In this document: positions 1 through 64,000 of the stretch, one piece after another | Numbering within the stretch: the stretch's first letter is position 1 | Layout: each line of letters starts with the position of its first letter | NCBI RefSeq assembly: GCF_000192745.1 | Contig: NC_015259.1 | Coordinates: 1,875,001-1,939,000 of the forward strand | DNA length: 64,000 nt | Source of the DNA: Polymorphum gilvum SL003B-26A1 | GTDB lineage: Bacteria > Pseudomonadota > Alphaproteobacteria > Rhizobiales > Stappiaceae | Reading direction: 5' to 3' | Position numbers and translations under genes: made by a program | The notes under the pieces: generated by a model | The model's input: only the letters and a program-made list of their open reading frames with translations | Database searches by the model: none | Told to the model about the DNA's origin: nothing

Positions 1-1
1 G

Positions 2-1036
<1,035 letters not shown>

Positions 1037-1053
1037 GGGGAACCAGAACCGAT

Positions 1054-1071
1054 CCGCCGGCCCGCCGGCGG
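1054..1071. terminator. Hairpin between convergent genes
   Basis: Seven-base G+C arms (CCGCCGG / CCGGCGG) enclose a four-base loop 17 bases after the pccB stop. There is no T-run, so this is a possible bidirectional stop or simply a stable hairpin. Confidence 0.35.
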
Positions 1072-1096
1072 ACCGTGGCCACCGGCTGTCCGCTAG

Positions 1097-1627
1097 TCAG
1101 GTCGACAGGTCGCAGACGTAGGACAGTTCGCCGTCGATCTCGTTGAGGAAGGTGGTCGCCTCGGTCAGGTTTTCCGGATCCTCGGCCATCCTTGCGGCGG
1201 AGCCCTCGGCGAGCGGAGCGAAGACCCGGCGCGCCGCCTCGTGGGGCGGGGCGAAGCGAACAAGGACGAGGAAGATGCCGTTCTCGCGGCCCCGGATGAA
1301 GCGGAGCGCGGAGACCGGAACGTCCTTCCAGGTCGCGGTCAGCGGCACGACGATGTCGTCATATTCGCCGCTCGGGATCACCCGCATCGGCCCGTAGAGG
1401 TCCGGCGCGGCCAGCGGCAGCACCGGTTGCCGGCCTGCGTCGGCGGCCGCGCCGAGTTCCTCCAAAGCGGCAAGCAGGCCAGCGCTGTAGTCGCAGCCCT
1501 GGTCGAAGCCGGCCAGCAGGGCATCGAGCGTGTCGGCGCGCGCGGCGGCGTGCGGGGTGAGCGCCGACAGGCTGAAAGCCGACAGGGCAAGCGCGGCAGC
1601 GAAACGGAGCGGGCGGAGCAGCTTCAT
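1097..1627 (-). CDS. Putative secreted protein of unknown function
   Basis: 176 residues. The N-terminus is a clear Sec-type signal peptide (KLLRPLR, then a hydrophobic run ending near AAARA, around residue 31). The mature part is about 145 residues with two cysteines, one near the new N-terminus (GCDYSAG) and one near the C-terminus (YVCDLST), that could form a disulfide. I do not recognise a family. It faces pccB tail to tail and is followed in its own direction by nothing closer than that convergent gene. Its start codon is chosen because it opens the signal peptide directly. Confidence 0.65.
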   Translation of the reverse strand: MKLLRPLRFAAALALSAFSLSALTPHAAARADTLDALLAGFDQGCDYSAGLLAALEELGAAADAGRQPVLPLAAPDLYGPMRVIPSGEYDDIVVPLTATWKDVPVSALRFIRGRENGIFLVLVRFAPPHEAARRVFAPLAEGSAARMAEDPENLTEATTFLNEIDGELSYVCDLST

Positions 1628-1678
1628 TGCAACCTCGGCGGTGCGTGGGTCATCGTGTTGGCGGCGTCAGGTGGCGCG

Positions 1679-1999
1679 TCAGTCGTTCCAGCGTTCCCAG
1701 CGCGGGAACAGCGGTTCCTCGCACAGGTAGCCGACCGGGCACTGCGCGGTGTCGCGGGTGCGCGCGTAGGCGGGCGTCAGGGCCTGGCCGCGATCGCAGA
1801 AGCGGCGCGAGGCAACGAAGCGCTGGAAGGTGAAGCGGCCCGTGGTGAACACGACGGCGCCGTGGCGCTGGACCATCGCCTGGGCCTGGGCGCAGGTCAT
1901 CTGGCGCAGGTCCGGCCGCGCCTCGGCGGCTCCGGCGAGGGCGACCAGCGCGACGGCGACGAGCGTGGCGCGGGCGGTGCGGTGCGTGATGGCGGACAT
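1679..1999 (-). CDS. Small secreted cysteine-containing protein
   Basis: 106 residues when started at the ATG that opens a signal peptide (basic THRTAR, hydrophobic run, AEA cleavage site near residue 27). The frame is open further upstream, but the longer version would bury the signal peptide. The mature part starts with DLRQMTCAQAQAMV and holds four cysteines, with an RFTFQRFV segment in the middle. Small alphaproteobacterial periplasmic proteins of this layout are common and uncharacterised. It lies 51 bases upstream of the secreted protein at 1097-1627 on the same strand, so the two may be co-transcribed. Confidence 0.6.
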   Translation of the reverse strand: MSAITHRTARATLVAVALVALAGAAEARPDLRQMTCAQAQAMVQRHGAVVFTTGRFTFQRFVASRRFCDRGQALTPAYARTRDTAQCPVGYLCEEPLFPRWERWND

Positions 2000-2090
2000 G
2001 GCGGCTCTCCCTGGCTTCGTCGGGATCCCGGCGTTCCCGGGAGCATGACGACAAGGTGCCACCGATCCGGCGCGAGCGGAAGGAGATGGA

Positions 2091-2462
2091 TCAAACGGCC
2101 CGCGGTCTGTCGCGATGGATCTCGACGCTGACGCGGCCGGAGGCCATGGGCAGCGGCGCGCCCGGCTTGTGCACGCGCACGCGCAGGCGCTCGATGCGCG
2201 CGTCGACCGTAAACACGGCCTCGGCGATGGCGCCAGCAAGGCGCTCGATCAGGCGGACGCGCGAGGTCGTCACGACGCGTTCCACCGCGCGGGCGAGATC
2301 AGCGTAGCAGACGGTGAGGGCATAGTCGTCGGTGCGGCTCGCCTCGGCGAGGTCGAGCCAGCAGGTCAGGTCGACGTGAAAGCGCTGGCCGAGCCGCGCC
2401 TCCTCGTCATGCACGCCGTGATAGGCGTAGAACACGAGGTCTTCCAAGTGAATGGCGTCCAT
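2091..2462 (-). CDS. folB: Dihydroneopterin aldolase
   Basis: FolB converts 7,8-dihydroneopterin to 6-hydroxymethyl-dihydropterin and glycolaldehyde in folate synthesis. The 123-residue product has the family length. It shows the N-terminal FYAYHGVHDEE segment with the substrate-binding glutamate, the IERLAGAIAE helix, and the VHKPGAPL loop with the catalytic lysine. The ATG at 2462 gives the usual MDAIHLEDLVF beginning; an in-frame ATG 11 codons upstream is possible but would add residues unlike the family. No other folate gene is nearby. Confidence 0.9.
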   Translation of the reverse strand: MDAIHLEDLVFYAYHGVHDEEARLGQRFHVDLTCWLDLAEASRTDDYALTVCYADLARAVERVVTTSRVRLIERLAGAIAEAVFTVDARIERLRVRVHKPGAPLPMASGRVSVEIHRDRPRAV

Positions 2463-2519
2463 CGGAAATCCGTCGCAATGGCGCAAGACCGGCATCGAAG
2501 GAGCGGGCCGTTGCGCAGG

Positions 2520-2562
2520 GTGATGGGCCTGATGATGGGACAGGTGATAGGCCAGATGGGCC
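2520..2562. repeat. Degenerate 12-bp tandem repeat, about 3.5 units
   Basis: Consecutive units GTGATGGGCCTG, ATGATGGGACAG and GTGATAGGCCAG, then ATGGGCC, lie between folB and the secreted-protein gene at 2602. The same unit type recurs at 6091-6123 and 47414-47450. The array is non-coding here. Confidence 0.6.
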
Positions 2563-2601
2563 GCGCACGCCAGCCCGGGATACCGCGGGATGCCCGCTCG
2601 G

Positions 2602-3093
2602 CTATCTTTTTTCGTAGTCGGCGGGACAGGGGTTTGCGTCCAGGACGTCCGCCGCCCCCTGGAGGGAGAAGGCCGCGAAGCGGCGGTCGTCGAACTGGAC
2701 GCTGAGGCGGATGCCGGTGCGCAGGCGGTTCCACAGCAGACGAAAGCGGTCGGCGCAGGCCGCGCAGTCGGTCTGGACATAGCCCTTGTCGTCGGCCGGC
2801 AGCACGACCATGTTGTGATCGACGACGACGCGGATCGGCTTGCGTGACGGGGCGTTGCGGCCGTTGATGTCGATGTCGACGACGGTGCCGGCCAGCTTGC
2901 GGCTGCGGTTGCACCAGATGATGAAGCGGGCGCCGTCCGAGGTCTGGGTCCAGTATTTCTCGAAGCCCTGGACCGTGTCGCGGTGCCAGTCGCCGCTCGC
3001 CTGAACGCCGGCGGACGGCAGGACCGAAAATGCCAGCAGGGCCGTGAACCGGAAATACCGCACCGTATAAACGCCCCCCGTCATTTCTCCCAA
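2602..3093 (-). CDS. Putative secreted protein of unknown function
   Basis: Up to 163 residues. The N-terminus contains a signal peptide (VRYFRFTALLAFSVLP, cleavage probable after VQA, around residue 32). Internal starts at residues 1 and 4 are both possible. The mature domain has four cysteines, including a CAAC pair (DCAACADRFR), and ends DANPCPADYEKR. It looks like a small periplasmic beta-rich protein, but no family is recognised. It is transcribed away from pccA, with a shared 211-base upstream region. Confidence 0.6.
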   Translation of the reverse strand: MGEMTGGVYTVRYFRFTALLAFSVLPSAGVQASGDWHRDTVQGFEKYWTQTSDGARFIIWCNRSRKLAGTVVDIDINGRNAPSRKPIRVVVDHNMVVLPADDKGYVQTDCAACADRFRLLWNRLRTGIRLSVQFDDRRFAAFSLQGAADVLDANPCPADYEKR

Positions 3094-3304
3094 GGTGTCT
3101 TGAACGGCAGATCGGTCGAAAATGCAACGGCAAAACGGTGTCCGGGCGCCATTTGCGGACAGGAAGGCGGCGTCGACGGTTCCGTTGGGGCAGATCGCTG
3201 GGAGACGCCGTCATCCTTTGGTGATATTGCACGGGATGGGGACGGCGCCTAAAACCGGCGCACCGTAGACACATCAGGGCCACTGAGCCGGAGGCGATGC
3301 GCGC

Positions 3305-5313
<2,009 letters not shown>

Positions 5314-5317
<4 letters not shown>

Positions 5318-6021
5318 GCGCAGGAGGTCGGGGCCTGGACACGGTCCTGTTCGATCTCGACGGGACGCTGACCGATCCGTTTCCCGGCATCACGCGCTCG
5401 ATCCAGCATGCGCTGGAGGCGCTGGGCGCGCCGGTGCCGGCGGCCGAGGCGTTGCGCTGGTGCATCGGTCCGCCGCTGGCGGAGAGCTTCGCGGTGCTGC
5501 TCGGCACCGACGACACGGCGACGCTGGATCGGGCGATCGCGCTCTACCGCGAGCGCTACGCGGTCACCGGCCTGTTCGAGAACACGCTGATCGAAGGCAT
5601 CGAGCCGCTGCTGCGTATGCTGGCGGACGAAGGGCGCCGGTTGTTCGTCGCCACCTCCAAGCCGTACGCCTATGCCGGCCGGATCGTCGAGCATTTCGGC
5701 CTGGCGGCGGCCTTCGCCAAGGTCTACGGCTCCGAACTCGACGGGCGGCGCGCGGCCAAGACCGACCTGATCGCCTACCTGCTTGCCGAGGAGGGGTTGA
5801 CGGCGCAGCGCTGTGTCATGGTCGGCGACCGCAAGCACGACCTGATCGGCGCCAGGGCGAACCGGGTCGCCGCCGTCGGCGTTACCTGGGGCTACGGCAG
5901 CCGGGAGGAACTGGCGGCCGAGGCGCCGGACGCGATCGTCGATGCGCCGCGCGACCTCGCCGCCTGGCTCGATCAGGGAGAGGCCGCTCCTGCGCCAGCG
6001 GCAAGGGGTACCCGACCCTAA
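5314..6021 (+). CDS. HAD-family hydrolase, phosphoglycolate phosphatase-like
   Basis: 235 residues. Motif I is FDLDGTLTDP, motif II ATSKP, and motif IV GDRKHDLIGA, with a helical cap between I and II. This is the Gph/PGP branch of the haloacid dehalogenase superfamily: cytoplasmic phosphatases acting on small phosphate esters such as 2-phosphoglycolate. The true substrate cannot be read from sequence. The start overlaps the pccA stop by four bases, which fixes the start and suggests co-expression with propionyl-CoA carboxylase. The last residues (AAPAPAARGTRP) are a low-complexity tail. Confidence 0.85.
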
Positions 6022-6072
6022 CGTTTCATTATGCACTTCCTGCTAGGCAGTTCTCCGGATGGAGGACGGACG

Positions 6073-7404
6073 GTGACTGCAGCGGCATCCATGCGCCAGA
6101 CCATGGGCCAGACCATGGGCCAGGACATCTCGGAGGCGGGCCGGTTCTCCGATGTCGGCTGGATCGCGGCCGCGGGCGGGGCGTGCCCAGCCTGGCTTGC
6201 CCGGTTCGGGCTGCGCAGGGTCGCGGCGGCGTCGCTGCAGGCGCGGGCCGTTCCGGACGGGCTGCCGGACATCTGCGTCGCCACGGCGAGCGCAGCGAGC
6301 GCTGCCACGGACCTGCAGGACGTCCGCAGTCGCCTCGGCGACAACATCCATCTCGTTCTCCTGCTCGACGGACAGGTCGACCGGGAAGGGCTCCTGCGGT
6401 TGATCGAGGCCGGCGCGGACGACGTGCTGGTCCAGCCCGGCGAGGCGGACCTCGAGCGCGCGCTGTTGAAGGCACGCCGCGCGGTCGAGCGGCAGGCGCG
6501 GCTGCAGGCGCAGCTGGCGGAAAGCCGGGCGGCGCGCGACATGCTGCAGGCCGGCATCGACAACCTGCCGTCGCCGATCTTCTTCAAGAACCGCGCCGGC
6601 GTGTACAGCGGCTGCAATCGCGCGTTCGAGCGCTATATCGGCCTGCCGAAGGCGCGCATCGTCGGCGCCACGGTCCATGACGTCGCCCCGGAGCACCTTG
6701 CCCGCGTCTATCACGAGGCCGACGAGGCGCTGATGCAGCAGGGCGGCGTGCAGGTCTACGAGGCCAAGGTGCGCTACGCCAGCGGCGAGGTGCGCGACGT
6801 GTCGTTCAACAAGGCCGCGACCGTCGACGGGCGCACGGGGCTGGTGAACGGCATCGCCGGTGCCATGCTGGACATCACCGAGCGCAAGCGCCTGGAAGAG
6901 GAACTCAAGCGTGCGGCGGATCGCGATCCGTTGACCGGCGCCTTCAACCGGCGGAAGTTCTTCGACCTGGCGCAGGACGCCGAGCGATGCGCGCAACAGG
7001 CGGGCACGCCGCTGTCGGTCCTCGTCATCGACGTCGACCATTTCAAGGCGTTCAACGATCGGTACGGCCATGCCTGCGGCGACGCGGCGCTGTGCCATCT
7101 GGTGAAGAAACTGGGCGGCGAACTGGCGGAGCCGGCCGTGTTCGCGCGTGCCGGCGGCGAGGAGTTCTTCGTCCTGCTGCCGGAGCACGGCCTCGGCGAG
7201 GCAGTGCAGACGGCGGAGCGGATCCGCCACAGTGTCCTGACGGACCGCTTCTCCTTCGGGGGGCAGGACTTCGATCTGTGCGTCAGCATCGGCGTGTCGG
7301 TGTTGCGGTCCGGCGAAAGCCTCGACGAAACGCTGCTCAGGGCCGACAGCGCCCTCTACAAGGCGAAGGAATCCGGCCGCAACCAGGTCGTGCTCGCGCC
7401 CTGA
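6073..7404 (+). CDS. PAS-GGDEF diguanylate cyclase
   Basis: 443 residues from the GTG at 6073, which sits seven bases after a GGAGG ribosome site; an ATG at 6031 is less well placed. Residues about 40-150 resemble a worn receiver-like domain. A coiled stretch and a PAS domain follow (DNLPSPIFFKNRAGVYSG ... DITERKRLEEEL). The last 165 residues are a GGDEF domain with active-site GGEEF and the metal-binding VIDVDHFKAFND, predicted to make cyclic di-GMP from GTP. No membrane segment is seen, so it is a cytoplasmic sensor. No EAL domain is attached. The first codons contain two copies of a 12-bp repeat that give TMGQTMGQ. Confidence 0.85.
   Translation: MTAAASMRQTMGQTMGQDISEAGRFSDVGWIAAAGGACPAWLARFGLRRVAAASLQARAVPDGLPDICVATASAASAATDLQDVRSRLGDNIHLVLLLDGQVDREGLLRLIEAGADDVLVQPGEADLERALLKARRAVERQARLQAQLAESRAARDMLQAGIDNLPSPIFFKNRAGVYSGCNRAFERYIGLPKARIVGATVHDVAPEHLARVYHEADEALMQQGGVQVYEAKVRYASGEVRDVSFNKAATVDGRTGLVNGIAGAMLDITERKRLEEELKRAADRDPLTGAFNRRKFFDLAQDAERCAQQAGTPLSVLVIDVDHFKAFNDRYGHACGDAALCHLVKKLGGELAEPAVFARAGGEEFFVLLPEHGLGEAVQTAERIRHSVLTDRFSFGGQDFDLCVSIGVSVLRSGESLDETLLRADSALYKAKESGRNQVVLAP
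6091..6123. repeat. 12-bp tandem repeat inside the 5' end of the PAS-GGDEF gene
   Basis: Two exact ACCATGGGCCAG units are preceded by a partial unit (ATGCGCCAG). They are in frame, so each unit adds the four residues TMGQ. They are related to the arrays at 2520-2562 and 47414-47450. Confidence 0.65.
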
Positions 7405-7464
7405 CCTTTCCGTAGGGCGGTCGGCGGACTAGGCTGTTCCCAGTCTCCAACGGGCAGGGCAGAC

Positions 7465-7758
7465 ATGGACGGCGAGCGGCAATCGATCCGGATCCTGATT
7501 TCCGGCCGCGTGCAGGGCGTCGGCTACCGGGCCTGGTGCGTGCGCAAGGCGTCGGCGCTGGGCCTGTCCGGCTGGGTGCGCAATCTTCCCTACGGACCGG
7601 TCGAGGCGGTGCTGTGCGGGCCGCCGGGCGCCGTCGCGGCGATGCTCGCCGCCGTCCGCAGGGGACCCGTCGCCGCGCGGGTCGACGACGTCCGCATCGT
7701 TGGGGAAGCGCCCGCAGCGCACGGGTCGTTCGCGGTGCGTACAACGCCCCCATCCTAA
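7465..7758 (+). CDS. acyP: Acylphosphatase
   Basis: 97 residues, the normal size for this single-domain enzyme, which hydrolyses the carboxyl-phosphate bond of acylphosphates. The catalytic arginine sits in SGRVQGVGYRAW and the asparagine in LSGWVRNLPYG, matching the two family signatures. It is preceded by a modest ribosome site (GGGCAGGGCAG). It follows the GGDEF gene by 60 bases and precedes the sulfolipid operon by about 150 bases, with no obvious functional link to either. Confidence 0.92.
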   Translation: MDGERQSIRILISGRVQGVGYRAWCVRKASALGLSGWVRNLPYGPVEAVLCGPPGAVAAMLAAVRRGPVAARVDDVRIVGEAPAAHGSFAVRTTPPS

Positions 7759-7812
7759 GATGCCGGTGGAAGTCGCGTCAAAATTCCGGCTAGTCTGGCA
7801 GAAGATGCGGAA

Positions 7813-7830
7813 CCGTCATGCAATTCTCAC
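7813..7830 (+). promoter_or_regulatory. Pho-box-like site upstream of sqdB
   Basis: CCGTCAT, a four-base spacer, then TTCTCAC. This fits the 11-base period of the PhoB box (CTGTCAT twice) with 6/7 and 5/7 matches, about 80 bases before the sqdB start. Phosphate control of sulfolipid genes is known in relatives. The site itself is inferred by eye. Confidence 0.4.
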
Positions 7831-7910
7831 GTTCGTGTCGTTAGCAGGAGGCAGAGCGGGTTCCGTCCCTGCATTGCGGCTGCGGTTCGGCCAATGATGG
7901 AGGTCCAATC

Positions 7911-9131
7911 TTGAAGATCGCGGTTCTCGGAGGGGACGGTTTCGTCGGCTGGCCCACCTCGCTGCATCTGTCCGACAGGGGCCACGAGGTTCACATCCTC
8001 GACAACCTCAGCCGGCGCTGGATCGACACGGAATTGGGTGTGCAGTCGCTGACGCCGATGGATTCGATCCAGGAGCGCACACGGATCTGGAAGCAGGAAA
8101 GCGGGCGGACAATCCGCTTCCACCTGATCGACGTCGCGCGCGACTACGAGGTGTTCAAGGCCTGGCTGGCGGAGCACCGGCCGGACGCGATCGTCCATTT
8201 CGCCGAGCAGCGCGCGGCGCCCTATTCGATGAAGTCGGCGCGGCACAAGAACTACACGGTCAGCAACAACGTCAACGCGACGCATCACGTGCTGAATGCG
8301 CTGGTCGAACTCGACCTCGACGCGCACCTGGTCCATCTCGGCACCATGGGCGTCTACGGCTATTCGACGGTCGGCGCGGCCATCCCCGAAGGCTACCTGC
8401 CGGTCGGGATCGAGACGATGGCGGGCGAGACGGTCCGCCAGGAGATCCTCTACCCGGCCAATCCGGGCTCGATCTACCACATGACCAAGTGCCTGGATCA
8501 GCTGCTGTTCCAGTTCTATGCCAAGAACGACGGACTGAGGATCACCGACCTGCACCAGGGCATCGTGTGGGGCACCAACACCGACCAGACCAGCCGCCAC
8601 GTGCAGCTGATCAACCGGTTCGACTATGACGGCGACTATGGCACGGTGCTCAACCGGTTCCTGATTCAGGCGGCGATCGGCTATCCGCTGACCGTCCACG
8701 GCACCGGCGGGCAGACGCGCGCCTTCATCCACATCCAGGATTCTGTGCGGTGCATCGAACTGGCGCTGAAATCGCCGCCGCAGCGCGGCGAGCGTGTGAA
8801 GGTATTCAACCAGATGACCGAGACGCACCGGGTGCGCGACCTGGCCGAACTGGTCGCGAAGATGACCGGGGCCAAGATCGCCTGGCTGCCCAATCCGCGC
8901 AAGGAAGCGCCGGAAAATGACCTCGTGGTCACGAACGACGGCTTCCTGGACCTCGGCCTCGAGCCGATCACGCTCGCCGAGGGACTGCTGTCGGAAGTGG
9001 TCGACGTGGCACGCAAATACGCCTACCGGGTCGACCGCAGCCGCGTGCCGGCCGTCTCGGCCTGGACGAAAGAGATCGCCAAGGAGGTCGAGACCGATCC
9101 CGAGCACCCGCGCCTGCGCTCCGTCTCCTGA
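7911..9131 (+). CDS. sqdB: UDP-sulfoquinovose synthase
   Basis: SqdB joins sulfite to UDP-glucose to form UDP-sulfoquinovose, the head-group donor for sulfoquinovosyl diacylglycerol. The 406-residue protein is an extended short-chain dehydrogenase with the NAD-binding GGDGFVGWPT near the N-terminus. The catalytic set appears to be Thr145 (HLGTMGVYG) with Tyr189 and Lys193 (IYHMTKCLDQ). It also has the family hallmark segments SRRWIDTELG and TRAFIHIQDSVRCIE. The start is a TTG seven bases after GGAGG. It is first in a three-gene operon with a family 8 glycosyltransferase and an epimerase-like gene, the order known for sqdBDC. Confidence 0.93.
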   Translation: MKIAVLGGDGFVGWPTSLHLSDRGHEVHILDNLSRRWIDTELGVQSLTPMDSIQERTRIWKQESGRTIRFHLIDVARDYEVFKAWLAEHRPDAIVHFAEQRAAPYSMKSARHKNYTVSNNVNATHHVLNALVELDLDAHLVHLGTMGVYGYSTVGAAIPEGYLPVGIETMAGETVRQEILYPANPGSIYHMTKCLDQLLFQFYAKNDGLRITDLHQGIVWGTNTDQTSRHVQLINRFDYDGDYGTVLNRFLIQAAIGYPLTVHGTGGQTRAFIHIQDSVRCIELALKSPPQRGERVKVFNQMTETHRVRDLAELVAKMTGAKIAWLPNPRKEAPENDLVVTNDGFLDLGLEPITLAEGLLSEVVDVARKYAYRVDRSRVPAVSAWTKEIAKEVETDPEHPRLRSVS

Positions 9132-9141
9132 GAGGGCGGTC

Positions 9142-9990
9142 GTGGATTGCTCGGGACCGCGGTTCGACCGTCCGGCGGCAAGCCGGCGGGCCTATGTCAC
9201 GCTGGTGACCAACGCGGACTACGCGACCGGCGCGACGGCGCTGCTGCGCTCGCTGCGCCATACGGGAACGGCGGCCGACCTCGTCGTCATGCATACGCCA
9301 GGGGCGGATGCGGACGACCTTGAGCCGCTCGCCGGCCTTGGTGCGCGGCTGTGCGCCTGCGACCGGCTGGCGACGTCGGAGGCGTTCAACGAGCGACACG
9401 AGCGCGGGCATCTGCATGCGGCGGCCCCCTTCACAAAGGGCGGAAAGCCGGCGTTCCACACCCCGCTCGACAATTTCGTCAAGCTGCGGCTGTGGCAGAT
9501 GGAGGACTACGACAGCATCGTCTTCCTCGATGCCGACACGCTGGTTCTGCGGTCCTGCGACCGTCTGTTCCACTACCCGCAGTTCTGCGCCGCGCCCAAC
9601 GTCTACGAGAGCCTCGGCGACTTCCATCGGCTGAATAGCGGCGTGTTCACCGCACGGCCGTCGCAGGCGGTGTTCGAGGCGATGACGGCTCGGCTCGACG
9701 CGCCGGACGCGTTCTGGCGGCGGACCGACCAGACTTTCCTGGAGACCTTTTTTCCCGACTGGCACGGGCTGCCGGTCTACTACAACCTGCTGCAATATGT
9801 CTGGTTCAACCTGCCGGAACTGTGGGACTGGGCCTCGGTGCGGATCGTTCACTATCAGTACGAGAAACCGTGGCAGGCGGGCCATGCCCGGGCGGACCGG
9901 CTGAAGCCGCTGATCGAGCTGTGGCAGGCCTTTTACACCGGCGCCGGCATCCCCGACGACATTGCCGCGCTGCCGGGGCCGACGCGATGA
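9142..9990 (+). CDS. sqdD: Family 8 glycosyltransferase (SqdD-like)
   Basis: 282 residues from a GTG ten bases after sqdB; no ATG fits the frame near this point. The protein has a GT-A fold of the glycogenin/family 8 type: YVTLVTNADYATGATALLRSL near the N-terminus, the metal-binding DADTLVL (DxD motif), and HYQYEKPW near the C-terminus. In Rhodobacter and Sinorhizobium the second sqd gene encodes such a glycosyltransferase and is needed for sulfolipid formation, so transfer of sulfoquinovose is the likely role. This is inferred from gene order. Its stop overlaps the next start (ATGA). Confidence 0.85.
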   Translation: MDCSGPRFDRPAASRRAYVTLVTNADYATGATALLRSLRHTGTAADLVVMHTPGADADDLEPLAGLGARLCACDRLATSEAFNERHERGHLHAAAPFTKGGKPAFHTPLDNFVKLRLWQMEDYDSIVFLDADTLVLRSCDRLFHYPQFCAAPNVYESLGDFHRLNSGVFTARPSQAVFEAMTARLDAPDAFWRRTDQTFLETFFPDWHGLPVYYNLLQYVWFNLPELWDWASVRIVHYQYEKPWQAGHARADRLKPLIELWQAFYTGAGIPDDIAALPGPTR

Positions 9991-10856
9991 GGATCCTGCT
10001 GACCGGCGGGACGGGGCAGGTCGGCCGCTTCGTCGCCGCCCGGCTTGCCCGCGACGGCCACGACCTGGTCTTCCTCGGACGACGCGCGCCGGACGCGGGC
10101 CGCTTCGTGCCCTGGGACCTTGCCGACGATCCGATGAACCTGCCGGCGGCCGACGCGTTGGTCCACTGCGCGCTGCAGCATGTGCCGGGGCGGTTCCGCG
10201 GCGGGGAGGGGGACGATCCGGAGCAGTTCGTGCAGGCGAACCTGGAGGGCAGCGAGCGTCTGTTCGCGGCGGCCAAGGCCGTCGGCATCGGGCGCTGCGT
10301 GTTCCTGTCGAGCAGGGCGGTCTACGGCGACGGACGGTGCGGCGAGACCCTGCGCGAAGACGATCCGGCCGAGCCGGACACGCTCTACGGACGGGTCAAG
10401 CTGGAAGGCGAGCGGCGGCTTCAGGCGCTGTGCGATGACGGCTTTTGCGGCCTCGTCCTGCGTGCGACCGGGGTCTACGGGCTGGCGCCCGGAACGGGCG
10501 GTCACAAGTGGCAGGCGCTGTTCGCCGACTATCTGGCGGGCCGCGCGATCGAACCGCGCCGGGCCAGCGAGGTGCACGGCGAGGATCTTGCCGCGGCGGT
10601 GGCGCTGCTGCTCGGCGTGACCGGGCCTGCGGCCGGCTTCGGGGTCTGGAACGTGTCGGACCTGTCGCTCGACCGGCACGACCTGCTGGCGCTGGTCAAG
10701 GCGCTGACCGGTTGCCGGCATGCGCTGCCGGCGCGCGCGCAGGGGCCGGCGCCTGGCGTCATGGCGACGGAGCGGCTTCAGGCGCTGGGCTGGCGGGGCG
10801 GCGGACAGGCGCGGCTCGCCGCCTTCGTCCGATCCGTGGCCGAGACCCTGCGCTAG
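9987..10856 (+). CDS. sqdC: NAD(P)-dependent epimerase/dehydratase, SqdC-like
   Basis: 289 residues, an extended short-chain dehydrogenase/reductase. A nucleotide-binding LLTGGTGQVGRFVA opens the protein. The central part has LSSRAVYGDG and LYGRVKLEGER, giving a Tyr-x3-Lys pair. The ATG overlaps the stop of the glycosyltransferase gene. Position in the operon suggests the SqdC step, loss of which causes sulfoquinovosyl-dihydroxyacetone to accumulate in Rhodobacter. A generic sugar-nucleotide epimerase is the alternative. The 3' end overlaps the convergent rhodanese gene by four bases. Confidence 0.7.
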   Translation: MRILLTGGTGQVGRFVAARLARDGHDLVFLGRRAPDAGRFVPWDLADDPMNLPAADALVHCALQHVPGRFRGGEGDDPEQFVQANLEGSERLFAAAKAVGIGRCVFLSSRAVYGDGRCGETLREDDPAEPDTLYGRVKLEGERRLQALCDDGFCGLVLRATGVYGLAPGTGGHKWQALFADYLAGRAIEPRRASEVHGEDLAAAVALLLGVTGPAAGFGVWNVSDLSLDRHDLLALVKALTGCRHALPARAQGPAPGVMATERLQALGWRGGGQARLAAFVRSVAETLR

Positions 10857-11272
10857 TCGGAGACGCGACCGGGCTCGTCGCCGGTGGCGAAGGCGAAGCC
10901 CTCGTCGGTCCAGCCGGCGATGCCGCCGATCATCAGCTTGACCGGCAGGCCAAGGCGGGCGAGGCGTACGGCGGCCTTGTCGGCGCCGTTGCAGTGCGGG
11001 CCGGCGCAATAGACGACGAACAGCCGGTCAGGCGCAAACCCGGACATCCGGCGGGCGGTGATCTTGCCGTGCGGCAGGCTGATGGCGCCGGGAACGTGGC
11101 CCTTGCGGTAGAGGTCGGGGCCGCGCACGTCGAGCAGGACGAAATCCCCGGCGCCGGCGGCGAGCGCGGCATGGACGTCCCAGCAATCGGTCTCGAAGGC
11201 GAGGCGAGCCCCGAAATGCGCGAGGGCTTCGGCGGACGGGGCGGCCGGGACGGCCGTGACCGGGTTGGACAT
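10853..11272 (-). CDS. Rhodanese-like sulfurtransferase
   Basis: 139 residues with a single rhodanese domain: DFVLLDVRGPDLYRKGHVPGA, then the active-site loop YCAGPHCNGADKAA with the catalytic cysteine, and the closing GGIAGWTDEG. Such proteins move sulfane sulfur between thiols. The loop is longer than in GlpE-type enzymes and contains a second cysteine. The gene is convergent with the sulfolipid operon; a role in sulfur supply to SqdB is conceivable but has no direct support. About 190 bases upstream hold a large palindromic element. Confidence 0.85.
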   Translation of the reverse strand: MSNPVTAVPAAPSAEALAHFGARLAFETDCWDVHAALAAGAGDFVLLDVRGPDLYRKGHVPGAISLPHGKITARRMSGFAPDRLFVVYCAGPHCNGADKAAVRLARLGLPVKLMIGGIAGWTDEGFAFATGDEPGRVSD

Positions 11273-11347
11273 TGCCGGTTCCTGCAGGATGGACGGAGGC
11301 TTCGATCAGGATGGCGCCATGATGCCGTCCGCCGCGCCCGGGCGCCA

Positions 11348-11391
11348 GAGCGTTTTCCGATCAAGCGGAACCGCTTGATCGGAAAACGCTC
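11348..11391. repeat. Near-perfect long palindrome (interspersed element type)
   Basis: Two 21-base arms separated by only AA; the left arm starts GAGCGTTTTCCGATC. It is followed by a second small hairpin (CCAGC/GCTGG, 11391-11406) and an imperfect inverted repeat at about 11421-11443. The layout resembles intergenic palindromic repeats that are dispersed in Hyphomicrobiales genomes. It could also end transcription of the gene at 11463-12095. Confidence 0.6.
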
Positions 11392-11462
11392 CAGCTTGTT
11401 TGCTGGAGCATAGTCTTATCGACCGGGTCGATTCGATCCGGTCGGAATATGTTCCAGAGGAC

Positions 11463-12095
11463 TCAGCCCTCCTGTTCGGCGTTGCGGCGGCGGATTTCGC
11501 GGGCCCGCCGCTCCAGATCGTCGCCGTCGCGGTCTTCGGCGCGCGGCTTTCGAGGCGGCGAGGATGCCGGGGACGGCGTCGAGGGGGCGTCGTCCATCAT
11601 GCGCATGGAGCGCGGCAGTTCCAGCTTCTCGCGCAGCCGGTCGACGACCTCGGACGGCGCGTCGCTGCTTTCGTAGCTCATGTGGGTGAGCGGGACCCGG
11701 CGCCCGGCAACGATCAGCACCGGCCGCTGCCACACTTTCCTGGACAGGAAGTTGTGGAAGAAGCCGGCGCGTTCGAGCACGACGTTCTCCAGCGCCGACA
11801 GCGCCAGCCGCTCGCTGCCGATCAGGCGTCCGGAGACGCTGCGATGCTCGAGCAGCAGACGGTCGTTGGCCTTGTCGAAGATGACCCGGGTGCGGGCGGC
11901 CTGACGGTGGATGCGCACGATCAGGGCGCCGGCGGCGACCAGCGCGACCGCAGAGGGCCACAGGCTGTCGGCGGCGAGGCCGCCGACCGCGCAGGCGATT
12001 GCGCCGATGGCGAGGATGACGATCGAGACGCGTGCCTGCACCTTGTCGTCGTGGATATATTCGAGGCGGTTCGGGGTCGGCGAGACCAGATCCAT
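11463..12095 (-). CDS. Small two-helix inner-membrane protein, unknown function
   Basis: 210 residues. After a short cytoplasmic N-terminus (MDLVSPTPNRLEYIHDDK), two hydrophobic segments (about residues 22-60) are separated by a tight turn. A basic region and a cytoplasmic domain with a PH-like or bacterial-PH-like pattern follow (RVIFDKANDRLLLEHRSV ... ALENVVLERAGFF). The C-terminal 45 residues are charged, proline-rich and probably disordered. No family could be named with certainty. No Shine-Dalgarno sequence is evident, but a seven-base-arm hairpin (12123-12140) lies in its leader. Confidence 0.65.
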   Translation of the reverse strand: MDLVSPTPNRLEYIHDDKVQARVSIVILAIGAIACAVGGLAADSLWPSAVALVAAGALIVRIHRQAARTRVIFDKANDRLLLEHRSVSGRLIGSERLALSALENVVLERAGFFHNFLSRKVWQRPVLIVAGRRVPLTHMSYESSDAPSEVVDRLREKLELPRSMRMMDDAPSTPSPASSPPRKPRAEDRDGDDLERRAREIRRRNAEQEG

Positions 12096-12195
12096 TGCGC
12101 GTGCCCAAGGTTGCGGCTGCAGCGAGGAGGGATCTCCTCGTCCTGGGTCGTCACTTTTATCGATCTGGCTTGCGGGAAGCTTGCGTCAGCGAACG

Positions 12196-12221
12196 AAAAA
12201 CCCGCCGGCCGGGCCGGCGGG
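12196..12221 (-). terminator. Rho-independent terminator of the 5'-nucleotidase gene
   Basis: Read on the minus strand, nine-base arms (CCCGCCGGC / GCCGGCGGG) are followed by five Ts, starting 27 bases after the stop. Confidence 0.8.
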
Positions 12222-12247
12222 TCCGTTGTCAGCTCCGAACGGGACGG

Positions 12248-14260
12248 TCAGGCGCTGACCAGACGGCCGTCGAGCAGCGCGCCGGTCGCCGGAGACACCG
12301 TGCCGATGGTGCGGATGTGGGCGATGATCTCGTTGCGGTAGACCAGGCCGGTGTGGTCGTAGTCGAGTTGGCGCATGTCCATGCTGGGGATGTCGCCCGG
12401 CACGCCGCCGGAGATCGGCTTGCCGTTCCACGCCTCGCCGAAACCGCCGAGCGAGATGTAGGTGTTGAAGGCGACCTTGAAGGACTTGTCCATCAGCTGA
12501 TCGATCGGCGTGCCGTCGATGGTGACGTCGGCGGCGCGTGCCTCGGCGGCGGAGGCGCCGAAATCGATGCGGTAGCGCAGGGTCCTGGAAAAATGCAGGA
12601 AGCCGCGCGACACGAACTGGGTCAGGTCGATGCCGCCGGCGGCGAGTTCCTCGGGCCGCACGACGCGCTTGGCGTTGTTGTCGAGCATGTCGAGGATCTG
12701 CGCGCCGGTCATGGTCGCCACATGCACGTTGTCGGCATAGGGCATGACGTCGTACCAGGCCTTGAAGCTCAGCGGCCCTTCGGCGACGCCGGCGGTCAGG
12801 CCGGTGGCGTTGAACAGGGCGATGTCGATCGGGCCGCCGGGGAAGGTCGCCGAACGATCGACCAGGGCATCGTTCATGAAGTTGGCGATCGCCACCTCGC
12901 GGATGTAGCGGTCGGCGATGGTGCGCTCGGTGGAAACCAGCGCGCCGTCCTCGACGGTGCCGATCTGCTCCGCCAGCTTGCTGTCGAGCGCCTTGATCAG
13001 CGGCAGCACGTGTTCGGCCTCGAAGTCGGCGTCATAGTCGCCGTCGTGCTCGAGCCCGGCGTACTTGGGATCGTCCGCCTTGACGCGGTCGTCGCGCTGC
13101 TTGATCGCATGCAGGCCGACCGAGGAGAACCAGGCCTTACGGCCGCTCTCGGCGGCGATCGACATGGCGATATCGCCGAGGAACTTGCCGTTGGCCTCGG
13201 CCTGGGTGATCAGCACGCCCTCGACGACGTTGTCGACGTCGATGCCCTCGCCGTTGAGCTTGGTGTGCGAGTGGCCGCCGAGCAGGACGACGGGCTTGTC
13301 GGTGAGCGGGCCGGCGGCGGCGGCGATGTCGAGGTCGCCTTCACCGATCATGCGGGCGGCGCCGGCCTTGCCACTGCGGTGGGAGCCGGAGCCGAAGCCG
13401 CAGTGGGACAGGATGACGACGACGTCGGAGATTTCGGCGACCGCCGGCAGGACGTTGCGGACCGCCTCGACCGGGCTGGCGACGGCGAGCGTCGGGTCGG
13501 ACGGCTGGCCGACGCGGGTGTCGACGGCGGTGGTCAGGCCGATGAAGCCGATGCGCAGGCCCTTGGCCTCGGCGACCGCCGCACAGACATAGTCCTCGTC
13601 GCGGGCGAGGAACTGAGAACCGTGCACGTTGGCCGACAGGACGGGGAAGCGCGCGTCGCGCTTGAGGCCGACCTTGAGCAGTTCGGCGCCGCGGTCGAAC
13701 TCGTGGTTGCCGAGCACGGCGATGTCGACGCCAGCGGCCGAATAGGCCCGGTAGGCCGGGTCGACGACGAATTCCTCGGGCGACCAGCCGGTCAGTTCGT
13801 CGAACACCGAGCCGGTGTGGTCGTCGCCGACGGAGACGAACAGGACGATCTCGTTGTCCTTGGCATCGGCCCGAGCCTGCCGGACCTTCCTGACCATCTG
13901 CGACAGGCGGTGGGTGTCGCCGCGCGCGGCGTGCATGTCGGTGATGTGGTTGTGCATGTCGTTGAAGTGCATCAGGCGCAGCACGCGGCGCTCGCCGGCC
14001 GGCAGGGTCGGGGCCGGCACCGGGTTGCCTTCCTCGGTGACGATCGCGCGGATCGGGCCCGACAGCGGATCGCCCTTGAGCAGGAACAGGCGCTCGACCG
14101 CCCCGGCCGGGTTGGCCTCGACCGGGGCCATCAGCAGTTCGCCCGGACCGGCGGCGGCCTGGGCGCGGAAGACAACGACGGGCGAAAGGGCGGACAGACC
14201 GGCGGCGGCGCTGGCCTTGAGGAAGCTGCGGCGGGACATGAATCCGGTGTCGATCGGCAT
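12248..14260 (-). CDS. Tat-exported bifunctional metallophosphatase/5'-nucleotidase
   Basis: 670 residues from the ATG at 14260, eight bases after AGGAG. The N-terminus MSRRSFLKASAAAGL is a twin-arginine signal, so export is in folded form to the periplasm. The calcineurin-like metal site is seen as FNDMHNH, SVGDDHTGS, LGNHEFDRG, LSHCGFG and GGHSHTKLNG. The C-terminal half is the 5'-nucleotidase substrate domain (LFNATGLTAGV, TMTGAQILDML). It hydrolyses nucleoside monophosphates, probably for phosphate and nucleoside salvage. A single CTGTCAC half-site lies about 80 bases upstream. Confidence 0.88.
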   Translation of the reverse strand: MPIDTGFMSRRSFLKASAAAGLSALSPVVVFRAQAAAGPGELLMAPVEANPAGAVERLFLLKGDPLSGPIRAIVTEEGNPVPAPTLPAGERRVLRLMHFNDMHNHITDMHAARGDTHRLSQMVRKVRQARADAKDNEIVLFVSVGDDHTGSVFDELTGWSPEEFVVDPAYRAYSAAGVDIAVLGNHEFDRGAELLKVGLKRDARFPVLSANVHGSQFLARDEDYVCAAVAEAKGLRIGFIGLTTAVDTRVGQPSDPTLAVASPVEAVRNVLPAVAEISDVVVILSHCGFGSGSHRSGKAGAARMIGEGDLDIAAAAGPLTDKPVVLLGGHSHTKLNGEGIDVDNVVEGVLITQAEANGKFLGDIAMSIAAESGRKAWFSSVGLHAIKQRDDRVKADDPKYAGLEHDGDYDADFEAEHVLPLIKALDSKLAEQIGTVEDGALVSTERTIADRYIREVAIANFMNDALVDRSATFPGGPIDIALFNATGLTAGVAEGPLSFKAWYDVMPYADNVHVATMTGAQILDMLDNNAKRVVRPEELAAGGIDLTQFVSRGFLHFSRTLRYRIDFGASAAEARAADVTIDGTPIDQLMDKSFKVAFNTYISLGGFGEAWNGKPISGGVPGDIPSMDMRQLDYDHTGLVYRNEIIAHIRTIGTVSPATGALLDGRLVSA

Positions 14261-14375
14261 AGGACTGCTCCTGGAGTCGGTGCGCGCGGCCATACGCGCG
14301 GCGGCACAGACCTAGTCGGCATCCTTGAAGTCCTTGTGACAGTCGAGAAAAGCGTTCCCCGGCAGAAACGCAACC

Positions 14376-15089
14376 TCAGCGCGCGGCGTCGCGGGTCGGG
14401 CCGAACAGATCCTCGAAGGCGGCGCGCAGGACCATATCGGATTCAGCCATCGAGACGGGGATGCCGAGATCGACCAGACTGGTGACGCCGTGGCGGGCAA
14501 CGCCGCAGGGGATAATGCCAGAGAAATGCTCCAGATCCGGATCGACGTTGAGGCTGATGCCGTGGAAGGTGACCCAGCGACGCACGCGGATGCCGATCGC
14601 GGCGATCTTGTCCTCGACCTCGGTGCCCTTGTCGGGGCGGCGGACCCAGACGCCGACGCGGTCCTCGCGCCGCTCGCCGCGGATGTGATAGTGCCACAGG
14701 CTGGCGATCACCCAGGCCTCGAGCGCGGCGATGAAGGCGCGCACGTCCTGTTGGCGGCGCCTGAGATCCAGCATGACATAGGCGACCCTCTGACCGGGGC
14801 CGTGATAGGTGTACTGGCCGCCGCGACCGCTGCGATGGACGGGGAAGCGTTCCGGGGCGAGCAGGTCCTCCGGCCGGGCGCTGGTGCCGGCGGTATAGAG
14901 CGGGGGATGCTCGAGCAGCCAGACGCGCTCGCCGGCGGTGCCGGCGGCGATGCGCTCGACCCGCGCCTCCATCTCCGCGACGGACTCCTCGTAGCCGACC
15001 GGTTCGTCGGTCACCACCCACTCGACCGGCGGCGTATCGATCCGGGGATGAAAGTCGGGGAGGAGGGCTTCGCGATCGACAGCGGACAT
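14376..15089 (-). CDS. lipB: Octanoyl-[acyl carrier protein] transferase (LipB)
   Basis: LipB moves octanoate from ACP to lipoyl domains, the first step of lipoate assembly. The 237-residue form has the family signatures [30 protein letters not shown], the catalytic-site lysine in [19 protein letters not shown], and the cysteine in GIIPCGV. I start at the ATG at 15089. Two in-frame starts up to nine codons upstream would place codons over a CtrA-like box. It is divergent from fliN and 115 bases upstream of the nucleotidase gene. Confidence 0.92.
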
Positions 15090-15094
15090 GGGCG

Positions 15095-15110
15095 TTAAGA
15101 ATTTGTTAAC
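15095..15110 (+). promoter_or_regulatory. CtrA-type box, perfect match
   Basis: TTAA, seven bases, TTAAC: an exact match to the CtrA consensus, 90 bases before the fliN start and immediately upstream of the lipB start. Confidence 0.5.
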
Positions 15111-15130
15111 CATCAACTGGCGATGGTGGG

Positions 15131-15146
15131 GTAAGGATTTGTTAAC
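15131..15146 (+). promoter_or_regulatory. Second CtrA-type box
   Basis: GTAA, seven bases, TTAAC, one mismatch from the CtrA consensus. It shares the block GATTTGTTAACC almost exactly with the first box, 36 bases further on, and lies 54 bases before the fliN start. Confidence 0.45.
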
Positions 15147-15199
15147 CGGCAGCCGCAGCGGCGCCTGCCGGACGTTCCTCTTACAGGCGGACCGGTCCG

Positions 15200-15466
15200 A
15201 TGGCCACCTTCGATGAAATCAGCGTCGACATTTCGGTCGTGCTCGGCACTACGGAGATGCCCGTGCACCAGCTGCTGCGCATGGGTCGCGGCGCGGTGAT
15301 CGACCTCGACGTCGCCGAGGAAGACGACGTCAAGATCTTCGCCAACAACACGCTGGTGGCCAAGGGGCAGGTGGTTCTGCTCGGCGAGCGGATCGGCGTG
15401 TCGATCACCGAGGTGCTGATGCGCGCGCCGGAGGTGCGTCCGATGCGCACGGACGGGCCGCTCTGA
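15200..15466 (+). CDS. fliN: Flagellar motor switch protein FliN
   Basis: 88 residues comprising one SpoA/FliN C-terminal domain: [31 protein letters not shown], then [26 protein letters not shown]. In the switch complex FliN forms the lower C-ring and binds FliM and FliG. The protein is as short as the core domain, with almost no N-terminal extension. It stands alone, away from any other flagellar gene in the window. Two CtrA-like boxes in its upstream region fit cell-cycle control of flagellar genes in alphaproteobacteria. A type III secretion homologue (SctQ C-terminal part) is a less likely reading. Confidence 0.85.
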
Positions 15467-15579
15467 GCCCGGTGATGGCCTGGTCCGGCTAGTGTGGATT
15501 TCCGGTTCCATCGCTCTTGCGCGGCAGAATCCGATTTGCTACATGGGGCGCCTCGGTGCCTGACGGCGCCGGAACACGA

Positions 15580-15666
15580 GCGGTCGTGGCGGAATTGGTA
15601 GACGCGCAGCGTTGAGGTCGCTGTGGGGTAAAACCCGTGGAAGTTCGAGTCTTCTCGACCGCACCA
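15580..15666 (+). tRNA. tRNA-Leu(GAG)
   Basis: An 87-base cloverleaf. The acceptor is GCGGTCG pairing with CGACCGC, followed by A and an encoded CCA. The D arm begins TGGCGGAATTGGTAGACGC, as usual for tRNA-Leu. The anticodon stem CAGCG/CGCTG encloses loop TTGAGGT, giving anticodon GAG (codons CUC and CUU). A long class II variable arm follows (GTGGGGTAAAACCCGT), then the T arm GTTCGAGTC. A possible promoter TTGCGC - 17 bases - TACATG lies at 15517-15545. Confidence 0.97.
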
Positions 15667-15670
15667 TTTG

Positions 15671-15717
15671 CAAGGCCCTTGCAGGAACTTCGTCCAGAGG
15701 TTCGTGCAAGGGCCTTG
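15671..15717 (+). terminator. Hairpin after tRNA-Leu
   Basis: Perfect 13-base arms (CAAGGCCCTTGCA / TGCAAGGGCCTTG) enclose a 21-base loop, starting five bases after the CCA and followed by TCGTTT. It probably trims or ends the tRNA transcript. The right arm contains the ribosome site and TTG start of the next gene. Confidence 0.65.
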
Positions 15718-16062
15718 TCGTTTACGCGGGCCTTCGCCGGCGCCTGCCGCGCCCTGCCGCGCGTGGCGTTGCCGCTCGCGCTCGCGGCCGGGCTGGCGGG
15801 GTTCGTCTCGCCCGAGCAGATGCGCAACATGCGCCGGCCGCCGTTCGAACTCGCCAACCTGACCTGCGACCAGCTCTGGTACCTGCGGGAGAAGATCCGC
15901 GCCGACGGCGGCATCTGTCCGCGCGACGAGCGGGCGCGGCGTGCCTTCTTCCGCACACGGACCTGCATTTCGCCGGACGAGCGCGTGCTGCCGGCCGAGG
16001 TGAGAACCTATCTCGACGCCGTGCGCAAGGCCGAGCAGGCGCGCGCCTGCGACGCCGAATGA
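15715..16062 (+). CDS. Secreted YARHG-like domain protein
   Basis: 115 residues if started at the TTG at 15715, which has AAGGG just upstream and opens a signal peptide (RALPRVALPLALAAGLAGF). The frame is open to 15637, but an ATG there lies inside the tRNA gene, so it is rejected. The mature part has FELANLTCDQLWYLREKIRA followed by CPRDERARRAFF and RTRTC, a pattern like the YARHG domain of extracellular proteins, with four cysteines. The function is unknown. Placing the start inside the tRNA terminator hairpin implies either read-through control or an independent start site. Confidence 0.6.
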   Translation: MSFTRAFAGACRALPRVALPLALAAGLAGFVSPEQMRNMRRPPFELANLTCDQLWYLREKIRADGGICPRDERARRAFFRTRTCISPDERVLPAEVRTYLDAVRKAEQARACDAE

Positions 16063-16215
16063 TCCGTTTGCCACGGTCGTGGCCGTCATAAAAAGGCGCA
16101 TGCTTTCCCATAGCCAAAGCAGGTCCGCACGGGTAGTTCTGGGGACGGCCGCGCCGCCGGCCGGCGTACCAGCCCAGACACGACCGCACGCACACCCGGA
16201 ACCTGGAGGGAGTTC

Positions 16216-17628
16216 ATGACGAATGCCGAGATCGTCGACGCCGCCCCTGCACCCGCCGCGATCCCGGTCCGCGACGAGGACGGCCGTCTGACCGACTCCT
16301 TCCTCGGGGCGGTGGAAGCGGCGCTGGCGGCGGAGGACCGCGACGTCCTGCTCGCGCTGGTCGGCGATCTGCACGAGGCCGATGTCGGCGCCGTGATCGA
16401 GACCCTGGCAGAAGACGAGCGGCCGGCCTTCGTGCGCCTGCTGGGCGACGCCTTCGACTACACGGCGCTGACCGAACTCGACGAGGCGGTGCGCGTCAAG
16501 CTGCTGGAGGAACTGCCGACAGCCGATATCGCGGCCGGCCTCGGCGAACTCGATTCGGACGACGCCGTCTACATCCTGGAAGACCTCGACGCGGAAGATC
16601 AGGCGGCCATCCTCGGGGAACTGTCCTACTCGGACCGCATGCAGATCGAGCGGGCGCTGGACTATCCGGAGGAAAGCGCCGGCCGGCGCATGCAGACGGA
16701 CTTCATCGCCGTGCCGCCGTTCTGGACCGTCGGCCAGACCATCGACCACATGCGCGAGGCGGACGACCTGCCGGAGACCTTCTACGAACTCTATGTCGTC
16801 GACCCGGGCTTCCGCCTGATCGGTGCGGTGGCCCTGAACAAGATCCTGCGCACGCCGCGCGGCGAGAAGATCTCCGCCATCATGACCGAGACGCGCCACA
16901 GCGTGCTGGCGACGGAGGACCAGGAAGAAGTGGCGCGGCGGTTCGAACGCTACAACCTGGTGTCGTCGGCGGTCGTGGACGAGGCCGATCGCCTGGTCGG
17001 CGTGCTGACCGTCGACGACATCGTCGACGTCATCCAGGAGGAGGCGGAGGAGGACATGCGCGCGCTGGCCGGCGTCGGCGACGAGGAGATTTCCGACAGC
17101 GTCGTGACCACCGCCCGCTCGCGGCTGACCTGGTTGGTGGTCAACCTGGGGACTGCGATCCTGGCGTCCCTGGTGATCGCCCTGTTCGACGATACCATCG
17201 AGGCGATGGTAGCGCTGGCGGTACTGATGCCGATCGTCGCCTCGCTCGGCGGCAACGCCGGCATGCAGACGATGACGGTGGCGGTACGGGCGATCGCGAC
17301 CCAGGACCTGGACGCGCGCAACATGATGCGGGTGCTGCGCCGCGAGGTGCTGGTCGGAATCGTCAACGGCGTGGCGCTGTCGATCCTGATCGGCGTCGTC
17401 GTCTACTTCTGGTTCGACAACCCCGGCCTCGGCATGGTCATCGGCAGTGCGATCGTCGTCAATCTTCTGTTTGCCGGCCTGTGCGGCCTGCTGATACCGA
17501 TCACGCTGGACCGGTTGCGGGTCGACCCGGCGATCGCCTCGAGCGTCTTCGTCACCATGGTGACCGATGTCGTCGGATTCTTCGCGTTCCTTGGCATAGC
17601 TGCGGTCTGGTTCAGTCTGCCATTCTGA
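16216..17628 (+). CDS. mgtE: Magnesium transporter MgtE
   Basis: 470 residues, the full length for MgtE, a dimeric Mg2+ channel of the inner membrane. The order is a superhelical N domain rich in acidic residues (LADLHEADVG-like segments, ELPTADIAAGLGEL), a CBS pair (about residues 135-255, TPRGEKISAIM and VLTVDDIVDVI), a connecting helix, then five membrane helices at about 295-470. The pore signature MPIVASLGGNAGMQT is intact. Mg2+ binding between the N and CBS domains closes the channel. A GGAGGGAG ribosome site precedes the ATG. Confidence 0.93.
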   Translation: MTNAEIVDAAPAPAAIPVRDEDGRLTDSFLGAVEAALAAEDRDVLLALVGDLHEADVGAVIETLAEDERPAFVRLLGDAFDYTALTELDEAVRVKLLEELPTADIAAGLGELDSDDAVYILEDLDAEDQAAILGELSYSDRMQIERALDYPEESAGRRMQTDFIAVPPFWTVGQTIDHMREADDLPETFYELYVVDPGFRLIGAVALNKILRTPRGEKISAIMTETRHSVLATEDQEEVARRFERYNLVSSAVVDEADRLVGVLTVDDIVDVIQEEAEEDMRALAGVGDEEISDSVVTTARSRLTWLVVNLGTAILASLVIALFDDTIEAMVALAVLMPIVASLGGNAGMQTMTVAVRAIATQDLDARNMMRVLRREVLVGIVNGVALSILIGVVVYFWFDNPGLGMVIGSAIVVNLLFAGLCGLLIPITLDRLRVDPAIASSVFVTMVTDVVGFFAFLGIAAVWFSLPF

Positions 17629-17691
17629 CGCGTGTTGTGCCGCCCAAGCATCCTAACGGTTTTAGCGATTACGTAAATTTTACAATTCCGA

Positions 17692-17707
17692 GCTAGGCTT
17701 CCCTAGC
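17692..17707. terminator. Short hairpin between mgtE and the GGDEF gene
   Basis: Perfect six-base arms GCTAGG/CCTAGC around CTTC. No T-run. An 11-base palindrome, GTAAATTTTAC, lies just upstream at 17673-17683. These could be a weak stop or operator sites for the gene at 17732. Confidence 0.3.
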
Positions 17708-17731
17708 GTCAAACGGCATTTTTCGGATCCC

Positions 17732-18634
17732 ATGCATATTGTCCTCGTTGAACCGAGCCTGTTCGGCCGGCGAACCCTCGGCAATCTCCTCGAAAAGCGC
17801 GGCCATCGGGTCGACGCCTTCCCTGACGCCGTGGGCGCTCTGCAGTTCATCAGAAAGGTCACTTCGGTGGAACTGGTGCTGATCAGCCTCGAAATCGAAG
17901 GCATGACCGGCCTGGAATTGTGCTGGCAGTGTCGGCTGATCGCCCAGGAAGGCCGGAGCCTGTACATCATCGCGATGTCGTCGTGCGGCGAGACCGAAAA
18001 GGCCATTGAGGCCCTCGACTGCGGCGCCGACGACTATGTCCGCAAGGCTCCGGCGCCAGAGGAACTGTTTGCCCGGATCCGGGCGGCCGAACGGCTGAAC
18101 ATGATGCAGAGGGATCTGGTCCGGCTGGCGACGCGCGACCCGCTGACGGAACTTTTCAATCGCCGCGCCTTTCTCGACGCCGCGCAAAAGCACATCCGCG
18201 ACGCCTCCGATCTGATCCCGGTCAGCGTCATCCTGCTAGACATCGACCATTTCAAGGCCATCAACGATGCACATGGCCATGCGGTCGGGGACCTGGTGCT
18301 GCGGGCGGTGGCGGAGATCCTCGCGCGCAGCAACGAACTGGCCGGCCGACTGGGCGGAGAGGAGTTCGCTGTGATTGAGCCGGGCTGCACCGCGACGCAG
18401 GCCTGCATTCGGGCGGAGGTGTTACGGGCCGACCTGCAGAGGGTCGATGTCCGGCACGCGGACGCTGTCATTCCGGTCACGGTCAGCCTCGGGGTCGCGG
18501 AGGTTCCGATCGGACGGGAGGATGCCTTCGATTACGCCCTGTGCCTGGCAGATGCGGCGATGTACGAGGCCAAGAGGCTCGGCCGCAACCGGGTCGTGGC
18601 GGCCGGAGCCCTGCGCGGGCGCGCTTCGGCCTGA
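17732..18634 (+). CDS. GGDEF protein with degenerate receiver domain
   Basis: 300 residues. The first 120 form a receiver fold, but the phospho-accepting aspartate is replaced by Ser52 (ELVLISLEIEGM) and the N-terminal acidic pair is reduced to one glutamate (VLVEPS). Lys105 (DYVRKAP) remains. A linker leads to a GGDEF domain with metal-binding LLDIDHFKAIND and active-site GGEEF at 208-212, so cyclic di-GMP synthesis is predicted. The receiver probably responds to something other than phosphorylation, or serves only for dimerisation. PleD differs in having two receivers. The gene is monocistronic with an A+T-rich upstream region. Confidence 0.85.
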   Translation: MHIVLVEPSLFGRRTLGNLLEKRGHRVDAFPDAVGALQFIRKVTSVELVLISLEIEGMTGLELCWQCRLIAQEGRSLYIIAMSSCGETEKAIEALDCGADDYVRKAPAPEELFARIRAAERLNMMQRDLVRLATRDPLTELFNRRAFLDAAQKHIRDASDLIPVSVILLDIDHFKAINDAHGHAVGDLVLRAVAEILARSNELAGRLGGEEFAVIEPGCTATQACIRAEVLRADLQRVDVRHADAVIPVTVSLGVAEVPIGREDAFDYALCLADAAMYEAKRLGRNRVVAAGALRGRASA

Positions 18635-18659
18635 TCTACCGGCCTGAAACCGGCTCGGG

Positions 18660-18763
18660 TCCACGCAGATATTCCATATATAAAATACTGATATTTAAAG
18701 GTATATATTCATATATTGACTTTAACGTAAGGATGCATCTAGGGTCTGTTCGCAGGGGGAACC
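18660..18763 (+). promoter_or_regulatory. A+T-rich promoter region of the MerR gene with LiuR-like operator
   Basis: About 70 bases here are mostly A and T, in sharp contrast to the rest of the window. TTGACTTTAACGTAAGG at 18716-18732 is a partial palindrome resembling the ACGTTAACGT-centred sites of LiuR-type MerR regulators and also offers a TTGACT -35 element. Autoregulation is inferred. Confidence 0.45.
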
Positions 18764-19177
18764 ATGCAGCAGCGCCTTTACACGATTACCCAGCTCACCC
18801 AGGAGTTCGGCATCACGACGCGCACGCTGCGCTTTTACGAGGCGCAGGGCCTGTTGACCCCGCAGCGCCGTGGCCGGCAACGGCTGTACCGGCCCGCGGA
18901 GCGTACGCGGTTGAAGCTGATCCTGCGCGGCAAGCGGCTCGGCTTCTCGCTTGCCGAGATCCGCGAGATCATCGAGATGTACGGCAAGGCGCCGGGCGAG
19001 GTGGGCCAGCTGCGCCTGCTGATGACCCGCATCCGCGACCGGCGCGCCGAACTGGAGGAAAAGCGCCGAGACATCGAGCTGACCCTGGCCGACCTGGATG
19101 AGGTCGAGGCGGGTTGCCGGGCGCGCATGGCCGAACTCGGCCTTTCGGATGCCGTCATGGAGGAGGCCGGCGCATGA
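18764..19177 (+). CDS. liuR: MerR-family regulator, LiuR-like
   Basis: 137 residues. The MerR winged helix is YTITQLTQEFGITTRTLRFYE, followed by the wing GLLTPQRRGRQRLYRP and a long dimerisation coiled coil (about residues 75-125). No metal-binding cysteine pattern of the MerR/CueR kind is seen. The downstream thioesterase and isovaleryl-CoA dehydrogenase genes match the neighbourhood of LiuR, which controls leucine and branched-chain catabolism in proteobacteria. The assignment rests on this context. The stop overlaps the next start (ATGA). Confidence 0.75.
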   Translation: MQQRLYTITQLTQEFGITTRTLRFYEAQGLLTPQRRGRQRLYRPAERTRLKLILRGKRLGFSLAEIREIIEMYGKAPGEVGQLRLLMTRIRDRRAELEEKRRDIELTLADLDEVEAGCRARMAELGLSDAVMEEAGA

Positions 19178-19620
19178 GCGCATTCGAACCGAAGGACCCG
19201 GACTGGGAGGTGCGCGTGCGCGCCAGCTATGCGCGCCAACCGTTCATGGAGCACCTGGGCGCCGTCCTCAGCCATCTGGCTCCCGGCGAAGCCGACATCG
19301 CCATGGCGTTCCGTCCCGAACTGACGCAGCAGCATGGGTTCTTTCACGCCGGCACGACGACGTCGATCGCCGATTCGGCCGCAGGCTATGCGGCGCTGAC
19401 GCTCTATCCGCAGGGCACGGGCGTGCTGACCACGGAGTTCAAGATCAACCTGCTCAATCCGGGCCGCGGCGCACGGCTGGTGGCGCGCGGACGCGTGCTC
19501 AAGCCCGGGCGGACGCTGACCGTCTGCCGGGCCGACGTCTACGGTCTGTCGGACGGCGGCGAAACCCACGTGGCGACCGGCCTGTTCTCGATGATCTGCC
19601 TCGAGGGGATGGCCGACTAG
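19174..19620 (+). CDS. PaaI-type hotdog thioesterase
   Basis: 148 residues forming one hotdog-fold domain. QQHGFFHAGTTTSIADSAAGYAA matches the PaaI active-site region, with the conserved histidine-glycine and the acidic residue in the following helix; TTEFKINLLNP is the usual second strand. Members hydrolyse acyl-CoA thioesters, often in catabolic operons. The gene is translationally coupled to the upstream MerR gene by ATGA and probably relieves acyl-CoA build-up during leucine breakdown. The substrate is not readable from sequence. Confidence 0.82.
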   Translation: MSAFEPKDPDWEVRVRASYARQPFMEHLGAVLSHLAPGEADIAMAFRPELTQQHGFFHAGTTTSIADSAAGYAALTLYPQGTGVLTTEFKINLLNPGRGARLVARGRVLKPGRTLTVCRADVYGLSDGGETHVATGLFSMICLEGMAD

Positions 19621-19683
19621 GGGACGCGGGGCGCAGGCACGGGCAGTCTAAGCGCATCAGCGATGCGCGTGACGAGGTGTGAC

Positions 19684-19791
19684 ATGGCTGGGAAGGCGGC
19701 CAATCTGACCGTTCGAGAGGGAATTGTCGAGGAAGCCGTGGCGCGGGACGACATCGACTGCGGTCGCGATCTGCTGTTCACCGGCTTCTGA
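19684..19791 (+). CDS. Possible 35-residue small protein
   Basis: A short frame with GAGG about ten bases before the ATG, encoding an acidic peptide (TVREGIVEEAVARDDIDCGR). It lies in the 203-base gap between the thioesterase and GNAT genes. No relative is recognised. It may be chance. Confidence 0.25.
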   Translation: MAGKAANLTVREGIVEEAVARDDIDCGRDLLFTGF

Positions 19792-19823
19792 CCGTTTTCT
19801 GGACAATGCGAGGTGGAGACTGG

Positions 19824-20273
19824 ATGACCAAGGCGTCGATTGCGATCCGGCCGCTGGAAGAGAAGGACCGGCCGGAGTGGAGCGAACTCTGGCGGGCCTA
19901 TCTCGCCTTCTATGAAACCGAGAAGCCCCAGGCGATCTACGACGTCACCTGGGCGCGGCTGATGACTCCCGGGGAGGATCCGCGCGGGTTCTGCGCCGTC
20001 GACGAGGCCGGCCGGCTGGTGGGCATCGTGCACTACATCTTTCACCGGTCGTGCTGGACGGTCGGACCCTACTGCTATCTGCAGGATCTCTACGCCGATC
20101 CGTCGGCGCGCGGGGCCGGCGTCGGCCGGGCCCTGATCGAGGCGGTCTACAGGGCCGCGGACGAGGCCGGCGCCGATGTGGTCTACTGGCTGACGCAGGA
20201 CTTCAACGCCACAGCCCGCCGGCTCTACGATCGCATCGGCAAGGCGACCCCCTTCATCAAATACGTGCGCTGA
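19824..20273 (+). CDS. GNAT-family N-acetyltransferase
   Basis: 149 residues from the ATG at 19824, which has GAGGTGGAG upstream. The GNAT fold is shown by the N-terminal strand [14 protein letters not shown], the beta-4 segment [24 protein letters not shown] with the acetyl-CoA pyrophosphate loop (RGAGVGRA), and the C-terminal [12 protein letters not shown]. The substrate is unknown. It sits between the MerR/thioesterase pair and isovaleryl-CoA dehydrogenase on the same strand, so it is probably in the same transcript. Confidence 0.85.
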
Positions 20274-20325
20274 CCCTACACGCGCCGGCCGGCACCGACA
20301 GCGCCCCGGCGGCCAGGAGGACCCT

Positions 20326-21498
20326 ATGATCCGCAACGACTTCCCCGGCTTCAACTTCAACCTCGGCGAGACCGCCGACATGCTGCGCGACAGCGTGCGC
20401 TCCTATGCGCAGGACCGCATCGCGCCGCTGGCGGAGCGGATCGACCGCGAGGACTGGTTCCCGCGCGAGCTGTGGCCGGAAATGGGCGAACTCGGCCTGC
20501 ACGGCATCACCGTGGAGGAGGCGTGGGGCGGGGCGGGCCTCGGCTATCTGGAGCACTGCATCGCGATGGAGGAGGTCAGCCGCGCCTCGGCCTCGATCGG
20601 CCTCAGCTACGGCGCCCATTCCAACCTGTGCGTCAACCAGCTGCGCCGCTGGGGCAACGACGACCAGAAGAAGCGCTATCTCGGCAAACTGATTACCGGC
20701 GAGCATGTCGGCGCGCTGGCCATGTCGGAACCGGGGGCGGGCTCCGACGTCGTGTCGATGAAGCTCAGGGCCGAGAAGAAGGGTGACCGCTACGTGCTCA
20801 ACGGCTCGAAGATGTGGATCACCAACGGCCCCTGCGCCGACACGCTGATCGTCTATGCCAAGACCGATCCGCAAGCCGGGCCGAAGGGCATCACGGCGTT
20901 CCTGATCGAGAAGGGCTTTGCAGGCTTCTCCGTCGCCCAGAAGCTCGACAAGCTCGGCATGCGCGGCTCGGAGACCGGCGAACTGGTGTTCCAGGACTGC
21001 GAGGTGCCGGAGGAAAACGTCCTCGGCAGCGTCGGCAAGGGCGTCAACGTGCTGATGTCCGGCCTCGACTACGAGCGCGCGGTGCTGGCGGCGGGCGCGG
21101 TCGGCATCATGCAGGCGGCGATGGACGTCGCCATTCCCTACGTCCACGAGCGCCAGCAGTTCGGCCAGCCGATCGGCACCTTCCAGCTCGTCCAGGGCAA
21201 GATCGCCGACATGTACGTGGCCATGAACGCCTCCAGGGCCTACGTCTATGCCGTCGCCCAGGCCTGCGACCGGGGCGAGACAACGCGCGAGGACGCCGCC
21301 GGCGCGATCCTCTACGCGGCGGAAAACGCGACCAAGATCGCGCTCGACGCGATCCAGCTGCTCGGCGGCAACGGCTACATCAACGACTACCCGACCGGCC
21401 GGCTGCTGCGCGACGCCAAGCTCTACGAGATCGGCGCCGGCACCAGCGAGATCCGCCGCATGCTGATCGGCCGCGAGATCTTCAACAAGACCGCGTGA
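20326..21498 (+). CDS. ivd: Isovaleryl-CoA dehydrogenase
   Basis: 390 residues, full length for this flavoenzyme, which oxidises isovaleryl-CoA to 3-methylcrotonyl-CoA in leucine catabolism. It has the N-terminal helical domain ([14 protein letters not shown]), the FAD-binding [15 protein letters not shown] and [10 protein letters not shown], and the C-terminal [12 protein letters not shown]. The catalytic glutamate is at the position peculiar to isovaleryl-CoA dehydrogenases, Glu250 in [10 protein letters not shown], rather than in the C-terminal [10 protein letters not shown] alone. Electrons pass to electron-transfer flavoprotein. No methylcrotonyl-CoA carboxylase genes follow in this window; the next gene is convergent. 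Confidence 0.93.
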
Positions 21499-21508
21499 GG
21501 GGGCGGGA

Positions 21509-21525
21509 GCGGCGGTGCCCGCCGC
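21509..21525. terminator. Hairpin between convergent ivd and mobA
   Basis: Seven-base arms GCGGCGG/CCGCCGC with a three-base loop, 11 bases after the ivd stop and 25 before the mobA stop. No T-run. Confidence 0.4.
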
Positions 21526-21549
21526 GTGCCGTTCACGAGCCCGGTCGCG

Positions 21550-23484
21550 TCACGCCTGCGCGGTCATGAAGCCGGCGAAGAAGGCCGACAGGGCGTCGTG
21601 GGCGTCGAGCGGCAGGACATGGGCGACGTACTGGTCCGGACGGACGATGACCAGGCAGCCCCGTTCGCGGTCGATGGCGCGCATGTCGAACACGTCCTGC
21701 CCGCCCTTGCGGTCGGCGCAGTACATCTTCTCGTAGTCGGTCAGGCCGTAGCGGCCCTTTTTCGGCAGCAGGAACGCCGGCATGGCCGAAAGGTCGAGAT
21801 CGCGGAAGCCCTGCTGGAAGATCGCGCGGGCGTCGATGACGGCGTCGATATCGGCATCGGCCGGCGTGTGGCGGCGCACCGGCGAGGCCGGCGACTGCTC
21901 CAGGAACGCGCACAGGCGACCGATGGCGGAGGCGGGAGCGGCCGGATCCTCCGCGCCTGAGAAGGCATAGAGGCGCCAGCGGCCGTCGGCAATGGCTGCA
22001 TGGCCGAGGTGCACCGGCTTGCCGTCGGCGAGACGGATGACCGGCGCGGAATGGAAGCGCGTGCCGATCGCGAGGCCTTCGGCCAGGTGCTGGTGGGTGG
22101 CCTCGCCGGTCAGCACCGACGGTGCGTAAACCGTCGCCGTTCCGGCCGTGTAGCGGCCGTGCTGGACGAAGTAGTGCTGCACCTGTGCCGGTTCGATGCC
22201 GTCCGGATTGGTTTCCGACTTCAGCGGCGCGCTAAGCATCTTCGCCCATTCACGGTCGAAGTCGATCAGGGTCCTGGCGATCGCCTGGCGTTCGGCGGAA
22301 TAGGTGCGCAGCAGTTCGGGGCCCGACAGACCCTTGAGGACATGGGCCAGTTTCCAGCCGAGATTGAAGGTGTCCTGCATGGAGACATTCATGCCCTGGC
22401 CGGCCTTCGGACTGTGGGTATGGCAGGCGTCGCCGGCGATGAAGACATGCGGCAGGCGCGTCGCCGCCTCGGCGTCCGGCACGTCGTCGAACCGGTCGCA
22501 AAGCCGCTGGCCGATCTCGTAGACCGACCACCAAGCGACCTCCTTCACGTCGAGCGTGTAGGGGCTGAGGATCCGCCGTGCAGCGGCGATCAGATAGTCG
22601 ACGGTGATGTTCCTGTTGGCGACGCGCTCGTTCTCGTTCAGCTTGTCGAGCTCGACATAGATGCGCACCATGTAGCCGCCCTCGCGCGGGATCAGAACGA
22701 TGCTGCCCTCGTTCGCCGACTGGATCAGCGCCTTCATGCGGATGTCCGGGAAGTCGGTGACGGCAAGGATGTCCATGACGCCCCAGGCCTGATTGGCCGA
22801 ATCGCCGTGCAACGCGCGGCCAAGGGCCTGGCGAACGCGGCTGCGGGCGCCGTCGCAGCCGACGACGTAGCGGGCGCGCACCGTTTCGATTCGGCCCTCG
22901 TGGTCGGGATCGGTCCGCTCCAGCGTCGCCGTCACCGGATAGCCGCCGGGGGAGGCGGCCGTGTCGATGGCAAGGTCGACGAGGCGGCGCGAATAAGAGG
23001 GTTCGAGACGGTTCGGCGACTGGCGCATGACGTCCAGGTAGAAATCGTGCACGCGCGCCTGGTTCAGGATCACGTGGGGGAATTCGGACAGTCCGTCCTC
23101 GACGTCCTGAGTGCGACCGTGTCGGACGATGGTGTCGCGGTCGGCGTCGCCCGGCTTCCAGAAGGTGGTCTCGTTGACCCAGTAGGCCTCCCTCATGACC
23201 CGGTCTACGAAGCCGAAGGCGTTGAACATCTCCATGGTGCGGCACGCGATGCCGTCCGCCTGGCCGACCAGCAGCGGACCGGACTTCTGGTCGACGATCC
23301 GCGTGCTGATTTCGGGAAAGGCCGACAGCTGGGCCGCGAGGGTGAGCCCCGCCGGTCCGCAGCCGATGATGAGGACGTCGACCTCCTCGGGCAGCGTGTC
23401 CGAGGCCGGCGCGGTCCGGACCCGGTCGGACGGCTCCGCAATGTCGGGGCTGCCAGTTCTGAAGCCGTTGTGATGGTACTGCAT
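21550..23484 (-). CDS. mobA: 3-hydroxybenzoate 4-monooxygenase (MobA-like flavoprotein)
   Basis: 644 residues from the ATG opening MQYHHNGFRTGSP, the usual beginning of this enzyme. It is a class A flavin monooxygenase: FAD-binding IIGCGPAGLTLAAQL, the DG motif VGCDGARSRVRQALG, and FIAGDACHTHSPKAGQGMN binding the FAD ribityl. The last 170 residues form a thioredoxin-like domain as in phenol hydroxylase. It converts 3-hydroxybenzoate to protocatechuate with NADPH and oxygen. A MarR regulator is divergent, as for mobA-mobR in Comamonas. A related phenol-type substrate is the alternative. No ring-cleavage genes are in the window. Confidence 0.87.
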   Translation of the reverse strand: MQYHHNGFRTGSPDIAEPSDRVRTAPASDTLPEEVDVLIIGCGPAGLTLAAQLSAFPEISTRIVDQKSGPLLVGQADGIACRTMEMFNAFGFVDRVMREAYWVNETTFWKPGDADRDTIVRHGRTQDVEDGLSEFPHVILNQARVHDFYLDVMRQSPNRLEPSYSRRLVDLAIDTAASPGGYPVTATLERTDPDHEGRIETVRARYVVGCDGARSRVRQALGRALHGDSANQAWGVMDILAVTDFPDIRMKALIQSANEGSIVLIPREGGYMVRIYVELDKLNENERVANRNITVDYLIAAARRILSPYTLDVKEVAWWSVYEIGQRLCDRFDDVPDAEAATRLPHVFIAGDACHTHSPKAGQGMNVSMQDTFNLGWKLAHVLKGLSGPELLRTYSAERQAIARTLIDFDREWAKMLSAPLKSETNPDGIEPAQVQHYFVQHGRYTAGTATVYAPSVLTGEATHQHLAEGLAIGTRFHSAPVIRLADGKPVHLGHAAIADGRWRLYAFSGAEDPAAPASAIGRLCAFLEQSPASPVRRHTPADADIDAVIDARAIFQQGFRDLDLSAMPAFLLPKKGRYGLTDYEKMYCADRKGGQDVFDMRAIDRERGCLVIVRPDQYVAHVLPLDAHDALSAFFAGFMTAQA

Positions 23485-23640
23485 GGCACGGTTTCCTTGG
23501 TGCATTTCCCTGGCCCGGTGCGGAGCCTTGATCTGGTTGCAGGCGCGCCGGGCGGTTTCGACCCTCGCCGGACCGCCGGTCCCATATCCGAAGCCGGCGT
23601 GGCGATGCTAAAACGAACTCGACAGACACTCGATATAATA

Positions 23641-23664
23641 AGTATGCTGATTATCAGTATGCTT
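23641..23664. promoter_or_regulatory. Operator-like repeats between mobA and the MarR gene
   Basis: AGTATGCT occurs twice, 15 bases apart, and the centre CTGATTATCAG is a palindrome. The surrounding 40 bases are A+T-rich. This is the expected place for a MarR operator that controls both divergent genes. Confidence 0.45.
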
Positions 23665-23695
23665 GTCAAACAGGACTGCGAGGCCGGAGACTGTG

Positions 23696-24178
23696 GTGAT
23701 AGATATCGAGGAGATGCCGGGGCACCTGGTGCGCCGGTTCCAGCAGATCGCGGTGGCGATCTTTCACGCCGAAGTCGGCAAGACCGGCTTCGACCTTACG
23801 CCCGTGCAATATGCCGCGCTGGCGCGGATCAGCACCAATCCGGGCATCGACCAGGCGACGCTCGCCGGCCTGATCGCCTACGACCGGACCACCATCACCG
23901 GCGTCGTGGACCGCCTTGTGCACAAGGGCTGGCTGACCCGCACGGTAAGCGGCAGGGACCGGCGTGCGCGGGTGCTGCGGATCACCGAGGAGGGGCTGGA
24001 CGTCCTGCGCCGGATCCAGCCGGCCGTAGAGGAGGCGCAACGGATCATGCTGGGCGGCCTGACCGAGGCCGAGGCGAAGGACCTTCTGCGCCTGCTGCAC
24101 AAGGCGACGGCGGCGGCCAACGACCTCAGCCGCGCGCCGCTGCGTGCGGCCTCGACGCCCGCGTCGGACGCCGACTGA
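23696..24178 (+). CDS. mobR: MarR-family regulator (MobR-like)
   Basis: About 160 residues from a GTG with GGAGA five bases upstream. Other starts (GTG 23693, TTG 23663, ATG 23714) are possible, and the TTG would begin inside the operator-like repeats. The winged helix is DQATLAGLIAYDRTTITGVVDRLVHKGWL, with the wing SGRDRRARVLRITEEG and dimerisation helices at both ends. MarR proteins repress aromatic-degradation genes until the substrate binds. The divergent monooxygenase gene is the likely target, with 3-hydroxybenzoate the likely ligand by analogy to MobR. Confidence 0.83.
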   Translation: MIDIEEMPGHLVRRFQQIAVAIFHAEVGKTGFDLTPVQYAALARISTNPGIDQATLAGLIAYDRTTITGVVDRLVHKGWLTRTVSGRDRRARVLRITEEGLDVLRRIQPAVEEAQRIMLGGLTEAEAKDLLRLLHKATAAANDLSRAPLRAASTPASDAD

Positions 24179-24309
24179 ACCGTCCGGGTTCCGTTGGGAA
24201 AACGGTGCGGCGGACGAAGCGAGCCGAATGGGCTTTCATGCGGCGCTGCAGGGAGTCATTGTAGAGGCCCAAGTTCGGAAACCGCTTCCAGTGCCGCCGG
24301 GAAGGACCG

Positions 24310-24936
24310 ATGTTGACCGCCTCTCTCGCCATTCATCCTCTGACCCCCGACCGTTGGGACGATCTGGTCGGGTTGTTCGGGCCGGAACGCGGCGCGAACT
24401 CCGGCTGCTGGTGCCTGTGGCCGTTCCTGCGCGGGCGCGACTGGAACGCGATGAGCCGCGACGAGCGGCGCGATGGGCTCAGGGACAGGACGGAGACGGG
24501 GCCGGCGCCGGGACTGCTCGTCTACGACGGCAGCGTTGCCGCCGGCTGGGTCGCGGTCGGCCCGCGCGCGCAATACATCCGTTTCCAGATGGCGAAGACA
24601 TCGATGCCGCTGGACACGGACCCGGCCGAAGGGCCTGCCAATCCCTACGCCATCCCGTGCTTCTACATCCGCTCCGCCTATCGCAAGCGTGGCCTCATGC
24701 CGGTGCTGGCCCGGGCCGCCGTCGACCATGCGACGGCGCTGGGTGCGGACGCGGTCGACGCCTGCCCGATCGATCCGGACAAGCCGCTCACCTGGGGCGA
24801 GGGCTTCGTCGGCATCGCATCCGTGTTCGGCAGGCTCGGCTTCGAGGAAATCGCGCGCCGATCACCGAAACGGCCGCTGATGCGGCTTGATCTTCGGCCG
24901 GCTAGGCGCGCAGGCGAGGGGATCAGGACAGGATGA
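24310..24936 (+). CDS. GNAT-family acetyltransferase
   Basis: 208 residues. The N-terminal half (TPDRWDDLVGLFGPERGANSGCWCLW) and the central CFYIRSAYRKRGLMPVLARAAVDHATALGA match a GNAT subgroup common in actinobacteria and alphaproteobacteria; RKRGLM is the acetyl-CoA loop. A cluster of tryptophans and cysteines near residues 33-40 is characteristic of the subgroup. The substrate is unknown. Its stop overlaps the ATG of the ACT-domain gene, so the two are probably co-translated. Confidence 0.78.
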   Translation: MLTASLAIHPLTPDRWDDLVGLFGPERGANSGCWCLWPFLRGRDWNAMSRDERRDGLRDRTETGPAPGLLVYDGSVAAGWVAVGPRAQYIRFQMAKTSMPLDTDPAEGPANPYAIPCFYIRSAYRKRGLMPVLARAAVDHATALGADAVDACPIDPDKPLTWGEGFVGIASVFGRLGFEEIARRSPKRPLMRLDLRPARRAGEGIRTG

Positions 24937-25334
24937 GTGGCGAAACCGAACTCGACTACCTGATCCGGCACCTGCGGCCGATGCTCGATCCGCAGCCCTA
25001 TGTGTTCTGCACCTTCGCGGAAAAGAACTTTGCAGATCTCGTGCCGCTCGCTCCGGTCGCGCTGATCTCCGAAACGGAAGGCGTCACCGCCGTCCTGCCG
25101 GCCGACCGGGCGCGGGACCTCGGGCTGGCCGAGGCGGACTGGTACCGGCGGATCACGCTGATGGTGCAGTCCAGCCTGGCGGCGGTCGGTCTGACGGCGG
25201 CCGTGTCGGGGGCGCTGGCGCGGGCAGGCATCCCGGCAAACATGGTCGCCGCCTTCCATCACGATCACGTGTTCGTTCCCGCCGACTCGGCGGAGCAGGC
25301 GCTGCTTGTCCTGCGCGAACTGGCCGAGGGCTGA
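24933..25334 (+). CDS. ACT-domain protein (ACT_3/DUF2241 type)
   Basis: 133 residues. Two ACT-like halves are visible: LIRHLRPMLDPQPYVFCTFAE followed by LVPLAPVALISETEGVTAVLPADRA, then the second half with SSLAAVGLTAAVSGALARAGIPANMVAAFHHDHVFVP. The family is thought to bind small ligands such as amino acids, but no partner enzyme is fused. The ATG overlaps the preceding GNAT stop (ATGA). Such stand-alone ACT proteins are often encoded next to acetyltransferases. Confidence 0.8.
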   Translation: MSGETELDYLIRHLRPMLDPQPYVFCTFAEKNFADLVPLAPVALISETEGVTAVLPADRARDLGLAEADWYRRITLMVQSSLAAVGLTAAVSGALARAGIPANMVAAFHHDHVFVPADSAEQALLVLRELAEG

Positions 25335-25442
25335 ATGCTCGTGTCGCCAGATTTAACGATGCACTAAGGCCTTTCAGCCTAAGCGAGGGGCGAGACCCGC
25401 CCGGGCGCGAGGGGCGCAGGTGCGGGTTGGACGAGGGGCCTC

Positions 25443-26615
25443 ATGGACCTTGATACCCGTACGCTGCTGCTGACTTTCGCGGCGATCAGCCTGGTGGCCG
25501 GCGCCACCCTGCTGCTGGTCTGGCTGCCGTCACGCACGCAGGCCTGGCTGAGGAGCTGGGCAATCAGCTTTCTCGTGCGCGTGCCCGGCTTCCTGCTGCT
25601 CGCGATGCGGGGAGACATTCCCGACCGGATCTCGATCGATCTCGCCAATGCGCTGCTGATGCTCGGCGTCGGCATCGGCCATGCCGGAGCGAGGCAGTTC
25701 GGCGACCGCCCGGTGTTGCCGCCCGCCGTCGTCGCTCCGATGATCGTGTGGCTCGCCGCCTGTCAGGTCCCCGCGCTCTATGAGGATTCCGGCATGCGGG
25801 TGTTCGTGCAGGCCATCCTGTTGGCCGCCTATGGGGCGCTGATCGCCTGGGAGTTCTGGCGCTGCAGCGGGGAAAGCCGCCTGCTGCGCGGCCTCCTTGT
25901 GACCATTTTCGCGCTCAATGCCGTCACGCAGGCCCTGCGCGGCTGGTTCGGCCTGGTCAACGGCCTGCCTGCGTCGCTGCCGATTCCGGACGATGGGCTT
26001 GTTCTGACACTCTCCGTGCCGATGCTGGTCGCTCTCGTCGGCGTCCTGATCGGGATTGCCCTGCATCGGGACCAGGTGATGCGCGGGCTGCGCCGCGAGG
26101 CCGATATCGATTATCTGACCGGTGCTCTGAACCGCCGCTCGTTCGAGCTGCACGCCGGGCAGGCCCTGCGCCAAAGCAGTTCGGTCCGCAGGGCGTTTCT
26201 CCTCCTCGATCTCGATCATTTCAAGGCGGTGAACGACACGCTCGGCCATGATGCAGGCGACCGCGTGCTGGTCGATTTCAGCCGGGAGGTGCGGAGCCGG
26301 GTCGGAGCCGGAGCCTGCTTCGGTCGGATCGGCGGTGACGAGTTCGCGTTGCTGGTGCCGGTTTCCGATGCGCTCGCCGCCGAGCGGCTGGCCGAGGATC
26401 TTTGCCGCCTGGTTTCCGGCATGACGGTCGCGTCGCCGGATGGCGATTGGCCACTCAGCGTCAGCATCGGCATTGCGATGGCAGGACCGGCGGACGATCT
26501 CGAGCAGTTGATGCGCTGGGCGGACCGGGCGCTCTATGCGGCCAAGGCGGCGGGCCGCAGCCGGGTCGAACACCTGACCCCGGCTCTCGTCGCGGCTGTT
26601 GCCGCACAGATCTAG
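25443..26615 (+). CDS. Membrane-anchored diguanylate cyclase
   Basis: 390 residues. Six hydrophobic segments fill the first 210 residues, a membrane sensor module without a recognised name. A GGDEF domain follows (DIDYLTGALNRRSFELH, LLDLDHFKAVNDTLGHDAGD, IGGDEFALL), with every catalytic residue present. The product inhibition site (RxxD five residues before GGDEF) is absent, as VGAG stands there. It is predicted to make cyclic di-GMP at the inner membrane in response to an unknown signal. A TTAA-N7-CTAA near-match to a CtrA box lies at 25353-25367. Confidence 0.88.
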   Translation: MDLDTRTLLLTFAAISLVAGATLLLVWLPSRTQAWLRSWAISFLVRVPGFLLLAMRGDIPDRISIDLANALLMLGVGIGHAGARQFGDRPVLPPAVVAPMIVWLAACQVPALYEDSGMRVFVQAILLAAYGALIAWEFWRCSGESRLLRGLLVTIFALNAVTQALRGWFGLVNGLPASLPIPDDGLVLTLSVPMLVALVGVLIGIALHRDQVMRGLRREADIDYLTGALNRRSFELHAGQALRQSSSVRRAFLLLDLDHFKAVNDTLGHDAGDRVLVDFSREVRSRVGAGACFGRIGGDEFALLVPVSDALAAERLAEDLCRLVSGMTVASPDGDWPLSVSIGIAMAGPADDLEQLMRWADRALYAAKAAGRSRVEHLTPALVAAVAAQI

Positions 26616-26705
26616 GTCTCCGGCGCGCGCGGACGGTTGCAATCGGGCGCGCCCCGTTCCAAAGCTGTCCGGCAACCGATCCGGCAACCGAGAGGACTTT
26701 CGACC

Positions 26706-26759
26706 ATGGAGCGTTCCCGCCGCCGGCTAGCTGCGATCATGTGCGCCGATGCGGTGCGG
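26706..26759 (+). pseudogene. Possible N-terminal remnant of a class III adenylate cyclase
   Basis: After an ATG, the frame reads MERSRRRLAAIMCADAV, which strongly resembles the opening of soluble class III cyclases (RRLAAIxxADxVGYSRLM). The similarity stops there, and the rest of the frame (to 26903) is low-complexity. It occupies the 336-base gap between the GGDEF gene and clpP, which holds nothing else recognisable except a possible clpP promoter. Confidence 0.35.
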
Positions 26760-26840
26760 TGGGCGGTCGGACCGTCCGGGCGAGCGGTGAGACCGCCGGG
26801 GGCTGGGCCTGCCGGGCCGCATCGGCGCGCCTGTTGCGCT

Positions 26841-26866
26841 CTTGATAACCCTTTGGAGGCTATACT
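26841..26866 (+). promoter_or_regulatory. Possible clpP promoter
   Basis: CTTGATA and TATACT elements are separated by 13 bases. The short spacing and the CTTGA-type -35 recall heat-shock (RpoH) promoters more than the housekeeping type. Visual assignment only. Confidence 0.3.
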
Positions 26867-26951
26867 CCGCTCTTCGTTTGCGAGCCGGGCCGGCTTGGCA
26901 TAAACATGGGGCCATGAGACCGCGCCGGGATTCACCGGCACACCTTCACCA

Positions 26952-27587
26952 ATGGAGCCTGTCCAGCGCATGATGAACCAGTACACGTCGGTGCCTGTCC
27001 GCCTTGACGACGAAGACGAGGAAGAGAAGACCAAGACGCCGCAGTCGATCCAGGTCGACAAGCATCTGTTCGACGCGCGCACGGTGCTGATCACCGGTCC
27101 GATTACCCAGGAACTGGCGCGCGACGTCTGCTCGCGGCTGCTGGCGCTGGCGCAGGTGTCCGGCGATCCGATCACCGTGATCGTCTCGTCGCCGGGCGGC
27201 CATGTCGAATCCGGCGACATGATCCACGACACCATCAAGTTCATCCGCCCGGACGTGCGCATTCTCGGCATGGGCTGGGTGGCGAGCGCGGGCGCGCTGA
27301 TCTACGTGTCGGTGCCCAAGGAGCGCCGCTTCTGCACGCCGAACACCCGCTTCCTGCTGCACCAGCCGTCGGGCGGCGCGGGCGGCATGGCGACCGACAT
27401 CGAGATCCAGGCACGCGAGATCCTGAAGATGCGCGACCGGCTCAACAAGATCTTCGCCGACGCCACCGGCCAGCCGCTGGAGCGCATCGAGAAGGACACC
27501 GACCGCGACTACTGGATGGGCCCGGATGAGGGCATTGAGTACGGTCTGGTCGGCAAGGTCGTGCAGACGGTCGACGAGTTGCGCTGA
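26952..27587 (+). CDS. clpP: ClpP-family serine protease (paralogue type)
   Basis: 211 residues with the ClpP fold and a complete catalytic triad: serine in [14 protein letters not shown], histidine in [11 protein letters not shown], and aspartate in [14 protein letters not shown]. The N-terminus is unusual: an acidic run ([12 protein letters not shown]) replaces the usual propeptide, and the canonical SRLLKDR handle segment is altered to [16 protein letters not shown]. This marks the second ClpP type that many Hyphomicrobiales carry besides the main enzyme. It degrades proteins with a Clp ATPase partner. ClpS-ClpA lie 12 kb away. A strong terminator follows. Confidence 0.87.
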
Positions 27588-27615
27588 CGCGTGTCGCAGT
27601 GTACGCACAACAAGC

Positions 27616-27640
27616 GACGCCGGCGGTTTCCGCCGGCGTC
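27616..27640 (+). terminator. Terminator after clpP
   Basis: Eleven-base arms (GACGCCGGCGG / CCGCCGGCGTC) with a TTT loop, 28 bases after the stop. The following T content is weak. It probably serves both convergent genes. Confidence 0.65.
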
Positions 27641-27658
27641 TTGCGTTGCGTAGGCCTG

Positions 27659-28054
27659 TCAGGCGCAAGTCTGCTGCGCGGCCGGCCCGGTCATCTGAGC
27701 CGCACAGGAAGCGCCGACGACATGGCGGCGGACGCGCTCCAGCAGCACGCGCAGTTCCGCTTCGACGCGAACCGGCAGGTTCCGGCCGACCAGATGACGC
27801 GCCAGCCGGTCGACGAAGCGGTCGTAGCCGCCGGGATCGGCGCAGTAGGGTGCCAAGGTGTGGCTGATCGGCGGTCCCTCGTAGATCGGCGCGCCGCCGA
27901 ACAGAAAGACCAGAAACTCGGTGAGATCGTCGGCGGCGGTCGCGGCAGCGGCAGGCACGGTCCCCCCGCCGGCCTCCGGCATCGGTTCCGTCAGCACGGC
28001 GGCCACCGCCTGGCGAATCGCCGGCCGGCCGCCCAGTGTCAGATAGAGTGTCAT
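27659..28054 (-). CDS. Truncated-globin-like protein
   Basis: 131 residues. MTLYLTLGGRPAIRQAVAAVL is the usual opening of group 1 truncated haemoglobins (LYxxLGGxxAI), and FLVFLFGGAPIYEGPPISHTL matches the region before the haem-binding histidine, with a histidine present at ISH. The C-terminal helix is FVDRLARHLVG. Such globins bind O2 or NO in the cytoplasm. The sequence is divergent (no YF or typical B-helix tyrosine is evident), so haem binding is not certain. It is convergent with clpP. Upstream lies a CRP/FNR-like palindrome. Confidence 0.6.
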   Translation of the reverse strand: MTLYLTLGGRPAIRQAVAAVLTEPMPEAGGGTVPAAAATAADDLTEFLVFLFGGAPIYEGPPISHTLAPYCADPGGYDRFVDRLARHLVGRNLPVRVEAELRVLLERVRRHVVGASCAAQMTGPAAQQTCA

Positions 28055-28120
28055 TCCTGGCCCCTTCGGTTGAAGTGATATCCCGATGGGGGCAGCTTGG
28101 GTCACCGGCTTGCGGGCGCC

Positions 28121-28136
28121 TGTGATGTGTGTCACG
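28121..28136. promoter_or_regulatory. CRP/FNR-family-like palindrome
   Basis: TGTGA, six bases, TCACG: nine of ten bases match the CRP consensus TGTGA-N6-TCACA. It lies between the divergent globin-like and aldo/keto reductase genes, about 35 bases before the latter start. Confidence 0.4.
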
Positions 28137-28170
28137 GCTTGCCGCATTCCTGGCATGGAGATTTTTCGGG

Positions 28171-28998
28171 ATGATTTTCAGACAGATCGGCGGGTTGTCC
28201 ATTCCGGCCCTGGGCCTCGGCACATGGCCGCTGACGGGCACGCAATGTTCCGACATCGTCGCCCACGCCCTGGCCAGCGGCTGGAGGCACATCGACACGG
28301 CCCGACGCTACGAGAACGAGAAGGACGTCGGTGCCGGCATCCGGGCGGCCGGGGTGGCGCGCGATGCGTTTCACCTCACCACCAAGGTGTGGTGGGACAG
28401 CCTGCGCCACGACGACCTGATCCGTTCGGCGGCGGCCAGCCTAGAGGACCTTGGGGTCGAGCAGGTCGACCTGCTGCTGATCCACTGGCCCAACCCGGAA
28501 ATCCCGCTTGCCGACTCGATCGCGGCGCTGCTGGAGACGAAGGCGCGCGGCTGGACCCGCGCCGTCGGCGTCTCGAACTTCCCGTCGGCGCTGATGGCCG
28601 AGGCGCAGGCACTGGCCGGCGGCCAACTGGTGACCAACCAGGTCGAGTACCATCCATTCCTCAGCCAGAAGGCGGTGCTTGCGGCCTGCGAACGGCTCGA
28701 TATGACCCTGACGGCCTATGCGCCGATCGCGCGCGGACAGGTCAACGACAGCGCGGTGATCCGGCGGATCGCCGACCGCCATGGCAAGACGCCGGTGCAG
28801 GTGACGCTGCGCTGGCTGGTGCAGCAGGAGCGGGTCATCGCCATTCCGAAGACCGCCAATCCCGACCGGCTGGCGGCCAACGCGGCGATCTTCGACTTCG
28901 AACTGGGCGCCGAGGAAATGGCGGAGATTTCCGCGCTCGGCTCGCCCCGGGGGCGGACGATCAACCTGGACTGGGCGCCGGACTGGGACACGGAGTAG
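28171..28998 (+). CDS. Aldo/keto reductase
   Basis: 275 residues with a TIM-barrel AKR fold. The catalytic tetrad is visible: Asp in HIDTARRYENE, Tyr in the same segment, Lys in LTTKVWW and His in LLIHWP. The C-terminal IPKTANPDRLAAN forms the NADPH site. It resembles the 2,5-diketo-D-gluconate reductase group (DkgA/DkgB), which also reduces methylglyoxal and other aldehydes. The substrate is uncertain. The ATG at 28171 gives the usual short N-terminus (MIFRQIGGLSIPALGLGTW). The gene is divergent from the globin-like gene. Confidence 0.9.
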   Translation: MIFRQIGGLSIPALGLGTWPLTGTQCSDIVAHALASGWRHIDTARRYENEKDVGAGIRAAGVARDAFHLTTKVWWDSLRHDDLIRSAAASLEDLGVEQVDLLLIHWPNPEIPLADSIAALLETKARGWTRAVGVSNFPSALMAEAQALAGGQLVTNQVEYHPFLSQKAVLAACERLDMTLTAYAPIARGQVNDSAVIRRIADRHGKTPVQVTLRWLVQQERVIAIPKTANPDRLAANAAIFDFELGAEEMAEISALGSPRGRTINLDWAPDWDTE

Positions 28999-29008
28999 GG
29001 AGGGGGGC

Positions 29009-29614
29009 TCAGCCCCGGGTCCAGGTCTGCCGCGCCTCGAGCCAGGCGCGGCAGCGGCCTTCGGGATCGGCGGCGGCCAGCACGTCGGTAATCACGCACA
29101 GGCTGTCGGCGCCGGCGGCATAAACCGCAGGCGCCCGCTCCAGCGTCAGGCCGCCGATGGCGACCAGCGGGCAGGCGATGCGCGCCTTCCAGGCGCCGAT
29201 GCGGGCGAGTCCCTGCGGCGCGAAGTCGACCTTCTTGCCGCCCGGCTCGTAGATCGGGCCGAGGGCGACATAGTCGGGATCGAAGCCGAGGGCGCGGTCG
29301 AGTTCTGCCTCGGTATGGGTCGAGATGCCGAGGCGCAGGCCGGCCCGGCGGATCGCGGCGAGGTCGGCGCCGTCGAGATCCTCCTGGCCGAGATGGATCC
29401 AGGCCGCGCCCGCGTCGATGGCGGTGCGCCAGTGGTCGTTGATCACCAACTGGCAGCCGAAGGTGCTGGCGAGCGTGAGCGAGGCCCGCACCTCGGCCTC
29501 GATCTCGGCCGGGGTCTTGTCCTTCAGGCGCAGCTGCGCCAGCTTCAGACCGGCCGGCAGCAGGCGCACGAGCCATTCGGCGCTGTCGACGATAAGATAG
29601 AATCGGTCGAGCAT
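29009..29614 (-). CDS. thiE: Thiamine-phosphate synthase
   Basis: 201 residues with a TIM barrel. ThiE joins hydroxymethylpyrimidine diphosphate to thiazole phosphate to give thiamine phosphate. Family segments are LAQLRLKDK (pyrophosphate site), CQLVINDHWRTAIDAGAAWIHLGQEDL, GISTHTEAELDRAL, and DYVALGPIYEPGGKK with the product-binding loop. The C-terminal GGLTLERAPAVYAAGADSLCVI is typical. No other thiamine gene is near. It is convergent with the aldo/keto reductase and divergent from the YdcF gene 50 bases away. Confidence 0.92.
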   Translation of the reverse strand: MLDRFYLIVDSAEWLVRLLPAGLKLAQLRLKDKTPAEIEAEVRASLTLASTFGCQLVINDHWRTAIDAGAAWIHLGQEDLDGADLAAIRRAGLRLGISTHTEAELDRALGFDPDYVALGPIYEPGGKKVDFAPQGLARIGAWKARIACPLVAIGGLTLERAPAVYAAGADSLCVITDVLAAADPEGRCRAWLEARQTWTRG

Positions 29615-29664
29615 GACGACGTCCTCATCGTTACGGGGCGGGGATAGCAGATCGGCACGGGTCC

Positions 29665-30462
29665 ATGTTCTTTTATCTGTCCAAGATCGTCTTTTTCGTC
29701 ATTCGGCCGTCGAACTTCGTCTTCCTGTTGATCGCGGCAGGCCTCGTTCTGGCGTTCGGCCGATTCCGGCGCATCGGTCTGGTGCTGGCGTCCGCCGGCG
29801 GGCTGCTGCTCGGCGTCGCCGGGCTGTCGCCGCTGGCCAACCTCTTGATGGTGCCGCTGGAAGACCGGTTTCCGGCGCCCTCGACGCTGCCCGAAACGGT
29901 CGACGGCATCCTCGTGCTCGGCGGAGCGATCGACACCGTGGTGACCGGCAAGCGCCCCTTTCCCGGGCTGACCACGGCCGGCGAGCGGGTGGCGGTGATC
30001 CCCGGACTCGCCCGCCGCTATCCGCAGGCGCTGATCGTGCATTCGGGCGGCAGCGGGCTGCTGTTCGGCAATTCGAGCACCGAGGCCGAGGGGGCGGCGC
30101 AGCTGTTCGAGAGCTTCGGCCTTGCCCCGGACCGGCTCGTTCTGGAGGATCGGTCGCTGAACACCTGGCAGAACGCGGTCTACACCAAGGCGCTGGTCGA
30201 GCCGCGCGCAGGCCAGACCTGGCTGCTGGTGACCTCGGCGATGCACATGCCGCGCGCGGTCGGTGTCTTCCGCAAGGCAGGCTGGACCGGCGTCGTGCCC
30301 TATCCGGTCGACTGGCGCACGCGCGGGCCCGAAGACCGCCTTCGGGTGTTCGGCGCCGTCTCCGACGGGCTGACGCGGCTCGACATCGCGTTCCGGGAAT
30401 GGGTCGGGCTCGTCGCCTACCGGGCGAGTGGGCGCACCGACGCGCTGTTGCCGGCGCCCTGA
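29665..30462 (+). CDS. YdcF/ElyC-family membrane protein (DUF218)
   Basis: 265 residues. Two N-terminal membrane helices (about residues 5-55) are followed by a DUF218 domain: GILVLGGAIDTVVT, LIVHSGGSG, LEDRSLNTWQNA and LLVTSAMHMPRAVGVFRKAGW. Relatives such as ElyC influence envelope and lipid-II-carrier metabolism, while YdcF binds S-adenosylmethionine; the exact reaction is unsettled. A strong terminator follows, separating it from the adenylate cyclase gene. Confidence 0.88.
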   Translation: MFFYLSKIVFFVIRPSNFVFLLIAAGLVLAFGRFRRIGLVLASAGGLLLGVAGLSPLANLLMVPLEDRFPAPSTLPETVDGILVLGGAIDTVVTGKRPFPGLTTAGERVAVIPGLARRYPQALIVHSGGSGLLFGNSSTEAEGAAQLFESFGLAPDRLVLEDRSLNTWQNAVYTKALVEPRAGQTWLLVTSAMHMPRAVGVFRKAGWTGVVPYPVDWRTRGPEDRLRVFGAVSDGLTRLDIAFREWVGLVAYRASGRTDALLPAP

Positions 30463-30485
30463 TCCGGCCGCACGCCTACTGCGGG

Positions 30486-30516
30486 GGCGGAGCAATTGAA
30501 CGGCTCCGCCTTTTTT
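30486..30516 (+). terminator. Rho-independent terminator after the YdcF gene
   Basis: Eight-base arms GGCGGAGC/GCTCCGCC with a nine-base loop, followed by six Ts. Confidence 0.88.
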
Positions 30517-30576
30517 CCGGGCCTCCGGGGCCCTATCTTGTCGACGAGACACACGGTCGGCGAAGGAAGCGAACCC

Positions 30577-31818
30577 ATGTCCCTCGAAGCTCCCCTGATC
30601 GCGGCGGACGTGATGCAATGGCTGCATGGCGAGGCGGTCGGCATCAGCGACACGCTCGTCATCGTCGAGGAACTCGGCGAACGGCTGCGCCGGGCCAAGG
30701 TTCCGGTCGACCGGATCACGATCGGGATCGTGCTGCTGCATCCCAACGTGCGTGCAGAAAACGCGATCTGGACCAGCGACGGAACGCGGGAACTGCGGCG
30801 CTACCTGGAATCGCAGGATCTGGAGGCGTCCTACGACAACAGCCCGCTGAAGGTGGTCTACATGGAAGGGCGGGCCGTACGCTGTGCCATCCCGCCGGTG
30901 GCGAATGGTTGGGAATACGGCATCATCCCGGACCTCCGGGCGGACGGCTACACCGACTACATCGCGCTGCCGATGCCCTTCGCCGGCGACACCAAGAAGG
31001 CCCTGACGCTGGCGACCCGCGCGCCCACAGGCTTTACCGCCGCGCATGTCGGCGTGTTCGAATCGATCGCCCATCCGCTCGGCATCGTCTGCGAGCTGAA
31101 CACCCTGCGCCGGACGGCGGAGACGCTGCTCAACACCTATGTCGGTCCACGCGCGGGCTCGCGGGTGCTCAACGGCACGATCAAGCGCGGCGAGGGCGAG
31201 TGGATCTCGGCGGTGGTCGGCTTCGCGGACCTGCGCGGCTTCACGCGGCTTTCCAACCGGCTGCCGGCCGATACGCTGATCCGGCTGCTGAACACCTATT
31301 TCGGCGTCATGGCCGAGGCGGTGGAAAGCCACGGCGGCGAGATCCTGAAGTTCATCGGCGACGAGGTGATGTCGATCTTTCCCTACGAGAACGATGCCGA
31401 GGCCGTCGATGCGGCCAAGCGCGCGCTGCTGGCCGCGCGCGAGGCGGTGAAGCGCATCGCCGGCGTCAACGCCAGTTGCTGCGAGGAGACGCCGCAGATC
31501 CGCGTCGGCATTGCCCTGCACGCGGGCGACGTGTTCTTCGGCAACGTCGGCAGCGAGACGCGGCTCGACTTCACGGTCGTCGGCCCGGTGGTGAACCTTG
31601 CCGCCCGGATAGCCGGCCTGGCCAAGGACCTGGACACGGAGATCCTGGTCTCCGATACGATCGCCGACATCATGGGCTGCCGCTCCGGGCTCTACGGCAG
31701 CTATCAGGTGAAGGGATTCGACGAGCCGGTGTCGGTGTTCTCGCCCTCCGCCGCGGCCATCGACAACGCGACCTGGTGTCCCGAGAGCACGGCGCGTCTG
31801 GCCCTCGAAAAGAACTGA
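30577..31818 (+). CDS. Class III adenylate/guanylate cyclase
   Basis: 413 residues from the ATG at 30577, which follows AAGGA. The N-terminal 190 residues form a GAF-like sensory region of a type found in rhizobial cyclases (WEYGIIPDLRADGYTDYIALP). The catalytic domain begins near 205, with metal-binding Asp218 (VVGFADLRGFT) and Asp262 (KFIGDEVMSIF) and the transition-state Asn/Arg in TVVGPVVNLAARI. It is predicted to make cyclic AMP; the base-selecting residues were not resolved. The last 115 bases overlap the DUF599 gene on the other strand. Confidence 0.88.
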   Translation: MSLEAPLIAADVMQWLHGEAVGISDTLVIVEELGERLRRAKVPVDRITIGIVLLHPNVRAENAIWTSDGTRELRRYLESQDLEASYDNSPLKVVYMEGRAVRCAIPPVANGWEYGIIPDLRADGYTDYIALPMPFAGDTKKALTLATRAPTGFTAAHVGVFESIAHPLGIVCELNTLRRTAETLLNTYVGPRAGSRVLNGTIKRGEGEWISAVVGFADLRGFTRLSNRLPADTLIRLLNTYFGVMAEAVESHGGEILKFIGDEVMSIFPYENDAEAVDAAKRALLAAREAVKRIAGVNASCCEETPQIRVGIALHAGDVFFGNVGSETRLDFTVVGPVVNLAARIAGLAKDLDTEILVSDTIADIMGCRSGLYGSYQVKGFDEPVSVFSPSAAAIDNATWCPESTARLALEKN

Positions 31819-32459
31819 CGACGCAAGAGCACGACCAGGACCGCGAGCGTCGTGACGGCGAAGACCGCCGGGCCGGCGAACCAGCCGAGGAAGCCGATCG
31901 AGAAGAAGAACGCCCGCTGGCCGCGGTTGAAATGGCGGCCGGCCAGGGTGTTGAGTTCGGCCGCCTGTTCGGCGATGCGGCGCATGTCGGCATGCCGGCC
32001 GCCGCTCGCTTCGGGCACGGCGCCCATGACGATGCTGGCGTAGTTGAACAGCCGGTAGGCCCAGCCGAACTTGAAGAAGGCATAGGCGAAGATCAGCATC
32101 AGGCCGAGCACCTTGATTTCCCACAGTGCGCGGCTCGACTCGACCGGCACCGACAGGTCGCCCGCGATCTCGACGATGCGGTCTGCGGCGTCGAGCAGGG
32201 CGAAGGAACCGCCGATCGCCAGCAACGCGGTCGAGGCGAAGAAGCCGGTGCCCTGCTGGAGGCCGGACAGGATCGCGGTGTCCATGATCCGCACCGAGCG
32301 TCCCGCCATGGTGATCATCCAGGCGCGCCGGTAGGCCTCCATGGCATGGGACAGGGTCCTGTCGCGCAAGGGGCTCAGCTCAACCAGGACGTTGAAGCCG
32401 AACCAGGCGAGGAGAAACCAGCCGACAGCGATCAGGTCATGGGCGGAGAGGGCGGTCAT
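31704..32459 (-). CDS. DUF599 membrane protein
   Basis: 251 residues with about five hydrophobic segments. AHDLIAVGWFLLAWFGFNVLVE opens the protein and AMEAYRRAWMITMAGRSVRIMDTAIL follows, both typical of DUF599. Central LWEIKVLGLMLIFAYAFFKFGWAYRLFNYASIVMG and later RGQRAFFFSIGFLGWF also fit. The function is unknown. The C-terminal 38 codons (about 31704-31818) run antisense over the end of the adenylate cyclase gene; the family core ends before this, so the tail may be a late extension. Confidence 0.85.
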   Translation of the reverse strand: MTALSAHDLIAVGWFLLAWFGFNVLVELSPLRDRTLSHAMEAYRRAWMITMAGRSVRIMDTAILSGLQQGTGFFASTALLAIGGSFALLDAADRIVEIAGDLSVPVESSRALWEIKVLGLMLIFAYAFFKFGWAYRLFNYASIVMGAVPEASGGRHADMRRIAEQAAELNTLAGRHFNRGQRAFFFSIGFLGWFAGPAVFAVTTLAVLVVLLRRQFFSRARRAVLSGHQVALSMAAAEGENTDTGSSNPFT

Positions 32460-32659
32460 GAAAGGAACTCAACCGTTGCCAATGTGTTACCCCGATCGGA
32501 GGGCGCATCCGAGCTGCTCACGATTTCAAGGGCTTGCACAAGAAAGCCTAAGCCCATGATACCATACTGTCATTTCCAGAATTGCATAGCCAGCGTAGCT
32601 GATGCGCTTTTTTTGCACTTGCGAAGAAATTAGGGAGACGTTAATTCATATGCCGCAAA

Positions 32660-32695
32660 GGCGCCACATTCGACCGCTCGCGGTCGTGCGGCGCC
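32660..32695 (+). other. Leader hairpin before a 44-residue membrane protein
   Basis: GGCGCC arms (32660-32665 and 32690-32695) enclose an inner CGACCG/CGGTCG stem. The hairpin ends 14 bases before the AAGGG ribosome site of the small gene. The rest of the 256-base stretch from 32460 is less G+C-rich and holds a run of seven Ts but no other gene. Confidence 0.4.
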
Positions 32696-32715
32696 TGCCA
32701 GTCACAAGGGTTTTC

Positions 32716-32850
32716 ATGGACGAAAACGTGCAGAAGTCCTGCTGGGGCGTCACCGTGTGGACGGTGATCGTGCTCGGGGGCATGTTCGCTCTGATCATGC
32801 TGTTTGGCGACGCCGAAGGCGCCAGGCAGGCCGTGGCGGTCGCTCACTGA
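32716..32850 (+). CDS. Small single-helix membrane protein
   Basis: 44 residues: a short charged N-terminus (MDENVQKSCWG), one membrane helix (VTVWTVIVLGGMFALIMLF), and a short tail. The ATG at 32716 has AAGGG five bases upstream; starts at 32602 and 32650 would add an arginine-rich leader with weaker ribosome sites. A textbook terminator follows the stop, which supports a real short transcript. No family is recognised. Confidence 0.55.
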   Translation: MDENVQKSCWGVTVWTVIVLGGMFALIMLFGDAEGARQAVAVAH

Positions 32851-32877
32851 GCGGCGGCGGAATCGGGCCGGAATTCA

Positions 32878-32905
32878 GGGCGCGGACCAGGTCCGCGCCC
32901 TTTTT
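32878..32905 (+). terminator. Rho-independent terminator
   Basis: Ten-base arms GGGCGCGGAC/GTCCGCGCCC, three-base loop, five Ts, 27 bases after the small gene. Confidence 0.88.
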
Positions 32906-32920
32906 CGTGGCCGGACCGGA

Positions 32921-33481
32921 CTAATCCCCGCTTGGCCGCGACGGCGGGTCTGCGGAAATCCGACGGCGGGGGCCGATGTGGCGGTGCAGTTCCATCTGGC
33001 GCACGACCGTCTTTCCGCCCGGCCGGCTGACCAGGAAGCCGGCATAGGCGGCGTTGGCGACGTCGAACAGCACCAGCGTCGCCGGGCCCGAAGCCGGCCA
33101 GTCGATCTCAGCGCCCCAGGTGTCGACTTCCTCCAGGCGGGTCTTGCCGGCCAGGGCGAGCAGGTCGTCGCGGTGGATAACCACGCCGGCACGCGGGGTC
33201 CAGTCGATCGAGGCGAGGCCGTCGGGGCGGCGGAAAAGCGCGAGGCGGGTGCCGGCAATGTCGAGCGTCAGCACGGTCGCGTCGTCGGACAGGTGCAGAG
33301 TGAGGTCGGCCGTGCCGAGATCCTGCGGCAGGGGGACAACCGTACCGTCGGCGCCGGCGACGAAGCCGCCGGTGTTGACGATCCGGTGCGGGCCGAGGTC
33401 GAGGCACAGGCCGGGACCCGCCGCCAGAAGGACGGCGGCGACAAGGCCTGCTCGGAGGGCTCGGATCGTCCAGGGACGCAT
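32921..33481 (-). CDS. Putative secreted protein of unknown function
   Basis: 186 residues from the ATG opening MRPWTIRALRAGLVAAVLLAAG, a clear signal peptide (cleavage near residue 27). The mature part is about 160 residues and beta-rich (TADLTLHLSDDATVLTLDIAGTRLALF), without cysteines. No family is recognised. It is convergent with the small membrane-protein gene and divergent from the DUF1489 gene. An upstream ATG at 33505 is possible but less consistent with a signal peptide. Confidence 0.65.
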   Translation of the reverse strand: MRPWTIRALRAGLVAAVLLAAGPGLCLDLGPHRIVNTGGFVAGADGTVVPLPQDLGTADLTLHLSDDATVLTLDIAGTRLALFRRPDGLASIDWTPRAGVVIHRDDLLALAGKTRLEEVDTWGAEIDWPASGPATLVLFDVANAAYAGFLVSRPGGKTVVRQMELHRHIGPRRRISADPPSRPSGD

Positions 33482-33626
33482 GGGTCGTGTCCGGCGTTGC
33501 GGCAAGATATCCCTCTATCCTGACGGAAACTCGTTTCGGATTCCTTGTGCCTATCCCCGACCAAGGCCTGTGAAAAAAGCCGCGGGCGCGCTTTGACGGC
33601 GCGCCGATCCTTGCTAGGGGAAGGGC

Positions 33627-34061
33627 ATGGCTCTCCATCTGGTCAAACTCTGCGTGGGCGCGGATAGCGTCGAAAGCCTCCAGGCCTGGATCGACTTCCG
33701 GATGGGGGAAAGGCGTGCGGCGGGCGAGCCGGCGGAACAGGTGCACACCACGCGGATGAACCCGACGCGGCGCGAGGAGTTGCTCGACGGCGGTTCTCTG
33801 TACTGGGTGATCAAGGGATTCATCCAGGTTCGTCAACACCTTGTCGACATCCGTCCGTTCACCGACAAGGCCGGCATCAAGCGCTGCGACCTGGTGCTGG
33901 AACCGCGCCTGATCCTGACCCAGATGCAGCCGCGGCGGGCGTTCCAGGGCTGGCGCTACCTCAAGCCGACCGAGGCGCCCGCGGATATCGCGACCGGACG
34001 CGGCCACGCCGACATGCCCGAAGGCATGCGCCGGGAGCTGTCCGAACTCTGTCTCATCTGA
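33627..34061 (+). CDS. DUF1489-family protein
   Basis: 144 residues, the family length. MALHLVKLCVGADSVESLQAWI, the central HTTRMNPTRREELLDGGSLYWVIKGFIQVRQ, and CDLVLEPRLILTQMQPRRAFQGWRYL are the conserved blocks of this alphaproteobacterial family. No function is established. The gene is single and is convergent with panC across a short repeat region. Confidence 0.9.
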   Translation: MALHLVKLCVGADSVESLQAWIDFRMGERRAAGEPAEQVHTTRMNPTRREELLDGGSLYWVIKGFIQVRQHLVDIRPFTDKAGIKRCDLVLEPRLILTQMQPRRAFQGWRYLKPTEAPADIATGRGHADMPEGMRRELSELCLI

Positions 34062-34127
34062 CGCCGGAAACCGGCCGGAGAGGCGCCGGAAACCGGCCTG
34101 AGACCAGCCGAAGGCTGGCGAAGATTG
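34062..34127. repeat. Three degenerate 22-bp units between DUF1489 and panC
   Basis: CGCCGGAAACCGGCC occurs at 34062 and exactly again at 34084; a third related unit starts at 34106 (AGCCGAAGGCT). Each unit can fold into a small hairpin, so the array may act as a two-way stop. Confidence 0.5.
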
Positions 34128-34143
34128 GCGGAGACTGGTGACC

Positions 34144-35004
34144 CTAGGCCGGAATGTTGTCGATCAGCCGCGTCTGGCCGAGCCAGGCGGCGACCAGCAG
34201 GCGGCGGGGGCGGTCGGAGGCCGCCTCGAGCGGGGCGAGCGTGGCCGCATCGCGCAAGGCGAGGTAGTCGACCCGGAAGCCGGCCTGCTCCAGACGGCGG
34301 CAGCCGTCGTCCAGCGCGGCCAGATCGCCCGGATCGGCGGCCAGGCGGGCGGCGGTGTCGGCGAGGGTGGCGTAGAGGGTCGCCGCGGTTCGGCGGGCCT
34401 GGGGATCGAGATAGGCGTTGCGGGACGACATGGCGAGGCCGTCGGTCTCGCGCAGGGTCGGCGCGCCGACGATCTCGACGGGCATGTTGAGGTCGCGCAC
34501 GAGCTGCCGGATCACCAGGAGTTGCTGATAATCCTTCTCGCCGAAGACGGCGACGTCGGGCAGGACGGCGAGCAGAAGCTTGGCGACGACGACGGCGACC
34601 CCGGAGAAGAAGTGCGGCCGGAAGTCGGTCTCCAGGCCGAGGGCGGGGCCGCCGAGACTGACGGCGGTGCAGAAGCCGTCCGGATACATCTCGCGGGCGC
34701 TGGGAGCGAAGACGTGACCGACGCCGAAGGCGGCGAGCTTGTCCACGTCGCTCGCCTCGGTGCGCGGATAGGCGTCGAAATCCTCGTGCGGTGCGAACTG
34801 GGTCGGGTTGACGAAGATCGACACGACGACGGCGTCGGCGAGCGCGAAGCCCTTGCGCACCAGCGACAGATGCCCCTCGTGCAGGGCACCCATGGTCGGC
34901 ACCAGGGCGATGCGCCGGCCGCCGGTACGCTCGGCGGCAAGGGCGCGGCGCAGGTCGGCGACGGTGCGGTGGATCTGGGGCCCTGTCGTGCCTCTCTCGG
35001 TCAT
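34144..35004 (-). CDS. panC: Pantoate--beta-alanine ligase
   Basis: 286 residues. PanC condenses pantoate and beta-alanine with ATP in coenzyme A synthesis. The HIGH-like motif lies in LVPTMGALHEGHLSLVR. The pantoate and ATP sites are seen in VSIFVNPTQF, VAVFGEKDYQQLLVIRQLV and GAPTLRETDGLAMSSRNAYL (KMSKS-like SSRN). The length is normal. panB is not adjacent in the window. The gene is divergent from the VWA gene across 174 bases. Confidence 0.95.
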   Translation of the reverse strand: MTERGTTGPQIHRTVADLRRALAAERTGGRRIALVPTMGALHEGHLSLVRKGFALADAVVVSIFVNPTQFAPHEDFDAYPRTEASDVDKLAAFGVGHVFAPSAREMYPDGFCTAVSLGGPALGLETDFRPHFFSGVAVVVAKLLLAVLPDVAVFGEKDYQQLLVIRQLVRDLNMPVEIVGAPTLRETDGLAMSSRNAYLDPQARRTAATLYATLADTAARLAADPGDLAALDDGCRRLEQAGFRVDYLALRDAATLAPLEAASDRPRRLLVAAWLGQTRLIDNIPA

Positions 35005-35178
35005 TGCGGTCCTCCCCCGGACGCGGCTGCGGCGGCCGCGTCGTTGTGCGGTGCGATGTCTAGCAGATCTCCGCCGCTTTGACAGCCGGGGCGGCCAAAT
35101 GGCATTTCGCCTTGTTTCGTCGGCTGCGCACCCCACACTATGGGCAACGATTCCAGAATGGCGAGACCCAGAGGAGCG

Positions 35179-35904
35179 ATGTCGAACGCCAGCCGAACGC
35201 CTGACAAGACCGATCCCCGCGCGGTCGCGGACGTGCCGTCCAGCCGGACGGAGATCGATGCCTTCCTGTCCACGGCCAGGGCCGTGCAGCCGGCGGGCGG
35301 GCGCGGACGTCTGATCTTTGCGCTCGACGCAACCATGAGCCGGCAGCCGACCTGGGACCGCGCCTGTGCCCTGCAGGCGGACATGTTCGAGGAGGCCGGC
35401 CGGATCGGCGGGCTCGACGTCAAGCTGGTGTATTTCCGGGGCTTCGGCGAGTGCCGGGCGTCGAAATGGGTCGGCGACGCGCGCCGTCTGGCCGAGTTGA
35501 TGACCCGCATCGACTGCCGGGGCGGCCATACGCAGATTCGCAAGGTGCTGTCCTGCGCCATCGAGGAGACCCGCAAGCAGAAGGTCCAGGCGCTCGTCTA
35601 TGTCGGCGACTGCATGGAGGAGAACGTCGACGAGCTGTGTGCGCGGGCAGGCGAACTAGGGCTGCTCGGCGTGCCGGCGTTCCTGTTCCAGGAGGGCGGG
35701 GACCGGGACGCGGAAGCGGCCTTCCGGGAGATCGCCCGGCTGACCAAGGGCGCCTATTGTCCGTTCAATTCGGCATCGGCGAAGGAACTCGGCGACCTGC
35801 TCAAGGCGGTGGCCGCCTATGCGGCCGGCGGGCGGGCGGCGCTGGCGGCGCTTGAGAAACGGGGTGGCGCCGGCGCGCGGCCGCTGATCGAGCAGATGAA
35901 GTAA
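35179..35904 (+). CDS. VWA-domain protein
   Basis: 241 residues from the ATG at 35179, immediately after GAGGAGCG. The core has LIFALDATMSRQPTWDRAC, a MIDAS-like DxTxS in place of the usual DxSxS, then LDVKLVYFRGFGECRASKWV and QALVYVGDCMEENVDEL. No signal peptide or membrane helix is seen, so it is cytoplasmic. The next gene, three bases on, encodes a DnaJ-domain membrane protein. This pairing is conserved in alphaproteobacteria as far as I recall, but no function is established. Confidence 0.8.
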   Translation: MSNASRTPDKTDPRAVADVPSSRTEIDAFLSTARAVQPAGGRGRLIFALDATMSRQPTWDRACALQADMFEEAGRIGGLDVKLVYFRGFGECRASKWVGDARRLAELMTRIDCRGGHTQIRKVLSCAIEETRKQKVQALVYVGDCMEENVDELCARAGELGLLGVPAFLFQEGGDRDAEAAFREIARLTKGAYCPFNSASAKELGDLLKAVAAYAAGGRAALAALEKRGGAGARPLIEQMK

Positions 35905-35907
35905 CCG

Positions 35908-36606
35908 ATGATCTATCTTGTCCTCGGCATTGCGGTGGTGGCGCTGGCGATTTGGGCGGCGCAAAGCTTCGTCAAGGCCAATCCCGCCGATCTGGTCCGC
36001 CGGCTGCGCACCGCAAGCGGCGTCGCGCTGCTGGGCGGGGCGCTGGTGCTCGTCCTGACGGGGCGCTGGGCTCTGGCGATGCCGGTGGCGATCTTCGCCC
36101 TGTCGCTGTTTGGCCTGGGCGGGTCCGGATCGCGCCGGGGCGGCCAGCCGAGCGCCGGGCAGCGATCACGGGTCCGCTCCGCGCTGCTGGAGATGGAGCT
36201 CGATCACGACAGCGGCGAGATGAGCGGGCGCGTGCTGGCGGGCCGGTTCGAGGGGCAGATGCTGGAAGGCCTCCAGGTCGAGGACCTGAAGGCCTTGTGG
36301 GGGGAAGCGGTCCGGGACGCGGAGAGCCGGGCGCTACTCGAAGCTTATCTCGACCGCCGGCTGCCCGGATGGCGTGAAGACTTCCAGGCGGATGGCGCAG
36401 ACGGGCAGGGCGGCCCGGCGGGCACGGGCGCCATGACAGATGAGGAGGCCTACCAGGTCCTGGGGCTTGCGCCCGGCGCCGGCGAAGCGGAAATCCGAGC
36501 GGCGCACCGCCGGCTTATGAAGCGGCTCCATCCCGACCATGGCGGGACCGCCTTCCTGGCGGCGAAACTCAACGAGGCTAAAGAGAGGCTTCTCGGAAGA
36601 CATTGA
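35908..36606 (+). CDS. Membrane-anchored DnaJ-domain protein
   Basis: 232 residues. Two hydrophobic segments (about residues 2-20 and 38-72) are followed by a linker domain (SALLEMELDHDSGEMSGRVLAG) and a C-terminal J domain (about 170-232) with the HPD motif in KRLHPDHGG. The arrangement resembles Pam18/Tim14-type proteins, in which the J domain stimulates an Hsp70 at a membrane. It starts three bases after the VWA stop, so the two are co-transcribed. The J domain lacks the long C-terminal client-binding region of DnaJ. Confidence 0.85.
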   Translation: MIYLVLGIAVVALAIWAAQSFVKANPADLVRRLRTASGVALLGGALVLVLTGRWALAMPVAIFALSLFGLGGSGSRRGGQPSAGQRSRVRSALLEMELDHDSGEMSGRVLAGRFEGQMLEGLQVEDLKALWGEAVRDAESRALLEAYLDRRLPGWREDFQADGADGQGGPAGTGAMTDEEAYQVLGLAPGAGEAEIRAAHRRLMKRLHPDHGGTAFLAAKLNEAKERLLGRH

Positions 36607-36622
36607 AACCATCCGTTACGCG

Positions 36623-38083
36623 TTACTGATAGACGGCATAGCAGGCGAACTTCGCCCGCTTGAGGGACTTGCAGGCATTCATGGCGGCGGTCTTGTCGCC
36701 GAAGCCGACGAAGCGCGCGCGGTACAGGGTCTGACCGTTGGTCTGGACCGGTTCGGTATAGGGCTCGCGGCTGCGCAGCGCCGATCCGGTCGCCGCACGG
36801 GCCTTCTTGAGCAGGCGGATCGCCTCGAGTTCGCTCTCGGCGGCCGCGATCTGCACCTGCCAGCCGGAGGCGCGATCGGCGGTGTTGTTGGTGGCGACGG
36901 TGACCGTAGTCGGCTCGTCGGCCGCCGCATCGGCATCGGCGACGGCAGACGGGGCCAGCGGCGAGGAGGTCGGGACCGGAGCTGCGACCGCCGGCTGCGG
37001 TGCGGCGACCGGAACAGGTACCTCGAAGACTTCGAAGGCGGCGGCGACGCGCGGCATGGAAATAGAGCCGGTGGTCAGGACGACGGGGTCGCCGGTCGCC
37101 GGTTCCGGCGTGCCGGCAACGAGTTGCGGCTTGACCGGCGGCAGCGGCGCCTTGCCGAGGCTGGCGGCGACGAAGCCGCCCCCCGTCGGGCGCGATGCCT
37201 GGCCCGAGCCGGGCGCTGCCGGGCGGGCGACCAGCGCGGGCGCGGTGCGCGGACCGCGGCTCGCCTTGGGCAGATGCTCGTTGATCAGCTTGACCATCTG
37301 GGCATCGCGCGAACGGCCGGTCTGGCCGCCCATGACGACGGCGACGACGTGACGGCCGTCGCGATTGACCGAGGTGACCAGGTTGAAGCCGGACGCGCGG
37401 ATGAAGCCGGTCTTGATGCCATCGACGCCGGCGACATGGCCGAGCAGCTTGTTGTGGTTGCCGTAGGTGCGACCGCGATAGGCGAAGGAGCGTGTCTTGA
37501 AATAGCCGTAGTAGCTCGGAAACCGCTCCTGGATCGCGCGGCCGAGCTGGGCCATGTCGCGGGCGGTGGTGCGCTGGCCGGAGTTGGGCAGTCCGTGCGG
37601 GTTGCGGAAGGTAGTGCGGGTCATGCCGATCTGGCGGGCGGTGCGGGTCATGCGCTCGGCGAAGCGGGCCTCGGAGCCGCCGATGTTCTCGGCGACCACC
37701 ACCGCGACGTCGTTGGCCGACTTGGTGATCAAGGCGAGGATGGCATCCTTGACCGAGATCGTCGAGCCCGGCTTGAGGCCGATCTTGGACGGCGGCTGGC
37801 CGGCGGCGTAGGCGGACACCTTGAGCGGCGTGTCGAGCGACAGCCGCCGGGCTTCCAGTTCCTCGAACACGACGTAGAGCGTCATGATCTTGGTCAGCGA
37901 GGCCGGGTAGCGCGGCTCGTCGGCTGAGGCGGCATAGAGGGTCTTGCCGGTCTTGGCATCGACGACGATGCCGGCATATTTAGCGTTGGCCTGCGCGATC
38001 GAGGGCAGCGAGGCGAACAAGCCTATCAGCAGAAGCGCTTTCGCAATCCTGGGAAGGGTCCACACCGAAACGAGGCTACGCAT
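36623..38083 (-). CDS. D-alanyl-D-alanine carboxypeptidase with SPOR domain
   Basis: 486 residues from the ATG that opens a signal peptide (WTLPRIAKALLLIGLFASL, cleavage near QANA). The penicillin-binding S11 domain has SLTK (SxxK), SAN (SxN) and KTG motifs in GVDGIKTGFIRASG. A proline- and alanine-rich linker leads to a C-terminal SPOR domain (WQVQIAAAESELEAIRLL), which targets denuded septal glycan. It trims peptidoglycan stem peptides in the periplasm. In-frame ATGs at 38107 and 38116 are possible starts. A run of nine Gs lies just upstream. It is convergent with the DnaJ-type gene. Confidence 0.9.
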   Translation of the reverse strand: MRSLVSVWTLPRIAKALLLIGLFASLPSIAQANAKYAGIVVDAKTGKTLYAASADEPRYPASLTKIMTLYVVFEELEARRLSLDTPLKVSAYAAGQPPSKIGLKPGSTISVKDAILALITKSANDVAVVVAENIGGSEARFAERMTRTARQIGMTRTTFRNPHGLPNSGQRTTARDMAQLGRAIQERFPSYYGYFKTRSFAYRGRTYGNHNKLLGHVAGVDGIKTGFIRASGFNLVTSVNRDGRHVVAVVMGGQTGRSRDAQMVKLINEHLPKASRGPRTAPALVARPAAPGSGQASRPTGGGFVAASLGKAPLPPVKPQLVAGTPEPATGDPVVLTTGSISMPRVAAAFEVFEVPVPVAAPQPAVAAPVPTSSPLAPSAVADADAAADEPTTVTVATNNTADRASGWQVQIAAAESELEAIRLLKKARAATGSALRSREPYTEPVQTNGQTLYRARFVGFGDKTAAMNACKSLKRAKFACYAVYQ

Positions 38084-38302
38084 ACCAGACACACTCACTG
38101 TTCCCATCGTTCCCATCCTGGGGGGGGGCTTACAACCTTTTCTCGCGGGGATGGGCACGGTTCGTCCTGGCCGTGCGGCTACCCGTCCCATTCATCCCGT
38201 CACAGACACTGTGCTAGAAACGCGGTTACGAATGAGTAAAGCCGTTCGCGTTTTAAGGGGTCATGAACCTTAAGACGGTGCAATTATTGCGTCCGGTTTA
38301 TA

Positions 38303-38350
38303 TTGCAGTGCAAAAAAGTTATTGACATTTTTTGTGCGGTGCGTGATGAT
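38303..38350 (+). promoter_or_regulatory. Phasin promoter with PhaR-like operator
   Basis: TTGCAGTGCAA (38303-38313) is a perfect palindrome of the TTGC...GCAA kind bound by PhaR. It lies nine bases before a TTGACA -35 (38322-38327). A weak -10 (GATGAT, 38345-38350) follows at 17 bases. The stretch is A+T-rich. Confidence 0.55.
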
Positions 38351-38414
38351 GCGGTCACTCGCCAATCGGTGGATTGAGCGCGGTCCTCCTGTGGAGGCAC
38401 CATAACAGCGAGGG

Positions 38415-38753
38415 ATGGACATGATGAACAATCTCGACGAATTCCAGAAGCTGGGCAAGGACAACATGGACCTTGCCATGCAGACGGCCGGCAACATGAG
38501 CAAGGGCTTCCAGGCGATCGCCGCCGAAGTCGCCGACTACCAGAAGAAGTCCTTCGAGGAAGGCACCGCAGCGATCGAGAAGATCGTCGCAGCGAAGTCC
38601 CTCGACAAGGCGTTCGAAGCGCAGACCGAGTACTTCAAGACCTTCTACGAAGGCATGGTCGGCGAAATGACCAAGATCGGCGAAATGTACACGGACCTCG
38701 CCAAGGACGTCTACAAGCCCTACGAAGGCATGCTCGGCAAGATGGCCAAGTAA
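38415..38753 (+). CDS. phaP: Phasin
   Basis: 112 residues, entirely helical and rich in lysine, glutamate and alanine. FQKLGKDNMDLAMQTAGNMSKGFQAIAAEVADYQKKSFE followed by the ASKSLDKAFEAQTEYFKTFY-like segment is the phasin_2 pattern. Phasins coat polyhydroxyalkanoate granules and control their number. The gene is monocistronic with its own promoter, a PhaR-like operator and a strong terminator, fitting high expression when polymer is stored. No synthase gene is in the window. Confidence 0.9.
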   Translation: MDMMNNLDEFQKLGKDNMDLAMQTAGNMSKGFQAIAAEVADYQKKSFEEGTAAIEKIVAAKSLDKAFEAQTEYFKTFYEGMVGEMTKIGEMYTDLAKDVYKPYEGMLGKMAK

Positions 38754-38797
38754 GACCGCCTGCGCGGTTCGCGCGGCGTCGAAAGGTCAGCACCGAT

Positions 38798-38825
38798 GCC
38801 CGGCTCACGCGAGCCGGGCTTTTTG
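38798..38825 (+). terminator. Rho-independent terminator after the phasin gene
   Basis: Nine-base arms GCCCGGCTC/GAGCCGGGC, four-base loop, six Ts. Confidence 0.9.
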
Positions 38826-38905
38826 CTTTTCGGGCGGCGGCGACGCCTGCCTCATGCCCGGCCCGACCAAGCCACGTCGAGGCTGCCGACCAAGCCCGTG
38901 GTCCG

Positions 38906-39033
38906 GTCATCCCGCAGGCAGCGAAGCGCAGATGCGGGATCGGCGAGCCGGGGGCTCCCGGTCTCCTTCATCGACATCATCGACACGGTGGCTCTCCGGT
39001 TCCGGCTCGCGCTCCGCTTGGCCGGAATGACGC
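38906..39033. repeat. Non-coding interspersed repeat-like element
   Basis: Begins GTCATCCCGCAGGCAGCGAA and ends GCCGGAATGACG, so its ends are inverted copies of a GTCATtCCGgc motif. It contains further nested inverted pieces. Elements of this style are scattered between genes in alphaproteobacteria. It occupies the 644-base gap between phaP and clpS, and no gene is seen in the rest of the gap. Confidence 0.5.
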
Positions 39034-39397
39034 CAGAGAGGCTGCGGGCGTGTCGGCACGCTGAGCTCGGGCGCGCGCGCCGGCTGGCAGCGCGTGCGGC
39101 CAACCGCCGCGCCCCGGTCCAGCCTCGCTCACGGTTGACCTTTCAAAATCCGGATCGCGACCTACATGAAACGGAAGCCGTCGCACGCCGTCCGTCGATT
39201 TGAAGTCGATCACCAAAACAGGCCATTGCGCCCGAGGCCGGGCCGCGTCAGGATTGTTTCACGGTCGGGCGGGTGTTCGGGAGGCCATCCGCCGACCGGG
39301 CGTCCGCGGACAGGAAACCCTGTACGGGGACGGGGACGAGGCTTCCGTTGGCGAAAGGCCGTTGTTAGAGTCGGGGCGGAATCTGAATTCGAGGCAA

Positions 39398-39739
39398 ATG
39401 AGCACAGGCATGGCAAACGGGTCGCGCCGGGACGAAGATGCAGACGCAGGAACAGTCGTCGTCCCGAAGACCAGGACGGTCACCAAACGTCCGAACCTCT
39501 ATCGGGTGCTGTTGCTGAACGACGATTACACCCCGATGGAGTTCGTCATCCATGTGGTCGAGCGCTTCTTCCAGAAGAACCGGGAGGAGGCGACGCGGAT
39601 CATGCTGCACGTCCACCACCACGGCGTCGGCGAATGTGGCGTCTACACCTACGAGGTGGCCGAGACCAAGGTGACCCAGGTGATGGATTTTGCCCGCAAG
39701 CATCAGCATCCGCTGCAATGCGTGATGGAGAAAAAGTGA
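39398..39739 (+). CDS. clpS: ATP-dependent Clp protease adaptor ClpS
   Basis: 113 residues. ClpS delivers N-degron substrates to ClpAP. The core reads [27 protein letters not shown], with the N-degron pocket residues ([10 protein letters not shown]), then [22 protein letters not shown] and [10 protein letters not shown]. The N-terminal 30 residues are a flexible, acidic tail. The ATG follows GAGG. clpA starts 12 bases after the stop, the usual operon. Confidence 0.96.
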
Positions 39740-39751
39740 GGGATCGCACAC

Positions 39752-42193
39752 GTGCCGTCATTCTCCCGAAGCCTTGAGAAGGCCCTGCACCAGGCGCTGG
39801 CCTTCGCCAACGAGCGCCAGCAGGAATACGCCACCCTGGAGCATCTCCTGCTCGCCCTGATCGACGACCAGGACGCGGCTGCGGTGATGCGCGCCTGCAA
39901 CGTCGACCTCGACGTGCTGAAGCGGAACCTCGTCGATTACATCGATACCGAACTGGAGAACCTGGTGACCAACGGCGAGGAGGACTCCAAGCCGACGGCC
40001 GGGTTCCAGCGGGTGATCCAGCGCGCGGTGATCCATGTCCAGTCGTCGGGGCGCGAGGAAGTGACCGGGGCGAACGTGCTCGTGGCGATCTTCGCCGAGC
40101 GCGAGAGCCACGCGGCCTATTTCCTGCAAGAGCAGGACATGACCCGCTACGACGCTGTGAACTACATCTCGCACGGGATCGCGAAGCGTCCGGGTCTGTC
40201 GGAGGCGCGGCCGGTGCAGGGGGTCGAGGACGATACGGCCATGCCCGAGGACGTGGAAGCCAAGCCGAAGAAGAAGACCGATGCGCTGGAAGCCTACTGC
40301 GTCAACCTCAACGAGAAGGCCACCAAGGGCAAGATCGACCCGCTGATCGGGCGCGACAGCGAGATCGCGCGCACGATCCAGATCCTGTGCCGGCGCTCCA
40401 AGAACAATCCTCTGTTCGTCGGCGATCCGGGTGTCGGCAAGACCGCGATCGCGGAAGGCCTGGCGCGGCGGATCGTCAAGGGCGACGTGCCGGAGGTGCT
40501 CAAGGACGCCACCATCTTCGCGCTCGACATGGGTGCGCTGCTGGCCGGCACGCGCTATCGCGGCGACTTCGAGGAGCGGCTGAAGCAGGTCGTCAAGGAG
40601 ATCGAGGAGTATCCCGGCGCGGTGATGTTCATCGACGAGATCCACACGGTGATCGGCGCCGGCGCGACCTCGGGCGGGGCGATGGACGCCTCCAACCTCT
40701 TGAAGCCGGCGCTCGCCTCCGGCGCGATCCGCTGCATCGGCTCGACCACCTACAAGGAATACCGGCAGTTCTTCGAGAAGGACCGGGCGCTGGTGCGCCG
40801 GTTCCAGAAGATCGACGTCAACGAGCCGTCGGTGCCCGACGCGATCGAGATCCTCAAGGGCCTGAAGCCCTATTTCGAGGACTTCCACAAGGTCCGCTAC
40901 ACCAACGACGCGATCAAGACGGCGGTCGAGCTGTCGGCGAAATACATCAACGACCGCAAGCTGCCGGACAAGGCGATCGACGTGCTCGACGAGACCGGGG
41001 CCTCCCAGATGCTGCTGCCGGAAGGCCGGCGGCGCAAGACCATCGGCGTCAAGGAGATCGAGACGACGATCGCGACCATGGCGCGCATCCCGCCCAAGAC
41101 GGTGTCCAAGGACGACGCGCAGGTTCTGTCGCATCTCGGCGACGAACTGAAGCGGGTGGTCTACGGCCAGGACAAGGCGATCGACACGCTGGCCTCGGCG
41201 ATCAAGCTGGCACGGGCCGGCCTGCGCGAGCCGGACAAGCCGATCGGCAGCTACCTGTTCTCCGGCCCGACCGGCGTCGGCAAGACCGAGGTGGCGCGCC
41301 AGCTGGCCTCCTCGCTCGGCGTGGAGCTGATCCGCTTCGACATGTCGGAATACATGGAACGCCACACGGTGTCGCGGCTGATCGGCGCGCCGCCGGGCTA
41401 TGTCGGCTTCGACCAGGGCGGGCTCCTGACCGACGGCGTCGACCAGCATCCGCATTGCGTGCTGCTGCTCGACGAGATCGAGAAGGCGCATCCCGACCTC
41501 TTCAATATCCTGCTGCAGGTGATGGACCACGGCAAACTGACCGACCACAACGGCAAGCAGGTCGACTTCCGCAACGTGATCCTGATCATGACCACCAATG
41601 CGGGCGCGGCCGACATGGCCAGGGCGCCGATCGGCTTCAGCCAGGTCCGGCGCGAGGGCGACGACGCGGAGGCGATCAACAAGCTGTTCACGCCCGAGTT
41701 CCGTAACCGCCTCGACGCGATCATCCCGTTCGGCAACCTGCCGATGGAGGTGGTCTACCAGGTGGTCGAGAAGTTCGTTATGCAGCTGGAGGCGCAGCTG
41801 GCCGACCGCGGCGTGACCTTCGAGCTGACCGAGGACGCGGTCAAGTGGCTCGCCGACAAGGGCTACGACGCCCAGATGGGCGCCCGCCCGCTCGGCCGCG
41901 TGATCCAGGAGCACATCAAGCGGCCGCTCGCCGACGAGGTGCTGTTCGGCAAGCTGAAGAAGGGCGGCACGGTCAAGGTGTCGGTCAGCGAGGACAAGGC
42001 CGGCCTGCTGCTGGAGAGCGTCGAGGACAAGCCGATGGTGCCGGTCAAGCCGAAGGCGAAGGCGGCAAAGCCCAAGCGCCGGCGCAAGCTGGCGGCCAGG
42101 GCCGAGGCCGAGGCCGCGCCGGTCCCCAAGGCGGCAAGCGGCAAGCCGGGCAGCAAGAAGAGCCTGGTGCCGAAGGTGCCGCTGGCCGACTGA
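39752..42193 (+). CDS. clpA: Clp protease ATP-binding subunit ClpA
   Basis: 813 residues from a GTG nine bases after GAGGG. The order is a Clp N domain ([30 protein letters not shown]), a first AAA+ module with Walker A at 224-231 (GDPGVGKT) and Walker B VMFIDEIH, and a second with Walker A from 505 (GPTGVGKT) and Walker [13 protein letters not shown] ClpP-binding IGF-type loop lies in APIGFSQV. No ClpB-type middle coiled coil is present. The C-terminal 55 residues are a lysine- and alanine-rich tail not found in the E. coli protein. It unfolds proteins for ClpP. Confidence 0.96.
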
Positions 42194-42215
42194 GGCCGCG
42201 TCGACCGCACGCGCG

Positions 42216-42241
42216 AACGGCATCCCGCGGGATGCCGTTTT
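42216..42241 (+). terminator. Terminator after clpA
   Basis: Eleven-base arms AACGGCATCCC/GGGATGCCGTT with a two-base loop and four Ts, 23 bases after the stop. Confidence 0.85.
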
Positions 42242-42353
42242 GCATTTCGCCGGGCGCCTGTTAGGAAAGGGGACCGGCCGGCGTATCTCGCTCCCCTTCG
42301 CCGGCACGTCTTTCAGGCTGCCCGATCCGGCTCCGCTCCCTGCAGGAGGTGCC

Positions 42354-43103
42354 ATGCTTCGCGACGATCCCGCCTTGCCCGCGCCGGAGCGGGACAGCGC
42401 GCGCCTGTGGGCGCTGCGCGGCATGCGCGCGGCGGTGTCGATCCCGGCGCTGATCCTGACCGCCGCCTTCATCGGCTACGCGGGGCTGGCGCGCGAGAGC
42501 GGGCTCAGCCTCGGTGAGACGCTGGCGATGACCGGGCTGATCTGGGCGTTACCGTCGATCGTCGTGCTGACCGGCGCGCTGTCGGCCGGCATGGGCCTTG
42601 TGCCGGCGGCGATCGCCGTGGCGCTCGCCTCCGTGCGGCTGATGCCGATGACCATGGCGCTGCTGCCGCTGCTGCGCGACGAGGGGCGCACGCGGCGCTG
42701 GCAGCTGCTCGTCGCCTCGCATTTCGTCGCCGTGACCGCCTGGGTCCATGCCATGCGCACCCTGCCGGAGCTGCCGCGGGCCGGGCGGCTGCCGTTCTTC
42801 CTCGGTTTCGCGTCGAGCCTGACCGGATTCGTGTTCTGCGTCACCGGCGTCGCCTACCTGCTGATCGAGCGCATGCCGGCGCTGGTGGCCGCCGCGCTGT
42901 TCCTGCTCACGCCGGTCTATTTCCTGTGTTCGCTGTGGGGGGCGGCACGGGTGTCGGCGGACAAGGCGGCGATGGTCGCCGGGGTGCTGCTCGGACCGGT
43001 ATTCTACGCCCTGCTGCCCGGCCTCGACCTGCTGTGGACCGGCCTGGCGGCCGGCACGCTCGCCTATGGCGCGACGCGCGTGGCGCGCAGAGGCTGGCGA
43101 TGA
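42354..43103 (+). CDS. azlC: AzlC-family permease
   Basis: 249 residues from an ATG with a full AGGAGG upstream. About seven hydrophobic helices; IPALILTAAFIGYAGLARESG and SIVVLTGALSAGMGLVPAAIAVALASVRLMPM match AzlC, the large subunit of branched-chain amino acid exporters (azaleucine resistance; BrnF in corynebacteria). The stop overlaps the start of the AzlD gene, giving a fixed stoichiometric pair. No regulator is adjacent. Substrate preference is inferred from the family. Confidence 0.88.
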   Translation: MLRDDPALPAPERDSARLWALRGMRAAVSIPALILTAAFIGYAGLARESGLSLGETLAMTGLIWALPSIVVLTGALSAGMGLVPAAIAVALASVRLMPMTMALLPLLRDEGRTRRWQLLVASHFVAVTAWVHAMRTLPELPRAGRLPFFLGFASSLTGFVFCVTGVAYLLIERMPALVAAALFLLTPVYFLCSLWGAARVSADKAAMVAGVLLGPVFYALLPGLDLLWTGLAAGTLAYGATRVARRGWR

Positions 43104-43447
43104 GCGGCGCCGACGTCTGGTGGTGGCCCTATGTCATGATCGTGGTCGCCGGCTGGCTCGCCACCGACGTCTGGCGCTGGCTCGGCGTGCTGGCCAGCGG
43201 GAGGTTGCGCGAGGACAGCGAGATGCTGGTCTGGGTACGCTCGGTCGCCACGGCGCTGGTCGCCGGGGTGATCTCCAAGCTGATCCTGTTTCCCGCCGGC
43301 GCGCTGGACAGCACGCCGCTCGCACTGCGCCTGGGGGCGGCGGCGGCAGGCATGGCCGCCTTCTTCGCCCTGCGCCAGCAGGTGGTCGCCGGCGTGCTCG
43401 CCGCCGAAGCCGTGCTGATCGGCGGCTGGCTGCTGCTCGGACTTTAG
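43100..43447 (+). CDS. azlD: AzlD-family small subunit
   Basis: 115 residues with three to four hydrophobic segments (VMIVVAGWLATDVWRWLGVL, RSVATALVAGVISKLILF, LRLGAAAAGMAAFFAL, LAAEAVLIGGWLLL). The WVRSVATALVAGVISKLILFPAG part fits AzlD (BrnE-like). It starts by ATGA overlap with azlC, and together they form the exporter. The position leaves little doubt, although the sequence alone would be less clear. Confidence 0.85.
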   Translation: MSGADVWWWPYVMIVVAGWLATDVWRWLGVLASGRLREDSEMLVWVRSVATALVAGVISKLILFPAGALDSTPLALRLGAAAAGMAAFFALRQQVVAGVLAAEAVLIGGWLLLGL

Positions 43448-43517
43448 ACGACTGCGGCGAGCGCCAGCATGGCGTATGATCCGGGCTGCGGACCGAGTGA
43501 GCGGGAGAAGACGAGGC

Positions 43518-44174
43518 ATGGCAATCCAGGACGAGATCGTTCTCTACTATTCGCCGCAGACGCGGGCGACCGGCACGCGCATCCTGCTGGAGGAACTGGG
43601 CGCGCCCTACCGGCTGCACGTGCTCAACATGAAGGCGGGCGAGAACCGCGCCCCTGCCTATCTTCAGGTCAATCCGCTCGGCAAGGTGCCGGCGATCCGT
43701 CACGGCGACGCGCTCGTCACCGAACAGGTGGCGATCACCATCTACCTGGCGGACCTGTTCCCGCAGGCGGGGCTCGCTCCGGCGATCGGCGATCCGCTGC
43801 GCGGGCCCTACCTGCGCTGGATCGCCTTCTACGGCTCCTGCTTCGAGCCGGCGGTGACCGACCGGTCGATGCAGCGCGAGCCGGCGCCGGCCAGCCGGTC
43901 GGCCTACGGCACCTATGAGGACGTGATCGGGCTGCTGGAAGCACAGCTCAAGCGCGGCCCTTATCTCCTCGGCGCGCGCTACACGGCCGCAGATGTCCTG
44001 TGGGCCGTCGCGCTGCATTGGACGATGATGTTCGGTCTCGTGCCCAACGGGTCCGCCTTTGCCGACTACGTCAAGCGCGTCGCGGCCCGGCCGAGCTTCG
44101 CCAAGGTGGGGGAGGAAGACGCGGCGCTCGCCGCCGAACACGAGGCCGCCGCAGCGGTCCGACCGGCTTCTTAA
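43518..44174 (+). CDS. Glutathione S-transferase family protein
   Basis: 218 residues. The N-terminal thioredoxin-like domain has LYYSPQTRATGTRILLEELG, the cis-proline segment NPLGKVPAI, and the glutathione-binding TEQVAITIYLADLF (usually ESxAI; here EQVAI). The C-terminal helical domain ends with LGARYTAADVLWA, the GST N-capping box. It probably conjugates or reduces electrophiles. The catalytic residue is likely the serine of YYSP. The gene is convergent with the HIT gene. Confidence 0.9.
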   Translation: MAIQDEIVLYYSPQTRATGTRILLEELGAPYRLHVLNMKAGENRAPAYLQVNPLGKVPAIRHGDALVTEQVAITIYLADLFPQAGLAPAIGDPLRGPYLRWIAFYGSCFEPAVTDRSMQREPAPASRSAYGTYEDVIGLLEAQLKRGPYLLGARYTAADVLWAVALHWTMMFGLVPNGSAFADYVKRVAARPSFAKVGEEDAALAAEHEAAAAVRPAS

Positions 44175-44279
44175 GGTCGGACGTCGAAAATCGCGGCCGA
44201 TCCGGGTTCTCTCCGCTCCGGCGCCGCATGGGCCTGACCGGGGTGCGACGAGTCGCGTTCACCGCAACCCGGCACAGGT

Positions 44280-44723
44280 TCAAAGCGCGGCGAAGGCGGC
44301 GCGGATCCTGTCGGCCTGGTCGGCGAGGACGGCCTGGTCGGCCATCTCGCCGGTGTGGGGCTTCAGCTTGACGCCCTCGAAGCGCGGGATGACGTGGACG
44401 TGGGTGTGGAACACGACCTGACCGCCGGCGGTTTCGGAAAACTGCTGGATGGTCGTGCCGTCGGCATCGAAGGCCTTCACGACCGCGCGGGCGGTTTTCT
44501 GCACGGTGGCCATGACGGCGGACAGGTCGGCCGGCGCGATGTCGAGGATGTTGCGCGACGGCGCCTTCGGGATGACCAGCACGTGGCCGTCGCCGCGCGG
44601 CATGATGTCCATGATCACGATGGTGGCATCGTCTTCGTAGACCTTGTGGCTGGGCAGTTCGCCCCGCAGGATCCTGGCGAACACGTTCTGGTCGTCGTAA
44701 GGGGCAGGGGCGGCAATCGGCAT
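44280..44723 (-). CDS. HIT-family nucleotide hydrolase
   Basis: 147 residues. The histidine triad reads VVFHTHVHVIPR (HxHxH), preceded by NVFARILRGELPSHKVYEDDATIVIMDI and GHVLVIPKAPSRNI, as in the HINT/YcfF branch, which hydrolyses adenosine phosphoramidates and dinucleoside polyphosphates. It is cytoplasmic. It is divergent from the secreted-protein locus across a 309-base gap in which no gene or clear promoter was recognised. Confidence 0.92.
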   Translation of the reverse strand: MPIAAPAPYDDQNVFARILRGELPSHKVYEDDATIVIMDIMPRGDGHVLVIPKAPSRNILDIAPADLSAVMATVQKTARAVVKAFDADGTTIQQFSETAGGQVVFHTHVHVIPRFEGVKLKPHTGEMADQAVLADQADRIRAAFAAL

Positions 44724-45032
44724 GGGTGTCTCCGGTTCGGCAGTCCCGCGACGGGTGCGGGCGTCATCCGTCTCTTGGCACCACAATCGGCGTTCGCATT
44801 CAAGATCCCATTGCGGTTCGCGTCGACAAAGCGACCGCCCGTGGCATGGCGCATGCGCTCGCCGCAGTTCATGTGGTGAGTCAGCTGTCGGCAAAAGGCG
44901 AGTCGAACGAATCGCTTGGCCCGGGATGTTCAAGCAGGTGGCAAGCGGGTGGCGGATTGATCCAGCGCATTGCCGCCGCGTCGAAACAGGTCTTCGCTTG
45001 GCTGGTGTCCACGCTCGGCTGCAGGCCCGCTC

Positions 45033-46241
45033 ATGTCTCGCCTTCCGCTTTCCGCCGTCGCTTCGGTGGTTCTCGTTCTCTCCACCGCAGCCTTCGGGGC
45101 GCGCGCCTATGCGCTCGAGCAGGACGACCTGGACAGCCTGAGCCGGCATCTGGCGGCGAGCGGCGAGGCGGCTGCGCGGTTCGGCGAGGTCGGCGAGACG
45201 CTGACCAATCTCGGCAAGAATTCCTTCGCGGGCGCGGGCACGGGCAGCCAGAAGCGGGACCTGGCGCGGCGGGCCAATGCTGCGCTCGATCCCTGGCGCA
45301 GGGCCTCGGCGGCGACGAAGGCGAGCCTGCCCTACAAGGTGGCGCCGCATGCCTTCATGGTCTCGGACGTGATCACCTCGGTGATGGCGCCGGGGATCGA
45401 GGGCGACTATCGGGGGGCGACCAGCAACGCGGTGAACATCGCCGTGTCGGTCCAGGCGGTCGGCGGAGGGGTGGCGCTGTTCGGAGCGATCGGCAGCGGG
45501 GTGGGGGCGACGCTGGGGTCGTTCATCCCGGTGGTCGGCACGGCCTTCGGCGGCATGGTCGGCGGCGCCATCGGCAAGGTGGCTGGCGGCTACATCGCCG
45601 CCACGGGCTACGACCTCTACGTCAAGGAGGCGGTCGGGCAGGGCGTCGACGCCGGCCTGTCGTGCCTGTTCGACACCGACCCGCTGAGTCAGGCCCGGCA
45701 GGCGCGGCAGGAGTTCCTGCGCGCCAAGGCGGCTGCCGACCTGCTGCCGCGCTGGGAGGCGCTGCATGCGGTCGGCCGCGACTTCGGCGGCGGCGAGACC
45801 GAGCTTGTCGGACCGGGCGGGTTGCCGCGTGTCCTGCCGCCGGACGTGGAGCCGAATGTCGCGCAGACGACCGGCAACGTCCTGGCCGGCGTGCGCAAGT
45901 TCAGTCTAGGTCCGCAGGTCTGGGAGATCACGGATGGCGCCGCGACCTTCGAGACGGTCTATCCAGGTGTCGTTCACACGACCCATACCGCGCGCGGTAC
46001 GGTCGGGGTCAACCGGATCGAGGGCACGATGATCTGGGTCCATCGCGACAATGACAGGCGATGCGGCTATGTCGTCCGCGAAACCCATCCTTTCCTCTTT
46101 CTCTTCACTGCAGACACGGTATCCGGCACGATTTCGCCGGGCTCGCTCGAGATCCTGGAGACCCGCGGATCATGCGAGCAGTCTTGGGAGAATCGAATGC
46201 AGCAGACCACGTTCACAGCGCCCTGGGGCAAGGTGGAGTAG
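45033..46241 (+). CDS. Unrecognised secreted protein with glycine-zipper region
   Basis: 402 residues from the ATG at 45033. A signal peptide (LPLSAVASVVLVLSTAAFG, cleavage near ARAYA) is followed by a short conserved block (LEQDDLDSLSRHLAASGEAA) that is repeated in the next frame. Around residues 145-192 comes a hydrophobic GxxxG-rich stretch (GAIGSGVGATLGSFIPVVG, then GGMVGGAIGKVAGG), the kind of sequence that packs as helical hairpins in membranes. The C-terminal 150 residues are soluble and beta-rich with two cysteines. I do not recognise a family. It could be a periplasmic or secreted membrane-active protein; this is inference. Confidence 0.7.
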   Translation: MSRLPLSAVASVVLVLSTAAFGARAYALEQDDLDSLSRHLAASGEAAARFGEVGETLTNLGKNSFAGAGTGSQKRDLARRANAALDPWRRASAATKASLPYKVAPHAFMVSDVITSVMAPGIEGDYRGATSNAVNIAVSVQAVGGGVALFGAIGSGVGATLGSFIPVVGTAFGGMVGGAIGKVAGGYIAATGYDLYVKEAVGQGVDAGLSCLFDTDPLSQARQARQEFLRAKAAADLLPRWEALHAVGRDFGGGETELVGPGGLPRVLPPDVEPNVAQTTGNVLAGVRKFSLGPQVWEITDGAATFETVYPGVVHTTHTARGTVGVNRIEGTMIWVHRDNDRRCGYVVRETHPFLFLFTADTVSGTISPGSLEILETRGSCEQSWENRMQQTTFTAPWGKVE

Positions 46242-46245
46242 GCCC

Positions 46246-46401
46246 ATGCCCCGGTCCTCAACGATCCGGTCCGGCCTTTTCGTCGTGTTGTTGTGTTGGG
46301 CGCATGGCGCCCATGCGCGCGAGCAGGAGGACCTGGACGGCCTGAGCCGGCATCTGGCGGCGACCGGTGAAGCGGTGGAGAAAGAAGGATGCGAGCCTTG
46401 A
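46246..46401 (+). pseudogene. Truncated paralogue of the preceding secreted protein
   Basis: A 51-codon frame beginning four bases after the previous stop. It has its own signal peptide (GLFVVLLCWAHGAHA) and then REQEDLDGLSRHLAATGEA, nearly the same as the block at the mature N-terminus of the preceding protein. Over 55 bases (45117-45171 versus 46321-46375) only five differ. Everything downstream in the long copy is missing; the frame runs into the start of the next gene and ends. It is either a relic of a tandem duplication or a minimal short paralogue. Confidence 0.6.
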
Positions 46402-47417
46402 AGATCGTCACATCGTTCGCGATGGCTGCACTCTTCTGGCTGGCCGGCGCAATCGCTCCTGGTTCCTCGCCGGCGATGGCCGACGCAGACCGACCGACGC
46501 TCGCCGAGGTCACGGCATTTCAGCACGTGCTGAGGTTTCGCGACGCCATGATCTCCGATCCCAAGGCGGCGATCCGGAGCCTGACCACGCGCAGCGGACG
46601 CAGGCAACTCGACGCCATCGCCGAGGAGATGGACGAGGCCGGCAGCGGCAGCGCCGGCTGGCGCACCCTGCTCGGGACCTCGGTGTTCACCGTCGAGGGG
46701 CTCGCTTCCGAGCGCAGGCTCGTGGTCTTCTACAATCCTTTCGTCGACACGGCGCTGTTCACCGTCTGGGACGGGAAGCGGATCGCCGAGGCCGAATGGG
46801 TGCCCGGCGACCTGGTGCGCGCGGCCGACGCCGAGATCGATCCGCAGCCGCTGTGGCTGCGCGGGGCACAGTACCGGCCGGAGGCATTGGCGCAAGCCGT
46901 CGTCGCCACCGTGTCCGCCCTCGAACGCCGCTTTGCCGGGGACGCGATCGCCGGCTGGCGCCGCGGGCTCGGCATCGAGGACGGCAGGGCGTATCGCCGC
47001 TACGTCGCGCCGATCGTTGCCGTCAGGCTCTACGAGGCGCAGATGCGGCTGAAAGCGCTCGCCGTGCCGACGACGGGAGAGGATCCGCGTCTGGCGCAGC
47101 TGCGGGCGGCCGTCGCGGGGCTGTTGCGCAGCGTGCGGACGCAGGGCTTTGCCGGACCACTCGCCGAGGCCGGGGACACGAGCGGGCCGATGCGCGATGC
47201 GCTGTCACGGATCAATCCGCGCCTGATGGACGCGCTGGCGCCGGTCGCCTTCGTCGCGGGGGAGGGCCATGCGACAGTTTTCCTGACATCGGCGGCGACG
47301 GCCGATTTCGCGATCTCGGTGCGCTATGCGCAGACCGCTTCCGGCTACGCCTTGAGGCAGCTCGAATACCTGCCATTCGCCGCGATCCACCAGGCAGCGG
47401 CAAACGAGGTCCGGTGA
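46389..47417 (+). CDS. Unrecognised secreted protein
   Basis: 342 residues. A signal peptide (LKIVTSFAMAALFWLAGAIA, cleavage near AMA) is followed by about 310 residues of mixed helix and strand: HVLRFRDAMISDPKAAIRSLTTRSGRRQLDA, ERRLVVFYNPFVDTALFTVWDGKRIAEAEWVPGDLV, and DALAPVAFVAGEGHATVFLTS. No cysteine is seen in the mature part. No family is recognised. The start codon and its ribosome site (GGAG) lie within the truncated paralogue's frame, so the three frames form one transcript with the 45033 gene. The stop lies inside a 12-bp repeat array. Confidence 0.7.
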   Translation: MRALKIVTSFAMAALFWLAGAIAPGSSPAMADADRPTLAEVTAFQHVLRFRDAMISDPKAAIRSLTTRSGRRQLDAIAEEMDEAGSGSAGWRTLLGTSVFTVEGLASERRLVVFYNPFVDTALFTVWDGKRIAEAEWVPGDLVRAADAEIDPQPLWLRGAQYRPEALAQAVVATVSALERRFAGDAIAGWRRGLGIEDGRAYRRYVAPIVAVRLYEAQMRLKALAVPTTGEDPRLAQLRAAVAGLLRSVRTQGFAGPLAEAGDTSGPMRDALSRINPRLMDALAPVAFVAGEGHATVFLTSAATADFAISVRYAQTASGYALRQLEYLPFAAIHQAAANEVR

Positions 47418-47450
47418 CGGGCCAGGGTGATAGGTCAGGTGGATGGGGCG
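47414..47450. repeat. Degenerate 12-bp tandem repeat, three units
   Basis: GTGACGGGCCAG, one extra base, GTGATAGGTCAG, GTGGATGGGGCG. The first unit contains the stop codon of the preceding gene. It is of the same unit family as 2520-2562 and 6091-6123. Confidence 0.55.
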
Positions 47451-47498
47451 CGGCGGACTGCGAAAGACGAGTCGCGCCAGGCGCTTGGCCGCGAACCT

Positions 47499-48764
47499 TC
47501 AGGTGCGGCGGAAGGGCGAGAGCTCCTCGACGATAGTCGCCTGCTCGCGGTCGATAGCCGCGCGTTCGTCCGCCAGGTAGTCGGCGACGGCGGTGCGCAG
47601 ACCCGGATGGGCGATCCAGTGCGCCGAGCGGGTGAGCGTTGGCAGATAGCCGCGGGCGAGCTTGTGGGCGCCCTGGGCGCCGGCCTCGACGCGGGCAAGG
47701 CCGCGGTCGATGGCGAAGTCGATGGCCTGGTAGTAGCAGACTTCGAAATGCAGGAAGGGATGCTGCTCCAGGCAGCCCCAGTTGCGCCCGAACAGCGTGT
47801 CGGAGCCGATCAGGTTGAGTGCCCCGGCGATGTAGCGCCCGTTGCGCCTGGCCATCACCAGCAGCACCCGGTCGGCCAGCCGCTCGCCGAGCAGCGAGAA
47901 GAAGGTACGGTTGAGATAGGGCCGGCCCCACTTGCGCGACCCCGTGTCCATGTAGAAGGCGTGGAAGGCGTCCCAATGCGCCTCGGTGAGGTCGCTGCCG
48001 GTCACCCAATCGATGGCGATGTCGGCGGCGAGGGCCTCCTTGCGCTCCTTGCGGATGGCCTTGCGCTTGCGCGAGGCGAGGTCGGCGAGGAAGGCGTCGA
48101 AATCGGCATAGCCGCGGTTCTCCCAGTGGAACTGCTGGTCGGTGCGCAGCAGGTAGCCGAGGTCGCCGAGCGCGGTCCATTCCGGCTCGGTCAGGAAGGT
48201 GGCATGGACCGAGGAGGCGCGGGTCTGGCGGCACAGTTCGACCAGGCCCGAAGCGAGGGCGGCCATGCCGCTCTGGCGGTCGATGTGCGGGGCGACGAGG
48301 AAGCGGCGGCCGGTGGCCGGGGTGAAGGGCACCGACACCTGGAGCTTGGGGTAATACTCGCCGCCGGCGCGGTGAAAGGCGTCGGCCCAGCCGTGGTCGA
48401 ACACGTATTCGCCCTGCGAATGGCTCTTCAGATAGGCCGGCACGGCGCCAAGCGCGCGGCCGGCGGCGTCTTCAAGGACGAGATGGCGGGCAAGCCAGCC
48501 GGTGCGTGCCACAGCGCAGCCGGATTCCTCCAAGGCGCTCAGAAAAGCGTGCGTGATGAAGGGGTTGAACGGCATTTGCGGAGAAAGTGATTCATCGTCT
48601 TGAAAAGCCGATTCAAGCGTCTCCTGGCGCTGCAGCCGGCCGCCGGCGTCAAGCGTCCAGCCGGGATTGGCAAGGCCGTCCCAGACGGCGGGCTCGATCT
48701 CCGCCAGCGAGGACAGGATGCGCAGGCGGGCGGTGGTTTCCCCGGGCGGGTGATCGGCGGTCAT
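47499..48764 (-). CDS. FemAB-like / GNAT-fold protein (DUF482)
   Basis: 421 residues from the ATG at 48764. The family blocks are NPFITHAFLSALEESGCA, AVPAYLKSHSQGEYVFDHGWADAFHRAGGEYYPKLQVSVPFTPATG, FLADLASRKRKAIRKERKEAL, and GCLEQHPFLHFEVCYYQAIDFAIDRGLARVEAGAQGAHKLARGY. DUF482 proteins are related to FemAB aminoacyl transferases and are annotated as possible peptidoglycan-related enzymes, but the reaction is unproven. It is cytoplasmic. It heads the same strand as the GDPD gene about 100 bases upstream. Confidence 0.88.
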   Translation of the reverse strand: MTADHPPGETTARLRILSSLAEIEPAVWDGLANPGWTLDAGGRLQRQETLESAFQDDESLSPQMPFNPFITHAFLSALEESGCAVARTGWLARHLVLEDAAGRALGAVPAYLKSHSQGEYVFDHGWADAFHRAGGEYYPKLQVSVPFTPATGRRFLVAPHIDRQSGMAALASGLVELCRQTRASSVHATFLTEPEWTALGDLGYLLRTDQQFHWENRGYADFDAFLADLASRKRKAIRKERKEALAADIAIDWVTGSDLTEAHWDAFHAFYMDTGSRKWGRPYLNRTFFSLLGERLADRVLLVMARRNGRYIAGALNLIGSDTLFGRNWGCLEQHPFLHFEVCYYQAIDFAIDRGLARVEAGAQGAHKLARGYLPTLTRSAHWIAHPGLRTAVADYLADERAAIDREQATIVEELSPFRRT

Positions 48765-48864
48765 GGGGCGCGGGACGGGCTGCTGTCGGAGGAGAGCATG
48801 CACGAGAGTTTAGGGCACCTTCGGGGACGCGCAAGGGGCCGTGCCGGCGCGCCGGCGGACGCGA

Positions 48865-49626
48865 TCACGACGCGTCCGGGTCGAAGCCCTCGAAGACGAT
48901 CTGGTCGGCGTGGCGCAGGGCTTGCGCGCGGTCGGCGGGGCTGCGCACGGTCCAGGCCATGACCGGCCGGCCGAACAGCGCGCGCAGCACGGCGGGGCCG
49001 GGGGCGGGCAGGTCGCGGAAGCAGTAGGAGACGAAATGCGGTCGGGTGCGGACCGCGTGCAGGAGATGGCGCTGGATGAAGCGGTCCATGCGCGTCATCC
49101 GGCGGTACTCGTGCTCGTTGGGGGTGGCGTCGGCGACCTGGCCGCGCACAAGATCCGGCGCATGGGCGCGCAACTGGCCGACCATGTCCGGATCGAAGGA
49201 CTTGAAGGCGACCGGGCCCTTGTAGGCGCGGCCGAGGTCGGCGATGCGGCGGACGAAATCCTGCTGCCCGGCGCGGGTCATCAGGGTCTTGATCTCGACC
49301 ACCAGCGTGACGCGACCGTCGACCAGGTCGAACAGGTCCTCCAGCAGCCAGAGCCTGTCGGAGCCCGTGCGCATCGGGACGCGGACGAGTTCGGCGGCGC
49401 TGCGGGCGACGACCGGACCTTGCGCCTCGGCCAGCCGGTCGAGCGTGTGGTCGTGGAACACCAGCGCCCGGCCATCGGCGGTTTCCTGCAGGTCGACCTC
49501 GATGGAGAAGCCGCGCTCGACGGCGGCGGCGACGGCGGAGGGCGTGTTCTCGATGACGCCGGCTGCCGCGTCGTGATAGCCGCGGTGGGCGATCGGGCGG
49601 GCAACCAGCCAGGAAAGGTCGGTCAT
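48865..49626 (-). CDS. Glycerophosphodiester phosphodiesterase
   Basis: 253 residues. The GDPD barrel is shown by PIAHRGYHD (catalytic HRG), IENTPSAVAAAVERGFSIEVDLQETADG (metal-binding E and D), VFHDHTLDRL (catalytic H), TLVVEIK and the closing MAWTVRSPADRAQAL. It releases glycerol-3-phosphate from deacylated phospholipids and is probably cytoplasmic, as no signal peptide is seen. This fits recycling of phospholipid head groups, which matters when sulfolipids replace phospholipids, though no regulatory site was found here. Confidence 0.92.
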   Translation of the reverse strand: MTDLSWLVARPIAHRGYHDAAAGVIENTPSAVAAAVERGFSIEVDLQETADGRALVFHDHTLDRLAEAQGPVVARSAAELVRVPMRTGSDRLWLLEDLFDLVDGRVTLVVEIKTLMTRAGQQDFVRRIADLGRAYKGPVAFKSFDPDMVGQLRAHAPDLVRGQVADATPNEHEYRRMTRMDRFIQRHLLHAVRTRPHFVSYCFRDLPAPGPAVLRALFGRPVMAWTVRSPADRAQALRHADQIVFEGFDPDAS

Positions 49627-49662
49627 GGAACGGGTTTCCGGTCGGGCGGGAGCAGGTGGCGG

Positions 49663-50127
49663 TCAGGCGATCTCGAGGATCGCCTCGACCTCGACGGCGG
49701 CGCCGAAGGGCAGCGAGGCGACACCGACGGCGGAGCGGGCGTGGCGGCCCCGCTCGCCGAGCGCGTCGACGAGGAAATCCGAGGCGCCGTTGACGACCTT
49801 GGGCTGGTCGGCGAAGTCGCCAGTGCAGTTGACGAAGCCGACCAGCTTGACCACCCGGACGATGCGCTCGAGGTCGCCGAGGGCGGCCCGGGCCTGGGCG
49901 AGAACGTTGATGGCGCACAGGCGCGCGGCGGCGCGGCCGTCGTCGCTCGAGACGCCGGCGCCGAGCTTGCCGACGACCTCGATGCCCTTGGCGCCGATCG
50001 GCAGTTGTCCGGAGACGAACAGCAGGTTGCCCGTCGTCACGCAGGGAACGTAGTTCGCGGCGGGTGCGGCGGGGCTCGGCAGGACGACGCCGAGGGCTGC
50101 GAGGCGGGAGTCGATCGTGTCGGTCAT
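49663..50127 (-). CDS. RidA-family protein
   Basis: 154 residues from the ATG that follows GAGG. YVPCVTTGNLLFVSGQLPIG and the RAAARLCAINVLAQARAALGDLERIVRVVKLVGFVNC block are characteristic of the YjgF/YER057c/UK114 family. The longer type seen here lacks the fully conserved C-terminal arginine motif of archetypal RidA (here FGAAVEVEAILEIA, with valine-glutamate instead of the CRVE pattern), so enamine/imine deaminase activity is uncertain. It lies 36 bases upstream of the GDPD gene and is co-directional. Confidence 0.88.
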   Translation of the reverse strand: MTDTIDSRLAALGVVLPSPAAPAANYVPCVTTGNLLFVSGQLPIGAKGIEVVGKLGAGVSSDDGRAAARLCAINVLAQARAALGDLERIVRVVKLVGFVNCTGDFADQPKVVNGASDFLVDALGERGRHARSAVGVASLPFGAAVEVEAILEIA

Positions 50128-50140
50128 GGCGTCATCCTCG

Positions 50141-50215
50141 TTCGATGGCAGGACGGCAGGGCGGCAGGGCGGCACGGCAGCGGTGGCCCGGCAATGGCAG
50201 GTCGGCAAGTCATGT
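50141..50215. repeat. GGCAGG-type microrepeats upstream of ridA
   Basis: Several imperfect copies of GGCAGGRC and GGCARG in the 229-base divergent gap between ridA and eipB. The rest of the gap contains GTAATATGATA, a possible -10 region for eipB, and no gene. Confidence 0.45.
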
Positions 50216-50356
50216 CGCAAATCCGGCAGGCGGGCAAGGGCAAACCCCTCGGGTCCGGCCAGCCAAGATGGGGGCTGCCATCGCGCGGTCGTAATATGAT
50301 AGGACTGATGTCGAACCGATGACGGCAGCGCATCCGACCGACGGGAGCTTGTGTTG

Positions 50357-51208
50357 ATGGCAGGACTTGCAGGGCCCTTGCGGGCACTGGCCGTGGCGAC
50401 CCTTCTGTGCGGCGCCGGCAGCGCGCTGTGGAGCGTGCCGGTCCAGGCCGGCCCGCTGGCCTCGCACCGCGCGGTCTACGACATGAGGCTCGGAGAGGTC
50501 AGCGAGAAGGCCAACATCGCCGGCATTTCCGGCCGCATGGTCTACGAGTTTTCCGGCGACGCCTGCGAGGGCTACACCGTCTCGTTCCGGTTCGTGACCC
50601 GGTTCCAGGACACCGACGGCGGCACGCAGGTCACGGACCTGCGCACCACGTCGTTCGAGGAACCGGCGAACGGACTCTACCAGTTCCTGACCACCACCTA
50701 TGTCGATCAGGAGCTGTCGGAAGAGACCCGCGGCGCGGCCGCGGAGGAGGACGGCGGCATCGCGGTCGACCTGTCGGTGCCGTCGAAGCGGACGGTCGAC
50801 CTTGCCGGCGACATCTATTTTCCAACCGAGCACCTGATGGCGGTGATCGAGGCGGCCAAGAACGGGCAGAGCTTCCTGGAGGCGGATATCTTCGACGGCT
50901 CGGAGACGGGCGACAAGGTCTATGCGACCACCGCCGTTATCGGCTCCCGCCTGAGCACCCAGGATCTGGGCGGCGACGACGCGGAGGCCGTTGCGAGGAT
51001 CGGTGCCGGCATGCCCTGGCCGGTCACGGTCGCCTATTTCGATCCGGCGCAGGACCTCACCGGCGAAGCCATGCCCGTCTACCAGCTGAGCTTCCTGCTC
51101 TACGAGAACGGCATCAGCCGCCGGCTCGTGCTCGACTACGGCGACTTCAAGATCATCGGGGAGATGAAGGACCTGGTGGTCTTCGACGCGAACGACTGCC
51201 GCAGGTAG
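50357..51208 (+). CDS. eipB: Cell envelope integrity protein EipB (DUF1849)
   Basis: 283 residues with a signal peptide (LRALAVATLLCGAGSALWS, cleavage near VQA). EipB is a periplasmic beta-spiral protein that Brucella needs for envelope stability. Family features seen are LASHRAVYDMRL at the mature N-terminus, Cys70 (GDACEGYTV) and Cys281 (NDCRR) for the conserved disulfide, and the CEGYTVSFRFVTRF strand. The ATG at 50357 lies nine bases after GGGAG; a GTG two codons earlier is too close to it. It is convergent with dinB. Confidence 0.93.
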   Translation: MAGLAGPLRALAVATLLCGAGSALWSVPVQAGPLASHRAVYDMRLGEVSEKANIAGISGRMVYEFSGDACEGYTVSFRFVTRFQDTDGGTQVTDLRTTSFEEPANGLYQFLTTTYVDQELSEETRGAAAEEDGGIAVDLSVPSKRTVDLAGDIYFPTEHLMAVIEAAKNGQSFLEADIFDGSETGDKVYATTAVIGSRLSTQDLGGDDAEAVARIGAGMPWPVTVAYFDPAQDLTGEAMPVYQLSFLLYENGISRRLVLDYGDFKIIGEMKDLVVFDANDCRR

Positions 51209-51222
51209 GCCTGCCGCGATCG

Positions 51223-52548
51223 TCACGCCTCGTCGGGCCGGCCAGGCGTGCGGCGCGCCCGCGAGGCATGGACCAGACCGAGTTCCACCGCCTCGGTGCC
51301 GAACCGGTCGCGCACCTTGTCCATCGCCTGCTCGGCCCTGGCGCGGCGACCAGCTCCGGCATCGAGAAGGTCACCGGGATCGGCGCTGCCGGCATCGGCA
51401 AGCTCGCCGACACCGATTCCGATCAGGCGGAAGCGGCGGCCGTCCGCCTCGGGGCCAAGCAGGTCATCGCCGGCGCGGAAGATGCGGTCGGCAAGCTGCG
51501 TCGGATCGGCGAGTTGGCGCGAGCGAGTGAGGATCCGGAAATCGGCCGTCTTCAGCTTGAGCGTCACGGTGCGGCCGCCGAGCCCGGCCCGCTTCAGCCG
51601 CTGCGACACCTTTTCCGACAGTTCGCGCAGGATCGGCCGCAAGCGGTCGAGGCCGGCGATGTCGGTGTCGAACGTCGTCTCGGCGCTGATGCTCTTGGCG
51701 CCCCGATCGGGCGAGACGGGACGGTCGTCCGCGCCGGTCGCTAGCCGGGCGAGCCGCTGGCCCAGGGCGCCGTAGCGGCGCAGGAGGTCGGTCGGGTCCA
51801 TTGCCTGCAGCTGTCCGATGGTGCGGATGCCGTCGGCGGCGAGCTTCGCCTGGAACACCTTGCCGATACCCCAGATGATGCCGACCGGCCGTTCGGCGAG
51901 AAAGGCCCTGGCCTCGGCGGCTCCGATGACGGAAAAGCCGCGCGGCTTGTCGAGGTCCGAGGCGATCTTGGCGAGGAACTTGTTGGGTGCAAGGCCGATG
52001 GAGGCGGAGATGCCGAGGTCTGCCTCCAGTGCGCGCGCGAAAGCCGCAAGCGTCTCGGCAGGGGAGGCGCGGTGCAGCCTTTGGGTGCCAGTCAGGTCGA
52101 GGAACGCCTCGTCGATCGACACCGGCTCGACCAATGGCGTGAGGGCGAGCATGCGTTCGCGCACCTGGCGTCCGACCTCGGAATACTTGGCCAGGTTGGG
52201 TTTGATGACGACCGCGTCCGGACAGGCTTCGAGCGCCTTGAACATGGGCATGGCGGAGCGCACGCCGTGGATGCGCGCGATGTAGCAGCAGGTGGAGACG
52301 ACGCCACGCCGGCCGCCGCCGACGATGACTGGAAGATCCCGGAGCTGCGGGTTGTCGCGTTTCTCGATGGCGGCGAAGAAGGCGTCGCAGTCGATATGGG
52401 CGATGGCCAGCCGGTCGAGTTCGGGATGGGCGACGAGGCGTGGGCTGCCGCAGCGCGCGCAGCGGTCGCGGCGGGCAGGCGCGCGGGCACCGCAGTCGCG
52501 GCAAAGCGGCAAGGGATGGGCGGGCGTGCCGCCCGGGTTTTCGGTCAT
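51223..52548 (-). CDS. dinB: DNA polymerase IV with N-terminal zinc ribbon
   Basis: 441 residues. The Y-family polymerase core begins at about residue 47: [20 protein letters not shown] (metal-binding D), [12 protein letters not shown], and the catalytic [11 protein letters not shown], then helix-hairpin-helix and little-finger domains. Before it sits a 35-residue extension with CRDCG and CARCG, a four-cysteine zinc ribbon that E. coli DinB lacks. The C-terminus has no clear QLxLGL-type clamp motif except ELGLVH. It copies damaged DNA with low fidelity, usually under SOS control; no LexA box was identified. Confidence 0.93.
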
Positions 52549-52573
52549 GGACGACCCGTGGTCCGCTGCAGGA

Positions 52574-53245
52574 TCAGCCGGGCAACAGGATAGCCTCGAT
52601 GAAGGCGGCTGTCTGGTCCCAATCGCCGGTCACCAGAGCGACCTCCGCCAGCGGCTCGGCCATGGCACGGAAGCGGGCGTCCGCGATGAACTGGACCAGG
52701 GTCGCAGCCGGCAGGGCGGCGGCGACCGAACGCAGGTTGAGCGGGCTGTCGTCGATGAACACCAGGGGGCCCCTGGCGCCGGCGGCGAGCGCTGAGACGG
52801 CGCCGCCCTTGGGGCCGGAATTGGTGACCACCGGATAGGGCATGCCGTGGTCGGCAAGCAGGCGCTCGCGCGCCGGCTTGTTGTGGGCGCCGGGCAGATT
52901 GGTCAGGAACACGACCTGCCAGTCGCGCGACAGGCGGGCCAGCGCGGCGCTGGCGCCCTGGACGACGGTCTGGCGGCCGCTTTCGGCGTCGAAGAAACCG
53001 TGGATGAGGCGGCGCACCTCGTCCCGGCCGAGCGGTGCGGTCTCGCCGATGGCGGCGATGTTGCCGGTCAGGTGATAGGAATGGCTCAGGAAGGCGAAGC
53101 CGCGCTCTGCGAGGTAGGTTTCGAAATGCGACGCCATGTGGAAGACCACTTCGTCGACGTCGCAGACAAGCAGCGGCCGGTCGGTGCGGGGCAGGGCCGC
53201 GATCTGCTCGACCACATGGCGGTCCGGTGCGTGCAGGTCAGACAT
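52574..53245 (-). CDS. HAD-family hydrolase
   Basis: 223 residues. Motif I is unusual, [13 protein letters not shown] (DxDE instead of DxDGT), motif II is VVFLTNLPG, and motif [14 protein letters not shown] small cap follows motif I. The replacement of DGT by DEV is seen in a subgroup annotated only as HAD hydrolases, so phosphatase activity is likely but not assured. It overlaps the upstream DUF3572 gene by eight bases, implying translational coupling. Confidence 0.82.
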
Positions 53246-53537
53246 GGTCGGCCGGGTCGCCGGCGAGCACGAAGCGGGCGGCGGCGATCATGGTCGGCCG
53301 CACGCCGGCATTCTCGCAATAGGCCAACAGAAGGGCCTCGTCAGTCATCAGGAACTCAAGGACGCCGGCAAGGAAGCCGGGCTCGCTGGCAGCGGTGCGA
53401 ATCGATTCAGGGCCGATGCCGGAGACGGCGAGGAAGCGGCCGACCTGATCCGGGTCGCGGGTCAGGTGCAGGAGCGCTTCTGTCGCGATTTCCTCGGCCT
53501 TTTCAACAGTCATGGACTTGCCGTTGCCGCCCAGCAT
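53238..53537 (-). CDS. DUF3572 protein
   Basis: 99 residues. EKAEEIATEALLHLTRDPDQVGRFLAVSGIGPESIRTAA and FLMTDEALLLAYCENAGVRP are typical of this small alphaproteobacterial helical family, which is usually encoded divergently next to divK as here. The function is unknown. The start at 53537 follows GGAAAGG; an ATG eight codons later is possible. Confidence 0.88.
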   Translation of the reverse strand: MLGGNGKSMTVEKAEEIATEALLHLTRDPDQVGRFLAVSGIGPESIRTAASEPGFLAGVLEFLMTDEALLLAYCENAGVRPTMIAAARFVLAGDPADHV

Positions 53538-53680
53538 TGCATTTTTGCCTTTCCGAAACGATTCCACGCTACGATCACCATAACTAATGCGGAGTGGGGA
53601 CGGGCGCCAGCGTCGCGCGACGGAGGCGCATGTCCGGCCGCCAGCAATCAAACAGGCCCCATGCGGCCGAGGCAGTTCTC

Positions 53681-54052
53681 ATGGCGAAGACCGTGCTGAT
53701 CGTGGAAGACAACGAGCTCAACATGAAGCTCTTTCACGACCTCTTGGAAGCCCACGGCTACAATACGCTCCAGACGCGGACCGGCATCGAAGCCCTTGAA
53801 CTCGCCCGCGCGCACCGTCCCGACCTGATCCTGATGGACATCCAGCTGCCCGAGGTGTCGGGCCTGGAGGTGACCAAGTGGATCAAGGAAGACGACGACC
53901 TGTGCACCATTCCGGTCATCGCGGTGACCGCCTTCGCCATGAAGGGCGACGAGGAACGCATACGCCAGGGCGGCTGCGAGGCTTATATTTCCAAGCCGAT
54001 CTCGGTGGCGAAGTTCCTGGAGACGGTGCGCTCCTACCTCGGCGAAGGCTGA
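53681..54052 (+). CDS. divK: Cell-cycle response regulator DivK
   Basis: 123 residues, a single receiver domain without output. [23 protein letters not shown] is the DivK opening. The phospho-acceptor is Asp53 ([13 protein letters not shown]), with acidic Glu9/Asp10 and Lys105 (YISKPISV) in place. DivK is phosphorylated by polar histidine kinases and controls CtrA activity through PleC/DivJ and DivL. Its divergent neighbour is DUF3572, as in relatives. The pleD gene that normally follows is absent. Confidence 0.95.
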
Positions 54053-54529
54053 GGTCTGCCAGGTTCTCGGGCCAGGGCCCAAGGGCGGATTTGGGGGCAA
54101 GCCGGCCGGTTGTGGCGCCGTCTGTGGCGCCCCGCGCCAAGATGGCCAAATGTTAACGTTACGGATTTACTAATTTCGTATAGAGTTTGCGCACAAAGGC
54201 CTTGCGGTGTTGATTTCCCGCACCACTTGGATAGTGTGATCGCGCAATCGGAAGCTTCAATCCGATTGCAAAACGATCATGTTGCAATGTTTTGCACAGA
54301 AATCCCTACGGAGCGCTCAGGTCCGCCGCATCTCCTGGGTCCGTGGGGTAGGCCGGCGAGGAAGGGAGCCGAAGAGTGGCCTCCTCGTGTCGTTCGCTTC
54401 CCGCCGGCCGCCTCTTCCCGTCCTTCGCCCCCCTTCTTTCGCGCCATCGCCGGCAACGGCCGTTGTCTTGCCGGGTAGGCGCTCTCCGGCGGGAGACCGA
54501 AGCCGGGACGGGGCAGTGAAAAGGCAACG
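54053..54529. other. Gene-free gap where pleD would be expected
   Basis: No coding frame is supported. The centre (about 54145-54305) is A+T-richer, with TAACGTTA at about 54154 and an inverted repeat CAATCGGA/TCCGATTG (54245-54268), followed by TTGCAATGTTTTGCA. The remainder is low-complexity G+C. It may hold a promoter or small RNA, but none could be shown. Confidence 0.4.
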
Positions 54530-54553
54530 AAAAAGGGCGCCGAAGCGGCGCCC
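54530..54553 (-). terminator. Terminator of rpmG
   Basis: On the minus strand, seven-base arms GGGCGCC/GGCGCCC with a five-base loop and five Ts, about 30 bases after the stop. Confidence 0.88.
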
Positions 54554-54584
54554 TTCCTGACCGGTCATACCGGAAGGATCAAGC

Positions 54585-54752
54585 TTACTTGATCTTGGCT
54601 TCCTTGAACTCGACGTGCTTCTTCGCGATCGGGTCGTACTTCCGCTGCACCATCTTCTCTGTCATGGTGCGGGAGTTCTTCTTGGTCACGTAGAAATAGC
54701 CGGTATCCGCCGTGGACAGCAGCTTGATCTTGATGGTGGTCGCCTTGGCCAT
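54585..54752 (-). CDS. rpmG: 50S ribosomal protein L33
   Basis: 55 residues, a standard length. [26 protein letters not shown] and [19 protein letters not shown] match bacterial L33. It has no CxxC pairs, so it is the zinc-independent form. The gene is read leftward toward divK and has its own terminator. It follows the NUDIX gene by about 170 bases. Its place near divK, with pleD missing between them, is noted separately. Confidence 0.97.
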
Positions 54753-54924
54753 GGCCTTCGATCCTGTCTTGGTCTGGTTGGCAAACGCTGTTTGCGGCCA
54801 GGATCCTGGCGCCCGCGCGTCCGCTCCGCTGTACGGAAATCAGAGCGCACCCTACTCATAAGCGGACCAAAGTCAAGCGGCCTCGGCGGAACGGGGCGAT
54901 TTTGCCGACCGTGCGAACCTGGCG

Positions 54925-55668
54925 TCAGATCAGGTCCTGGGCAAAGCCGGCGCCGCGCCGGTAGTAGAACGGAACCGGGGCGCCGGGCGACAGCTCCGGG
55001 TCCTCGCGCAGGCGGTTGTGGAGGTCGTCGAGCACCTTCAGCGTGATCGCCGGCAGTTCCATCCGCTTCGCCTCGTCGAGGGTGACCCAGGCGACGTCCT
55101 CCAGTTCTCCGGACGGGCCGGTACCTTCCGGCAGGCGGTCGACGATGGCGTCGGACCACACGGCAAGGAACCGGGTATCGAAGCGGCGCGGACGGCCAGG
55201 CGGCGTGATGGCACGGGCGACCATGCGCATGGGCTCGAGATCGGGCAGGATGCCGCGCTCGGAAAAGGCCTCGAAGTCGCCCTTCGCCGGCCAGCGGTCG
55301 CCCGTGTGCCGGCCGATGAACAGGCCGGCCTCCTCGTAGGTCTCGCGGATCGCGGCGACGGTGAAGGCGCGTATGCGGGCGGCACTGGCGCGCCCCTTGT
55401 GCTGTGCGGCGAGTTTTTCCTCTACGGCAGGATGATAGGCACCGGCGACCTTAACGCGCGAATCGCCGGGATCGACGCGGCCGCCGGGAAACACGAACTT
55501 GCCGGGCATGAAGGCGTGGCGCATGTGGCGACGGCCCATCAGCACGCGCACCTCGGCGCCGCTGCGGTCGAGCACCAGCAGCGTTGCGGCGTCCTTGGGG
55601 CGAATGTAGGCATGGCCGGCATTGGCCATTGCTTCCTTTACCAGGTCTTGCGTCAGTGAATCGGTCAT
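54925..55668 (-). CDS. NUDIX hydrolase
   Basis: 247 residues. The NUDIX box is FTVAAIRETYEEAGLFIG (REx2EE core) after FVFPGGRVDPGDS. A longer C-terminal region (KRMELPAITLKVLDDLHNRL) is typical of the larger, CoA-pyrophosphatase-like alphaproteobacterial group. It hydrolyses nucleoside diphosphate-linked compounds; the substrate is unknown. The start overlaps the DUF983 stop (ATGA), so it is the last of a coupled set rnr-DUF983-NUDIX. Confidence 0.9.
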   Translation of the reverse strand: MTDSLTQDLVKEAMANAGHAYIRPKDAATLLVLDRSGAEVRVLMGRRHMRHAFMPGKFVFPGGRVDPGDSRVKVAGAYHPAVEEKLAAQHKGRASAARIRAFTVAAIRETYEEAGLFIGRHTGDRWPAKGDFEAFSERGILPDLEPMRMVARAITPPGRPRRFDTRFLAVWSDAIVDRLPEGTGPSGELEDVAWVTLDEAKRMELPAITLKVLDDLHNRLREDPELSPGAPVPFYYRRGAGFAQDLI

Positions 55669-56126
55669 CGCGGGGTCGCCATCGGTTCGGGAACAGGCAG
55701 GTCCTCGCCCGAGTCCGGGTCGAAGCCGTGCATGTAGAGGGCCCACTGCAGGCCGATCAGCGCACCCTTCACGGGGCGCAGGAAGCCAAGAGCCAGGATC
55801 AGCGTGAGCGACAGCCACAGCGTCATGTGGATCCAGATCGCCGGGCGATACAGGAACTCGACCGCCAGCATGGCGGGAATGATGATATGCCCGACGATGG
55901 TGATGGTGAAATAGGGCGGCGCGTCGTCGGCGCGATGGTGGTGCAGTTCCTCGCCGCAGGTGCTGCAGACGGGATTGACGGCCAGGTAGCCGGAAAACAG
56001 CCTGCCTTCGCCGCAGGCCGGGCAGCGGCACATCATGCCGCGCGTCACGGCCTGCATGACGGGGCGGTGCGGTTTGGCGACGGAAACGGCCGGAACCTCG
56101 GCCATGCCTGTATATCGTACGGTCAT
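55665..56126 (-). CDS. DUF983 membrane protein
   Basis: 153 residues. A zinc-binding N-terminal part (RCPACGEGRLFSGYLAVNPVCSTCGEEL, two CxxC pairs) is followed by two membrane helices (FTITIVGHIIIPAMLAVEFL and MTLWLSLTLILALGF). This is the DUF983 layout, a family without established function. It overlaps rnr upstream and the NUDIX gene downstream, each by ATGA, fixing its start at 56126. Confidence 0.9.
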   Translation of the reverse strand: MTVRYTGMAEVPAVSVAKPHRPVMQAVTRGMMCRCPACGEGRLFSGYLAVNPVCSTCGEELHHHRADDAPPYFTITIVGHIIIPAMLAVEFLYRPAIWIHMTLWLSLTLILALGFLRPVKGALIGLQWALYMHGFDPDSGEDLPVPEPMATPR

Positions 56127-58447
56127 CCCTGCTTCTTCCTGTTCCTGCCGGGCGATGCGGCGCCGGTGCGCCGGCCGGATGATGCCTGCCGCGCGCCGCG
56201 TGCTGCGGCGCCGGCGCGGCGGCCGGCCTTCCTGTCCTTGCGGCCCTCGCTGACGAGTGCGAAGCGCAGGGCGCCGGCAAAGGGTGCGGCCTCGACCAGT
56301 TCGACCTCGACCCGGTCTCCGAGTTGATATGTCTCGCCGCTCCTGTCGCCGACAAGGGCGTGCGACGCTTCGTCATACCGATAGTAGTCCAGCCCGATGG
56401 TCGAGGCGGGCACGAATCCGTCGGCGCCGCTGTCGTCGAGGCGGATGAACAGACCCGACTTGACCACGCCGGAGATGCGTCCGGAAAAGCGCGCGCCGAT
56501 GCGGTCGGTCATCCACAGCGCGATCAGCCGGTCGATGGTGTCGCGTTCGGCGAGCATGGCGCGCCGCTCGGCGGCCGACACTTCCGCGCCGATCGCCTCC
56601 AGCTTGGCCTCGATGCCCTCCGGCAGACCGTCGTCGCCGAGCCCGAGGGCGCGGATCAAGCCACGGTGGACGATGAGGTCGGCGTAGCGGCGGATCGGCG
56701 AGGTGAAATGGGCGTAGCGGCGCAGGTTGAGGCCGAAATGGCCGATGTTGTGCGGATTGTATTCCGCCTGCGCCTGGCTGCGCAGGACCACTTCGTTGAC
56801 GAGCTGCGCCTGTGGCGTGTCCTTCACCCTGGCCAGGATGGCGTTGAAGACGGCCGGCCGGAGGCCGCCCGAGGACGGCAGCTTGAGGCCGAGCGTCGAC
56901 AGGAATTCCTTCAGCGACTCCAGCTTCTCCGGGCTCGACGCGTCGTGGATGCGGTAGAGCAGGGGGGTGTTCTTCTTCTCCAGGGTCTCGGCCGCCGCGA
57001 CGTTGGCCTGGATCATGAACTCCTCAATCAGCCGGTGCGCGTCGAGCCGTTCGGGAATGTAGACGTGGTCGACGGTGCCGTCCGGCTTGAGCCTGATCTT
57101 GCGCTCGGGCAGGTCGAGGTCGAGCGGCTCGCGCGCGTCGCGGCCGATCGTCAGGCAGGCATAGGCGACCCACAGCGGCTTGAGGATGCCGTCGAGGAGG
57201 GTCCCGGTCTTGTCGTCGCAGACGCCGTCGATCGCCTTCTGCGCCTGCTGGTAGGACAGCTTCGCGGCCGAGCGCATCAGGATGCGGTGAAAGCTGTGGG
57301 CGCGCTTCTGTCCGGCGCGGTCGAACACCATGCGTACGGCGAGCGCCGGCCGGTCGACCGCCTCCTTCAGCGAGCACAGCTCGTTGGAGATGCGCTCCGG
57401 TAGCATGGGGATGACGCGGTCGGGGAAATAGACCGAGTTGCCGCGCAGGTGCGCCTCGCGGTCGAGCGCCGATCCGGGCCGGACGTAATGGGCGACGTCG
57501 GCGATGGCGACATAGACGACATGGCCGCCCTGGTTGGCCGGATCCTGGTCGGGTTCGGCGAAGACGGCGTCGTCGTGGTCCTTGGCGTCGGGCGGGTCGA
57601 TGGTGATGAGCGGCAGCTTGCGCCAGTCCTCGCGCTGGCCGAGGCCGATCGGCTCGGCGCGCTCGGCTTCCAGTTCGACGGCGGCCGGGAAGACATGCGG
57701 GATGCCGTGGCTGTGCAGCGCGATCTCCGAGACCGCCATCTCGGAATGCATCGCGCCGAAGCGCCTGACGATCTTCGCCCTGGGTGCGCCGTAGCGGCCG
57801 GTGCGGGTGACCTGAACGCTGACCAGATCGCCTTCCTCGGCGTCCTTGAGGTCGCTTGGATCGATGTCGAGTTCGCGCTGCTTGCGGTCGATCGGCTCCA
57901 GGTAGGGCGGATGGCGGCCGGGGCGCCGACGCAGGATGCCGAGGATGGCGCCCTGCTGCTTTTCCAGCACCTTGATGACCCGTGCGGCGTGGGTCGACTC
58001 GGCGCCCGGATCGGCCTCGGTCAGACGCACCAGGGCGCGGTCGCCGAGGCCCGGCTGAGACGTCTTGGCCGTCGTGCGACCGGTCAGCACCAGCAGCTTC
58101 GGCGGCGCGCCGGCTTCCTCGTCCCAGTTGACCGGCTCGCCGAGCAACTCGCCGTCGGCGTCGCGGGCGTTCAGGTGCACGACCAGAACGGGCGGCAGGT
58201 CGCCGGGCCGGATCAGGCGCTTCTGGCGCGTCTCGACCACGCCCTCGTCGGCGAGGTCGCGGAGCATCCGCTTGAGCTGGATGCGTGCCGCGCCGACGAT
58301 TCCGAAGTGGCGCGCGACCTCCCGCTTGCCGGCTTTGCCCGGGTTTTCAGCGACGAAGGCAAGGATGTCCTCGCGCGAGGGCATCTCGCCCGGCGTCTTC
58401 GCCTTGCGCGCCGCGGCCTTTCGCGGCTTTGGCCGCTTCGTGCTCAA
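56123..58447 (-). CDS. rnr: Ribonuclease R
   Basis: 774 residues. RNase R is a processive 3'-5' exoribonuclease that degrades structured RNA. A winged N-terminal region and cold-shock-like domains precede the RNB catalytic domain, with TIDPPDAKDHDDAVFAEP carrying the catalytic aspartates. A C-terminal S1 domain (IGARFSGRISGVVKSGLFIRLDDSGADGFVP) follows, then a basic, alanine-rich tail. The start overlaps the topA stop by four bases, and the stop overlaps the DUF983 start. Confidence 0.95.
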   Translation of the reverse strand: MSTKRPKPRKAAARKAKTPGEMPSREDILAFVAENPGKAGKREVARHFGIVGAARIQLKRMLRDLADEGVVETRQKRLIRPGDLPPVLVVHLNARDADGELLGEPVNWDEEAGAPPKLLVLTGRTTAKTSQPGLGDRALVRLTEADPGAESTHAARVIKVLEKQQGAILGILRRRPGRHPPYLEPIDRKQRELDIDPSDLKDAEEGDLVSVQVTRTGRYGAPRAKIVRRFGAMHSEMAVSEIALHSHGIPHVFPAAVELEAERAEPIGLGQREDWRKLPLITIDPPDAKDHDDAVFAEPDQDPANQGGHVVYVAIADVAHYVRPGSALDREAHLRGNSVYFPDRVIPMLPERISNELCSLKEAVDRPALAVRMVFDRAGQKRAHSFHRILMRSAAKLSYQQAQKAIDGVCDDKTGTLLDGILKPLWVAYACLTIGRDAREPLDLDLPERKIRLKPDGTVDHVYIPERLDAHRLIEEFMIQANVAAAETLEKKNTPLLYRIHDASSPEKLESLKEFLSTLGLKLPSSGGLRPAVFNAILARVKDTPQAQLVNEVVLRSQAQAEYNPHNIGHFGLNLRRYAHFTSPIRRYADLIVHRGLIRALGLGDDGLPEGIEAKLEAIGAEVSAAERRAMLAERDTIDRLIALWMTDRIGARFSGRISGVVKSGLFIRLDDSGADGFVPASTIGLDYYRYDEASHALVGDRSGETYQLGDRVEVELVEAAPFAGALRFALVSEGRKDRKAGRRAGAAARGARQASSGRRTGAASPGRNRKKQG

Positions 58448-61095
58448 GAAGTCCCGTCCGCAGCCGCGCCGCCGGCCTTCGCCTTCGTCCTCGACGCCGA
58501 TTTTTTTGCCGCCGCCGGCTTCTTCGCGGCGGGTTTCTTCGTTGCGGCCTTCTTAGGGGCTGCCTTGCCGCCGCCCTTGGCGGCGATCAGCTCGACGGCC
58601 TGCTCGAGGGTGACTGCCATCGGATCGCTGCCCTTGGGCAGGGTGGCGTTGACCTTGGCCCAGTTGACATAGGGCCCGTAGCGGCCGTCGCGCACGGTGA
58701 TCGGACCGCCGGCGCTCGGGTGCTCGCCGAGTTCCTTGAGCGCGGCCGGCGTGGCGCGCCCGCGGCCTGTCTTGGAGCGTTTCTCGGCCAGCAGGTCGAC
58801 CGCGCGATTGAGGCCGACCGAGAATACCTCGTCGGCCGAGCCCAGATTGGCATAGGTGCCGTCGTGCTGGACGAACGGTCCGTAGCGGCCGAGCCCGGCG
58901 GTGATCATCTTGCCGTCCTCGGGATGGGCGCCAACGTCGCGCGGCAGCGACAGGAGCTGCAGCGCCCTGGCCAGGTCGAGATCGGCCGCCGACCAGCCCC
59001 TGGGCAGGGACGAGCGTCTGGGCTTGGCATCCTCGCCGAGCTGGACGTAAGGACCGAAGCGGCCGGAACGCAGCGACACTTCCAGTCCGGTCGCCGGGTC
59101 GGTGCCGAGCACCTTCGGGCCGTCACTGGCCGCGTCCTCGCCCTCGCCGTCGCCGTTGCGGGCGAGTTGGCGGGTGTAGCTGCACTCGGGATAGTTGGAG
59201 CAGCCGATGAAGGCACCGAAGCGGCTGACCTTGAGTGACAGCTGGCCGGTGGCGCAGGTCGGGCAGGCGCGCGGGTCCTTGCCGTCCTCGCGGGGTGGGA
59301 AGATGTGGGCGGCGAGCAGGTCGTTGAGCGCGTCGATGACCTGGGACACGCGCAGGTCCTTGGTCTCGTCGACGGAAGCCGAGAAGTCACGCCAGAAATT
59401 GGCCAGCACCTCCCGCCAGGACAGTTCGCCGGCGGAGATGCGGTCGAGCTGTTCCTCCAGGCTCGCGGTGAAATCGTATTCCACGTAGCGGTTGAAGAAG
59501 CTCTCCAGGAAGGCGGTGACGATACGGCCCTTGTCCTGGGGCACCAGCTGTTTCTTGTCGAACGCGACATAGTCTCGGTCGCGCAGGGTCTGCAACGTCG
59601 AGGCATAGGTGGAGGGACGGCCGATGCCGAGTTCCTCCATCTTCTTGACCAGACTCGCCTCGGTGTAGCGGGGCGGCGGCGTGGTGAAGTGCTGGTCGGC
59701 CTCGATCGCGCTCGGCTTGCCCTCGACCGCGGCGAGGGCAAGTGGGGCGCCGTCGTCGACCGCGGGCAGGCGGCGGGCGGCCTCGTCCTCCTCGTCGTCG
59801 CGCCCCTCCTGGTAGAGCGCCAGGAATCCGTCGAAGCGGACGACCGAGCCGGTGGCGCGCAGCGTGGCGGTCTTGCCCGCTCCGGCAGCGTCGATGTCGA
59901 TGGTGGTGCGCTCCAGCACCGCCGATTCCATCTGGCTCGCCATGGTCCGCTTCCAGATCAGTTCGTAGAGGCGGGCTTGGTCGGGATCGAGGAAGCGGGC
60001 GACGTCGCGCGGGCGGCGGGCGAGGTCGGTCGGGCGGATCGCCTCGTGCGCCTCCTGGGCGTTCTTGGCCTTGCTGGAATAGAAGCGCGGCTTTTCCGGC
60101 ACGTAATTGTCGCCGAAATCCTGACCGATCACCTTGCGCGTCGCGGAGATGGCCTCGCCGGCGATCTGCACGCCGTCGGTCCGCATGTAGGTGATGAGAC
60201 CGGTGGTCTCGCCGCCGATGGCGACGCCCTCGTAGAGCTTCTGCGCCACCTGCATGGTGCGCGCGGCGGCGAAACCGAGCTTGCGCGACGCCTCCTGCTG
60301 CAGCGTCGAGGTGGTAAAGGGCGGCTGCGGATGGCGCTTGGCCGGCTTGGAGACGACGCTCGCGACCGTGTAGCGTGCCGCTTCCAGCATGCGCCTGATT
60401 GTCTCGGCCTCGTCGCCGGTCTTGATGTCGAGGCGGCCGATCTTGCGGCCGTCGAAACCGGTCAGACCGGCCTGGAGCACCTCGGCGCTGGGCGTCTTCA
60501 GGTTGGCGAGGATCGACCAGTACTCTTCCTTGACGAAGGTCTCGATCTCCATCTCGCGGTCGCAGATGAGGCGAAGCGCCACCGATTGCACGCGGCCGGC
60601 CGAGCGGGCGCCGGGCAGCTTGCGCCACAGCACCGGCGACAGCGTGAAGCCGACCAGGTAGTCGAGGGCGCGGCGGGCCAGATAGGCATCGACCAGCGGC
60701 GCGTCGATAGCGCGCGGGTGCTTCATCGCCTCCAGGATCGCCTGCTTGGTGATGGCGTTGAAGACGACGCGCTCGACCGGCTTGTCCTTGAGCACGCGCT
60801 TCTTATGCAGCACCTCCAGCACGTGCCAGGAAATCGCCTCGCCCTCGCGGTCGGGGTCGGTGGCGAGGATCAGGCGGTCGGCATCCTTGACCGCGGCGGC
60901 GATCTCGTTGAGGCGTTTCTGGGACTTGGAATCGACCTCCCAGCTCATCGCGAAGTCCTCGTCGGGCTTCACCGAACCGTCCTTGGCCGGCAGGTCGCGC
61001 ACGTGGCCGTAGGAGGCAAGCACCTGATAGCCGGAGCCGAGGTACTTGTTGATCGTCTTGGCCTTGGCCGGCGATTCCACAATGACAATATTCAT
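58444..61095 (-). CDS. topA: DNA topoisomerase I
   Basis: 883 residues. TopA relaxes negative supercoils. The TOPRIM domain has IVESPAKAKTINKYLG and LATDPDREGEAISWH; the active-site tyrosine is Tyr303 in LITYMRTDG; SAGRVQSVALRLICDRE is the type IA signature. The C-terminal part has one four-cysteine zinc finger (CPTCATG ... GCSNYPEC) and several non-cysteine repeats (GRFGPYVQLG, GRYGPFVQHDG, GRYGPYVNWA), then a lysine- and alanine-rich tail of about 45 residues. It is coupled to rnr by ATGA. Confidence 0.97.
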   Translation of the reverse strand: MNIVIVESPAKAKTINKYLGSGYQVLASYGHVRDLPAKDGSVKPDEDFAMSWEVDSKSQKRLNEIAAAVKDADRLILATDPDREGEAISWHVLEVLHKKRVLKDKPVERVVFNAITKQAILEAMKHPRAIDAPLVDAYLARRALDYLVGFTLSPVLWRKLPGARSAGRVQSVALRLICDREMEIETFVKEEYWSILANLKTPSAEVLQAGLTGFDGRKIGRLDIKTGDEAETIRRMLEAARYTVASVVSKPAKRHPQPPFTTSTLQQEASRKLGFAAARTMQVAQKLYEGVAIGGETTGLITYMRTDGVQIAGEAISATRKVIGQDFGDNYVPEKPRFYSSKAKNAQEAHEAIRPTDLARRPRDVARFLDPDQARLYELIWKRTMASQMESAVLERTTIDIDAAGAGKTATLRATGSVVRFDGFLALYQEGRDDEEDEAARRLPAVDDGAPLALAAVEGKPSAIEADQHFTTPPPRYTEASLVKKMEELGIGRPSTYASTLQTLRDRDYVAFDKKQLVPQDKGRIVTAFLESFFNRYVEYDFTASLEEQLDRISAGELSWREVLANFWRDFSASVDETKDLRVSQVIDALNDLLAAHIFPPREDGKDPRACPTCATGQLSLKVSRFGAFIGCSNYPECSYTRQLARNGDGEGEDAASDGPKVLGTDPATGLEVSLRSGRFGPYVQLGEDAKPRRSSLPRGWSAADLDLARALQLLSLPRDVGAHPEDGKMITAGLGRYGPFVQHDGTYANLGSADEVFSVGLNRAVDLLAEKRSKTGRGRATPAALKELGEHPSAGGPITVRDGRYGPYVNWAKVNATLPKGSDPMAVTLEQAVELIAAKGGGKAAPKKAATKKPAAKKPAAAKKSASRTKAKAGGAAADGTS

Positions 61096-61370
61096 CGAAA
61101 CCCAGAAGCTGATTGCCAGGATGAGGGCGCCGCCCCGGGCCGCATCCCGAAGAAAAACTGACGTTACCAGTGGGCGACGATCAGGGATCGCCCGGCGCGT
61201 GTCAAATGGACCTTTGCGGCGATGGGGTCAAGTCGGCCTTTCCGCGGCCGGGTTATCCACCGGGTGCGTTTCTCGAAAAGGTGCCAAGGAACACGCACGT
61301 GTCCACCTGGTCCGTCCGCGCCGTTGTCATGCCGGGCTCAGGTGCGGAGACGACGTTCAAGAGGCCGCGC
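61096..61370. other. Intergenic stretch between dprA and topA
   Basis: 275 bases upstream of topA on the minus strand. No gene, terminator or convincing promoter was recognised. It contains a single TTATCCACC, one base off the DnaA box. Confidence 0.4.
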
Positions 61371-62513
61371 TCAGTAAACGAGCGACACCTGCTGTCCCCG
61401 GTGGCGTTCCAGGCGGCCGGCGAGTTCCAGTTCGAGCAGCACGACATGGACCGTGCGTGCCGGCAGGCCGGTGAAGCGGATCAGTTCGTCGATCTCCACG
61501 GGGGTCGGCCCGAGTGCCGACACGATGCGATCGCGGAGGCTGTCGGTCGGCTCGATCGGCTCGGGGGGCGCGGACTGGTCCGGCTCGGAGATCTCCCCCT
61601 CGAAGGGCAGGACGGGTTCGATCCGCCCGGCCAGGCTCTGGATCACGTCGCGGGCGCAGGTGATCAGCATCGCGCCCTGCTGGATCAGCCGGTTGGCGCC
61701 TTCGGAGCGCGGGTCGAGCGGCGAGCCCGGCACGGCGAAGATGTCGCGGTTCTGCTCGAGCGCAAAACGGGCGGTGTGCAGCGAACCGGAGGCCCTGGCC
61801 GCCTCGATCACCAGCACGCCGAGCGACAGGCCGGAGATCAGCCGGTTGCGGCGCGGAAAGTCGCGGCCGCGCGGCTTCCAGCCGAAGGGCATCTCGCTGA
61901 TCGCACTGCCGCCGGCGTCGAGGATGCGGGCGAGCAGTCCGTCGTGCTCGGGCGGGTAGAGTATGTCGATGCCACCGGCGAAGACGGCGATCGTGCCGCC
62001 GGCAAGTGCGGCCTCGTGGGCGGCGGCGTCGATGCCGCGCGCCAGGCCGGAGACGATGACGAAGCCGTCGCCGGACAGGTCCCTGGCGAGGGTCGCGGCG
62101 ATCTTGCGGCCCGAGAGCGACGCGTTGCGGGCGCCGACCACCGCGAGCGTCTTCGGGCTCGCGAGCGTTGCGTCGCTGCCGTTGACCGACAGGAGCGGCG
62201 GCGGGCCGTCGACATGGCGCAGGTGCGGCGGATAGCCGGTCTCGCCGAGGGCGACGAGGCGCGATCCGGCCCTTTCATGGGCGCGCATCTCGTTCTCGGC
62301 CTCGTGGAGGGGGCAGACGCGGATAGAGGGCTTGCCGCCGCGCCGCGACAGGGCGGGCAGGGCATCGAGCGCCCGTTCTGCCGATCCGAAGTGATTGACG
62401 AGGGCGCGGAAGGTCGACGGGCCGACGTTCTCGGAGCGTATTAGCCGGAGCCATGCCAGCCGCTGGGCCTCGCTGAGGCGCGGCGTTTTAGCAGGCTCAG
62501 GTCCCCGGCTCAT
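61371..62513 (-). CDS. dprA: DNA processing protein DprA
   Basis: 380 residues. DprA loads RecA on incoming single-stranded DNA in transformation. The Rossmann-like core shows [84 protein letters not shown] and [23 protein letters not shown]. An N-terminal SAM-like helical region and a C-terminal winged domain ([26 protein letters not shown]) complete it. The start overlaps the plsY stop (ATGA). Presence alone does not show natural competence. Confidence 0.95.
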
Positions 62514-63160
62514 GGGCCTCCGTCGGCGGTCTCCGTCTTCGGTTTCGATCGCGCGCCGATCCGGGACTCCTTGCCGGTGACCAGGCGGCGGATGTTCTCA
62601 TTGTGCTTCAGCCACAGCAGCAGCGTCATCGCGAGGAACGCTTCGGCGAGTTGGACGTGCCCGAGGGCGTAGAGCAGGACGGGCGTGGCGAGGCTCGCCG
62701 TCAGCGCCGCCAGCGACGAGTAGCGGAACAGGGCGGCCATGCCGACCCAGATCGCGGCAAAGGCGAGAAAGGCCGGCCAGTGGAGGCCGAGCAGGATGCC
62801 GAGATAGGTGGCGACGCCCTTGCCGCCCCTAAACTTCAGCCAGACCGGGAAGAGATGGCCGAGGAAGGCGCCGAGACCGGCGACAAGAGCCATTTCCTGA
62901 CCATAGAGGTGGCCGACAACCAGCACGGCGACGGTGCCCTTCAGCGCGTCGCCGACGAGGGTGAGGGCGGCGAGCGACTTCCTGCCGGTGCGCAGCACGT
63001 TGGTGGTACCGATGTTGCCGGAGCCGATGGTGCGGATGTCGCCGAGGCCGGCGGCGCGCGTGACGATCAGGCCGAAGGGAATCGACCCCAGCAGGTAGCC
63101 GAAGGCGAGGGCGGCGAGATAGTAGGGCCAGGCGAGGGCCCAGCTGATCGGATCCGGCAC
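62510..63160 (-). CDS. plsY: Acyl-phosphate:glycerol-3-phosphate acyltransferase
   Basis: 216 residues with about five membrane helices. PlsY makes lysophosphatidate from acyl-phosphate and glycerol-3-phosphate. The three cytoplasmic motifs are present: [11 protein letters not shown] ... [12 protein letters not shown] (motif 1), [27 protein letters not shown] (motif 2), and [19 protein letters not shown] (motif 3). It is coupled to dprA by ATGA and lies 24 bases after pyrC, which is read in the same direction. Confidence 0.96.
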
Positions 63161-63184
63161 GGGATGTCTCCGGTTACGGCGGGC

Positions 63185-64000
63185 TCAAGCGTATTCGTAG
63201 ACCGTGCGGCCTGCAACGACCGTGCGCAGCACGCGGCCGGAGAAGCGGGCGTCCTCGAACGGCGAGTTCTTGGAGCGCGAGCGGATGGCCGATTTCTCCA
63301 GCACCCAGGGCTTGTCCGGGTCGAACACGACGACGTCGGCCGGGGCGCCGCGGCTGAGGTGGCCGACGTCGAGGCCGAGCCGGTCGGCCGGGCGCGAGGT
63401 CATGCAGGCAAGCAGGGAGACGAGGTCGATGTCGCCGGCATGGTAGAGCCGCAGCGCGGCGGCAAGCAGGGTCTCCAGGCCGATGGCGCCGTCCTCGGCT
63501 TCCGCAAACGGGTGGCGCTTGGTCTCCACGTCCTGCGGATCGTGGTTGGAGACGATGATGTCGATAGTGCCGTCGGCGAGCGCGGCGATCATCGCCCTGC
63601 GGTCGTCTTCGTCGCGCAAGGGCGGCGACATCTTGAAGAAGGTCCGGTAGGGACCGATGTCGTTCTCGTTCTGGGTCAGGTGGTTGATCGACACGCCGGC
63701 GGTGACGTCGAGGCCGCGCGCCTTGGCGGCGCGGATCACCTCGGCGCTGTCGGAACAGGAGATCAGGTTGGCGTGGTAGCGCGCGCGGGTCAGCGCGGCG
63801 AGGCGGATGTCGCGCTCCACCATGATGATCTCGGCCTCGCGCGGAATACCCGGAAGGCCCTTCCAGGAGGCGTTGAGGCCCTCGTTCATGACGCCGCCGG
63901 AAAGCGTCGGGTCCTCGGTGTGGTGGACGATGAGGGCGCCGAAGTCGCGTGCGTAGGTCATCAGCCGGCGCATGGTCTGGGCGCTGGCAACGGAGCGGTG
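63185..64000 (-). CDS. pyrC: Dihydroorotase, C-terminal part (5' end beyond window)
   Basis: 272 codons are visible and the frame is open to the right edge, so the N-terminus with the first metal histidines is missing. ALTRARYHANLISCSDSAEVIRAAK, TAGVSINHLTQNE and FFKMSPPLRDEDDRRAMIAALADGTIDIIVSNHDPQ are class I dihydroorotase segments. The asparagine-histidine-aspartate here (SNHDP) replaces the usual TDHAP, with Asp still present. Enzymes of this type, often next to pyrB, may be active or be inactive PyrC' partners of aspartate carbamoyltransferase. Confidence 0.88.
   Translation of the reverse strand, partial: HRSVASAQTMRRLMTYARDFGALIVHHTEDPTLSGGVMNEGLNASWKGLPGIPREAEIIMVERDIRLAALTRARYHANLISCSDSAEVIRAAKARGLDVTAGVSINHLTQNENDIGPYRTFFKMSPPLRDEDDRRAMIAALADGTIDIIVSNHDPQDVETKRHPFAEAEDGAIGLETLLAAALRLYHAGDIDLVSLLACMTSRPADRLGLDVGHLSRGAPADVVVFDPDKPWVLEKSAIRSRSKNSPFEDARFSGRVLRTVVAGRTVYEYA

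What the first reader, a model, noticed from the sequence alone, without database searches (positions are those of the whole stretch)
45033..47417. Unrecognised secreted-protein locus with an internal truncated duplication
Two unfamiliar exported proteins (402 and 342 residues) flank a 51-codon frame that repeats the signal peptide layout and the first conserved block of the 402-residue protein (50 of 55 bases identical). The short copy provides the ribosome site of the third gene. This looks like a tandem duplication that lost most of the second copy, or a family with long and short members. Nothing around it explains its function.
Basis: partly seen in the sequence, partly recalled or inferred. 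Interest (0 to 1): 0.55.

Follow-up and report, generated by a model that had tools for sequence, protein, structure and literature searches.

The report
Exported gene pair with decayed duplicate
A bacterium has probably picked up a pair of unnamed genes for exported proteins, whose relatives swap their tail ends like interchangeable tool heads, and between the two genes lies what is probably the worn-down stump of a second copy of the first gene.

Summary
A (402 aa), a 51-codon frame and C (342 aa) lie as stated, and the short frame repeats the first mature block of A (69 nt, 90%). A and C match no Pfam or NCBIfam family above cut-off. A–C is a conserved gene pair, found at five loci in four genomes of the Pseudolabrys genus (4 of 43) and in none of 36 other same-family genomes. 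It sits in an interval of under 220 bp in 17 of 19 relatives, so it was probably acquired. More interesting, A is modular: a front part with an invariant glycine zipper co-varies with C (rho 0.89), while the C-terminal domain is exchanged (rho 0.04). That suggests a membrane-acting exported protein with swappable tips and a dedicated partner, perhaps for antagonism between bacteria. Function is inferred, not shown.

The parts
45033..46241 (+). Gene A: exported 402-aa protein; signal peptide about 1-27, helical N-part, hydrophobic glycine-zipper stretch about 132-185 with GxxxGxxxGxxxG at 173/177/181/185, C-terminal beta domain about 281-402 (exchangeable 'tip', type I)
   Evidence: Translation; hydropathy; zipper glycines invariant in 7 of 7 rows of alignment A4; AlphaFold pLDDT per ten residues 76-90 in 281-402 except 59 at 381-390, and low before 281
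45103..45171 (+). First mature block of A, the reference copy of the repeat
   Evidence: D1
46246..46401 (+). 51-codon frame: probable 5' stump of a second A copy, with its own signal-peptide-like start; overlaps the start of C by 13 nt
   Evidence: full second copy in G794
46307..46375 (+). Repeated block inside the short frame (90% identical to 45103-45171)
46377..46380 (+). GGAG, likely ribosome-binding site of C, inside the short frame
   Evidence: sequence; no experiment
46389..47417 (+). Gene C: exported 342-aa partner; C-terminal part about 230-331 modelled as NTF2/cystatin-like
   Evidence: translation; five relatives 50-63% identical; fold Z up to 7.5 on a low-confidence model

Best explanation
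The locus is a probably horizontally acquired two-gene module, A-C, with the decayed 5' end of a second A copy between the genes. The likely history is A1-A2-C, as still seen in one Pseudolabrys genome. A2 then lost its body, keeping its start, its first block and the ribosome site that serves C. The three frames lie end to end (A stop, 4 nt, short start; short stop codon begins 10 nt after C's ATG begins), so ribosomes may still pass from A through the stump to C, and the stump may be kept only as that bridge. How it works (inferred): A is exported by the Sec route. Its invariant glycine zipper inserts into or aggregates at a membrane. The C-terminal beta domain is an exchangeable tip that chooses a ligand or target. 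C, also exported, partners the conserved part of A, as chaperone or immunity. The recombining tip and patchy spread suggest antagonism between bacteria or another arms-race role. Shown: the repeat, the A-C pairing, the extra 2.78 kb between otherwise adjacent genes, the tandem full copy (through a contig overlap) and the tip exchange. Inferred: deletion history, coupling, membrane action, role. My odds: acquired module about 0.85, stump of a full copy about 0.65, antagonism about 0.3.
For: A directly precedes C in 6 of 6 loci (window; L006, L007; L020-L022). Full tandem A1-A2-C in G794, exact 135-bp contig overlap. Module absent from 36 other same-family and 24 same-order genomes. FemAB and HIT matches lie 18-218 bp apart in 17 of 19 relatives but 2.78 kb apart here. 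A N-part and C identities correlate (rho 0.89, 20 pairs), tip and C do not (0.04). L007 and L020 are 79% alike in the N-part and 77% in C, but their tips align over only 64 residues at 31%. L020 and L022 have tips 72% alike with N-parts only 37% alike. Patchwork identity between G794 A1 and A2 (98% nt in codons 160-180; 29-50% in the tip windows) points to local recombination. Between A and the stump 7 of 21 codons differ, 5 non-synonymous and 2 synonymous, no sign of constraint.
Against: The stump is closer to the window's own A (53 of 60 bases) than to either G794 copy (42 of 60 each), which fits an independent local duplication as well, or gene conversion. The G794 tandem rests on a contig overlap in a metagenome assembly. 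No other genome of the window's own genus was held, so the history cannot be followed closely. No known toxin domain, secretion system or transmembrane immunity protein was found. Most of both structure models is of low confidence. The 20 pairs behind the correlation are not independent, G794's single C is used for both its A genes, and several tip identities come from short alignments (down to 8 residues).
Confidence: 0.5

Rival explanations
1. The short frame never was a full gene: the 5' end of A was duplicated once and serves as a leader that keeps C translated after the A-C spacing was widened.
For: The block resembles the window's own A most (53 of 60 bases, against 42 of 60 to either G794 copy). 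In four relatives A and C are only 10-13 nt apart, so close spacing seems to matter (coordinates; two of the C starts are my choice).
Against: A fresh copy should also share signal-peptide DNA, but that part is no more alike than shuffled sequence. A full second copy with the same pattern, divergent signal peptide and conserved first block, exists in G794.
Confidence: 0.28
2. The short frame makes a working small exported peptide, for example one that regulates or mimics A.
For: It has a start with a GGTGGAG site 7 nt upstream, a signal-peptide-like start and codon-position GC of 0.69, 0.52, 0.75.
Against: It occurs in 1 of 6 loci. Differences from A show no excess of silent changes (5 non-synonymous, 2 synonymous). 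No 19-residue window reaches the hydropathy of the A and C signals. The coding-like composition is expected of any stump.
Confidence: 0.08
3. A-C is an ordinary envelope-maintenance or ligand-binding pair, not a weapon: A anchors a small beta-barrel binding domain at a membrane and C is its periplasmic chaperone.
For: The tip is modelled as a small beta barrel with avidin-type and OprH-type neighbours (Z about 7-8.3). Exported NTF2-like proteins are not typically toxins (recalled). No toxin or secretion family matched.
Against: Patchy presence (4 of 43 genomes of one genus), different insertion sites and exchange of tips are unusual for housekeeping genes.
Confidence: 0.4
4. A-C is a toxin-immunity pair in which C neutralises the variable C-terminal domain of A.
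For: Tight A-C pairing and swapped C-terminal domains resemble polymorphic toxin loci (recalled).
Against: C does not follow the tip: rho 0.04 against 0.89 for the N-part. One C follows two A genes with unalike tips in G794.
Confidence: 0.04

Closest known systems
Cdz glycine-zipper bacteriocins of Caulobacter (CdzC/CdzD with CdzI; PMC5380434)
   Same: Exported glycine-zipper proteins in an alphaproteobacterium, with a dedicated third protein, and many systems apparently horizontally acquired (passages of the paper read)
   Different: Cdz toxins are 84-86 aa and use an adjacent type I secretion system, with a small transmembrane immunity protein. A is 402 aa with a Sec-type signal and a beta tip; none of the seven window neighbours scanned is a secretion gene; C shows no transmembrane stretch apart from its signal
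Polymorphic toxins / contact-dependent inhibition effectors (recalled)
   Same: Conserved front part, exchangeable C-terminal tip, tandem copies with different tips
   Different: Much smaller; no known toxin domain found; the neighbour gene tracks the front part, not the tip
Tde1 of Agrobacterium, a T6SS effector with a glycine zipper and adaptor Tap1 (PMC10240207, abstract read)
   Same: GxxxG motifs in the part that an adaptor binds, thought to permeabilise the target membrane
   Different: Tde1 is a DNase delivered by T6SS; A has its own signal peptide, and none of the seven window neighbours scanned is a T6SS gene
Pfam Gly-zipper_Omp and similar families
   Same: Glycine zipper in an exported protein
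   Different: Below cut-off: best E 0.039, 1 of 7 members scanned

Membership tests
Cdz-type glycine-zipper bacteriocin | Glycine-zipper motif | tested here: met
   G173, G177, G181, G185 of A invariant in 7 of 7 rows
Cdz-type glycine-zipper bacteriocin | Small (about 5-10 kDa) toxin | tested here: not met
   A is 402 aa; paper gives 84 and 86 aa
Cdz-type glycine-zipper bacteriocin | Adjacent type I secretion genes | tested here: not met
   The seven window neighbours scanned are GST, HIT, FemAB-like, GDPD, YjgF-like, EipB-like and AzlC; neighbours at the other loci were read by eye only
Cdz-type glycine-zipper bacteriocin | Small transmembrane immunity protein | tested here: not met
   C is 342 aa with no hydrophobic window beyond its signal
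Polymorphic toxin system | Exchange of the C-terminal domain on a conserved front part | tested here: met
   L007/L020 and L020/L022 comparisons
Polymorphic toxin system | Immunity gene co-varying with the tip | tested here: not met
   rho tip-C 0.04, N-part-C 0.89 over 20 non-independent pairs
Polymorphic toxin system | Known or demonstrable toxin activity of the tip | not testable with these tools
   No Pfam or NCBIfam family above cut-off and no convincing PADLOC match; no assay
Avidin/calycin-like barrel (tip of A) | Eight-stranded meander barrel fold | tested here: inconclusive
   Best Z 8.3 (OprH, rmsd 3.6, 104 aligned), avidin-type rows up to 8.0; Foldseek best E 0.06 for another protein, best avidin-type row 0.18
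NTF2/cystatin-like fold (C-terminal part of C) | Helices packed on a curved sheet | tested here: inconclusive
   Z up to 7.5 over about residues 230-331 of a model with mean pLDDT 49
Pfam Gly-zipper families | Score above curated cut-off | tested here: not met
   Gly-zipper_Omp E 0.039 and Gly-zipper_YMGG E 0.54, 1 of 7 members each; the table shows no scores for them, but such E-values are far from a curated match

The most novel reading that the evidence does not exclude
A-C founds a new class of self-exported, tip-swapping membrane effectors in Alphaproteobacteria. The conserved glycine zipper is the killing or translocating part, the beta tip chooses the target cell, and C protects the producer from the zipper part. 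This would explain why C tracks the front and not the tip. The larger C family, with distant members in G479, G426 and G348 each beside another exported protein, would then be a widespread unannotated system.
Probability: 0.22. Interest if true: 0.75.

Novelty: new variant of a known kind. Interest (0 to 1): 0.45.

Why it matters
If the reading is right, a pair of genes without a family name is a mobile, recombining module of exported proteins with interchangeable tips. The co-variation pattern makes a clear prediction: C binds the zipper-bearing front of A, whatever the tip. The decayed copy shows one way such loci may turn over: tandem duplication, tip exchange, local gene conversion, then loss. 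The profile of C made here recovers remote relatives; those in G479 matched no Pfam family either, so the profile could be used to chart the system.

Tried and rejected
A class-level search with A alone gave two weak hits besides the window's genome (G210, G364; 3 of 385). The G210 hit lies in a membrane protein that reads like an AI-2E-type transporter (my reading of the frame) and was dropped as a chance match of hydrophobic sequence; G364 (a 2908-residue frame) was not read. The genome-contig scan with A found no relative; the scan with C found two. PHROG matches of A to tape-measure and other phage proteins (E 7e-5 and weaker) and PADLOC LeoB (0.0022 for the L022 A protein, 0.019 for L020) cover mainly the glycine-rich stretch, and KwaA (0.064, L021) a short piece of the tip; none was taken as homology. 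Plasmid and phage collections gave no relative of A or C, nor did viral contigs for C (A was not scanned there). An internal repeat in C, suspected by eye, was not supported (hhalign probability 0.3%). Homology among the three tip types was not supported by profile comparison (0.7-2.2%), so I do not claim that they share a fold. The exported proteins beside the distant C relatives in G479 and G426 could not be tied to A by sequence (hhalign 7.6% and 0.2%); that of G348 was not tested. No promoter-like site was found, and one terminator-like site against 1.0 in shuffles. PDB sequence searches gave nothing credible (best E 0.059). The fold lists did not single out any family; families absent from them are not excluded. 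Paper searches with 'Pseudolabrys' plus 'toxin', 'polymorphic toxin' plus 'gene conversion', and 'NTF2-like' plus 'glycine zipper' listed 2, 1 and 1 papers, none about this pair by title and opening of the abstract; none was opened. I did not search more widely and do not claim that the pair is absent from print.

Limits of the counts: in the larger genome draws only the best few candidates per genome were scored (4, 5 or 8), so misses are possible. The first empty-site script used the HIT protein in a wrong frame and was repeated; gaps there run between alignment ends, not annotated genes. Tip identities that rest on short alignments were kept in the correlation and weaken it; the A1-A2 pair of G794, which shares one C, was left out of its 20 pairs. 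The second insertion site (anmK-hydrolase) is variable: 40 of 43 genus genomes have anmK and 30 loci were returned. Of the 28 without the module, 11 have the two genes within 138 bp (one of them cut by a contig end), 4 have them 433-1422 bp apart, and 13 show no hydrolase within the held flank.

Full report
OBSERVATION. Three frames follow each other on the + strand: A 45033-46241 (402 aa), a 51-codon frame 46246-46401 and C 46389-47417 (342 aa). The short frame repeats 69 nt of A at 90% (45103-45171 against 46307-46375), with 51 of 55 bases in the best ungapped 55-base stretch. The alignment score is 106; 300 codon shuffles reached at most 33. The signal peptides are alike in layout only; their DNA scores no better than shuffled sequence.

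KNOWN FAMILIES. A, C and the short frame have no Pfam or NCBIfam match above cut-off and no convincing PHROG match; A and C have no convincing PADLOC or PDB match. The seven neighbours scanned are ordinary: GST, HIT, FemAB-like, GDPD, YjgF-like, AzlC and EipB-like proteins.

RELATIVES. C has relatives in two Pseudolabrys metagenome assemblies (66% and 61% in the best segment), and A lies directly upstream in both. Profiles then found G865 (two loci) and G829 (3 of 248 genomes in the family of G794, G794 included). By genus search, 4 of 43 genomes carry C: G794, G795, G829 and G865. I call this genus Pseudolabrys because the records of G794 and G795 bear that name. A precedes C in 6 of 6 loci, window included. 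By coordinates the gap is 10-13 nt in four loci (two of the C starts are my choice), 99 nt in G794 and 147 nt in the window, where the short frame fills it. No match was found in 36 other genomes of the window's family or 24 of its order; no other genome of its own genus appeared among them. In a wider draw of 397 genomes of the order, the window's genome and a weak G479 hit matched C. Plasmids and phages gave none for A or C, and viral contigs none for C.

A FULL SECOND COPY. In G794 one contig ends inside an A gene, and the contig with C begins inside one; the ends overlap exactly by 135 bp. Read across, the order is A1 (414 aa), A2 (401 aa), C. A1 and A2 share their front part (65%), but their C-terminal domains are not recognisably alike. 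Over codons 160-180 of the alignment they are 98% identical in DNA, against 49-88% in the other front windows and 29-50% in the tip windows. This points to local recombination between the copies. The window's A has a tip of the A2 type (60%). Its front is slightly nearer A1 (56%) than A2 (53%), a difference too small to build on.

THE SHORT FRAME. With a full A1-A2-C in a relative, the simplest reading is that the window lost the body of its second copy. What remains is the start, the first block and the ribosome site before C. The same GGTGGAG stands at the end of A (46232-46238, before the short start) and before C (46374-46380), as if the last codons of the lost copy still serve C; this is suggestive only, because the match is seven bases. 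The 21 codons compared differ in 7, of which 5 change the residue; nothing indicates constraint. Against this reading, the stump is closer to the window's own A (53 of 60 bases) than to G794's copies (42 of 60 each), so a separate local duplication, or gene conversion, is possible.

ACQUISITION. In 17 of 19 relatives examined, matches to the flanking FemAB-like and HIT genes are 18-218 bp apart (exceptions: L027 shows no HIT gene in the held stretch; L040 shows a partial match 1.4 kb away). In the window the genes are 2.78 kb apart (20 other genomes searched, loci returned for 19). The module therefore probably entered this interval. An imperfect 31-bp direct repeat flanks it (44891-44921 and 47460-47490; p about 0.01 against 1902 random windows), too weak to name a mechanism. 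In Pseudolabrys, L020 and L022 sit between anmK and a hydrolase gene, and L021 elsewhere; 11 of 28 genus loci without the module have the anmK site closed, while in the other 17 the interval is wider or the hydrolase is out of reach.

MODULAR DESIGN. A has a signal peptide, a front part, a hydrophobic stretch with GxxxGxxxGxxxG invariant in 7 of 7 aligned relatives, and a C-terminal domain modelled with good confidence as all-beta (pLDDT per ten residues 76-90, except 59 at 381-390). Its nearest folds are small barrels (OprH Z 8.3, avidins up to 8.0), a level the tool itself warns can be a common arrangement. Tips fall into at least three sequence types: I in the window, G794 A2 and L007; II in G794 A1 and L021, grouped by eye and only 21% identical; III in L020 and L022. 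L007 and L020 are 79% alike in front and 77% in C, but their tips align over only 64 residues at 31%. L020 and L022 are 72% alike in tip but 37% in front and 53% in C. Over 20 pairs, front and C identities correlate at 0.89, tip and C at 0.04; the pairs are not independent, and some tip values rest on short alignments. So C appears to belong with the front of A, and the tip is exchanged independently.

WIDER FAMILY OF C. The C profile matches remote exported proteins in G479 (two, in a tandem array with two glycine-rich exported proteins), G426 and G348; profile comparison gives 95.9-97.1% probability, though the G479 pair against the G426/G348 pair gives only 51.5%. They share a motif of the form FYNPxxDxAxxTxW, with exceptions (read from the sequences). 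Each lies beside another exported protein; those of G479 and G426 could not be tied to A by sequence, and that of G348 was not tested.

HOW IT MAY WORK. Glycine zippers act in membrane-active proteins: Caulobacter CdzC/CdzD kill on contact (PMC5380434, passages read), and the Agrobacterium effector Tde1 uses one to enter target cells (PMC10240207, abstract read). I infer that A acts at a membrane through its zipper, that the tip gives specificity, and that C is chaperone or immunity for the zipper part. Antagonism is my leading specific role at about 0.3; an envelope or ligand-binding role is at least as likely overall. It is not a Cdz system (size, type I secretion genes and immunity protein all differ), nor a standard polymorphic toxin (C does not follow the tip).

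VERDICT. The short frame itself is most likely a relic. The find behind it is an unnamed, patchily spread, tip-swapping pair of exported proteins.

Noticed in passing
window 44891-44921 and 47460-47490: Imperfect 31-bp direct repeat on either side of the module; a similar stretch is also seen in the intergenic region of two relatives (L029, L030, read by eye).
   Followed up: partly
window 44723-45032: Three GANTC sites in 310 bp upstream of A, against 1.2 per kb in the window; the FemAB-HIT intergenic regions of L029 and L030 also look rich in GANTC by eye, the motif of the CcrM methylase (recalled).
   Followed up: no
L023 2763-7801 (- strand): In G479 a distant version of the pair seems to occur twice in tandem: glycine-rich exported protein, C relative, glycine-rich exported protein, C relative. 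None of the four has a Pfam match up to E 0.5.
   Followed up: partly
L052 1464-4610 and L053 3332-7589: Distant C relatives in G426 and G348 lie beside another exported protein and a gene that reads like Sel1 repeats with a peptidoglycan-binding domain (by eye; in L053 also ankyrin- and SUMF1-like parts).
   Followed up: no
L058-L087 (anmK to hydrolase interval): In Pseudolabrys this interval is variable: closed in 11 of 28 loci without the module, wider or with the hydrolase out of reach in the other 17. It may be an insertion hotspot.
   Followed up: partly
L006 2160-2872: Downstream of C in G794 lie a 146-aa exported protein without a Pfam match and an RDD-like membrane protein (E 1.7e-4, just below cut-off).
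   Followed up: no
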